A stretch of DNA of 37,838 nt from Candidatus Woesearchaeota archaeon CG10_big_fil_rev_8_21_14_0_10_44_13 (lineage in GTDB: Archaea > Nanobdellota > Nanobdellia > Woesearchaeales > UBA12501): the NCBI GenBank assembly GCA_002762985.1, contig PCXZ01000023.1, positions 104,014 to 141,851 on the forward strand, in the 5' to 3' direction. Numbering within the stretch: position 1 is the first letter of the stretch; the number at the start of each line of letters is the position of its first letter. Positions 1-37,838 of the stretch are shown here, in pieces. The notes under the pieces were generated by a model. It saw nothing but the letters and a program-made list of their open reading frames with translations, searched no databases and was not told the origin of the DNA. A program made the position numbers and the translations under genes.

Positions 1-148
1 GAGGAGCGTAATACTCCGGCAACGGAAAATTTTCAATTTTCCTAGTTCCAAAACCTTCGGTTTTGTAACCTTTAGGCCTGAGATAGTCACCGAGCGAAGC
101 GGGCGTGACTATGAAAATCCGCAGATTTTCAGTAGCTCCGAGCGCGAG
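1..148. repeat. Cluster of stem-loops, copy 1 of a structured repeat family
   Basis: This gene-free stretch is packed with short inverted repeats. GGAAAAT/ATTTTCC pairs at 24-42. CAAAACC-TTC-GGTTTTG occupies 49-65. ATAGTCAC/GTGACTAT at 83-112 encloses the loop CGAGCGAAGCGGGC. GAAAATC-CGCA-GATTTTC follows at 113-130, and a partial loop motif CCGAGCGCGAG lies at 138-148 before a T-run. The 83-130 block aligns with 11164-11208, with paired changes in the stems. The element may continue beyond the left edge. Whether it acts as DNA or RNA is unknown. Confidence 0.75.
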
Positions 149-283
149 TTTTTATTATTGATAACCTGCATGACAATCTTTGTATGCAACGATGCAAATA
201 TTGCAGGTATACGCCTCTTTTAATCCTGTATGCATAAAGCCAAAACAAATATATAAGTCTTGGGTGGGAAGATGATTAAAATA
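149..283. other. Intergenic stretch with a long-loop hairpin
   Basis: No convincing gene is seen here. ACCTGCA (164-170) can pair with TGCAGGT (202-208), and TGCAT/ATGCA inside it offers a competing stem. A TATA-like AAATATATAAG at 248-258 precedes GGTGGGAA and an ATG at 272 that opens only 31 codons, antisense to the end of the next gene. That frame is not convincing as a protein, but the promoter-like sequence could make a short transcript. Confidence 0.35.
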
Positions 284-298
284 AGGCTTATTCAGCCT
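284..298 (-). terminator. Probable terminator of the membrane wHTH gene
   Basis: Read on the minus strand this is AGGCT-GAATA-AGCCT followed directly by TATTTTAAT. It lies about 35 bases past the stop codon of the gene ending at 333. The stem is short, so termination is probable rather than certain. Confidence 0.4.
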
Positions 299-332
299 CC
301 ATTTTGCCAGAAAACAGCTTTTCAATGCCCAT

Positions 333-1370
333 TTAATCTTTGCCGAGGAACCAAGGAGTCAATTTAACTTTAACGAGCTTTCCATGCTTTTCTACCTTGA
401 TTATGTTCTTTGATTCCAATGATTGAAGCACTCTTGCAAGGCTTGTCCTTGGGATCCCTGTGTCGTGCCTTATCCTTGCCTGAGAGCTTTCTTTTCTGTT
501 CAAGAAAAGGTGATTCATGACATCTTTCTCTTTCGCATTCAATGTGGGTATTATATCCTCTGCCCTTTTGCCACCAATATCTTGTTCAAGCTTCTCTATC
601 TTCTTCTCAACCCTCTTTTCCTTTTTGACATCTTTTTCCAGTTTTTTCTCTTTTTTCAGGATAAAATAGATGTAAGCAAATAGCGCCGCTAAAACGGCAA
701 GTATAAGGATAATTGTCCAAATGACCGAATCATCCTTTTCAGGAGCTACGATGCTCTTATCAAGGTTTATTTCCATATCCATGAGTTGCCCTTGGTTCAG
801 ATTGATCTCTTCATAACCTACAGCATCACCCAGGCTTGCGAATATCTTGCATGACCCTACTGGCATTGCATCAACAGCTATCGAGCCGAATTTCGTCGTA
901 GTCTGCGGAAATTCCACCCCCATATCATTGACGCATTCAAACCTTAAATCAGCATATCCCACTATATTGTCAAGCTTATCTTTTACAATGCCCCTCAATG
1001 AGGCGACGGGAAAAAGGAAGACGTCTTGCACATTTTGTCCAGCAGCACCATTTAAAACGAAGCTATGAATCCTATAATAATCTATCCCTGGAGTCTGAGG
1101 CAGGTCCACTTCCAAAATGGTCTTGTATGCACCTTCACCCAGCGCAAGATTAATGCTATTATTCATGCTTATAGCACCATCATAAACATATCTTTCAGAA
1201 GAAACATCCATCACAGATATATAGACTACGGCTTTGCTTATCTCCTCATCAGAGTTTATATCCTTAAGATTAAATGTCACATTTTGGGTTTGGGAGAAAG
1301 CAATATGGCTGTTAGCCAAGAACATAATTAGCACTAATATCAATATCAGCCCTTTTTTGCGCATTTTCAT
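333..1370 (-). CDS. Membrane-anchored winged-helix regulator
   Basis: The 345-residue protein has a hydrophobic signal-like N-terminus (about 7-26), an extracytoplasmic beta-rich region (about 30-210), one membrane span (216-238) and a basic coiled-coil linker (239-265). It ends in a winged-helix domain (about 277-343) with a MarR-like pattern, in which a recognition helix around RTSLARVLQSLESKNII is followed by a short wing. This layout would put a sensor domain outside and a DNA-binding domain inside, as in one-component membrane regulators; similar architectures occur in archaea. The start is ATG 1370 because GGGAG lies about 8 bases upstream; an in-frame TTG at 1385 is less likely. The signal is unknown. 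It is divergent from archease. Confidence 0.8.
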   Translation of the reverse strand: MKMRKKGLILILVLIMFLANSHIAFSQTQNVTFNLKDINSDEEISKAVVYISVMDVSSERYVYDGAISMNNSINLALGEGAYKTILEVDLPQTPGIDYYRIHSFVLNGAAGQNVQDVFLFPVASLRGIVKDKLDNIVGYADLRFECVNDMGVEFPQTTTKFGSIAVDAMPVGSCKIFASLGDAVGYEEINLNQGQLMDMEINLDKSIVAPEKDDSVIWTIILILAVLAALFAYIYFILKKEKKLEKDVKKEKRVEKKIEKLEQDIGGKRAEDIIPTLNAKEKDVMNHLFLNRKESSQARIRHDTGIPRTSLARVLQSLESKNIIKVEKHGKLVKVKLTPWFLGKD

Positions 1371-1386
1371 CTTATAATCTCCCAAT

Positions 1387-1395
1387 CTTTTAAAT
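1387..1395 (-). promoter_or_regulatory. TATA box for the membrane wHTH gene
   Basis: CATTTAAAG on the minus strand lies about 18-25 bases upstream of ATG 1370, the usual archaeal distance to a transcription start. Confidence 0.4.
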
Positions 1396-1416
1396 GTTTT
1401 GTTATGCCCCCATAAA

Positions 1417-1425
1417 CTATATAAA
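1417..1425 (+). promoter_or_regulatory. TATA box for archease
   Basis: CTATATAAA lies about 25 bases before ATG 1448. It also argues against starting archease at the upstream ATGs at 1394 or 1430, which would sit before or on the expected transcription start. Confidence 0.5.
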
Positions 1426-1447
1426 CCTCATGCCCCAAACGGAGAAC

Positions 1448-1864
1448 ATGGCCGAAAAATACAAATTCTTGCAGCACACAGCAGATGCTAAGTTCCAGGC
1501 ATTCGGGAAGACTTTAGGGGAAGCCTTTGCAAATGCAGCCCTGGCGATGTTTGCAGTGATGTTCGATCCTGCGGACGTGAAGCCCAAGATAGAGAGGGAG
1601 ATAAAGACAGAAGGGAAAGATGAGAAAGCCTTGCTGTATAACTGGCTCGAAGAGCTGCTCTATCTGCTCGATACAGAAGGGTTTCTGCTTAGCAGGGTGA
1701 AGAAGATAACCATAAAAGGGAAGGTCCTGGAGGCGGTTGTCGCAGGTGACCTTGTGGCTAATGGCTACAAGACCCATGGCGATGTGAAAGCAGTAACATA
1801 TAATGAGATGGACATAAAGAAGGAGAAAGACAAGGTTATTGCGCAGGTTGTCGTGGATATATGA
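1448..1864 (+). CDS. Archease, RtcB activator
   Basis: Archease helps the tRNA-splicing ligase RtcB turn over by promoting its guanylylation. The 138-residue product has the family hallmarks: an N-terminal FLQHTADAKFQAFG (the usual HTAD strand), a central DEKALLYNWLEELLYLLD and a C-terminal VKAVTYNEMDI ending in VVVDI. Length is normal for the family. ATG 1448 is chosen because GGAG lies at 1441-1444 and the TATA box is 25 bases upstream; a longer frame from 1394 adds no conserved sequence. RtcB is encoded 0.9 kb downstream on the same strand, beyond one unknown gene. Confidence 0.93.
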   Translation: MAEKYKFLQHTADAKFQAFGKTLGEAFANAALAMFAVMFDPADVKPKIEREIKTEGKDEKALLYNWLEELLYLLDTEGFLLSRVKKITIKGKVLEAVVAGDLVANGYKTHGDVKAVTYNEMDIKKEKDKVIAQVVVDI

Positions 1865-1971
1865 CTCTTTCTTTTGATTGAACACATATCGGCACACATT
1901 ATCAGATTTATATGGGAACTCTTCAATAATTCTCTTAAAAAATTATCCTTTAAAACCCCAAAACAAACATT

Positions 1972-1983
1972 TTTATATATAAA
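1972..1983 (+). promoter_or_regulatory. TATA box for the unknown gene at 2000
   Basis: A run of TTTATATATAAA sits 17-28 bases before ATG 2000, which points to a nearly leaderless message starting there rather than at the ATG at 1874. Confidence 0.5.
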
Positions 1984-1999
1984 ATCCCATATATACTTT

Positions 2000-2743
2000 A
2001 TGCCCCGCAATGATGATAAGCTATTTGACAGTCTGGACCATTCTGAGATTGATGCGCTTGTAGACGGGATCTCCAATGCTTGCGGGACTGCGGATAGCGG
2101 GCCCATAACCCCAATCATCATCGGCCCGGTTAAAGTTGTAATAGCATCAAGGAGAAGACTGGACAAACTGCTGATAACAGACCAGGATTACATCGATGAT
2201 GTCCTCAGGGAAGTAAAATCCAATTGCAGCAATCCAAGGGAAATAAAGAGCTTCATGAAGGCACGCGAGCAGATGCAGTACCTGAATGCGCCTTATGCAT
2301 TTGCGACCAACCTGCAAGAGGCTGTCGAATATGCTGGCTTATTCCAGCCGCCCATCATTGTAGCATACAATCTGATAACCGACAGCAGGGTTGGCAGGAA
2401 AGAGCTGCATCTTAGGATAACCTCCATATACAATAACATACCAAGGGACTCTCTTCTCGCTTATTACCCTCAACTCAGCGGCTCAGCTGAAGGGAGGCAA
2501 TCAACAACATTGGTGATCATTGAGCCTAAACTGACGGGCAAGGTTATAGACCAGTTTAGGTTACACACATCAACAGCATACGGCCAGGTCATAAGAAAGA
2601 TCATGAAGAAAAATCCGGCAAATGTGAAATTGTTCGGATACCCTGACTTGGGGAGCGTTGTTCAGCTTGTAAATGAGATGATGGAAAGCGCCAATGGAAA
2701 AAATGGCACTAATGGGGCCAATGGCAGCAGCTATGGTAAGTAA
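2000..2743 (+). CDS. Unknown soluble protein between archease and RtcB
   Basis: I do not recognise this 247-residue protein. It has no membrane segment. An N-terminal helical stretch is followed by alternating strands and helices (IIIGPVKVVIASRRRLDKL, PIIVAYNLITDSRVG, TTLVIIEPKLTG), and the C-terminus is a low-complexity Asn-Gly tail (NGKNGTNGANGSS). The frame extends upstream to 1874, but the strong TATA box at 1972-1983 and the change in composition favour ATG 2000. It has its own promoter and lies in the same direction between archease and RtcB, so a role near RNA repair or tRNA splicing is a guess from context only. Confidence 0.75.
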   Translation: MPRNDDKLFDSLDHSEIDALVDGISNACGTADSGPITPIIIGPVKVVIASRRRLDKLLITDQDYIDDVLREVKSNCSNPREIKSFMKAREQMQYLNAPYAFATNLQEAVEYAGLFQPPIIVAYNLITDSRVGRKELHLRITSIYNNIPRDSLLAYYPQLSGSAEGRQSTTLVIIEPKLTGKVIDQFRLHTSTAYGQVIRKIMKKNPANVKLFGYPDLGSVVQLVNEMMESANGKNGTNGANGSSYGK

Positions 2744-2750
2744 AGAAAAA

Positions 2751-2759
2751 ATATATAAA
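2751..2759 (+). promoter_or_regulatory. TATA box with BRE for rtcB
   Basis: The purine-rich AAAGAAAAA (BRE-like) runs directly into ATATATAAA, which ends about 30 bases before ATG 2789. Confidence 0.55.
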
Positions 2760-2788
2760 CCCGGCACAATCCTTCTAGACTGATTTTT

Positions 2789-4207
2789 ATGGTGGAATTC
2801 AATAAAATAAGCGGGAATGTGTGGAATATACCCAAGTCGGGCAAGATGTTGGTCCCGGCAACGATATATGCTTCTGAAAGGCTTATGGACACAATAAAGC
2901 AGGACAAGACTCTTGAACAGGCCAGGAATGTAGCATGCCTCAAAGGCATACAGAAATCAGCATATGTGATGCCAGATGCCCATCAGGGCTACGGATTCCC
3001 CATAGGGGGCGTAGCTGCATTCGATCCTGACGAAGGGATAATCTCCCCAGGAGGAGTGGGCTATGACATAAATTGCTCTGTCCGCCTTCTCAAAACAAAC
3101 CTTTCTGTAGAAGAATTCATGAAAAAAAGGCACGATCTCATCGAAGCGTTGTTCGTCAATGTACCCTCAGGCGTAGGCAGGGGCGGAAAGACAAGGGTAG
3201 ACAGGAACGTGATAATGGAAGTGCTTTCAAAAGGGGCGCAGTGGGCAGTTGAAGAAGGCTTTGGCAGGAAGGACGATTACCTGAGGACAGAAGAGAATGG
3301 GAAGATGTCTGCTGACCCTCATGCCGTCTCAGACAGGGCGATAAGCAGGGGATTGCCGCAGCTCGGAAGCCTAGGCGCAGGCAATCATTTCTTGGAGATA
3401 CAGAAGATAGACCAGATATATGATGAGAAGATTGCAAAGGCTTTCGGCCTTCAGGACAAGGATAATGTGACTGTGATGATCCATTGCGGCTCAAGAGGAT
3501 TAGGCCACCAGGTGGCATCTGATTACATAAAAGAGATGGAAGACAAATACGGGTTCAAGGACCTGCCTGACAGGGAGCTGATAAATGCGCCGATAAACTC
3601 TGATCTCGGCCAGAGATATTATCGGGCTATGGGAGCAGGAGCGAATTTCGCATTCGCCAACAAGCAGATGATAACACATTGGGTCAGGGAGGTCTTTGAG
3701 AAGATCTATGGCAGCGTAGAGATTGATGTTGTCTACGATGTCTGCCATAATATCGCAAAGATGGAAAAGCACAAGATTGACGGCAAATTAAAACAGGTCT
3801 GCGTGCATAGGAAAGGCGCAACAAGGAGCTTCGGCCCGGGCAGAGAAGAGATACCTGATGTTTACAGGAGCGTAGGTCAGCCTGTCATAATCCCCGGCAG
3901 CATGGGCACTGCATCTTTTGTCCTTGTAGGCACAAAGACAGCAGAGGAAATAACTTTCGGAAGCACTGCGCATGGAGCAGGAAGAGTCTCTTCAAGATCT
4001 GCTGCATTGCAAAACATAAGCGGTGAGCATGTGAAGAACGAGCTTGCGAAAAAGGGCATTGAGATCAAAGCCACATCATGGAAATCTATTGCAGAGGAAG
4101 CTCCTGAAGTTTACAAGGACATTGACGAGGTCGTCAGGGTCTCCCATGAGGTGGGCATAGGCAATCTTGTTGTGAGGGTTGTGCCGCTGAGCGTGATGAA
4201 GGGGTGA
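2789..4207 (+). CDS. rtcB: RNA-splicing ligase RtcB
   Basis: RtcB is the GTP- and metal-dependent ligase that joins 2',3'-cyclic phosphate (or 3'-phosphate) ends to 5'-OH ends, as in archaeal tRNA splicing. The 472-residue length matches archaeal members. Metal and active-site residues are visible: D93 and C96 in GYDINCSVR, H200 in GAGNHFLEIQ, H232 in MIHCGSRGLGHQ, H320 in VCHNIAKME, and H395 in STAHGAGRVSSR, which corresponds to the guanylylated histidine. The motif after the metal cysteine reads CSVR, where the archaeal form I recall is CGVR. It ends 6 bases before the stop of the opposing regulator gene. Confidence 0.97.
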   Translation: MVEFNKISGNVWNIPKSGKMLVPATIYASERLMDTIKQDKTLEQARNVACLKGIQKSAYVMPDAHQGYGFPIGGVAAFDPDEGIISPGGVGYDINCSVRLLKTNLSVEEFMKKRHDLIEALFVNVPSGVGRGGKTRVDRNVIMEVLSKGAQWAVEEGFGRKDDYLRTEENGKMSADPHAVSDRAISRGLPQLGSLGAGNHFLEIQKIDQIYDEKIAKAFGLQDKDNVTVMIHCGSRGLGHQVASDYIKEMEDKYGFKDLPDRELINAPINSDLGQRYYRAMGAGANFAFANKQMITHWVREVFEKIYGSVEIDVVYDVCHNIAKMEKHKIDGKLKQVCVHRKGATRSFGPGREEIPDVYRSVGQPVIIPGSMGTASFVLVGTKTAEEITFGSTAHGAGRVSSRSAALQNISGEHVKNELAKKGIEIKATSWKSIAEEAPEVYKDIDEVVRVSHEVGIGNLVVRVVPLSVMKG

Positions 4208-4213
4208 ACAAAT

Positions 4214-5185
4214 CTACCTGGCCAGTTCCTTCGGGAAATAATTATACCTATAATCATGATATATTGGCATTGTTTCAATCTCTTTTATGATCTCCGGGAA
4301 AATATTCCTTAATTCCATGACTATCTGCTGGAGTTTTTCCCTATTTTCAACTTCAACTTCCAGTTCCATGTCCCATGGCCCTACAAGCCTTATCAAAAAC
4401 ACTATATTCTCGTGCTGATTTGCAAAGGCCTTTATCTTATTCTCTTTTTCCGAAGTGATATTATGGAGTTTGATCAGTAATTTATATGTCTGATATCCGA
4501 TTTTTTCAACATGGACCAACGGCTTGAATGTCTGGATAACTCCTGCTTTTTTGAGATTTTTTACCCTATTGGAGATGGTATTTGCCGCCAAATTGGTGTT
4601 TTTTGATATTTCCAGCAGATTAAGCCTGGAATTTTCTGAAAGAATGTCAAGAATCTTTAGATCATGCTTGTCAAGTTTTGCTATTTCTGCCTCTTTTCCG
4701 AAATAAGGCACCCTCACTATATCCTCTTTCTTATCGCTCAGATATTTTCTTCCATAGTGGAATGCCTCCATCGTTATCAATATGTTATAATTCTGGATCT
4801 GGCCAGGGAACTTTAATTTGATGGAGTTGAATATATTGCTGAATTCAATGATATTCCTGGCCATTATGTTGAATGTCAGGTCCCATCTTGACCCGCAGGA
4901 AGCCAGCCATAAGATGTCCGGGTGCCTGCTCAAATGCGCTATGATCTCATCAAACTTTTTCCTGTCTGTGTTTGTCAGCTGCACAACAACCTTGTAGCTT
5001 GTATACCCCATCCTTGCAATATCAATGACAGCAAAGAACGCTGTTATAATGCCGTCTTTAACCAGATTGTTGATCCTGTAGCTGACAAGCTGCTCTGAGA
5101 GGCCGACTTTCCTGCCTATCTGGGAAAGGGTCTGCCTGCTGTCAAAGTCCAGCTCATATATGATTTTCTTGTCTTTCTTGTCCAT
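4214..5185 (-). CDS. Duplicated Lrp/AsnC-family transcription regulator
   Basis: The 323-residue protein is two Lrp units in one chain. HTH 1 is residues 1-55 (DKKIIYELDFDSRQTLSQIG), and the first RAM-like domain follows (about 62-140). HTH 2 starts near 170 (DKHDLKILDILSENSRLNLL), with a second RAM domain around 228-310. Single-unit Lrp proteins are about 150 residues, so this is a covalent dimer. RAM domains usually bind amino acids and drive oligomer assembly; the ligand here is unknown. The gene has its own divergent promoter region facing the histidine phosphatase gene and may regulate itself or that neighbour. Confidence 0.9.
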   Translation of the reverse strand: MDKKDKKIIYELDFDSRQTLSQIGRKVGLSEQLVSYRINNLVKDGIITAFFAVIDIARMGYTSYKVVVQLTNTDRKKFDEIIAHLSRHPDILWLASCGSRWDLTFNIMARNIIEFSNIFNSIKLKFPGQIQNYNILITMEAFHYGRKYLSDKKEDIVRVPYFGKEAEIAKLDKHDLKILDILSENSRLNLLEISKNTNLAANTISNRVKNLKKAGVIQTFKPLVHVEKIGYQTYKLLIKLHNITSEKENKIKAFANQHENIVFLIRLVGPWDMELEVEVENREKLQQIVMELRNIFPEIIKEIETMPIYHDYRYNYFPKELAR

Positions 5186-5247
5186 TTTTTATAAATATCT
5201 GTTTTATTATTTAAATATTGCGTTTTTACAAAAAAATATCCAGAAAG

Positions 5248-5262
5248 CTTTTAATATAAGCA
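5248..5262 (+). promoter_or_regulatory. TATA-like promoter for the histidine phosphatase
   Basis: GCTTTTAATATAAGC contains a TATA-like core within a short palindrome (GCTT/AAGC). It lies about 40 bases before ATG 5304, leaving room for a leader that carries AAGGGTGG as a ribosome binding site. Confidence 0.4.
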
Positions 5263-5303
5263 GAGTACTATCAAAGGGTAATGATTTGTAAGGGTGGCTG
5301 AAA

Positions 5304-6167
5304 ATGAGCAATGAAGAAAAGTATGTAATAAAGCTGATAAGGCACGGAGAATCATTGAAGGTATTTCCAGGTAGCGATAAGCTGACTTATGAAGGGATGG
5401 AGTGGTTAAGACCTATCAGTGAAGAGGCAGCAACTGCTGCCGAAAGAGAAGGCCATGAATTTGGAAAAGCTGTTGGCCGCCATCTATTCCAGCAGCACAT
5501 CAATGGGAATAATCCAAGAGTCATTGGGGTGCACTCTGGAAGGAAGAGATCAGAGCAGACTCTTAGGAGCATCATAAAAGGATTTGAAGAGGGAGTTGAT
5601 TATGAGATGCTGGATGGTTGTGATGATGGTCCAAACAGCACTGCTTTATTTCCGGTAAAAGACATAATCTCCATAACAGAAGATTTTGACCTGGGTTATC
5701 TGCTTGATGAAAGATATGTAGAAGCCGCAAAAAATGCAGTTAAAAAAGGAGATTATCCCGCTACAACCGATTTTTTTATTAATAATACACCAATAGAATT
5801 TTTTGATATTAAACATCATTCAAAAATTTATCCAAGAACTTATTCTGCAAAAGAAATGCAGGAGAATATAAGGGGAGTTTTGAGAAGAAATATTGAAAGA
5901 GCCATATATTTTGAAAATGCCAATCTTGGGATTATGGTCAGTCATGAGCCAGTTTTATCATTGAGTATGGTTGATTTGACAGAAAAGTCCATCACCGAAT
6001 TGGGCGGTAAATTTAAAGAATTGGAAGCAGCAACATTCCATATTGTAAAGGACAAGTCAATAAAATTCCCTATAACTATCCTTGAATTAAGAGGACAGCA
6101 GTATGATATCACCGAAAAGATATGCACGGGCCCCCATGTGATAAGTGCTAGCAAGTATGATTTTTAA
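5304..6167 (+). CDS. Histidine phosphatase superfamily protein
   Basis: The 287-residue protein carries the branch-1 histidine phosphatase signature. LIRHGES holds the catalytic R13-H14, HSGRKRSEQT (77-86) supplies the phosphate-binding arginine, and VSHEPV supplies the second histidine (H214). An acidic patch follows the insert around DDGP (107-110). It is longer than phosphoglycerate mutases, with inserts between the motifs, and the substrate cannot be told. ATG 5304 is preceded by GGGTGG at good spacing. The middle of the gene is more AT-rich than its neighbours. The next gene follows after 46 bases. Confidence 0.85.
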   Translation: MSNEEKYVIKLIRHGESLKVFPGSDKLTYEGMEWLRPISEEAATAAEREGHEFGKAVGRHLFQQHINGNNPRVIGVHSGRKRSEQTLRSIIKGFEEGVDYEMLDGCDDGPNSTALFPVKDIISITEDFDLGYLLDERYVEAAKNAVKKGDYPATTDFFINNTPIEFFDIKHHSKIYPRTYSAKEMQENIRGVLRRNIERAIYFENANLGIMVSHEPVLSLSMVDLTEKSITELGGKFKELEAATFHIVKDKSIKFPITILELRGQQYDITEKICTGPHVISASKYDF

Positions 6168-6213
6168 AATAACTGATGAAGTCATAAAACAAACTCTTAT
6201 CTTAACATGAAAA

Positions 6214-7656
6214 ATGACCGCAAACGAATGGAGCTGCATGTCAGTGGATGTGGAAACCAGCGTATTTCCCACAGTAATATGCTTATACGGCATCACCTCA
6301 GGCATGCAGGATAGATTCGGCATCGCCACTGACAATATCGCCTTTGTTTTCAGGGATAAAAAGATAGAATACTGGGTGAAGGACAATTCTTATTCTGTTG
6401 TCGGGAAATATTTCCTGAATATGTTCATAAGCAACAGGAAATTCATCGAGTGGGTCGGAGAGCAGCATTTCAGGCTGTTTGAAGACTTCAGGAAACTCTC
6501 AAAACTGATAAAATCATTTGATATAAAGAGATGCACAAATAAGTCCTTATTCGGCATATATTCTATCTTCTGGGACAAGACATTAGAGTTGTATACAATC
6601 TCATGCACACTATCAAGCATAGAGCTGGATATAGAGCTTATCAGCAGCAGACTCAGGGAGATCCTGAAAAAAAAGAATATTAATGATGATAAGAAGGGAT
6701 ATTATTTTACGCTTCTTACGACACCGGAGAAAAGCACGATCTACGAAGAGGAAAAGATACATTTCCTTGATATGCAGCTTAATTATCCTGACATAAAGGA
6801 CAGATTAAAATCCTACCTTGGGAAATATTATTGGATCCAGTACGGATTCGAGGGAAAAGTGATGAATTCAGAAACATCAACGAGAGCAATAATCACCGGA
6901 TTATCAAAAAATAACGGGCAGGAATTGAGTAAAATAATAGATAATAGAAAAAACCTCATATCAAAACAGAAAGAAGCCGAAAAGATACTTAAGCTTAACG
7001 AGGAAGAGAAGTTCCTGTTTTATCTGTCCAGAGAAGTGGTGTGTCTGAAGTCCATAAGGAAAGCTATAACCTTTTTCAGCGCCTGCGAATTAAGGCCTGT
7101 CCTGTGTGAAATGGCAGCGAGGCTTAATCTGACTATGGGGGATTTATGTTATCTGCTGAAAGACGACCTTAAAACTGCCCTGTTGGAAGGCCAGAACGAA
7201 TACAAAAATATAATCCAGGCAAGAAAAGAAATCTGCATTTTTGCCAGGCTTGACGGCAGATTGGTGGAATTCACAGGAAAGGAAGCCAGGGATTTATTGG
7301 ATAAGATGCAATCAAGCTCAAACAAGCAGGTCCAGCTGAAAGGCACACCTGCTTTCTGCGGAAAGGCCAAGGGAAGGGTCAAAAAGATACTGGAAGAGAA
7401 GGATATGCCTAAATTCAATGAAGGCGATATTCTTGTTTCTTATGCAACAAACCCAAACCTTGTTCCGATCATGGGGAAAGCTGCAGCGATAATAACACAG
7501 GAAGGAGGTCTTACCTGCCATGCAGCCATATTTTCCAGGGAATTCAGCATCCCCTGCATAGTGGGCGTAAAAAATGTTTTGGATGGCTTAAAAGACGGCG
7601 ATATGGTTGAAGTTGATGCCTATAAAGGAGAAATAAAAATTATTAAGAATGATTAA
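6214..7656 (+). CDS. PEP-utilising phosphohistidine-domain protein lacking the ATP-grasp half
   Basis: The C-terminal 105 residues are a swivelling phosphohistidine domain like those of PEP synthase, PPDK and rifampin phosphotransferase. The motif GGLTCHAAIFSREFSIPC contains the phosphoryl-carrying H436. Residues about 250-350 (FLFYLSREVVCLKSIRKA, CELRPVLCEMAARLNL) resemble the helical linker before the His domain in PpsA- and RPH-like proteins. The usual N-terminal ATP-grasp nucleotide-binding domain and a C-terminal PEP-binding barrel are absent from the 480 residues. It may work with a separate ATP-grasp subunit, or phosphotransfer may have been lost. Its stop abuts that of the opposing phosphoesterase gene. 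Confidence 0.75.
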   Translation: MTANEWSCMSVDVETSVFPTVICLYGITSGMQDRFGIATDNIAFVFRDKKIEYWVKDNSYSVVGKYFLNMFISNRKFIEWVGEQHFRLFEDFRKLSKLIKSFDIKRCTNKSLFGIYSIFWDKTLELYTISCTLSSIELDIELISSRLREILKKKNINDDKKGYYFTLLTTPEKSTIYEEEKIHFLDMQLNYPDIKDRLKSYLGKYYWIQYGFEGKVMNSETSTRAIITGLSKNNGQELSKIIDNRKNLISKQKEAEKILKLNEEEKFLFYLSREVVCLKSIRKAITFFSACELRPVLCEMAARLNLTMGDLCYLLKDDLKTALLEGQNEYKNIIQARKEICIFARLDGRLVEFTGKEARDLLDKMQSSSNKQVQLKGTPAFCGKAKGRVKKILEEKDMPKFNEGDILVSYATNPNLVPIMGKAAAIITQEGGLTCHAAIFSREFSIPCIVGVKNVLDGLKDGDMVEVDAYKGEIKIIKND

Positions 7657-8301
7657 TCAAATCTCAATTATCTTCCCTCTCTTCCCAACATTTATCACTT
7701 TCGTCTTCCCGACCATCTCCTCGATGCCTTCTGCCTCATGCACATGGCTGCATAACAGCAGGTCAGGATGGAATTTATCGATCGCTTTCCTCACACCTTC
7801 AGAGCCAGGGAAAAACTTGGTGAATTTCTCCATCTTCGTTCCTGTAGGATGGACATGCGTGACCATTATCCTCTTAGTGAGGTATTTTATCTTGTCAAAT
7901 CCTTTCTTAAGCAGGTCATACATGTCTTTCTCGCTTATCTGGTGCATGCCGATATTGGCGCCCCCTGCGCCGAATATGCCCACATCCTTGTACTTGACAG
8001 AATAGCCGTGTATATTCTTCACGCCATACAGCTCTGCAAGGAAATCAGCAGTGGCAAGGCTCTCATGGTTGCCCGGGATCAGCAGGACTTTCTTGTTCTT
8101 CTTCACGAAAGGCCCGACAATCCCCTCGGTGCTTCTCTCAGCATAGGTGAGATCGCCGCACAATATCACGAGATCAACGTTCTCTTTTTCTGCCTTGTCT
8201 GCAAGCTTCTTCGCAAGGCCGGTATCCCCATGGATGTCTCCTGCTGCGAGTATCTTCAGCTTTTCATCTTTCTCTGGTTTTTCCTTGGTATCTTTAGCCA
8301 T
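7657..8301 (-). CDS. Metallophosphoesterase (YfcE/MJ0936-like)
   Basis: A calcineurin-like phosphoesterase of 214 residues with all motifs in order: GDIHG, CGDLT, GNHES, THVHP and CSHVHE, which together bind two metal ions. It has no signal peptide, so it acts in the cytoplasm, and a lysine- and glutamate-rich N-terminus precedes the fold. Substrates in this group range from phosphodiesters to nucleotides and cannot be fixed here. It lies 54 bases downstream of sua5 on the same strand, and its 3' end abuts the stop of the convergent PEP-domain gene. Confidence 0.9.
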   Translation of the reverse strand: MAKDTKEKPEKDEKLKILAAGDIHGDTGLAKKLADKAEKENVDLVILCGDLTYAERSTEGIVGPFVKKNKKVLLIPGNHESLATADFLAELYGVKNIHGYSVKYKDVGIFGAGGANIGMHQISEKDMYDLLKKGFDKIKYLTKRIMVTHVHPTGTKMEKFTKFFPGSEGVRKAIDKFHPDLLLCSHVHEAEGIEEMVGKTKVINVGKRGKIIEI

Positions 8302-8308
8302 ATTGGTG

Positions 8309-8327
8309 CTTAGTCATCAACACTAAG
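8309..8327. promoter_or_regulatory. Inverted repeat before the phosphoesterase gene
   Basis: CTTAGT-N7-ACTAAG lies 8 bases upstream of the phosphoesterase start. It could be an operator or a small hairpin between the two genes; there is no T-run to make it a terminator. Confidence 0.3.
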
Positions 8328-8355
8328 ATTATGCACAATAAACAAGAACGGCCTT

Positions 8356-8964
8356 TTAAATCTTTTTCTTTTCAGGGTAATGCTCCCCTTTTTGCCTTTC
8401 CCTTATTGCGACCTGCGCATTGTTCAGGAAAACTACATTTGAAGGCCTGCCTTTCTTCTCGCCCTCATCTATCATGAAATCCACCTTGGCTTTCACTGAG
8501 GAATCAAGGTTATCAAGGGAAGTCATGAATGTTTTCCCGGATTCATTGACGCTCGTAGTCACGATAGGGACCTTGAGCGATGAGGCTATCTTTGTCGTCC
8601 AATGTTCAGGTATCCTTACACCGAGGAAATCTGATTCAGGGTTTATCTCCTTTGCGATGCATTTCCTGTTTTTTAGCTTGAAAACCAATGTATATGGGCC
8701 AGGCAGCTTTTCCAGCCACTCTATCCCCTTGTCATCGACTTCGCAATTCTCAAGTATCCATCCTTTTGAGGGTGCAATCACAGAGAAAGGCGCATCAGGC
8801 CTCTTTTTGGCTTCCCGTATCCTCCCTACTGCCTTTGTATCAAGGGCATTGCAGCCTATGCCATATATTGTGTCAGTGGGATATATGAATACTGCTCCCT
8901 TTAGTACAGAATCAAGAAGATTATTCGCTTCTAATAAAAACTCTTCTTTTGTTATTACCCTCAT
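8356..8964 (-). CDS. Sua5/YrdC/YciO-type threonylcarbamoyl-AMP synthase
   Basis: Makes threonylcarbamoyl-AMP from threonine, bicarbonate and ATP for t6A in tRNAs that read ANN codons. The YrdC fold signatures are present: FIYPTDTIYGIGCNA, a basic REAKKRPDAPFSVI, the PGPYTLVFKLK strand, LGVRIPEHW and VTTSVNESGK. At 202 residues it is a single-domain YrdC form, without the C-terminal Sua5 extension. ATG 8964 is chosen because a GGGG sequence lies just upstream; the in-frame TTG at 8970 is less likely. TTTTATAAATG about 35 bases upstream is the likely TATA box. Confidence 0.9.
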   Translation of the reverse strand: MRVITKEEFLLEANNLLDSVLKGAVFIYPTDTIYGIGCNALDTKAVGRIREAKKRPDAPFSVIAPSKGWILENCEVDDKGIEWLEKLPGPYTLVFKLKNRKCIAKEINPESDFLGVRIPEHWTTKIASSLKVPIVTTSVNESGKTFMTSLDNLDSSVKAKVDFMIDEGEKKGRPSNVVFLNNAQVAIRERQKGEHYPEKKKI

Positions 8965-9050
8965 TTCCAACCCCTATAAAGTTAGTTTTTCATGTTCATT
9001 TATAAAATTTTGGTAAAAATCACGGAGAGACTTATTTATTTTCATATATA

Positions 9051-9073
9051 GAAAAAGAAGCCCCTTTCGGGGC
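9051..9073 (-). terminator. Terminator of the two mini-genes
   Basis: On the minus strand GCCCC-GAAA-GGGGC (9060-9073) is followed by TTCTTTTTC. A strong GC stem with a GAAA tetraloop and a pyrimidine run fits an intrinsic-type terminator. It lies 45 bases after the stop at 9118. Confidence 0.65.
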
Positions 9074-9117
9074 CGGGTAGGTGTTGGCGCAGAAAAGCTA
9101 AGAACTTATTGGGTTGA

Positions 9118-9261
9118 TCATGAGCATAAGTAACCTTTCATGAAAGCCTCTTCTGCAGTCGAGATCTCATCGTCATCATAGCAGCAGTCTACGCCCCTGC
9201 AGGAGTAGACATCCTCCTCTTCGTCATGGTCCTCTTCAGCAGCGTCTTTCCTTCTCATCAT
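9118..9261 (-). CDS. Small acidic cysteine-containing protein (47 residues)
   Basis: The frame encodes a 47-residue peptide that begins MMRRKDAAEEDHDEEED and continues through VYSCRGVDCCYDDDE. It is very acidic, with cysteines at 21, 26, 27 and 46. No family is recognised; metal binding is possible from composition alone. AGGTGA sits just upstream of the paired ATGs at 9261 and 9258 and overlaps the stop of the preceding mini-gene, so translation is probably coupled. A GTG at 9267 is an alternative start. The well-placed ribosome binding site and the terminator downstream support a real gene. Confidence 0.65.
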   Translation of the reverse strand: MMRRKDAAEEDHDEEEDVYSCRGVDCCYDDDEISTAEEAFMKGYLCS

Positions 9262-9263
9262 GC

Positions 9264-9368
9264 TCACCTGCTGTTGAACTGGACACCGAATGATCCTTCA
9301 GGCACTGTGATCTTCCTGATCTGCTGGAAAAACAGCATCTCTATTGTCCCTGTACTCAAATCGACCAT
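9264..9368 (-). CDS. 34-residue unknown protein, first of a coupled pair
   Basis: ATG 9368 is preceded by GAGGTGAT, a strong ribosome binding site, and opens a 34-residue frame (MVDLSTGTIEMLFFQQIRK, then TVPEGSFGVQFNSR). The composition looks protein-like, with an amphipathic helix followed by a short strand-like tail. The in-frame ATG at 9374 overlaps the binding site and is less likely. Its stop overlaps the ribosome binding site of the acidic mini-gene. Function unknown. Confidence 0.55.
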   Translation of the reverse strand: MVDLSTGTIEMLFFQQIRKITVPEGSFGVQFNSR

Positions 9369-9384
9369 CTTCATCACCTCTTTT

Positions 9385-9584
9385 CTCGCAATCTTTTTTA
9401 TGATTAAAATCCGGCAGGTTTCGGCGGAATTTGCCTTATTCCTACCTAATTAAACAAAAAAACAATAAGATATACTAGATTCGATCCGTTTAAATACCTC
9501 ACGCCTACATGTCCAGTGTCCAGTGGATATATTGCTGGAAAAGCTTAAAATATAAGCTCATTTTAGCTTATTTACGGGCAAAAA
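9385..9584. promoter_or_regulatory. Divergent promoter region of the mini-genes and acylphosphatase
   Basis: The stretch holds a minus-facing TATA-like GTATTTAAAC near 9490 and a plus-facing TTAAAATATA at 9545-9554, about 42 bases before ATG 9596. AGCTTA-type repeats surround the latter. Near 9509-9525 the tandem GTCCAGT-GTCCAGT runs into GGATATATTG. No gene is seen. Confidence 0.4.
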
Positions 9585-9595
9585 ATGGATGAAAA

Positions 9596-9871
9596 ATGGA
9601 AAAAAGATATAAGATCATAGTCTCAGGACGTGTCCAGGGAGTGTTTTTCAGGTACACGACCAAAAAGACGGCCAGGAACCTCGGGTTGAAGGGCTATGCT
9701 AAGAATCTTGATGATGGTACAGTTGAAGTCGTTGCCCAGGGGAACAAGGATGACCTGGATAGGCTTGTGGATTTCTGCAGGAAAGGGCCCCTGTTAGCCA
9801 GGGTCGATGATGTAAATGTGAAAGAAGAGAAGGCAGGGGACGAGTTCGAAGGGTTTGAGGTAAAATATTGA
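9596..9871 (+). CDS. acyP: Acylphosphatase
   Basis: A 91-residue acylphosphatase, normal length, which hydrolyses the carboxyl-phosphate bond of acyl phosphates. The phosphate cradle VSGRVQGVFFR gives catalytic R19, and GYAKNLDDGTVEVVAQG gives catalytic N37; both are intact. ATG 9596 is the only in-frame start; ATGs at 9585 and 9589 hit stops early. It converges on cdc6 with a 23-base gap. No signal peptide, so cytoplasmic. Confidence 0.96.
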   Translation: MEKRYKIIVSGRVQGVFFRYTTKKTARNLGLKGYAKNLDDGTVEVVAQGNKDDLDRLVDFCRKGPLLARVDDVNVKEEKAGDEFEGFEVKY

Positions 9872-9894
9872 AAAAGATAATTTCTAAAAAAATT

Positions 9895-10974
9895 TCATTC
9901 AAAATCCGTAAGCTTCTTCACAGCGCCAGTATGCATTATGATCGTTGTTGATCCCTCTGAGCCGCCCGTTATCTTTTTCACGGCTATGAATTTACTCTTT
10001 GCCAGACTGTCGACTTTCCTCTGGAAAGTCTTGTAGACGGCTTTCCCTCCATCTTTCTGGTATTCCTTGTAGATGTCGCCTATCCTTTTCCCGGAATGCC
10101 TTTTTATGACCTCGAGCATGAATTTAGTGTCATCTTCCAGCTCCTCTTTGTCCTTTATGTTGAACTCGTCGAATTTCTCTATCGCCTTCTTCACGTGCTC
10201 GACAGTGACCTTCTTCGAGCTTCCGTCTTCTGCGATGTTCCCCGATTCTTTTATCAGGTGAAGCCCTGCCCTCACATCCCCGAGCTGGAATGTCTTGTCA
10301 GCTGCTGATCTGAACGCATCATCTTCCCATGTTCCCGGGACAAAAGCGTATTTCAGCCTGTCTTTCAGTATGCCTGTCGTCTCTTCCTTCGTGTAAGGAT
10401 GGAATTCAAGAAGCTCTGCAGTCAGCCTTGATTTTATCCTCTGGTCGAGCTCCACTATCCATTCCTTGTGGTTCGTTATCATGATCACTGTTTTCCTGTA
10501 GATCTCCTCAAGGACATTGTACAGGAAATCCTGCTCCTCTAGCTTGTCGACTTCGTCAAGCACAAAGACAACAGATCTCTTGTTCAGCATGTCTTTCACT
10601 ATGCCGAACAGCTCCTCGCTCTTCTTATTGTGCGTGAACTTGTAGCCGAGGATATCGCACATCTCGAGCATTATCTTGAAGAACGTGTTCTTTTTCCAGC
10701 AGTTGATGTAGATGGGTATGACATCATCTATCTCCTCATCTTCAAGGGATTTCAGAAGGTGCCTGCACACAACGCTCTTGCCTACTCCCGGCGGCCCATA
10801 GATGAACATGTTCCTGCCGTTCCTCTTGTCGACCAGGGGCTTTATGCATAAGGAGATCTGCTTCTGCTGCGCTTCCCTGTAGGGCACAAGCTTTGGTATA
10901 TAATCGAAATCCAGGGCAGTCGTGTCCCTGAAAATGGATTCCCCTGAGCCGAGCATATCCTTGAACATCCCCAT
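9895..10974 (-). CDS. cdc6: Orc1/Cdc6 replication initiator
   Basis: An archaeal Orc1/Cdc6 AAA+ ATPase that binds origins and helps load MCM. The 359 residues contain Walker A GPPGVGKS (60-67), Walker B VFVLDEVDK (136-144), sensor 1 N168 in ITNHKEW, a sensor 2 region GDVRAGLHLI with its arginine, and a C-terminal winged helix (about 285-359) for DNA binding. It starts at ATG 10974, about 25 bases after TATA TTTATATAG (10998-11006), so the message is nearly leaderless. Origins often lie beside such genes; upstream here is a GC-rich hairpin cluster, while AT-rich sequence lies beyond acylphosphatase. Confidence 0.93.
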   Translation of the reverse strand: MGMFKDMLGSGESIFRDTTALDFDYIPKLVPYREAQQKQISLCIKPLVDKRNGRNMFIYGPPGVGKSVVCRHLLKSLEDEEIDDVIPIYINCWKKNTFFKIMLEMCDILGYKFTHNKKSEELFGIVKDMLNKRSVVFVLDEVDKLEEQDFLYNVLEEIYRKTVIMITNHKEWIVELDQRIKSRLTAELLEFHPYTKEETTGILKDRLKYAFVPGTWEDDAFRSAADKTFQLGDVRAGLHLIKESGNIAEDGSSKKVTVEHVKKAIEKFDEFNIKDKEELEDDTKFMLEVIKRHSGKRIGDIYKEYQKDGGKAVYKTFQRKVDSLAKSKFIAVKKITGGSEGSTTIIMHTGAVKKLTDFE

Positions 10975-10997
10975 AAAGAAAAAGGATATATGGTTGG

Positions 10998-11006
10998 TTT
11001 ATATAG
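10998..11006 (-). promoter_or_regulatory. TATA box for cdc6
   Basis: CTATATAAA on the minus strand, about 25 bases upstream of ATG 10974. A GGGGGTTTGGG tract lies just beyond it at about 11014-11026. Confidence 0.5.
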
Positions 11007-11040
11007 TTTTTGATGGGGGTTTGGGATTATTAAAACAATA

Positions 11041-11280
11041 GTGCCGCGGGTGGCGGTTCGACGGTCAAATCTCGCTACGCTCGATTTGCCCTACTCGGGT
11101 CTCCCGTAGGGAGCGACCCCTCCCTCGCCGAACGCCACCGCGGCGCTGGCCGACCGGGGGTTGGTCGCCGAGCGCAGCGAGCGCGACTAGGAAAACCGAA
11201 GGTTTTCCGTGCCCCCTCCGGGGTGGTCGGCGAGGTCTGCGAAGCAGACCGACAGCCGCCGCAGTGGTGGCGTTATCAGA
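11041..11280. repeat. GC-rich nested hairpin element, copy 2 of the family
   Basis: About 240 bases, much richer in GC than their surroundings, fold into nested stems. CCGCGGGTGGCGGTTCG (11044-11060) pairs with CGAACGCCACCGCGG (11129-11143) apart from two bulges. It encloses CAAATC/GATTTG (11066-11088) and CCCTAC/GTAGGG (11089-11111). A second arm, GCCGACC/GGTCGGC (11149-11231), encloses GTCGC/GCGAC (11164-11187) and GGAAAACC-GAA-GGTTTTCC (11190-11208). GGTCTGC-GAA-GCAGACC follows at 11234-11250. The 11164-11208 part matches 86-130 with paired stem changes. It could be a mobile palindromic unit or a structured RNA. Confidence 0.8.
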
Positions 11281-11368
11281 AAAATAAATTGTTAAATCCA
11301 TTACAAAAGACACAATACTGATTGCACTTTAGGCAAAATCATATAAAGAATTCTCCTAAACAAAAAAT

Positions 11369-11530
11369 CTACTCCTCAAATCTTCCCTTCACTTTATATT
11401 TCTCAGAAGTCAGTATCTCATTGTATGCCCTTTCAAAATCATTGTCATCCTTCTTCAGCAGCCTGCTGACTATTATCGCTGCTATTATGAAGAATGCGAT
11501 CAATCCTATCTTTTGCGTCAGGGTTAGCAT
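11369..11530 (-). CDS. 53-residue single-span membrane protein
   Basis: The frame encodes 53 residues. A membrane helix at about 7-24 (KIGLIAFFIIAAIIVSRLL) is followed by a charged cytoplasmic tail (KKDDNDFERAYNEILTSEKY). By the positive-inside rule the N-terminus is outside. It has its own promoter: ATTTAAATACA on the minus strand about 25-35 bases upstream of ATG 11530. No family is recognised. It stands alone between the hairpin element and serS. Confidence 0.7.
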   Translation of the reverse strand: MLTLTQKIGLIAFFIIAAIIVSRLLKKDDNDFERAYNEILTSEKYKVKGRFEE

Positions 11531-11611
11531 TTTATGTGTTTTTATAGCATAAGGTTGTATTTAAATGTAGCGATTTTCCGGATTCCCTGAAGAATTTCCG
11601 ACAATTTATCA

Positions 11612-12898
11612 TTATCCTTTCTTGGGCTCAATCCTCTTCATATTGCCCATATACGGCTGCAGGATCTTAGGGATATTGACGCTTCCGTCCTTGTTCTGGA
11701 AATTCTCAAGTATGGCAACAATGCACCTTCCTGTAGCAATAGCCGTGCTGTTCAATGTATGCACAAGCTCCTTTTTTCCGCCTTCTTTGCCGGATTTTAT
11801 GTTGAGCCTTCTTGCCTGATAATCAGTGCAGTTTGAGCATGAGACAGCCTCCCTGTAGCAGTTCTGGACAGGCATCCACACTTCAAGGTCATATTTCTTT
11901 GCAGCGACTGTGCCTATGTCGCCTGTGCAGATATTCACGATCCTGTACGGCAATCCCAGCTTCTGGAATATCTCCTCTGCGTTCTTTATCAGCTCTTCAT
12001 GGAATTTCCATGAGTCCTTAGGCTCGCAGAATATTATCTGCTCTATCTTGTTGAACTGATGGACGCGGAAAATGCCTTTTGTGTCCTTGCCATGCGCTCC
12101 TGCCTCCTTCCTGAAGCAAGTGCTCAGCCCTGCATATCTTATCGGAAGCTTTTCAGGGCCGATAGTCTCGTCCATGTGCATAGCTGTCAGGGGATGCTCT
12201 GATGTTGCGATAAGATAAAGGTCCTCTCCCTCTATCTTGTAGAGGACATCCTCAAAATCATCCAGGCTTGTGACGCCCTCATACGGCTTTTTTTTCATCA
12301 GGAAAGGAGGGAATACAGGCACAAATCCTTTTCCCCTCAATGCGTCAATAGCGAACTGCTGCAATGCCAGGTCCAGCATCACCAATTCATTTTTCAGATA
12401 GTAGAATCTTGCTCCTGAGACCTTTGCAGCCCTCTCGATGTCCCCCACATCAAGGCTCTCAAGGAGATCGACATGGCTTCTTGCCGCAAAGTCGAACTCG
12501 GGCTTCTTGCCCCATTCCCTTACGATCCCATTCTCAGAATCATCTTTTCCGACAGGGACAGAATCATGCAGTATGTTCGGCAATCTCATCAGGTAATTGT
12601 CAATCTTGTTCTTAAGCACAGTCATCTCTGCTTCATAGACAGTCGCTTTTTCAGGGAGATCCTTAAGCTGCTTAAGCTGTTTGCTCACATCCTTGCCCTC
12701 TTTCTTCAGTTTTGCGATCTCTTTCGTTATCTCATTCTTATTATGGACTATGTTCTGGACGTCAAACTTGAGCTGCCTCCATTTGGCGTCAAGGTCTATT
12801 AATTCCTTGAGCCATCTGAGCTTTTCAGAGTCCCCTCTCTTCTTGAGGTCGTTCTCAACGGCCTTGGGGTTCGTCCTGATAAGGTTTATGTCAAGCAT
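11612..12898 (-). CDS. serS: Seryl-tRNA synthetase
   Basis: Charges tRNA-Ser with serine. The 428 residues follow the common (bacterial/eukaryal-type) SerRS layout. An N-terminal coiled-coil tRNA-binding arm (about 25-105) is followed by the class II core with motif 2 (CFRKEAGAHGKDTKGIFRVH) and motif 3 (LNSTAIATGRCIVAILENFQ). The rare methanogen form is excluded by length and motifs. ATG 12898 follows a TATA box CCTTTATAAAAAA (12919-12931 minus) by about 25 bases. The gene stands alone. Confidence 0.97.
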   Translation of the reverse strand: MLDINLIRTNPKAVENDLKKRGDSEKLRWLKELIDLDAKWRQLKFDVQNIVHNKNEITKEIAKLKKEGKDVSKQLKQLKDLPEKATVYEAEMTVLKNKIDNYLMRLPNILHDSVPVGKDDSENGIVREWGKKPEFDFAARSHVDLLESLDVGDIERAAKVSGARFYYLKNELVMLDLALQQFAIDALRGKGFVPVFPPFLMKKKPYEGVTSLDDFEDVLYKIEGEDLYLIATSEHPLTAMHMDETIGPEKLPIRYAGLSTCFRKEAGAHGKDTKGIFRVHQFNKIEQIIFCEPKDSWKFHEELIKNAEEIFQKLGLPYRIVNICTGDIGTVAAKKYDLEVWMPVQNCYREAVSCSNCTDYQARRLNIKSGKEGGKKELVHTLNSTAIATGRCIVAILENFQNKDGSVNIPKILQPYMGNMKRIEPKKG

Positions 12899-13032
12899 TT
12901 TGACAGTGATAACTAACGGTTTTTTATAAAGGTTTTGCGGGATTTAGCTGATTTTGTGCATTTCTCACCATCTGCATCTATAAATATACCAGTATATCCT
13001 TTATCCACATGGCCATATATGAAAAAAACAAC

Positions 13033-13047
13033 AAATTTAAATATATA
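13033..13047 (+). promoter_or_regulatory. TATA box for the unknown gene at 13092
   Basis: AAATTTAAATATATA lies about 45-60 bases before GTG 13092. It would start the message near 13065-13070, after ATG 13050, which is why the later start is preferred. Confidence 0.45.
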
Positions 13048-13091
13048 TCATGATAAACGGGGCTTTGTGGGGGTTCCGAGGAGGGAACCGA

Positions 13092-13799
13092 GTGCTTGAA
13101 AAAGGACTCAGCGAACAAAAAAAAGAAGGCCAAGGGGAAAAAGCGGACATAGGGACCGCAGTAGACCGTTTCATGAAACAGTATTCTCGAGTTCTTGGGC
13201 TTGATGGTTTTACGATGACAAAATCACCTTATGAAAATGATATTGTCCTGTCAAATGCAGCCACGAATGAAGGAAGAGAGGTGTTCTTCTCTGATAATTT
13301 TGCATTGGTGATGAGGGATTATGCGTCCAATGGCCTCATAAGGACAAGGTCATTATCCTCTTATTTCATAAACCCTGAGACCGGAGCAAAAATACTGCAT
13401 ACCACAAGTCTAAGCCATGAAAGTTATGGCAATGCAATCGCTTCATCAACCCTGCTTTTTACGCAGCTTAAGAAATTCATCGAAAGCGGCTGCACTAATT
13501 TTGATTCAAAAGATGGATTCAGGGAAGAGGGCAATGGATTTCATGTCTGTTACGACAAAAACCATTCTGTCTATTTCCATAATAATTACATCGGATTGAG
13601 CGATAAGGATCTTCTTGTATTCATGCCTCTCCAGCCCCATTATGTCCATGAAGAGGACAGCCTATTCACAAAGACCATGAAAAAAGTGATAAGAAGCGAC
13701 CTGCCAGAGACAGCGAAGCATAAGCTTGCCATAAAGATCATGCAGAACAGGATGACAGTCTTTGAAAAAGATTACTGGGGCAAGATGTGGAGCGTTTAG
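13092..13799 (+). CDS. Unknown soluble protein
   Basis: I do not recognise this protein of about 235 residues. It appears soluble, with an N-terminal charged helix and a mixed alpha/beta body (REVFFSDNFALVMRDY, FHVCYDKNHSVYFHNNYIG, LLVFMPLQPHYVHEEDS). GTG 13092 is chosen because GAGGAGGG lies about 7 bases upstream and the TATA box position makes the upstream in-frame ATG 13050 too early; the longer form would be 249 residues. The last 4 bases overlap the end of the convergent PIN-ATPase gene. Confidence 0.65.
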   Translation: MLEKGLSEQKKEGQGEKADIGTAVDRFMKQYSRVLGLDGFTMTKSPYENDIVLSNAATNEGREVFFSDNFALVMRDYASNGLIRTRSLSSYFINPETGAKILHTTSLSHESYGNAIASSTLLFTQLKKFIESGCTNFDSKDGFREEGNGFHVCYDKNHSVYFHNNYIGLSDKDLLVFMPLQPHYVHEEDSLFTKTMKKVIRSDLPETAKHKLAIKIMQNRMTVFEKDYWGKMWSV

Positions 13800-15745
13800 C
13801 CCATCAATCTTACCTTCTCTTTCCTCATCAATGCCTCAATCAGTATCTTTCCGATCTTATTGTCCTTCTTTATCTTGACAATGGATTTCTTAGACGATTT
13901 CACAGTAAGGAGGTAATCCTCTCCGACAAGGACATCGATGTCGCTGTCGGCATATTCCTTATCGAGGAAAAATACTACTCCTTTCTTGCCGAGCTGGGCC
14001 TCATATCTCACGACATTCGTCTTTCCGCTTCCGGTCTGTACGCTTTGGCCGTCACTGCCTGAATCGCTAGGCCTTTCCTTCGCCTTGCCCAATGGCTCAA
14101 GGCTTATGCTGATGCCCAATCTTTTCTCGATCTGGTCTATCGTCTGGCCTTGCCTGCCTATTATCGAAGACATGTCATGCTCAGGCACATAAACTATTGC
14201 CTTATTGCTCGAGACAAGGTCGACTTTAACATTGCTGGTGTACCTTCCGAATTCCCGTTTTATGGATTCAGCTGCAAGTGCATAGACACCTGATGCATTG
14301 GCCATCTTCACAGGCACAACTACGGTTTCCTCTCCATAAGAATATATCTCGAACTCAAGCTTTCCGGTCTCAAAATCGCTTACTGTGACGATGGGCCTTG
14401 CAAGATCGGCTTCTGTCATGCCAGAAGGGACTTTCACATCCATCCTGACATTGAACACCTTGTTGACTTTTCCGTCTTTTATGAATATGACCGTGTCGAT
14501 GACCTGGGGTATTACTCCGAGCTCTATCCTTCCGATGAACCTCTGGATGGCATCTATGGGATTGGTGGCATGCACAACCCCGACCATGCCGACGCCTGCC
14601 AGCCTCATGTCTGCGAAAAGCTTGAAGTCTTCTGTGTTCCTCATCTCGTCGAATATAGTGTAATCGGGCCTTGTAAGCAGCAGTATATCATGTATCTCCT
14701 GGGGGCTTCCGTGCGAGATCGCATATTGGGTGACTGAATCAGGCAATTGCAGGTCCCTTGGGGCCTCTACTGTCTTCACAATCTTGTCCTTTGATGCATA
14801 ATCCTCTGCAAGAGCCTGGGCAAAAGTTGATTTTCCCATCCCCGGCGACCCTGCAATCAGTATGCCTTCTGCCTGCACCTCTATCCTCTTCTTCAGCTTA
14901 TCGCTCAATGCGTAATCGCCCATGCTCATCTTTTTCACGGGTCTTACAGCAGTTATCTCATGACCGTCTGCGAACGGCGGCCTTGCTATTACAATCCTGA
15001 AATTCCCCAGCTGGATTATCGTCGAGCCTTTCCTCTGGATCTCTATGAATCCGTCTTCCCTCATATTGGCCTCTTCGACGATCTCCTTTGCCATGTCCTT
15101 CATCTCATCACGCGTCAATGGATCTTTCCCTACTATGACAAAATCCCATTTTCCGGGCATGCCTCTCTTTGCTGCAGGAAGCACCTTCTCTTTCAGGTGG
15201 ACTGACATCGTGGTCTCATCAAAATAGCTCTCGAGCTTTATCTTCTTTGGGACTTTCTCAAACTCTATCAGGATCACAGGAATCCCTTTTGACTGGGCCA
15301 CCAAAGCCTGCACCTGGTCTGCCGTCATCAATGTCGCATGCTCTTTCTGCGCAAGCTCCCTGATTATGCTGTCTATCTCGCCTGCCTTGGCATGCTTTAT
15401 CTCGAACTCAGCAGGCCTTTTCCCTGAATAGATGATATTGAAATTGTATTTTTTAGAAATCTCCCTTAGTTTTGTTATCTCTTCAATACCTATGTAGCCT
15501 GTCTCACGGTTCTGGTTGGCCTGATGCTCAAGCTCTGCGACGACAGCTTCATGGATTATCACGTGCCTGGGCCTGAGTTCGCCTGCCTCGATCCTCTTGC
15601 TCAGCAGCCCTTCTATTATCACGCTCGTGTCAGGGACTATCTTCTCGATGGACCTCTGTTTTTTGGCGTCTTTTTCATCGCTTTTTTTCATATCCCCTGC
15701 TTTTTTCATCTCTCTGTTCCCTTTATTCTTATTTTTCTTGTTCAT
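13796..15745 (-). CDS. PIN-domain / PilT-like ATPase with KH domain
   Basis: A conserved archaeal three-part protein of 649 residues. A basic, disordered tail is followed by a PIN nuclease domain (about 35-165) with acidic residues in VPDTSVI, VVAELEHQ, AGEIDSII and TADQ. A PilT/VirB11-like RecA ATPase follows, with Walker A GSPGMGKST (299-307), DYTIFDEMRNTEDF and a GVVHATNP segment. Near the C-terminus is a KH RNA-binding domain with IIGRQGQ. The family is expected to act on RNA, possibly linked to the ribosome; its exact job is unsettled. ATG 15745 is chosen because GGGAG lies 8 bases upstream; the in-frame ATG 15766 is a possible leaderless start, 25 bases after TTTATAAAC. Confidence 0.9.
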   Translation of the reverse strand: MNKKNKNKGNREMKKAGDMKKSDEKDAKKQRSIEKIVPDTSVIIEGLLSKRIEAGELRPRHVIIHEAVVAELEHQANQNRETGYIGIEEITKLREISKKYNFNIIYSGKRPAEFEIKHAKAGEIDSIIRELAQKEHATLMTADQVQALVAQSKGIPVILIEFEKVPKKIKLESYFDETTMSVHLKEKVLPAAKRGMPGKWDFVIVGKDPLTRDEMKDMAKEIVEEANMREDGFIEIQRKGSTIIQLGNFRIVIARPPFADGHEITAVRPVKKMSMGDYALSDKLKKRIEVQAEGILIAGSPGMGKSTFAQALAEDYASKDKIVKTVEAPRDLQLPDSVTQYAISHGSPQEIHDILLLTRPDYTIFDEMRNTEDFKLFADMRLAGVGMVGVVHATNPIDAIQRFIGRIELGVIPQVIDTVIFIKDGKVNKVFNVRMDVKVPSGMTEADLARPIVTVSDFETGKLEFEIYSYGEETVVVPVKMANASGVYALAAESIKREFGRYTSNVKVDLVSSNKAIVYVPEHDMSSIIGRQGQTIDQIEKRLGISISLEPLGKAKERPSDSGSDGQSVQTGSGKTNVVRYEAQLGKKGVVFFLDKEYADSDIDVLVGEDYLLTVKSSKKSIVKIKKDNKIGKILIEALMRKEKVRLMG

Positions 15746-15842
15746 TCTAATGCTCCCATCAGGCATTAAATGCCTTATCCAGGTAGTTTATAAAGGTTAT
15801 GGTGGGATTTTTTTGTTTACTTGCTAGTAGTTAAAATAGTAA

Positions 15843-15852
15843 AATTTATAAA
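15843..15852 (+). promoter_or_regulatory. TATA box for the methyltransferase at 15875
   Basis: AATTTATAAA lies about 25 bases before ATG 15875, making a leaderless message likely. Confidence 0.5.
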
Positions 15853-15874
15853 TGGACTGAGCCCTTATTTTATT

Positions 15875-16513
15875 ATGGGAGAACAGAACGCCAATTTTTA
15901 TGCTACTTTAGAAGGATACTTCAGGAACGGGAATCCTGTAGTAAAAGTCCATGAGCCCGAGCATATGGGCGATTTTGGTTTAGGGGATATTCCAGAAAGG
16001 CCATTCAAGGAGCTTTTTTTCAGGGCAACGCCGCAGCTTTGGGACGGCAAGAGAGTATTGGATCTGGGGTGCGGGGGGCCTACTGCCGGAAAAGTGTTGA
16101 GAGAATTATACCCTTCTGTCGATTATACAGGTGTTGATATCTATGGGGGGGAAGGCATTGATATCGTAGCGGATGCGACAAACACAATTCCTTTCAAAGG
16201 CCTTAAATTTGAAAAAGAATTTGATACAATATCATGTTTCGATTTTCTTCCGATGAGATTCTTCAGCATACCTATGGGAAACATAAGGCATTTGAGGAGA
16301 TACATGAAAGACGACGGGCATCTTGTTGCCGGCTTTACTTCATTCTGCGCATACAGCGCATGCAGGTCGATAATGGATTCATTCGATATACTTGAGGAAA
16401 GAAGATATTCCTATTCTTTTGAGAAAGATGGCCTTGACGAACCTATACTTGTCTATGAACATAATGTAATCGCTGTACCGAAAAAGAAGCTTAAGCTCAA
16501 ATTTTCCCTTTAG
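15875..16513 (+). CDS. Class I SAM-dependent methyltransferase
   Basis: The 212-residue protein has the Rossmann methyltransferase core: motif I RVLDLGCGGPTAGKVL, an acidic end of strand 2 (YTGVDIYGGEGIDIV), then DATNTIPF and FDTISCFDFLP as motifs II and III. The C-terminal half (VAGFTSFCAYSACRSIMDS) is less typical, and the substrate is unknown. ATG 15875 is chosen from the TATA box 25 bases upstream; an in-frame ATG at 15821 would precede the promoter. Its 3' end overlaps the convergent SET-domain gene by 17 bases. Confidence 0.85.
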   Translation: MGEQNANFYATLEGYFRNGNPVVKVHEPEHMGDFGLGDIPERPFKELFFRATPQLWDGKRVLDLGCGGPTAGKVLRELYPSVDYTGVDIYGGEGIDIVADATNTIPFKGLKFEKEFDTISCFDFLPMRFFSIPMGNIRHLRRYMKDDGHLVAGFTSFCAYSACRSIMDSFDILEERRYSYSFEKDGLDEPILVYEHNVIAVPKKKLKLKFSL

Positions 16514-17000
16514 AACGCCTTTTTCTCCTGTTCTCGGCTTTATGGACCATCTTCAGCGAGCAGGGGATATAAGGCTCATACTTCCTGAAAAGCCTTTTCG
16601 GCAGGAACCTTATGCTCCTTATCGTGCCCCTGCAGTTCTTCTCTCCGCACAGGCATTCCATCTTCCAGTAAGGATCGCATTCTGTTATGGAGTAATCGAT
16701 TGTTATCTCTTCCCCTTTCTTTATCTTCCTCATCGCCACAACAGTGGTCCTGCCCTTCAATCCTGCATTGGGATTGCATGACTGGTTGATATATCGCCAC
16801 GGGTTGCTGCTATGGGGGGCAATCCATACTTTCTCCCTGAGGCTCAGCCATCTCGGCCCCTCATTGTACCATTTTGGGTCATAGTAAGATTTTATTATCC
16901 TGCCTTTGACAGTCAGGATAGGTTCGTCCTTCTTTATGTCTGCTGCTGCGAAAAGGCCCTTGCCTTCAATCTTGGATCTCCTTACCTCATATTTTTTCAT
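16497..17000 (-). CDS. SET-domain protein lysine methyltransferase
   Basis: A complete small SET domain (167 residues). It shows GKGLFAA (13-19), the SAM-binding NQSCNPN (72-78), ITIDY (99-103) and a post-SET zinc cluster formed by C116, C118 and C123 in ECLCGEKNC with C75. The tail is strongly basic (KAENRRKRRSKGK). SET enzymes methylate lysines; substrates in archaea are poorly known, with chromatin proteins such as Alba or histones as candidates. SET genes are uncommon in archaea, so transfer is possible. It overlaps the convergent methyltransferase gene by 17 bases. Confidence 0.9.
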   Translation of the reverse strand: MKKYEVRRSKIEGKGLFAAADIKKDEPILTVKGRIIKSYYDPKWYNEGPRWLSLREKVWIAPHSSNPWRYINQSCNPNAGLKGRTTVVAMRKIKKGEEITIDYSITECDPYWKMECLCGEKNCRGTIRSIRFLPKRLFRKYEPYIPCSLKMVHKAENRRKRRSKGKI

Positions 17001-17068
17001 TTTATGTCCCGAATGGTATTCGTTTATAAATTTTATTGATAATCATAATTCATCCTTAGAACAAGATG

Positions 17069-17283
17069 AATGGACGAAACCACCGTCTCAGAACTCCCAG
17101 AGATGGTTACGCCCATCTCGAGGGCAATAGCAAGGACCACTTCCTCACTTCGTTCGGAGTGGTCCGAATAATTGTGCTCAGTTGTGCTAGGAAAAGAAGC
17201 TTACGGAATAAGGCTTTGAGCAAAGCGAGAACGCCCCATACTAATCTCGGTCTAATGGACGAAACCACCGTCTCAGAACTCCC
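17069..17283. repeat. Hairpin element between 30-bp direct repeats, copy 3 of the family
   Basis: The same 30 bases, beginning AATGGACGAAACC, occur at 17069-17098 and 17254-17283 with no mismatch. Between them lie GAGATGG/CCATCTC (17100-17119) and an 8-bp stem GGACCACT/AGTGGTCC (17134-17165). The loop of that stem, read on the minus strand, is CCGAACGAAGTGAGGA, matching the CCGAGCGMAGCG loops of the other two copies. The second repeat covers the stop and last codons of the PfkB gene. A 7-bp hairpin ATTCATC/GATGAAT (17048-17071) leads in. The layout suggests an insertion or a local duplication. Confidence 0.75.
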
Positions 17284-18184
17284 TAATCTCCCTCAATTCA
17301 TGGAACCTTCTCTCAATCTCCCCCCATGTGAGCTTCTTCTGCCTTTCAAGGGAAAAATCCTCTGCATTGAAGCTGGCGATGACAGAACCGTAAATGACCG
17401 CTTTCCTCATGTTTGCTTCGCTGAGATTCTTTGTCTTTGCCAGATGGCCTATAAATCCTCCGCCGAAACTGTCGCCGCAGCCAGTAGGATCCTTGACAAC
17501 CTCAAGGGGATATCCTGGCGCTGAGAAATGCTTCCTTTTCCCGTCTTCCCTGAAAAAAAGCAGTGCCCCATGCTCGCCTTTCTTTATTATGACTGCTTTC
17601 GGCCCGAGATCGAGGGCCATGTCTGCTGCATTCACAAGATTCACTGTCCCGAAAAGCTGTCTTGCTTCGCTGTCATTCAGGACAAGCACATCAACTTTCT
17701 TTATGGCTTTGATCAGCTCTTCTTTCCTGCTGCTTATCCAGAAATTCATCGTGTCCATCACAATAAGCTCTGGCTTCTCTATCTGCCCCAAAACCTTGAG
17801 CTGTATTGTTGGATCGACATTCCCCAGGAAAACATACTTCGCTTTCTTATAGTCAGCAGGCAATTCAGGGTCAAAATCAGCCAATGAATTAAGCTCAGTC
17901 TTGAGCGTCTTGGCCTCGTTCATGTCGAATTCATAAAAGCCCCCCCATCTGAAATTCCTGCCCTTTATCTCGATGCCATCCATAGAGATATTCCTCTTTT
18001 TCAGCACATCAATATGTCTTTTCGGCAGGTCTTCGCCTGCTATGGATACAATGCCGGGCTTTGCGAAGAAAGAGGAGGCATAGGCTGCATAAGTGCCGCT
18101 TCCGCCTAATGCTTCCTTCACTTTCCCGAAAGGAGTCTCTATATCATCCAATCCGATTGTTCCTAAGATGACTATATCAACCAT
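17273..18184 (-). CDS. PfkB-family sugar kinase
   Basis: A 303-residue carbohydrate or nucleoside kinase of the ribokinase/PfkB family. It has the N-terminal substrate motif EALGGSGTYAAYASSFF and the C-terminal catalytic DPTGCGDSFGGGFIGHLA, in which the D of GCGD is the general base. VLVLNDSEARQLFG is a further family motif. The phosphate acceptor is not predictable. AGGTCAT precedes ATG 18184. The stop codon and last residues lie inside one copy of a 30-bp direct repeat, so the C-terminal end may have been rebuilt by the neighbouring element. Confidence 0.9.
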   Translation of the reverse strand: MVDIVILGTIGLDDIETPFGKVKEALGGSGTYAAYASSFFAKPGIVSIAGEDLPKRHIDVLKKRNISMDGIEIKGRNFRWGGFYEFDMNEAKTLKTELNSLADFDPELPADYKKAKYVFLGNVDPTIQLKVLGQIEKPELIVMDTMNFWISSRKEELIKAIKKVDVLVLNDSEARQLFGTVNLVNAADMALDLGPKAVIIKKGEHGALLFFREDGKRKHFSAPGYPLEVVKDPTGCGDSFGGGFIGHLAKTKNLSEANMRKAVIYGSVIASFNAEDFSLERQKKLTWGEIERRFHELREIREF

Positions 18185-18331
18185 TTGTATGACCTCTTAT
18201 CATCTATATCCTTCCAATATAATAAAACAATTGCGCCGCGGGCGGAATGCATGTTAAACTAATCCCTATCTTGATAATATCAACATAAATTCCATTAACT
18301 ATTTAAACTTAATGGGTTTCAAAAGCGATGT
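18185..18331. other. Divergent intergenic region with a shared upstream motif
   Basis: A minus-facing TATA-like sequence (TTTTATTATATT, about 18213-18225) serves the PfkB gene, and ACTATTTAAACTT (18298-18310) serves the + strand glycan operon. TAAAACAAT-TGC-GCCGCGGG (18223-18242) matches TAAAACAATAGTGCCGCGGG at 11031-11050 with few changes, both upstream of minus-strand genes. Here the rest of the hairpin element is missing. Confidence 0.5.
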
Positions 18332-19108
18332 TTGAGGGGTGTAAAAATAGGTGCAGCAAGGGAAGCTAAAAAGCCAGAGGTTTCAGTGATATTGCCTTGC
18401 AGGGATGAAGAGAAAACCATAGGCCTATGCATAGGGAAGATCAGGCAGGTCTTCAAGAAAGAGAAGATAAACGGCGAGATCATAGTCTCAGATTCATCAA
18501 CAGATGATTCTGCCAGTATAGCGGACGAATCTGGCGCAAAGGTGATAAAACACGGCAAAATTGGCTATGGCAACGCCTATTTTGAAGGATTCAGGCACGC
18601 CCGCGGGAGATATATAATCATGGGCGACTCGGACAATACTTATGATTTTGGTGAAATCACTAAATTTTTGCACTATCTGCGTGACAAGGATTATGATTTC
18701 GTGATAGGCAACAGGTTCAATGGGATGATAAAAAAAGGCGCAATGCCTTTCCTGCATAGGTATATAGGCAATCCCCTTCTCTCATTCATCTCAAGGATAT
18801 TCTTCAGGACAGGGATTTATGATATAAACTGCGGTTTCAGGGCAATAGACAGGAGACTTCTCGACAGGCTTGGTCTTGAGATGACGGGGATGGAATTCGC
18901 TTCCGAGATGGTGATCAAGGCAGTGAAGTATGATGCAAGGATAAAAGAGATACCTGTGAATTACTATGAGAGGGTCGGCGAAAGCAAGTTAAGGACACTG
19001 AGAGACGGATGGAAGCACATCAGTTTCATGGTGGTTACCAGGAAAAATGAGGTATGGGGAAACAGCAGGTGCATGGGGGTAGGCACATTGAAATCAGAAG
19101 GAGGGTAG
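18332..19108 (+). CDS. GT2 glycosyltransferase (polyprenol-phosphate type)
   Basis: First gene of the glycan operon. The 258-residue product is a GT-A fold transferase: VSVILPCRDEEKTIG, the donor-binding IIVSDSSTDDS, the metal-binding IIMGDSDNTYD (DSD) and DINCGFRAIDRRLL, typical of dolichyl- or polyprenyl-phosphate sugar transferases. No C-terminal membrane helices are present. There is no in-frame ATG near the start. TTG 18332 lies about 25 bases after ACTATTTAAA and is taken as a leaderless start. The next gene begins 2 bases after its stop. Confidence 0.85.
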   Translation: MRGVKIGAAREAKKPEVSVILPCRDEEKTIGLCIGKIRQVFKKEKINGEIIVSDSSTDDSASIADESGAKVIKHGKIGYGNAYFEGFRHARGRYIIMGDSDNTYDFGEITKFLHYLRDKDYDFVIGNRFNGMIKKGAMPFLHRYIGNPLLSFISRIFFRTGIYDINCGFRAIDRRLLDRLGLEMTGMEFASEMVIKAVKYDARIKEIPVNYYERVGESKLRTLRDGWKHISFMVVTRKNEVWGNSRCMGVGTLKSEGG

Positions 19109-19110
19109 AA

Positions 19111-20247
19111 ATGAAGGTAGGGATATTCCATGATCACATAGATTCAATAGGAGGCGGGGAGAAGGTAATCCTGGCTCTGGCAAGGGCACTGGATGCCGAC
19201 ATTATCACAACTGACCTGAATGAGGATTCTGTCAGAAAACTCGGATATGGGGGTGTTAGGATCATAAGCATAGGTAACACGATAAAGCTGCCCCCTTTCA
19301 AGCAGATACATGCCTCCATCAAGTTTTCCATCATTGATCTCTCGAAAGAGTATGATGCCTTCATTCTCAGCGGCAACTGGAGCCTTTTCGCAGCAAAAAA
19401 ACATCAGCCTAACATGTGGTGCTGCTACACCCCTGTAAGGGCCTTCTACGATCTATACAGTGACTTCAGGAAAGAAAGGTCATTCCTGACAAAGCCGATA
19501 TTCATGGTCTATGCATGGGCGCATAGGAAGAGCCTGCAATCCAGTTTGAATCACGTAAACGGCATAATCGCCATCTCAAAAAACTGCAGGGAAAGGATAA
19601 AAAAGTACCACCATATGGATTCTGTATTGATTTATCCAGGCATCGACACGCTTTTCTATAAGCATGGAAAAAAAGGTGATTATTGGCTTTCTGTCAATAG
19701 GCTTTACCCGCAGAAAAGGATAGATCTGCAGATCGAGGCCTTCAGGAAAATGCCCGGAGAAAAACTGGTCATCGTTGGGGGCTATGCAAAAGGGGACCAT
19801 GCTTGGAGATATATCAGAAAACTTAAAATACCAAGAGGATTGCCCGAAAACATAACCTACTTGGGGACTGTCTCTGAAAAAGAGCTGGGTAAGCTATATG
19901 GGGGATGCATAGGGTTCATAACAACGGCACAGGATGAGGATTTCGGCCTTACACCGCTGGAAGCCATGGCTGCAGGAAAACCTGTGATAGCTACGGACGA
20001 AGGAGGCTACAAGGAGACTGTCATTGACGGCGTTACAGGCATCCTTGTCAGTCCTGAAGCCGGAAGCATTGTCAGGGCAGTGAAGAAAATATCCCATGCC
20101 CTGCAGAAGAATCCTGATTTTTACAGGGAAGCCTGCGTGAAGAATGCGGCAAAATATGACATGAAAATATTCATTCAGGAAGTAAAAAAGAGATTAAAGA
20201 TGCAGTCAAAAAGGCGATTGGGTGAGCAGCAGCATGTTAAGGATTGA
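19111..20247 (+). CDS. GT4 glycosyltransferase
   Basis: A 378-residue GT-B enzyme. It begins MKVGIFHDHIDSIGGGEKV, with the N-terminal GGGEK glycine loop, and carries the donor-site motif DEDFGLTPLEAMAAGKPVIA with both glutamates of the E-x7-E motif. SVNRLYPQKRIDLQIEAF is the usual interdomain region. It probably adds a sugar to the lipid-linked glycan at the inner membrane face. ATG 19111 is preceded by GGAGGG; the frame continues upstream to 19054 but overlaps the previous gene. Its 3' end overlaps the permease gene. Confidence 0.92.
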   Translation: MKVGIFHDHIDSIGGGEKVILALARALDADIITTDLNEDSVRKLGYGGVRIISIGNTIKLPPFKQIHASIKFSIIDLSKEYDAFILSGNWSLFAAKKHQPNMWCCYTPVRAFYDLYSDFRKERSFLTKPIFMVYAWAHRKSLQSSLNHVNGIIAISKNCRERIKKYHHMDSVLIYPGIDTLFYKHGKKGDYWLSVNRLYPQKRIDLQIEAFRKMPGEKLVIVGGYAKGDHAWRYIRKLKIPRGLPENITYLGTVSEKELGKLYGGCIGFITTAQDEDFGLTPLEAMAAGKPVIATDEGGYKETVIDGVTGILVSPEAGSIVRAVKKISHALQKNPDFYREACVKNAAKYDMKIFIQEVKKRLKMQSKRRLGEQQHVKD

Positions 20248-21046
20248 GAGGGCGGCAAGGGATTATCTCGGAAGGAAGCTCGACAAGAGAGTTATAAGGC
20301 TGATATATCTCATCTGGGAATTGACAACCACTGATTTCAGGCTGAAGTATAGCAGCACTGTGCTGGGATTCTTCTGGTCATTGCTCAATCCTCTGCTCAT
20401 TTTCGCAGTGCTGTATGTCATCTTTTCGATGTTCATTAGGATAGATGTCCCTCAATACCCCCTTTTCCTTTTCCTGGGCATACTGATGTGGAATTTTTTC
20501 ATGGAGGGCACGCTGAACGGCATGTCATCGCTCGCGAACAAGCCTAACCTTGTCAGGAAAGTGAATACATCAAAGCCGGCGATTGTGCTCAGCGCATGCA
20601 TCAATTCTTTCATGACATTCATCCTTAACATGGCTGTCTTCTTCGTATTCTGCTTGGTTCTCAGGGCAAAAATAGGCCTTATGTCATCGCTTATCCTGGT
20701 AATGGCAGGAATACTCTTACTTATCATTCTTGCACTCTCACTCATCTTATCCGCTTACTATGCAAGATACAAGGACTTAAAGCATATATGGGCATTCCTC
20801 CTCAATGCAGGGTTCTGGATCACGCCTGTAGTATACCCAATCACATTAGTCCCGCAAAAATACATTCCATTATACATGCTGAATCCTCTTGCAAGGATAA
20901 TAACCTACTCAAGGCGGGCCGTGATATACAATTCCCCGCCAAATCCATGGGGGGTTTTCGCTCTTGCAGTATTTTCAGCGCTGCTGCTGATAATCTGCTT
21001 CAGGATATTCAGGAAAAAATCGCCGCATTTTGCGGATTATATCTGA
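20234..21046 (+). CDS. ABC-2 type polysaccharide export permease (Wzm/TagG-like)
   Basis: A 270-residue membrane protein with about six spans. The N-terminal amphipathic segment (LIWELTTTDFRLKYSSTVLG) and FWSLLNPLLIFAVLYVIFS are typical of polysaccharide and teichoic-acid exporters. WITPVVYPITLVPQKY and NPLARIITYSR near the C-terminus also match. It would pair with the ATPase encoded next to flip a lipid-linked glycan across the membrane. ATG 20234 has GGTGAG 8 bases upstream; a GTG at 20222 is an alternative. It overlaps the GT4 gene, showing translational coupling. Confidence 0.93.
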   Translation: MLRIERAARDYLGRKLDKRVIRLIYLIWELTTTDFRLKYSSTVLGFFWSLLNPLLIFAVLYVIFSMFIRIDVPQYPLFLFLGILMWNFFMEGTLNGMSSLANKPNLVRKVNTSKPAIVLSACINSFMTFILNMAVFFVFCLVLRAKIGLMSSLILVMAGILLLIILALSLILSAYYARYKDLKHIWAFLLNAGFWITPVVYPITLVPQKYIPLYMLNPLARIITYSRRAVIYNSPPNPWGVFALAVFSALLLIICFRIFRKKSPHFADYI

Positions 21047-21084
21047 AAATAAGGAAGTCATCTGAAAACCGGAAACACAAGAAA

Positions 21085-22551
21085 ATGATAGAGCTAAAAA
21101 ATGCAGGGAAGATGTATGATGTTTCAGGCAGGAATAATCCCAGCATTTTCAGCAGCATAATCGGAAGGAACAACAGCTCAAATAGCCCAAGCCTTTGGGC
21201 TGTCAGGAATATAAGCCTGAACATAGGGATGGGCGAGTTCGTCGGCATAATAGGAGAGAACGGCTCTGGAAAAACGACCCTGTTAAGGCTCATCGCAGGG
21301 ATAACAAAGCCTACAACAGGAAAAGTCAGGATAAAAGGCGAGGTTGCATCGCTTCTCGAGCTCGGCATAACCTTCCAGCCGGAGCTCACTGCAAGGGAGA
21401 ACATATACCTCTATGGCGTTGTGATGGGCCTGACAAGGCCCGAGATAGGTGACCGGCTCGGAAGGATAACAGGGCTTGCAGGCATAGGGAAATTCCTGGA
21501 CACAAGGCTTGCAGAGCTGTCGACTGGCATGTGCGTAAGGCTTGCTTTTGCTATTGCGATGCATTCAGATTCCCCCATAATCCTCATTGACGAGGCATTG
21601 GCCGTTGGAGACATAAATTTTGAGAAGAGGTGCATGGATGTCTTCAGCCGCCTGAGAGCAGAGAGAAGGACAGTGGTGATAGCGGGCCATGACATAAACA
21701 ATATTGAGAGATTGTGCGACAGGGTTGCTCTGCTCGAGAAAGGCAGGCTTGTCGCCGTCGGAAAGCCCAAAAAGATAATAAAAATATATAAGAGAATGAT
21801 GGGCAAGAAGAGCGAAAGGGAGTCAAGAAAGATAAAAAGATACAGGACAGACATCGCATATTTCAGAAATTCCGTCAAGAAAGGTTTTTATGTCAGGGAT
21901 TACTTTGACAGGCACAAGGATGTGACAAAGGAGAGCGGCTATCCGCATTACAGGGACGGAGTTCCGTTTGAAGAGCAGGCGAATTTCATAGCAGAATACT
22001 TCAGTCCGGAGAAAGCGCTTGATGTCGGCTGCGCAAAAGGCTTCACTGTGAAAAGGCTCAGGGAAAGGGGAATTGATGCGTACGGCATAGACATAAGCGC
22101 GTATGCGGTGAGTTCAGCGCCGAAAAGCGTGAAGCAGTTCATAAAAAAAGCGGATATCCTAAGCATACCCTGGCCCGACAACCAGTTTGATGTAGTCTCA
22201 TGCATAGAGACAATGGAGCATCTCCACCCGAAGGAGATAGACAAGGCGATAAGGGAGATGAAGAGGGTGACAAAGGATTATATATTCCTGACAATGCCAT
22301 TGATAGCGGGCGAAGGCAGCAGCAGGTGGAGGATAAGCAGGCTTCCTACAGACAGTAGAGGAATGCCCCATCATGGTCACTGGATCTATGCTACAAGGAG
22401 ATGGTGGATTGACAGGTTCAGGGAGCAGGGCCTTGAAAGATGCCCTGAGATGGAGCAGAGGGCGATAAGGAAAAAATCGCTTGAATACCCGGAAAAAGTT
22501 TTCATATTCAGGAAAAACCAGGAAAAAAGGCAAAATATGCGCGGTAAGTAA
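21085..22551 (+). CDS. Polysaccharide ABC ATPase fused to a SAM methyltransferase
   Basis: A 488-residue fusion. Residues 1-235 are a Wzt/TagH-type ATPase: Walker A GENGSGKTT (57-65), signature LSTGMCVRLAFA (145-156, where LSSGM is usual), Walker B IILIDEALAVGD (165-176) and H-loop H202. After a basic linker (about 236-300) a class I methyltransferase follows, with ALDVGCAKGF (311-320), YGIDISAY and PDNQFDVVSCIETMEHLHP. In bacterial O9a-type systems a capping methyltransferase (WbdD) ends the chain and Wzt recognises the cap; here the two activities may be joined in one protein. ATG 21085 is the first after the permease; the frame upstream overlaps that gene. Confidence 0.9.
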   Translation: MIELKNAGKMYDVSGRNNPSIFSSIIGRNNSSNSPSLWAVRNISLNIGMGEFVGIIGENGSGKTTLLRLIAGITKPTTGKVRIKGEVASLLELGITFQPELTARENIYLYGVVMGLTRPEIGDRLGRITGLAGIGKFLDTRLAELSTGMCVRLAFAIAMHSDSPIILIDEALAVGDINFEKRCMDVFSRLRAERRTVVIAGHDINNIERLCDRVALLEKGRLVAVGKPKKIIKIYKRMMGKKSERESRKIKRYRTDIAYFRNSVKKGFYVRDYFDRHKDVTKESGYPHYRDGVPFEEQANFIAEYFSPEKALDVGCAKGFTVKRLRERGIDAYGIDISAYAVSSAPKSVKQFIKKADILSIPWPDNQFDVVSCIETMEHLHPKEIDKAIREMKRVTKDYIFLTMPLIAGEGSSRWRISRLPTDSRGMPHHGHWIYATRRWWIDRFREQGLERCPEMEQRAIRKKSLEYPEKVFIFRKNQEKRQNMRGK

Positions 22552-22552
22552 A

Positions 22553-22984
22553 ATGACTGATGAAAAAAATGACAGAAGGGTAAGGGATATAATGAACAAG
22601 ATCAGGGAAAGAATCCGGAAGAGGGGCTGCAGGATACCGCATGCTTCAGAGCAGTACGTGGACTTCATCTCACAGAAGAAGGATCTCAGGAGGCTTGCAG
22701 AGAAAGCGGATGTGAGAACTGACCGGCTTATAACCTCACACAGGAAAGTTGTCGGAGCGCCTTTGGTCAGGGCAAGGACATTCCTGCATGAGGAGATAAT
22801 GAGGGCGGTTGGGCCAATGACATCCAAGCAGGTAGATTTCAACCGGTGCATCGCTTATGCTGTGGCAAGCCTGCAGAAAAGGATAGACCGGATTGAAGCT
22901 GCGAATAAGAGGAGGCCGAACGCACAAAAATCTGTCCGGGCGTACCGGAGAAGAGATAAAAAACCGGCTAAACAGATCAAATGA
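22553..22984 (+). CDS. Small helical protein resembling the N-terminal module of glycan methyltransferases
   Basis: The 143 residues are helical, basic and without membrane spans. RVRDIMNKIRERIRKRG, SHRKVVGAPLVRARTFLHEE and KQVDFNRCIAYAVASL recall, from memory, the helical region that precedes the SAM domain in many bacterial LPS-cluster methyltransferases (SHR..G ... Q..FN pattern). Here it stands alone, one base after the ATPase-methyltransferase gene, and it overlaps the next gene by ATGA. It may be a scaffold or coiled-coil partner for the methyltransferase half. ATG 22553 is chosen because upstream codons overlap the previous gene. The family assignment is tentative. Confidence 0.6.
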   Translation: MTDEKNDRRVRDIMNKIRERIRKRGCRIPHASEQYVDFISQKKDLRRLAEKADVRTDRLITSHRKVVGAPLVRARTFLHEEIMRAVGPMTSKQVDFNRCIAYAVASLQKRIDRIEAANKRRPNAQKSVRAYRRRDKKPAKQIK

Positions 22985-25251
22985 GGATAGGAATAGACCT
23001 CCAGCCATTGAAGAGGGACCTTTTCAGGGGCATAAACATCTCGACAAAGTGCATGGTAGAGGCAATACTAAAGAATGATTCTGATGGCAGGAATGAGTAT
23101 GTGTTCTTCAATTCAAAGGATATCCCTCATTCCTTCTTCAAAAAATTCAGCAATAGGAAGATAAGGCTTGTTGAAGGTGAGATAACTCCCGAAGCTTCCA
23201 GATCTCTTGATATTTATCACATGCTCAGCTTTTTTGACCTTAAAAAGAGGCAGATATTCCCTTCAAGCCTCAAGTGCAGGACAGTTGTGACCGTGTATGA
23301 CCTGATTCCTGCGCTGTTCTGGGATCATTATCTGATTGACAAGCCGAAAAAGACAAGGGATGACTATGTGCTCAGGCTAGGAGAGATTGACAGCTTTGAC
23401 AGCATCATCGCAATATCATCAAGCACAAAAAAAGACATGGAAGACATCCTTGGCATCAAGGGCAGCAGGATAGATGTCGTGAAACTGGGTGTTCCCACTG
23501 CTTTCAGTCGGAGTCCCGGCAGCGGTTTTCACAGATTGAAGAAAAGATACGGGATAAAAGGAAGCTACATACTATGCACTGCGGGGATGGATGACAGGAA
23601 AAACATGCTCGGCCTCATAGAGTCATTCATCATGCTAAATCCACCGATACGTAATAAACACCAGCTTGTCATAGTGTGCAAGATAAACGAGCTTTACAAG
23701 GAGAATATATCCGGGATGTATAAAGGTAGGATAAAGGATGATGAGCTGATATTCACTGATTTTGTCCACGAAAAAGAACTGATTGCCCTGTACAGGAACG
23801 CCTCTCTTTTCGTATTCCCTTCATTCTATGAGGGATTCGGCCTCCCTGTTTTGGAGGCAATGGCTTCAGGCTGCCCTGTAATCACATCAACAACATCATC
23901 TATGCCTGAAGTGGCCGGGAACGCAGCCATGCTTGCAGACCCATACAGCATCAGCGAGATAAAGGATGCCATGGAGAAAGCGCTCTCAGACAGGAAGCTT
24001 GCTGAGGACATGAGGAGAAAGGGGATTAGGCAGGCATCAAGGTTTGACTGGGATGCATCTGCAAAAAGGATATTGGCAATATATAAAAAAACGTCGGCAT
24101 CGCCCCAGGAGAGGGCAACAGGGGCCGGGCGTTATGGCAGCGGCAGGAGAGAGATAAAGCTCGGTGTTGTCTCTGTCTGGAACACGAATGACGGCCTTGC
24201 AGCATACACAAATTTCCTGCTGAAAGGGCTGTCAAAAAACATCAAAACAACGATATTCGCGAAGGAAAGCAGGAACCTTGTGAGGGAAGACAGCAGCAAT
24301 GTGATAAGATGCTGGGACTGGGATGATGACCTGAAGAGATTATACTCTGAAATAAGGCATGAAGAGCCAGACATAGTCCATTTCCAGCTCAATTTCGACT
24401 ATTTCAGGCTCAATCCGCTGATTGAGCTGATAAAGAAGCTCTGTTCAGCAGGCATAAGGTCCATAGTGACATTCCATTCGACTGATGACTCAGGGCACAG
24501 CACGAAGCTTGAAGATATAAAAGAAGGCCTCAGGAAAATAGATGTTGTTATTGTGCACACAAAAAAAGACCTGCAAAGGCTGAAGGATTTGGGCATGAAT
24601 AATGCCGTGATTATCCCCCAGGGCGCTGTCTCTTTCAAAAATCAAAGAAAAGAGAGCGCAAGGGAAGATATCTTCCCTGATTCTAGGATAATATCCACTT
24701 TCGGTTTCCCTTTCCCCCACAAATCGACCATGGAGCTCATAAAAGCCATGAAAATCGTCAAGGGAAGATATCCTGACGCGCTCTTCATAGACCTGTGCTC
24801 GCTAAAACCCGATTCAACCAACATGGAAATCATAAAAAAATACAACCTGGGCTGCAGGAAAACAGCAGCCAAACTGGGAATTTCGAAGGATGTCCTATTT
24901 TTTACAGAACATCTCCATGATCTTGAAGTGATTGAGCTCTTGCAGGCCTCAGACATCGTCGTAATGCCCTACAAACCCATAAAAGATTCAGCGAGCGGCG
25001 CAGTGAGGTATGCTTTGGCATCGCACAGGCCTGTGATAACAACTGATACCAGTATATTCAGCGAGTTTGACGGCGAAGTGTATAAGATAAAAGATCATTC
25101 GCCGAAGAATATTGCCAATGGCATAATAAGATTGCTTGATGACAAGAGATTGTGCGATGATATCGTGAAAAAAGCTGAGATATACACAGAGGAGAACAGA
25201 TGGGAGAACATATCAAAGAGGTACGAGTCAATATTAAAGTCTTTGGCCTAG
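22981..25251 (+). CDS. Tandem GT4 glycosyltransferase (two GT-B domains)
   Basis: At 756 residues this is two GT4 units in one chain. Unit 1 (about 1-365) starts MRIGIDLQPLKRDLFRGI and has FPSFYEGFGLPVLEAMASG, the donor motif with both glutamates. A Ser/Gly-rich linker (about 366-388) leads to unit 2 (about 390-756), with IKLGVVSVWNTNDGLAAYT, EPDIVHFQLNFDYF and VMPYKPIKDSASGAVRYALA; its donor loop lacks the first E of a standard E-x7-E. Such double enzymes often build a repeating disaccharide or two linkages. ATGA overlap with the preceding gene. Confidence 0.9.
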   Translation: MRIGIDLQPLKRDLFRGINISTKCMVEAILKNDSDGRNEYVFFNSKDIPHSFFKKFSNRKIRLVEGEITPEASRSLDIYHMLSFFDLKKRQIFPSSLKCRTVVTVYDLIPALFWDHYLIDKPKKTRDDYVLRLGEIDSFDSIIAISSSTKKDMEDILGIKGSRIDVVKLGVPTAFSRSPGSGFHRLKKRYGIKGSYILCTAGMDDRKNMLGLIESFIMLNPPIRNKHQLVIVCKINELYKENISGMYKGRIKDDELIFTDFVHEKELIALYRNASLFVFPSFYEGFGLPVLEAMASGCPVITSTTSSMPEVAGNAAMLADPYSISEIKDAMEKALSDRKLAEDMRRKGIRQASRFDWDASAKRILAIYKKTSASPQERATGAGRYGSGRREIKLGVVSVWNTNDGLAAYTNFLLKGLSKNIKTTIFAKESRNLVREDSSNVIRCWDWDDDLKRLYSEIRHEEPDIVHFQLNFDYFRLNPLIELIKKLCSAGIRSIVTFHSTDDSGHSTKLEDIKEGLRKIDVVIVHTKKDLQRLKDLGMNNAVIIPQGAVSFKNQRKESAREDIFPDSRIISTFGFPFPHKSTMELIKAMKIVKGRYPDALFIDLCSLKPDSTNMEIIKKYNLGCRKTAAKLGISKDVLFFTEHLHDLEVIELLQASDIVVMPYKPIKDSASGAVRYALASHRPVITTDTSIFSEFDGEVYKIKDHSPKNIANGIIRLLDDKRLCDDIVKKAEIYTEENRWENISKRYESILKSLA

Positions 25252-25262
25252 GATGATTTAAA

Positions 25263-25970
25263 ATGATTTCAGTAATCGTTCCGGCATACAATGAGGAAAG
25301 GAATCTTGCAGTGAATATTCCTATATTTGAAAGATACCTTGCTGCTAATATCAAGGAGTATGAAATAATAATAGTCGATGACGGCTCAAAGGACAGCACG
25401 AGGCGTGTTGCGGAGGCATTTGCACGGAAGAACAGCAGGATAAATATAATATGCCATAATAAGAATAAGGGGAGGGGGTATGCTGTGAGGGAAGGCATGA
25501 AGCGCGCAATATATCAGAACATATTTATGATGGATTCTGATATGCCCTCTGCCGTGAATCTTGGCATTGTTAAGAATATGCTGCACAGCCTCAAGACAAA
25601 TGACATCGTGATAGCCTCAAGGTTCATCAAAGGCTCAAATATAAAGAGGAAAACGCACAGGGTGATCCTCAGCGCCATTTACAGGAAGCTTGTGAAGGCA
25701 GCATTCCCTCGCCTTAAGGTCTCAGACACGGATTCGGGACTGAAGGCATTCAGGAAAGGCATTGCAATGGCTATTGCTGAGAATACAAAAGAGAACAGGT
25801 GGTCATGGGACCTTGAAACAGTGGTTTTTGCGAGGAAAAACGGATTTGATGTGAAAGAAATCCCTCTGGAATGGAAAGAGAAGGGCAGTTCGACATTAAA
25901 TCTTTTTATAGACCCTATTGAGCAGCTGTGTGGAGTCATGAAATCAAGGATTAACTATGGAAAAATATAA
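25263..25970 (+). CDS. DPM1-like GT2 glycosyltransferase
   Basis: A 235-residue GT-A transferase: ISVIVPAYNEERNLA, IIIVDDGSKDSTRRVAE, the DxD motif MMDSDMPSA, SRFIKGSNIKRK and DTDSGLKAFRKGIA. These are features of dolichyl- or polyprenyl-phosphate mannose/glucose synthases. It lacks membrane helices, so it works on the cytoplasmic face. It probably charges a polyprenyl-phosphate sugar for the membrane GT-C-like proteins encoded next and at 32990. Its stop lies inside the next gene. Confidence 0.9.
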   Translation: MISVIVPAYNEERNLAVNIPIFERYLAANIKEYEIIIVDDGSKDSTRRVAEAFARKNSRINIICHNKNKGRGYAVREGMKRAIYQNIFMMDSDMPSAVNLGIVKNMLHSLKTNDIVIASRFIKGSNIKRKTHRVILSAIYRKLVKAAFPRLKVSDTDSGLKAFRKGIAMAIAENTKENRWSWDLETVVFARKNGFDVKEIPLEWKEKGSSTLNLFIDPIEQLCGVMKSRINYGKI

Positions 25971-27795
25971 GTTGAGCGGGAAACAGAAGGATATTCTTGT
26001 CATGGTTCTCTTTGCTGTTGTCTCATTGCTGTTTTTGATCCCTTTTCTGTCGAATATCAGCAACCTGGGCATAGGCGACTGGGACCTTCATTTTTCCTAC
26101 AGCGGCGTACCTGCTGAGGCAATCACGCAATATCATCAGTTTCCCTTGTGGAATCCCTACATCTGTGGAGGGGGGCCTTCGCTTGCGCATCCTGAGTCAA
26201 GCTTTCTCTCGCCGTTTTTCATATTCATCATTCTGCTTGGGGAAGTTGTCGGCCTGAAGATCCTTGTCCTAATCCATCTTTTTTTGGGCATGGCCGGGAT
26301 GTATCTCCTCTCAAGGTATCTCAGCATAGGCAGGGAAGGCTCTGTTTTTTCTTCTATAATCTTCATGCTGAGTACGCATTACTCAATCCACATCGTTGCA
26401 GGCCATACTACAGATTATATGCCTATGGCATTCATGCCTTTTGCTTTCCTTTTTTATCTCATGGCAATCGACAAAAAGATTGAAGAGACCGGCAAAAAAA
26501 CCCTGAAAAAGAGGTTTCTTTATGCAACTGCATCATCATCATTTATTCTCCTTATGTTCCTCTCCGGAGCGGTCTATAGCCTTGCCTTTTTCGCCATGTT
26601 CCTTATTTCCTACTCCTTTTTTGAGTCCATCCTGAGAAAAAACATCCGTCCGATCATGACATGCCTTGCGATACTCATCATGGCTGCCATTTTCAGCTCT
26701 GTAAAGCTTGTCCCTATGCTTGGATTCCTCATGCACAACAACACTGATTATGGTGCGGATTGGGAAGCGAACAGCCCGAAAATTCTTTTTTCATCATTAT
26801 TCTCAAGGGAGCAGGGGTATTATTCGGACAACGGAACCGATTATGGGTGGTGGGAATACAGCACCTATATCGGAATGATACCATTTGCTGTTTTCCTGCT
26901 CGGAGCCATTTTCAGGTTCAGGAAAAGGGGGTCATTAATGCTCTCAATAATCCCATTCATGCTGTTTTATTTTGGGAATCTCCTTCCGATAAACTTCTGG
27001 GGTATCATCCATGATATGCCTTTACTGAGCTTTTTCAGGGTCCCCAGCAGGAACCTTCTCATAGTCTTATTCTGCCTGGCAATAATCAGCGGTGACGGGA
27101 TTGATGCAATAAAAAATTTCATAAACTCAATAAGAATAAAACATGAGCTGAAAAACAGTTTTGTGTATTCAGCCATCTCACTGATAATTGCAATAGTTGT
27201 CATAGATCTGTTCATGGTTAATTGGCCGAACCTTTTAATCGCTTTCCCTTTCAAAAACCCGGATTTTGGGCAATCAACCATTTTTGAGAGCACAAACAGC
27301 AAATTTTCAGGCATTGTCAACTACAATGGCAGATCATATTCGTATGTTTACCTGGCTTTTCTGTCGAACAAGGGCGCATTGAATGATGTTGATTGCTGGG
27401 AAGAAAGGGTTTTTGTTCCGACAATAGGCTCTGCATTGCCTAAGGAATCTTCTGGATACAAAGACGAGGCCTATCTTGAATACGGCAAGGGGATGATATC
27501 AAAAATTTATTTTTCCCCTAACAAGATCGTCGCAGAGGTCAATGCCGCAGATTCTGACAGGCTTATGCTGAACCAGAACTATTATCCTGGCTGGAGAAGC
27601 AGGATTGATGGCAGGAAGGGAAAGGCAGAGCCCCATAGGAACCTCGTTTCTGTCCCAATAAACCCAGGGCACCATAAGATTGAACTTTATTATCTTCCAG
27701 ACACGCTGATCATAGGCATTTTGCTTGAGATTGCGGCAATAATAGCATGGCTGGTCGCATTTTTGTACATCAGCAGGCCAGAGGGAGAAAAATGA
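25957..27795 (+). CDS. YfhO-like multispan membrane protein, possible GT-C transferase
   Basis: A 612-residue protein with about 11-13 membrane spans and a C-terminal soluble domain. The first outer loop contains IGDWDLHFSY and PLWNPYICGGG, and the C-terminal domain has NQNYYPGWRSRIDGRKG; both are characteristic of YfhO-type proteins, which attach sugars to surface polymers from a polyprenyl-phosphate donor. The DWD in the first loop is in the place of the GT-C acidic motif. The donor is plausibly made by the overlapping upstream GT2 gene. ATGA overlap with the deacetylase gene. Confidence 0.8.
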   Translation: MEKYKLSGKQKDILVMVLFAVVSLLFLIPFLSNISNLGIGDWDLHFSYSGVPAEAITQYHQFPLWNPYICGGGPSLAHPESSFLSPFFIFIILLGEVVGLKILVLIHLFLGMAGMYLLSRYLSIGREGSVFSSIIFMLSTHYSIHIVAGHTTDYMPMAFMPFAFLFYLMAIDKKIEETGKKTLKKRFLYATASSSFILLMFLSGAVYSLAFFAMFLISYSFFESILRKNIRPIMTCLAILIMAAIFSSVKLVPMLGFLMHNNTDYGADWEANSPKILFSSLFSREQGYYSDNGTDYGWWEYSTYIGMIPFAVFLLGAIFRFRKRGSLMLSIIPFMLFYFGNLLPINFWGIIHDMPLLSFFRVPSRNLLIVLFCLAIISGDGIDAIKNFINSIRIKHELKNSFVYSAISLIIAIVVIDLFMVNWPNLLIAFPFKNPDFGQSTIFESTNSKFSGIVNYNGRSYSYVYLAFLSNKGALNDVDCWEERVFVPTIGSALPKESSGYKDEAYLEYGKGMISKIYFSPNKIVAEVNAADSDRLMLNQNYYPGWRSRIDGRKGKAEPHRNLVSVPINPGHHKIELYYLPDTLIIGILLEIAAIIAWLVAFLYISRPEGEK

Positions 27796-28601
27796 GGATA
27801 TGCCTCACTTTTGATGTTGAGGAATTCACTATGCCTGCTGATTATGGCATCCGCAAGCACAACAATGAAACAAGATTCTCAAAAGAAGGATGCATAAGGC
27901 TTTTGGAAGTCCTAAAGAAACACAAGATAATGTCGACTTTTTTCATAACGGGCTATTTTGCTGAAAGAGAGCGAGAGATTGTGAGGATGATAAGCGAGCA
28001 TGGCCATGAGATCGCCTCTCACTCATATTCTGACAGGAATCTTTCAGGGCTTAGAAGGCAGAAGCTTGAAAAATCAGTTTATGATTCCAAAAAAATACTG
28101 GAAAAAATATCAAAACAGGAGATAAGGGGTTTCAGAAGCCCGCATTTCAGCATGAATAAGCATCTTTTCGGAGTCTTGGAGCAATCCGGCTTTTCATACG
28201 ACAGCTCTGTGCATCCTGCGATTGTGCCTGGCCATTACTGGAACATCAATAAGGGATTGGATCCTTATCATGCTGGTGAAAACAAAAAAATCCTTGAAAT
28301 ACCCGTATCTGTGATCCCAGGACTGAGATTTCCCATATCATGGCTCTGGATGAGGAATTTTGGCAATTGGATCTCTGTTGCAGGGACAAAGGCGAATATA
28401 ATGAAGAGGGATGTTGTTTTGTATTTCCATCCGTGGGAGTTCGCAGATATTCCAAAGATAAAAGGCCTGCCGTTTTACATAACAAGTAACACAGGGAGTG
28501 ACTTCTTGAAGAGCATCGACAAGTTCATAATAAAGAATAAAAGACATGGTTTTGGAAGGATGGACGAGATAATGGACAAGGGAGGTTCTGACAGAAGATG
28601 A
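27792..28601 (+). CDS. Polysaccharide deacetylase
   Basis: A NodB-type deacetylase of 269 residues. It shows CLTFDVEEF with catalytic D8, HGHEIASHSY with zinc ligands H72 and H77, and RGFRSPHFSMN as motif 3. YFHPWEFAD near the C-terminus carries the motif 5 histidine. It would remove N-acetyl groups from amino sugars in the glycan, fitting the sugar aminotransferase in the neighbouring operon. No signal peptide is evident, so a cytoplasmic substrate is likely. ATG 27792 is chosen by the ATGA overlap; the frame extends upstream within the previous gene. Confidence 0.9.
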   Translation: MRICLTFDVEEFTMPADYGIRKHNNETRFSKEGCIRLLEVLKKHKIMSTFFITGYFAEREREIVRMISEHGHEIASHSYSDRNLSGLRRQKLEKSVYDSKKILEKISKQEIRGFRSPHFSMNKHLFGVLEQSGFSYDSSVHPAIVPGHYWNINKGLDPYHAGENKKILEIPVSVIPGLRFPISWLWMRNFGNWISVAGTKANIMKRDVVLYFHPWEFADIPKIKGLPFYITSNTGSDFLKSIDKFIIKNKRHGFGRMDEIMDKGGSDRR

Positions 28602-29980
28602 AAGCGGTCCTGATCAATCCCAACTTAGGCGACCTGGAGATGCTTTCAATAAAGAGGAAAGTCCCGCCTCTGAGCCTGGCTTATATCGCCTCTTTGCTGA
28701 GGAAGGATGATATTGATGCCGAGATAATAGATGCGAATGCGCATGGCATCGATTCAAAAAGCGATTTCTGGAAAGGCCTGAAGGCCGATGTTTTTGTAAT
28801 AACAACCTCTCCAATAGACACCTGGCAATGCCCCCATCTGGATATATCCCAGATCAGGCATATTGTCAAGCGCATAAGGCAAGGCAACCCTTCTTCAAGG
28901 ATAATAATAAACGGGCCTCACGGGACGACGGATCCCGAAAAAGTGATAGGCCTTCTTGGCGATGTGATTGTGGTGAGGAATGAGCCCGAACGCACAACAT
29001 CCGGGATATTATCATTGATGAAGAATGATCTCCCCTATAAACATGTGGCAGGAATATCATTCACTGAAAAAGGAAGGATAATCAACAACAAGGGGATAAA
29101 CACATCCGAATCATGCCTTGATGATCTTCCCATACCTGCTTATGACCTCCTGCCGATGGACCGATACAAATACGTGCTCATGGGAAAAAATTTTTCAATA
29201 ATGGAGACATCAAGAGGTTGTCCGTACAGATGCTCTTTCTGCCTCAAGGTGATGTATCCGCAATCCTACAAGATGAGGAAAAAAGAGGACATCATTACGG
29301 AGCTTAAGGAGCTGACAGAGGCCTATGGCGTCAAAAATGTGGAATTTATCGATTTGGAGTTCTGTGTGAACAGAAAAAGGATCATGGATCTCTGCAGGGC
29401 AATAACCCTGAGCGGAATTAAGTTCAGGTGGGCGATGAGCACAAGATTATCTTCTGTGGACAGCAGGATGCTGAATGAGATGGCCAAGGCAGGCTGCTGC
29501 CTTGTGCAGTATGGCCTTGAGTCTGGCAGCGAAAGGATACTTGATTCGTTGAACAAGGATATCCCCCTGGAAACCGCTTTGAAAGCAGTGAGAGAAACAA
29601 AAAAGGCAGGGATAAGAACTTTGCTTTATCTGATGGTCGGCAGCCCAGGCGAGGAAGAGGATGACATAAACAGGACAATAACTGTCCTGAAGCGCCTCAG
29701 CCCCGATTATATCTCTGTAACTGCGGCAACACCCTATCCAGGCACAAGATTTCATGAACGGCTATGCAAGGACAGCCAACAGCACAATTTTTGCAGCAGC
29801 AGGGATGGAATCGGCATGCTGGCCAAGAAGAGGATAAGGAAGGTGTACTTAAGCTTTTATCTTGACCCAAACCATATCATCAGCGAGCTTTCAGCAATTA
29901 GGTCGTTCAGGGATTTAAGGACAATCATCTCTGGATTTTTTGCTTATTTTGTCCCCCTGCTCAAGAAAACCATAGATTGA
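28598..29980 (+). CDS. B12-binding-type radical SAM enzyme
   Basis: The 460-residue protein begins with a cobalamin-binding-like Rossmann domain (about 1-150: VLINPN, VPPLSLAYIASLLRK). The radical SAM barrel follows, with the 4Fe-4S motif SRGCPYRCSFC (C208, C212, C215), IDLEFCVNRKRI and YGLESGSERIL. This architecture (as in BchE and many methylases) often methylates unreactive carbons or rearranges sugars and lipids. As the last gene of the ten-gene operon it may modify the glycan or its lipid carrier. ATGA overlap with the deacetylase. Confidence 0.9.
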   Translation: MKAVLINPNLGDLEMLSIKRKVPPLSLAYIASLLRKDDIDAEIIDANAHGIDSKSDFWKGLKADVFVITTSPIDTWQCPHLDISQIRHIVKRIRQGNPSSRIIINGPHGTTDPEKVIGLLGDVIVVRNEPERTTSGILSLMKNDLPYKHVAGISFTEKGRIINNKGINTSESCLDDLPIPAYDLLPMDRYKYVLMGKNFSIMETSRGCPYRCSFCLKVMYPQSYKMRKKEDIITELKELTEAYGVKNVEFIDLEFCVNRKRIMDLCRAITLSGIKFRWAMSTRLSSVDSRMLNEMAKAGCCLVQYGLESGSERILDSLNKDIPLETALKAVRETKKAGIRTLLYLMVGSPGEEEDDINRTITVLKRLSPDYISVTAATPYPGTRFHERLCKDSQQHNFCSSRDGIGMLAKKRIRKVYLSFYLDPNHIISELSAIRSFRDLRTIISGFFAYFVPLLKKTID

Positions 29981-29986
29981 AAACAT

Positions 29987-30002
29987 GCATCCCCTTTGAT
30001 GC
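29987..30002. terminator. Weak hairpin between convergent operons
   Basis: GCATC-CCCTTT-GATGC lies in the 22-base gap between the opposing stop codons. The stem is only 5 bp and no clean T-run follows, so a terminator role is tentative. Confidence 0.25.
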
Positions 30003-30623
30003 TCATTTCAGGTTTTTCCCAACAATAGTAAAATATGCGGGAGTGCCGCATATCACTTGAAATTCTATTTTTCCAGACGCCATCAGCCTTTTCACTTCAT
30101 CCGGATCGCATCTGGTGTCAATAGCATATGATGTTTCAGTGATTTTCCTCAATGAACCGACCAGGAGCACATCAAGGAATATGAGGAGATGCTTAAAAAA
30201 CGCACTTTTGGTTTTTTTTATATCCGTTATGAGGAGATGATGGTGCGGTTTGAGCACCCTTTTGATCTCATCAATAGACTTCTTCTTGTCCTTCCAATAG
30301 CCGAATGAGCTCCTGCTTATCACAACATCAAAGGAATCGTCCCTGAAAGGCATGAACGCCGCATCACCGCATACCTTATTGAACCATTTTTCTGAGATCA
30401 TGCTCGCATGACAGATATCAAGACCGTATAATCTCCCTTTTTTACCAAGCTCATCTGCGAACACGCCGGGCCCGCAACCGATATCCAATATCCTGAGGTC
30501 TTTCTTATTGCCGTAATTTTCCTCTATCAGCTTCAGAAGTTTTTTATAGCCGTGCCTTATGAACAATTTTTCACCAAAAGACAAGCCGTCGATCGCATTC
30601 AATCCATGTTTTCCCTTGCCCAT
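30003..30623 (-). CDS. SAM-dependent methyltransferase (UbiE/type 11-like)
   Basis: A 206-residue class I methyltransferase: RILDIGCGPGVFADELG as motif I, GLDICHASM at strand 2, CGDAAFMPFRDDSFDVVIS as motifs II-III and EIKRVLKPHHHLLITDI. It is the last gene of the three-gene minus operon, and its start overlaps the end of the epimerase gene by 25 bases. Context suggests it methylates a sugar or lipid intermediate of the same glycan. Confidence 0.88.
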   Translation of the reverse strand: MGKGKHGLNAIDGLSFGEKLFIRHGYKKLLKLIEENYGNKKDLRILDIGCGPGVFADELGKKGRLYGLDICHASMISEKWFNKVCGDAAFMPFRDDSFDVVISRSSFGYWKDKKKSIDEIKRVLKPHHHLLITDIKKTKSAFFKHLLIFLDVLLVGSLRKITETSYAIDTRCDPDEVKRLMASGKIEFQVICGTPAYFTIVGKNLK

Positions 30624-31504
30624 CCAACATACCTCTTCATCCCTTCCTCAAAACTTGTCTTCGGTTTCCAGCCGAGCTCTTCCTCTGCTCTTCTTATTGA
30701 GACATGCCTTCCCTTGTACTCCTCATCCCTGGCCTCTGCGTGCTCGACAACGAGCTTTTTGCCGGAGATTTTGCTGGCAGAGTCCAAAACACCTTTAATT
30801 GTGACCACCTCTGATCCGTCAAGGTTGAATATCTTATTCTCAGCTGATTTTTTCATCGCAAGGACATTGCCTTCAGCCAAATCCCCCACATATATGAAAT
30901 TCCTGTAGCTTTTCCCGTCTCCAAAAATCGTTATCTTCTTCCCTTCAAGCGCATTCCTCACAAAAATCGGGATGACTGTCTCGGGCCTTGCCCTCGGGCC
31001 GTAAGGGATTCCGTACCTCAGTATTGTGAAATCCAGCCCGTATAATTTTTTGTAGCTCTGTATTGCGAATTCTGCTGCAATCTTCGATGATGTATAGATA
31101 TGCCTTGATTTTGAGATGTCTATATGCGTCGTTTCGTCAACTTTCTCCTCTTCTGAGGTCGAGTAGACCCACACAGTGCTTGCGAATATGACTCTTTTTG
31201 CATCGTTCTTCCTTGCAGCCTCCAGCACATTAAGCGTTCCAAGGACATTCGTGTTATAGCATCCCACTGGGTCTTTTTTCGCTTCATCGACATTGGACAC
31301 AGCAGCCAGATGATAGATGTATTCTGCGCCTTCCAGGGCCTTCATCATGCTCTGCTTTTCTATTATGTCGGCTTTCACATAATCGAATCCTGCCTTGTGC
31401 GGCCTTTTCACATCAATAATCGAGATGGAATGCCCTTTCTCAGCCAGTTTTTCAGCTATATGGCTGCCTATGAAACCAGAGCCGCCTGTTATCGCTATGC
31501 TCAT
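30599..31504 (-). CDS. NDP-sugar epimerase/dehydratase (extended SDR)
   Basis: A 301-residue NAD-dependent enzyme. It has GGSGFIGSH (7-15) for cofactor binding, HLAAVSNVDEAKKDP, ASTVWVYS and the catalytic pair Y137 and K141 in YTSSK. FGDGKSYRNFIYVGDLAEG is typical of UDP-glucose 4-epimerase-like enzymes. It would supply a nucleotide sugar for the glycosyltransferases in the facing operon. ATGA overlap with the upstream aminotransferase shows they form one operon. Whether it epimerises or dehydrates cannot be read from the motifs. Confidence 0.92.
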   Translation of the reverse strand: MSIAITGGSGFIGSHIAEKLAEKGHSISIIDVKRPHKAGFDYVKADIIEKQSMMKALEGAEYIYHLAAVSNVDEAKKDPVGCYNTNVLGTLNVLEAARKNDAKRVIFASTVWVYSTSEEEKVDETTHIDISKSRHIYTSSKIAAEFAIQSYKKLYGLDFTILRYGIPYGPRARPETVIPIFVRNALEGKKITIFGDGKSYRNFIYVGDLAEGNVLAMKKSAENKIFNLDGSEVVTIKGVLDSASKISGKKLVVEHAEARDEEYKGRHVSIRRAEEELGWKPKTSFEEGMKRYVGWARENMD

Positions 31505-32658
31505 CTTAAATCACCAACTGCCTTTGTCAGGCAGTCAGCAGCATATTCTGCCTCTTCTTTCTTCATCTGAGGATATATGGGCAGGCATATGTGGCTCCTG
31601 CACAGCCTTTCAGAATTTGGCAGGCCGATATTGCCAAAAAAGTTTTTGAAGACAGGCTGTAGATGGCACGGAACATCATACACTTCTCCGCTGAGGCTGA
31701 CGCCAAACTTCTCCTTCATGTTTTTTTTGAGCCCTTCTCTTTTTATTTTGCCTTCAGCCAGGCAGTCTAAGGAAGCAACATACTTATAGCAGTTAGGCGA
31801 TGCTTTTTTTGGCACAACAAGAGGCCTTATATTCTCTGTTTCCTTGAGCACCTTATTGTAGATTCCTGCAGCTTTTTTCCTTTTTTCTATGAACTCATCA
31901 AGCCTTTTCAGCTGCTGCATCCCAATAATTGCAGAGATCTCGCTCATCCTCCAGTTGTAGCCGAGCTCCACAATATTGTTTGAGTTGAAGCTCTCCTTGC
32001 CCTGGTCCCTAAGTACAAGCGCCTTCTTGCAGATTTCCTTCGAGTTTGCCGTTATCATGCCGCCTTCGCCTGAAGTCATGACCTTTGTGGGATAGAACGA
32101 GAAAGCGGCGCATCCGCCGATATTTCCAGCTTTCACCCCCGCAAAACTTGAGCCTGCGGCATGTGCAGCATCCTCTATTAGGAGGATATTCTTGTCATTG
32201 CAGATATCCTTGATTGCATTTATGTTTTCAGTGATATTTCCTGCAATATGCACGATTATCGCTGCTTTTGTATCCTTTTTTATAGAATTTTGAAGGGAAT
32301 CAGGGTCAAGGCACATGTCATCGCCAATATCAGAGAAAATGACCTTGCATCCCGCATGGATTACTGCGGCAGGCGTAGCGCAGAATGTGTTTGTCGGCAC
32401 CACAACAGAAGAATTCTTAATTCCTGATGCCCTGAGGCAGATCTCAAGCGCAGCTGTCCCGCTGTTCACGGCAACAGCATGCTCGGTCTTCACATATTCC
32501 CTGAAATTTTCCTCAAACTCCTTTGTGTATTTCCCCAGAGTGAGCATCCCGCTCTTCAGGACTTCATCTATTTTTCTGCTGATCTCTTTCCTGTCATCTT
32601 CAGGGAAATCTATCCTTGCAGAAGGCACACTGAGATACCCGTTGAAACGCTTGTCCAT
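31501..32658 (-). CDS. DegT/DnrJ/EryC1-family sugar aminotransferase
   Basis: A PLP enzyme of 385 residues that converts a keto-sugar nucleotide to an amino sugar. It has SGTAALEICLRA (66-77), the PLP-facing EDAAHAAGS (162-170) and the Schiff-base K192 in FYPTKVMTSGEGGM. GYNWRMSEISAIIG is the usual dimer-contact motif. ATG 32658 is chosen because GGGGGTTT lies just upstream and a TATA box follows at 32697-32708; the longer frame (to 32745) would include the promoter. First gene of the minus operon; its amino sugar fits the deacetylase at 27792. Confidence 0.93.
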   Translation of the reverse strand: MDKRFNGYLSVPSARIDFPEDDRKEISRKIDEVLKSGMLTLGKYTKEFEENFREYVKTEHAVAVNSGTAALEICLRASGIKNSSVVVPTNTFCATPAAVIHAGCKVIFSDIGDDMCLDPDSLQNSIKKDTKAAIIVHIAGNITENINAIKDICNDKNILLIEDAAHAAGSSFAGVKAGNIGGCAAFSFYPTKVMTSGEGGMITANSKEICKKALVLRDQGKESFNSNNIVELGYNWRMSEISAIIGMQQLKRLDEFIEKRKKAAGIYNKVLKETENIRPLVVPKKASPNCYKYVASLDCLAEGKIKREGLKKNMKEKFGVSLSGEVYDVPCHLQPVFKNFFGNIGLPNSERLCRSHICLPIYPQMKKEEAEYAADCLTKAVGDLR

Positions 32659-32696
32659 GATAAACCCCCAGTCGATTTGAAGCGCATGTTGCGTTA

Positions 32697-32708
32697 GATT
32701 TATATAGC
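32697..32708. promoter_or_regulatory. TATA box shared by divergent genes
   Basis: GATTTATATAGC reads as TATA on both strands (CTATATAAATC on minus). It lies 22-33 bases before ATG 32730 on + and 39-50 bases before ATG 32658 on minus. No second TATA is seen in the 71-base gap, so one box may serve both directions. Confidence 0.5.
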
Positions 32709-32729
32709 TTTTGCTGTTATCAGAAAGAT

Positions 32730-33056
32730 ATGGCACCCTACACATTCTTGCAGATTCTGCAGGTCATCATAACATTGCCTCTTCTTTTTTTCGTGCCCGG
32801 CTATTTTTTGGCATCCATCATATTCAGGAAAAGGCATCATCTGGCGGTTTATGAGAAGACAGCATTGTCCGTATTGCTGAGCCTCGGCATCAATATGCTG
32901 TTCGGCCTTGCATTGGCATATATGCAAAGATTCACGACGATGAATCTGTGGCTTGGCATGATATCACTCTCTGCCGTAATTATCGCAGCTTATCTTGCTG
33001 TTGGAAGATCTGAAAGATCAATCCCTTCAAGGATTTCAGGAGCGAAAAAGGAATAG
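32730..33056 (+). CDS. Small membrane protein, DUF1616-like N-terminal part
   Basis: The 108 residues contain three membrane segments: ILQVIITLPLLFFVPGYFLA, ALSVLLSLGINMLFGLALAY and LWLGMISLSAVIIAAYLAV. FVPGYFLASIIFRKRHHLAVYEK resembles the start of DUF1616 archaeal membrane proteins (PGY... followed by ER/EK), which are usually much longer, so this may be a short stand-alone version. ATG 32730 fits a leaderless start after the shared TATA. Its last 67 bases overlap, antisense, the 3' end of the GT-C-like gene. Confidence 0.65.
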   Translation: MAPYTFLQILQVIITLPLLFFVPGYFLASIIFRKRHHLAVYEKTALSVLLSLGINMLFGLALAYMQRFTTMNLWLGMISLSAVIIAAYLAVGRSERSIPSRISGAKKE

Positions 33057-34549
33057 ATGTAATCCTCCTGATTGTATATCTCTCTCCCGTCAAAATAATC
33101 ACAGCCTATCTCCTCCTCAGAAAGCACAAGCTCTATGCCCTGCCTCTCGATTATATCCCTTTTCTCTTCGCAATCCCCCTTATAGAAATCTTCGACCTCG
33201 CTTATGTTTCCAGGCGGCAGGTTCCCTTTTGTCACTCCGATCAACAGATTCTTGCTTATGGGATACACTGCAGAGGATATCCTCAGCGGGGCCATAAGAT
33301 AGCTGCCTTCAAGCCTTTCCAGGAAAATAAGCGCGCCATAATCCTTGTCTTCGATCACATTATATATCCTATCCTCTTCAGGAGGGGCATAGTAATCATT
33401 GAATGATGCAGCAATCACTATCACAACGATGATGAGAGCAGCCGCATTGCTGATGAGATGGCCGTCATGGTGCTTTGTCCTGCGGAAAAGCCTGTGGAAA
33501 TTCCCTCTTATTATCCCTACTGCCCATCCAAGGCCCATTGCCGACAAAGGCACCATGCCCAGCATGCAGAAGTATATCATCCTCTGGTAAGGGGCTATCA
33601 GGGAGAAAGAATAAATCCTGAACAGATATATCAAAATTAGAGAGACTATCGCCCAGATGATGAATATCTTTGTGCTTCTTCTTTTCATGGCAGGATATAT
33701 CCCCAGTATCGCAAGCAGAGTTGCAGCGATGCCATAGAGCGAAGGAAGGAAATATCTCAGCTCAATATGCCCCCAACCTGTCTGGAACACGATAAATGAG
33801 CTTATGTACCTCATTGTCTCCGAAAGACCCCCTCTCCAGAAGAAATTGAAGAAATATATCAGGAATAAAATGGGAATTATGATGAATACGGACAATATCC
33901 TGGCATTTTTTTTGATCAATCCTGCATTTATGATGAGGAATATGGGGTATATCAGGAAAATGGATACTGTGAATAAAGGTTGTATCAATGAGACTATCCC
34001 GAGTAAGAAGACGGACATCATGATCTTCGGATTATTCTTCTCTTCCAGCCCTTTGATGAACATCAGAATAGACAGATAAATAAAAGGGATTGAAAATGTC
34101 AGTGGAGTGAAAAACCAGAGCCCCATTATGTTGATGTTGCTTTTCAGCGCAGCAAAGAAAATGATCGAGAAAAGCGCAGCATAGAACTCTTTTGTCATTG
34201 AATAGACAAGAGAAAATAACATGAATGCGCTTATCGCAGCGAACAATGCAGGCAGGAATCTGTAATTCTGAACAGGATCAAGGCCTGCAAGGACAGAGAA
34301 TTCTGCAAGGAACACAGTCATCCCTTTCTCAAGGTTGGGCGTATATGAGAGTGTATTGAGGTAAGGGTTGAAATCGAATGTCTTGTTGTATCTTATCAGA
34401 TGGACAGCCTTCGCAATATGCTGCCATTCATCGACATGAATAGGATATTTATAGCTGAAGTGCGGACTGTATACGATCAGAAAGGTTGCGAGAAGCGCAA
34501 GTGAAACAAAGAAAATCCCCATTACCCTTTCTTTTTTTTCATGAGTCAT
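32990..34549 (-). CDS. Multispan membrane protein, GT-C-like glycosyltransferase
   Basis: A 519-residue protein with about 11-12 membrane spans. The first outer loop reads YPIHVDEWQHIAKAVHLI; an Asp-Glu pair here is the usual catalytic place of GT-C enzymes that take sugar from polyprenyl phosphate. A short soluble C-terminal domain (about 420-519) follows. It may add a sugar on the outer side of the membrane. ATG 34549 has GAGGGA about 7 bases upstream; an in-frame TTG at 34564 is less likely. The 67-base convergent overlap with the small membrane protein gene is unusually long. Confidence 0.8.
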   Translation of the reverse strand: MTHEKKERVMGIFFVSLALLATFLIVYSPHFSYKYPIHVDEWQHIAKAVHLIRYNKTFDFNPYLNTLSYTPNLEKGMTVFLAEFSVLAGLDPVQNYRFLPALFAAISAFMLFSLVYSMTKEFYAALFSIIFFAALKSNINIMGLWFFTPLTFSIPFIYLSILMFIKGLEEKNNPKIMMSVFLLGIVSLIQPLFTVSIFLIYPIFLIINAGLIKKNARILSVFIIIPILFLIYFFNFFWRGGLSETMRYISSFIVFQTGWGHIELRYFLPSLYGIAATLLAILGIYPAMKRRSTKIFIIWAIVSLILIYLFRIYSFSLIAPYQRMIYFCMLGMVPLSAMGLGWAVGIIRGNFHRLFRRTKHHDGHLISNAAALIIVVIVIAASFNDYYAPPEEDRIYNVIEDKDYGALIFLERLEGSYLMAPLRISSAVYPISKNLLIGVTKGNLPPGNISEVEDFYKGDCEEKRDIIERQGIELVLSEEEIGCDYFDGREIYNQEDYIYSFFAPEILEGIDLSDLPTAR

Positions 34550-34632
34550 CAACTGGTCCCTCAACAGGGCATAGTAATCTGCATTGTTTTATTAATTTTT
34601 ACCTGCATTTACCCCTAATTTATCCCTTCTTC

Positions 34633-34790
34633 ATACTTACATCTAACGTATTAAAAACTATTTTACTTTAGTATTATATATAATATTACTTACATAAAAC
34701 GTAATAAATCTATAAAAATACCTATTTATACTCGTTTTATACTTACAAATAACGTAATATTTATATATGAATACCTACATTTAACGTAAA
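34633..34790 (+). promoter_or_regulatory. Array of four phased 18-bp operator-like repeats
   Basis: The motif TACYTACANNNAACGTAA occurs at 34634-34651 (last base T), 34687-34704, 34740-34757 and 34772-34789, all in the same direction. Start-to-start steps are 53, 53 and 32 bp, close to 5, 5 and 3 helix turns, which places them on one face. A degenerate TACCTA copy at 34719 is again 32 bp after a full site. The 53-bp units also share TATA-like centres (CTATAAAAATACC near 34710, TTTATATATGAATACC near 34761). The array directly precedes the three-HTH gene, so autoregulation is likely. Confidence 0.8.
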
Positions 34791-34796
34791 ATTTCA

Positions 34797-35363
34797 ATGC
34801 CTATGGCAAAAATAGGGAAAAAAAGAAGAAAAAAGGCTAGTTCTGTTACTCTGAGCAATGAGGAGATAGATTCCCTGAAGAGATCAGTTGAGGCGATAGA
34901 ATCTGTAAAACAGAAACATGGCCTCTCTTATGGGGATATCCTTGGGCTGCTGAAAGAGGAGAAAGAGAGGATCCCTGTCACCATATTCAACAAGAAGCTG
35001 AGCCCGCTGGAAAGCATCTCAAGATACCTCAAGGACTGCCTTGGGCTGAATTACCACGAGATCGCCTTGCTTCTCGCAAGGGATGAGAGGAACATCTGGC
35101 ACTCATACAATGATTCCTTGAAAAAGCATCCTGAAAGGCTCACTGCAGAAAAAACAAGATTCTTTGTCCCGCTCAAGATTTTTGCTGAAAAGAGATCCAG
35201 CATTCTCGAATCGATTGTTGTTCATCTGAAAGATGAGTACAGCCTCGGCTACAGGCAGATCTCAGCGCTCATCAATAGGGATGAGAGGACAGTCTGGACA
35301 GCTTTCAGCAGGGCCGCGAAAAAACTGGAGAGGACCAAATCAAGCTCACAAAATGGATTATAA
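34797..35363 (+). CDS. Three-HTH DNA-binding protein
   Basis: The 188-residue protein has a basic N-terminus (KIGKKRRKKA) and three related helix-turn-helix units: about 29-69 (HGLSYGDILGLLKEEKER), 71-110 (LGLNYHEIALLLARDER) and 137-176 (YSLGYRQISALINRDER). Units 2 and 3 align without gaps and share LESI-x3-LKD before the turn and DER after it; they resemble sigma region-4 or RNA-polymerase-type HTHs. No ligand domain is seen. ATG 34797 follows a TATA box within the operator array; ATG 34803 is an alternative start. It overlaps the large surface-protein gene by 10 bases, so the two are co-expressed. Confidence 0.8.
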   Translation: MPMAKIGKKRRKKASSVTLSNEEIDSLKRSVEAIESVKQKHGLSYGDILGLLKEEKERIPVTIFNKKLSPLESISRYLKDCLGLNYHEIALLLARDERNIWHSYNDSLKKHPERLTAEKTRFFVPLKIFAEKRSSILESIVVHLKDEYSLGYRQISALINRDERTVWTAFSRAAKKLERTKSSSQNGL

Positions 35364-37838
35364 GGAAAAGATAGAGGAATATGGAAATAGGATAGCTGAG
35401 CTAGAGAGAAGAATAGGTTCCTCTGTCAGGCTGAAAGGGAGGATCTTGGACGAAGTTGCAAGATTGAATTCCGAATATAATGCTGGCAAGATCACACAGG
35501 AGCAGAAACAGGCATATTTCATCAGGATCTTTGACAGCCAATCCTATGATGACTGGCTCAATTATTATGAGAATGACATAAGGAAAAGCAGGGAGATAAT
35601 ATCCAGCCTGAGATCAGAGATACGCTCCATTGAGGATAAGGCTGATAAAGAATCATCAGCAAGCGAGGCAAGGAAAAAATATATGGCCATATTCATGGCC
35701 CTCGCATTAGTCTTCGGCCTCCTTGCATTTGCCGGAATGCCCGAAGGAGGATTGCAGGGCATCACAAAAGGGATCCTTGAGCCGAAATCCGGCATAATCG
35801 GGAATGTCGTCCTGACAGGAGCTACAACAGGTAGCATCCTTGATTACTCCCCCAACCAGGATATAGGCAGCTTGATCACATTCACGCTCACAATCCAATC
35901 CACAGGAGACAATGTAGGCAATGAGACATGGATAAACGTTACTCTTCTCGATAATTCATCAATGACGGCCCTGGAGAATTTCATACTGAACTCAAGCGGC
36001 TGGAACTGCTACAACAACTCATATGGAACACTGCGTGATGTTGATAATGTGAGGGGTTGGGAGGGCATAACTGGCTATGGCTTCGGAAGGAACGCCACTG
36101 CAGGAAAACCTAAATGCACCCCCACCAACAATTATTTAGTGAACTTAACACCATTCTTCACAGGCGGACTCTATGCTCCGTCTGTGCTTGGCACCTATAA
36201 CGTGACGTTTAACGCAACATACAACAGGACTGTTGCAGGCATCGCAAGAGTGAATCCTGAGATTGTCGTGTGGCAGAATATAGAATTCAATGTGACAGAG
36301 AGATGGAAGCCGACCATGAACGTCTCAGCGCCTCTGAACAATACCTTCAACAACTCCCAGACGATCGTTTTCGAGTACACGCCATGGGACAACTACAGCC
36401 TGAAGAACTGCTCTATACTGTTCGATAATGCAGTAAATTCGACGAATTATACAGTATCGAACTTCACTAAGAGCACATTCAGCTTCAGCAGCATGGCTGA
36501 TGCGATATACAGATGGCGCATAAACTGCACTGACAGCTCGCCGAGCTATAATGTCAATGGTACAGAGGAGTATGTGGTATATATGGACATGACAGCCCCT
36601 ACGATGACCATAATCCGGCCGTCAAGCAGCAATAATCTCACAACAATCAATTACATGAATTTCAGCTGGAACGCGACAGATAAGATGAGCCCAGGAACAT
36701 TCTGCAATATAACCATAAACGGCACAGTGAACAATACTGCCCCGTTGTATAACACAAACGGCACAACATTCAACTTCAGCAAGGTGAGCATACCCATCGG
36801 AAAATATGTCTGGAATGTCACATGCTGGGACAATGCATCGAACATGAACTCTACCCCTACATGGGATTTCTCTGTGACGGAGCTTGATGCGCCTAAGATA
36901 GACCTGTCAGCGCCCCTGCACAACACATACAACAGCTCTGAAGAGATAGTGTTCAGCTACACGCCGAAAGAAAACCTCGGGCTGTTGAACTGCTCGATAA
37001 TCTTCAACAATATATGGAATTCAACAAATTCAACGATAGCAAACGACACTCTTGCGACATTCAACTTCAGCAGTATGGCTGATGGGATATATGACTGGAG
37101 CATAAACTGCACTGACAGCTCGCCGAGCTACAACACCAATGAGTCAGAAGTGAGGAGGCTGTTCGTTGACAGGACAGGCCCGACAATAACGCCTATCGTG
37201 CCGAGCAACAGCACGGCAACAGAGAACGCCTTCATGAATTTCACATGGAACGCAACAGATATAGTATGGTTTGATATGTTCTGCAACCTCACGATAAACG
37301 GGACTGTAAGGAATCCCTTACCCTTGAACGGGACAAACATGTCGATGATGAACTACACTGTCTCAGGCCTTGAGATAGGCTCTTACCTGTGGAACATAAC
37401 CTGCTGGGACAATGCGTCCAATACGAACACAACCCCATTGATGCTGTTCAATATAACGCCTCCTTCAAACACGGCTCCGCCGGACACCATAATCGTGGGG
37501 ATAATGGATGATGATACAGATGACTGCGGCAACAATGCATATGACAAGACAACAAACACCACCCATATGGATTATGTCTTCGGGCCTACGCTCAACTGGA
37601 CAGAAGGTGTTGATCCTGAAGCAAACGGGATAAAGACAAGGGTATGCATAGGGACCACAACAGACGTATATCTCATAGACCTGCATGCAGAGGCAGCAGG
37701 CAATGCATCGACAATATGCACTGTGCTTAATGCATGGTACAATGCAAGCGCAATAGACAACCAATGGGTGAATCTCACAAACTCTACATTCACTTATGGG
37801 GGAACGAACAAGACATTCTATGCCTCTTTCATGCCTAT
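35354..37838 (+). CDS. Large membrane-anchored Ig-like surface glycoprotein, cut by the window end
   Basis: An uninterrupted frame of at least 828 codons runs off the right edge. Residues 1-108 are a charged coiled coil (YGNRIAELERRIG, REIISSLRSEIRSIEDKA). One membrane span follows at 111-129 (MAIFMALALVFGLLAFAGM). Everything after it is predicted to be outside and rich in Asn, Thr and Ser, with about 59 N-x-S/T sequons by hand count. From about residue 320 two Ig-like modules alternate: type A (SAPLNNTFNNS ... INCTDSSPSYN) and type B (MNFSWNATD ... TCWDNASN). Each has paired cysteines, and each type is seen twice with a DNA period near 590 bases. Likely an S-layer or adhesin protein. Confidence 0.85.

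Follow-up and report, generated by a model that had tools for sequence, protein, structure and literature searches.

A glycan-export ATPase fused to a class I methyltransferase in a woesearchaeal genome

In the characterised systems of capped glycan export, a terminator enzyme modifies the non-reducing end of the chain and the glycan-binding domain of the ABC transporter ATPase Wzt reads the cap; transporters without this domain do not export the capped substrate (PMC9445017; PMC3482155; PMC11231755). In the WzmWzt transporter of A. aeolicus, the domain is a jelly roll that is carried on the terminal ATPase helix and reads a 3-O-methyl cap (PMC9445017). In E. coli O9a, the class I methyltransferase WbdD is a separate protein comprising methyltransferase, kinase and coiled coil, and Wzt retains its glycan-binding domain (PMC3482155). 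In the S-layer glycan assembly of G. stearothermophilus, wzm, wzt and wsaE are adjacent and overlapping, and WsaE joins a methyltransferase to two rhamnosyltransferases; its methyltransferase part methylates rhamnose and has been assigned the terminal 2-O-methyl cap (PMC2943079). The related ATPases TagH/TarH and KpsT work in export without such a domain (Wzt_C; PF14524) and have no methyltransferase. Here we describe an archaeal gene that shares something with each of these systems: an ATPase homologous to that of A. aeolicus, with an ABC-2 permease and a domain on its terminal helix; a class I methyltransferase in ABC-dependent glycan export, as in O9a; a methyltransferase within a larger protein encoded beside its permease, as in WsaE; and an ATPase without Wzt_C, as in TagH/TarH and KpsT. 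Unlike all of them, it joins the methyltransferase to the ATPase. Our searches of the open-access literature turned up neither a Wzt-methyltransferase fusion (weak evidence, as subscription papers fall mostly outside such a search) nor a study of ABC-dependent glycan export in small-genome archaea. In the part of it considered here, a survey of archaeal fusion proteins describes many fusions of ABC transporters and O-antigen related proteins and does not name an ATPase-methyltransferase fusion (PMC11237513).

The gene lies at 21085-22551 (+) of the window, by which we mean the whole 37,838-nucleotide stretch of DNA that was analysed. Coordinates are window positions, and residues are numbered from the ATG at 21085, which opens a single frame of 488 amino acids. 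A second in-frame ATG lies upstream at 20788; because the longer form would overlap the permease gene by 86 codons and the added residues match no family, 21085 is likely the start of the fusion gene. The initial annotation had described the product as a Wzt/TagH-type ATPase carrying a class I SAM methyltransferase in place of the usual C-terminal glycan-binding domain, and our analysis bears out each part of this description. The nucleotide-binding domain (aa 1-239; 21085-21801 (+); Pfam, PDB, NCBIfam and alignment) matches Pfam ABC_tran (2.5e-23, aa 41-172), far above the cut-off. It has Walker A (GENGSGKTT, aa 57-65; 21253-21279), the signature (LSTGM, aa 145-149; 21517-21549), Walker B (IILIDE, aa 165-170; 21574-21612) and the H-loop with H202 (21682-21699), all on the + strand, and in an alignment with 27 relatives the key residues of these motifs fall in invariant or nearly invariant columns. 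The top solved relatives of this half are the WzmWzt chains of A. aeolicus (8dku, 3.2e-49), and TagH (7dd0) and TarH are also matched; galactan Wzt and TagH are the closest NCBIfam models, yet the match is under their equivalog cut-offs. The intact motifs, together with a Wzm/TagG-like ABC-2 permease directly upstream and glycosyltransferases encoded alongside, place the domain in the Wzt/TagH type. It is the sole strong Wzt-type match in the genome, where other ABC ATPases are 28-33% identical.

The methyltransferase half (aa ~262-488; 21868-22548 (+); Pfam, alignment, model and fold search) is read in the same frame and matches Methyltransf_11 (3.8e-18, aa 312-397), again far above the Pfam cut-off. 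Loss of the SAM-binding residues would have counted against the initial annotation. In the alignment, SAM motif I (ALDVGCAKGF, aa 311-320; 22012-22044 (+)), the acidic loop after strand 2 (GIDIS, aa 334-338; 22084-22098 (+)) and the FDVVSC..EHL region are all intact, and a substrate-side region, PHHGHW..WWIDRF, lies at 22366-22419 (+). The full conservation of motif I and the acidic loop argues against a loss of catalysis. Modelled alone, it adopts the Rossmann-like class I methyltransferase fold (AlphaFold; mean pLDDT 82, core 94-98); it was modelled separately, from an alignment that left out rows from plasmid records, since the alignment behind the full-length model held ATPase rows only and made that model unusable for this half. 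Compared with the PDB by Foldseek, the model gives broad matches (TM about 0.5) to SAM methyltransferases that span many substrates, so the substrate is not readable from the fold. Among them are the sugar O-methyltransferases RebM and AtmM, as well as CgnL, which is also the closest structure reported for the O7 chain-terminator methyltransferase. The halves are connected by a linker some 25 residues long, for which the model predicts a single helix that runs on from the last ATPase helix; along the terminal ATPase helix, linker and first methyltransferase helix (aa 228-265; 21766-21879 (+); AlphaFold model), the mean pLDDT of 10-residue blocks drops from 98 to 64. From the matching site, a hinge helix, the A. 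aeolicus Wzt suspends its glycan-binding domain (PMC9445017).

No Wzt_C domain was found in the fusion protein by Pfam at E-values up to 0.01, in a search that readily detects it in four relatives (L125, L128, L136 and L160), and there is no space for one between ATPase and methyltransferase. The protein thus lacks the C-terminal domain of the cap-recognising Wzts of the O8, O9a and A. aeolicus type, and its Pfam hits include no kinase domain such as that of WbdD. By its features it is at once a Wzt/TagH-type ATPase and a class I methyltransferase, and we file it neither as a cap-recognising Wzt nor as a WbdD. The initial annotation had further argued from O9a that the fusion would couple capping with export and so serve chain-length control. 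This mechanism is partly supported: the ATPase, the position of the methyltransferase, its SAM motifs, the permease and the operon all agree with it; the cap-reader logic of O9a is not directly transferable, because known cap-dependent exporters need the very domain that is missing here. In its absence, cap recognition falls to the methyltransferase itself or to nothing, which leaves two clear alternatives: either the methyltransferase reads the mark that it writes, or export is independent of the methyl group.

The fusion gene is part of a tightly packed glycan-assembly operon on the + strand in which neighbouring genes overlap or almost touch. A GT2 glycosyltransferase (18332-19108) and a GT4 glycosyltransferase (19054-20247) precede the Wzm-type ABC-2 permease (20222-21046; ABC2_membrane, 3.6e-9), which lies immediately 5' of the fusion as the expected partner of the ATPase; it matches the galactan Wzm model at 5e-16, yet under the model's cut-off. 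Downstream are a 143 amino acid protein with no Pfam or NCBIfam match (22553-22984), a double GT4 glycosyltransferase (22981-25251), a second GT2 glycosyltransferase (25263-25970), a YfhO-like membrane protein that is probably a GT-C type enzyme (25957-27795), a polysaccharide deacetylase with DUF3473 (27747-28601) and, last in the operon, a B12-binding radical SAM enzyme (28598-29980; Pfam, NCBIfam). Five glycosyltransferase domains thus share the operon with the fusion. Elsewhere the window encodes Cdc6/Orc1-type and PIN-ATPase genes, an archaeal SET-domain protein (16497-17000 (-)) adjoining a standalone methyltransferase (15821-16513), and an open frame of 869 codons (35230-37838 (+)) that continues past the window end. 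The genome, of about 1.5 Mb, contains two STT3 oligosaccharyltransferases (STT3 was otherwise seen in archaeal controls only), one Glycos_transf_4 initiator and no Bac_transf initiator. The STT3 proteins and the Cdc6/Orc1-type and PIN-ATPase genes identify the host as an archaeon. Judged from the STT3 and Glycos_transf_4 genes, it has a lipid-linked glycan pathway, and this context supports a putative lipid-linked glycan as the exported substrate.

Two relatives (G387 and G405) show the gene order permease, ATPase, 143 amino acid family, GT4; they have a radical SAM gene at a place where the window has none, and their ATPases bear a C-terminal domain (Wzt_C in G387). The small protein has a conserved ITSHR-type motif in the window and in two other archaeal clusters (L125:6927-7496 (+) and L127:4571-5059 (-)), always after Wzm/Wzt and before GT4, and is absent from the 39 other genomes in a sample of 40. 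It might serve the glycan-assembly complex as a scaffold. Radical SAM enzymes of the B12-binding and SPASM types repeatedly occur beside archaeal Wzm/Wzt genes (the window, L125, L127, L132, L133, L138 and L141).

How widespread is this architecture? We surveyed two overlapping archaeal samples, at class level (378 genomes) and phylum level (371 genomes), and found a Wzt-like ATPase (E-value up to 1e-32) in 24 and 27 genomes, respectively. About 35 other archaeal and related Wzt loci were read in context, and in none of them is the ATPase fused to a methyltransferase; the surveys do not support a wide distribution of the fusion. About 13 of these ATPases have a C-terminal extension of at least 150 amino acids, several with Wzt_C, and about 22 terminate shortly behind the ATPase domain. 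In three CBM-less loci (G063, G392 and G423), a methyltransferase-containing gene lies immediately downstream of the ATPase, and in G487 the gene right after the ATPase holds a methyltransferase of another family. A downstream methyltransferase is found in about 4 of 22 CBM-less loci versus 1 of 12 CBM-bearing ones, an excess that is small and not significant, and we do not accept from this trend that downstream methyltransferases substitute for the glycan-binding domain. At the one CBM-bearing locus of this kind (G073), the gene that follows encodes a sulfotransferase-FkbM methyltransferase; such a fusion directly behind a CBM-bearing Wzt lies at L143:1005-2636 (+). Four archaeal Wzts (L136:4972-6942, L128:241-2226, L137:4723-6825 and L144:3959-6196) have an insert of about 250 amino acids between ATPase and C-terminal domain; it is low in glycine and proline, is probably helical and resembles the coiled coil of WbdD, though inside the exporter subunit and as a putative coiled coil. 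A 935 amino acid permease-ATPase frame in G097 crosses masked bases and was not accepted as a fusion. A GTDB-wide scan with the full protein returned one distant ATPase only, exact peptide patterns being too strict; a scan of viral contigs with the fusion gave no matches, and a phage collection gave ATPase-half matches only, among the matches listed.

In Chloroflexota, matches (E-value up to 1e-30) occur in 193 of 301 genomes. None of about 50 loci inspected there encodes a direct fusion without Wzt_C, and one, L160:4352-7015 (-) in genome G725, encodes 888 amino acids in the order ATPase, Wzt_C, methyltransferase, methyltransferase. Like the archaeal fusion, it unites an ABC ATPase and a methyltransferase in one polypeptide; unlike it, it keeps Wzt_C between them, has two methyltransferase domains and belongs to another ATPase clade. 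The gene that follows likewise starts with a methyltransferase domain. The long frames of most Chloroflexota Wzts were rejected as methyltransferase fusions, being N-terminal stop-to-stop extensions or having other C-terminal domains. The domain pair is therefore present outside the window, and the exact architecture was not found among the other archaeal and the Chloroflexota loci read. In a 69-row tree, the G725 ATPase and the one encoded on a P. aeruginosa plasmid form a fully supported pair; on the plasmid, the gene after Wzt is a separate one and holds two methyltransferase domains. The window ATPase forms a long, unresolved branch among other archaeal Wzts. Since the two fused ATPases sit in different clades, methyltransferases have probably been fused to this ATPase type on two or more occasions, perhaps where the two genes were neighbours already. 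Plasmid relatives of the methyltransferase adjoin Wzm/Wzt genes in P. aeruginosa and R. tumorigenes, and in R. rosettiformans a methyltransferase gene lies beside Wzt.

The likeliest reading of the fusion is that methylation is tethered to export. We give about an even chance to its specific form, in which the methyltransferase, taking the place of the glycan-binding domain, would methylate the glycan being exported. The exporter is predicted to contain two ATPase subunits, so that it would carry a pair of methyltransferases, suspended from the terminal ATPase helices on the side facing the cytoplasm, the point of arrival of the lipid-linked glycan. Their most likely reaction is O-methylation of the glycan awaiting export, on one of its sugars or on a sugar-borne phosphate and probably at the non-reducing end, and modification and hand-over to the exporter would take place within a single complex; such a complex could conceivably also stop chain growth, affect chain length or let the methyltransferase regulate the ATPase. 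Several lines of evidence point to tethering: both halves are intact and stand behind a permease in a glycosyltransferase operon; the methyltransferase has a class I fold whose structural matches include sugar O-methyltransferases and CgnL; methyltransferase genes neighbour Wzm/Wzt in the three bacteria named above and in G063, G392 and G423; the ATPase-methyltransferase pair recurs in a Chloroflexota Wzt, with WsaE as a further precedent (PMC2943079); and the genome appears to make lipid-linked glycans. The reading is weakened by the breadth of the Foldseek matches, by the non-significant excess of downstream methyltransferases, by the missing cap reader, essential in capped systems, and by the restriction of the exact architecture to one genome. 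A more ambitious proposal, that the methyltransferase installs a methyl cap and also acts as a cap-dependent gate, seems unlikely to us; if true, one polypeptide would do what known systems divide between a separate terminator enzyme and a glycan-binding domain.

Many O-methylated sugars occupy internal positions. The methyltransferase might accordingly decorate internal sugars or repeat units, with the fusion merely holding the enzyme at the membrane and export proceeding independently of a cap, in the manner of KpsMT, TagGH or CBM-less Wzts. About two thirds of the examined archaeal Wzt-like ATPases have no glycan-binding domain at the C-terminus and presumably dispense with one in export, and we regard this explanation as possible, if doubtful, because it leaves unexplained why the enzyme is fused to the exporter instead of to a glycosyltransferase. 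Its place on the predicted terminal helix, where a glycan-binding domain would sit (PMC9445017), could also mean that the methyltransferase is mainly a glycan-docking module, with methyl transfer secondary or lost; the fully conserved motif I and acidic loop make this very unlikely. A fold that does not reveal its substrate would equally suit a target other than the exported glycan, e.g., the lipid carrier or a protein partner. This we consider the most improbable of the explanations, given an operon devoted to glycan assembly and methyltransferase relatives located in glycan export clusters.

Could an error of sequencing or assembly have deleted one stop codon and merged two neighbouring genes, a caveat already raised by the initial annotation? 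ATPase and methyltransferase are adjacent or overlapping genes in some relatives, the exact fusion is known from one draft genome only, and the junction is nearly end-to-start. The ATPase half stops at about aa 239, the same end point as in CBM-less ATPases of relatives, and standalone methyltransferase relatives (e.g., L034, L047 and L055) have the same N-terminal region around YFD..K..GY, so the methyltransferase is complete from about aa 262. However, by a codon model trained on other window genes, the fusion frame is favoured in every 150-nt interval, junction included. This unbroken same-frame signal makes a frameshift join unlikely and reduces the required error to a single misread stop codon, which we judge highly improbable; that neither half is truncated and that a comparable fusion is present in a Chloroflexota genome also speak against it. 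Two ATG codons stand at aa 238-239, and the AG-rich stretch before them is too near to make a typical ribosome site; an internal start at this point is possible and unsupported.

In capped ABC-dependent pathways, chain termination is linked with export through a chemical cap, which a domain of the exporter reads. Here the modifying enzyme is joined to the motor and no reader is found in the fusion protein, which suggests another way of linking the two. The domain pair itself is not unique; an ATPase-methyltransferase protein without Wzt_C is a new form of ABC-dependent glycan export, and it draws attention to this mode of export in small-genome archaea.
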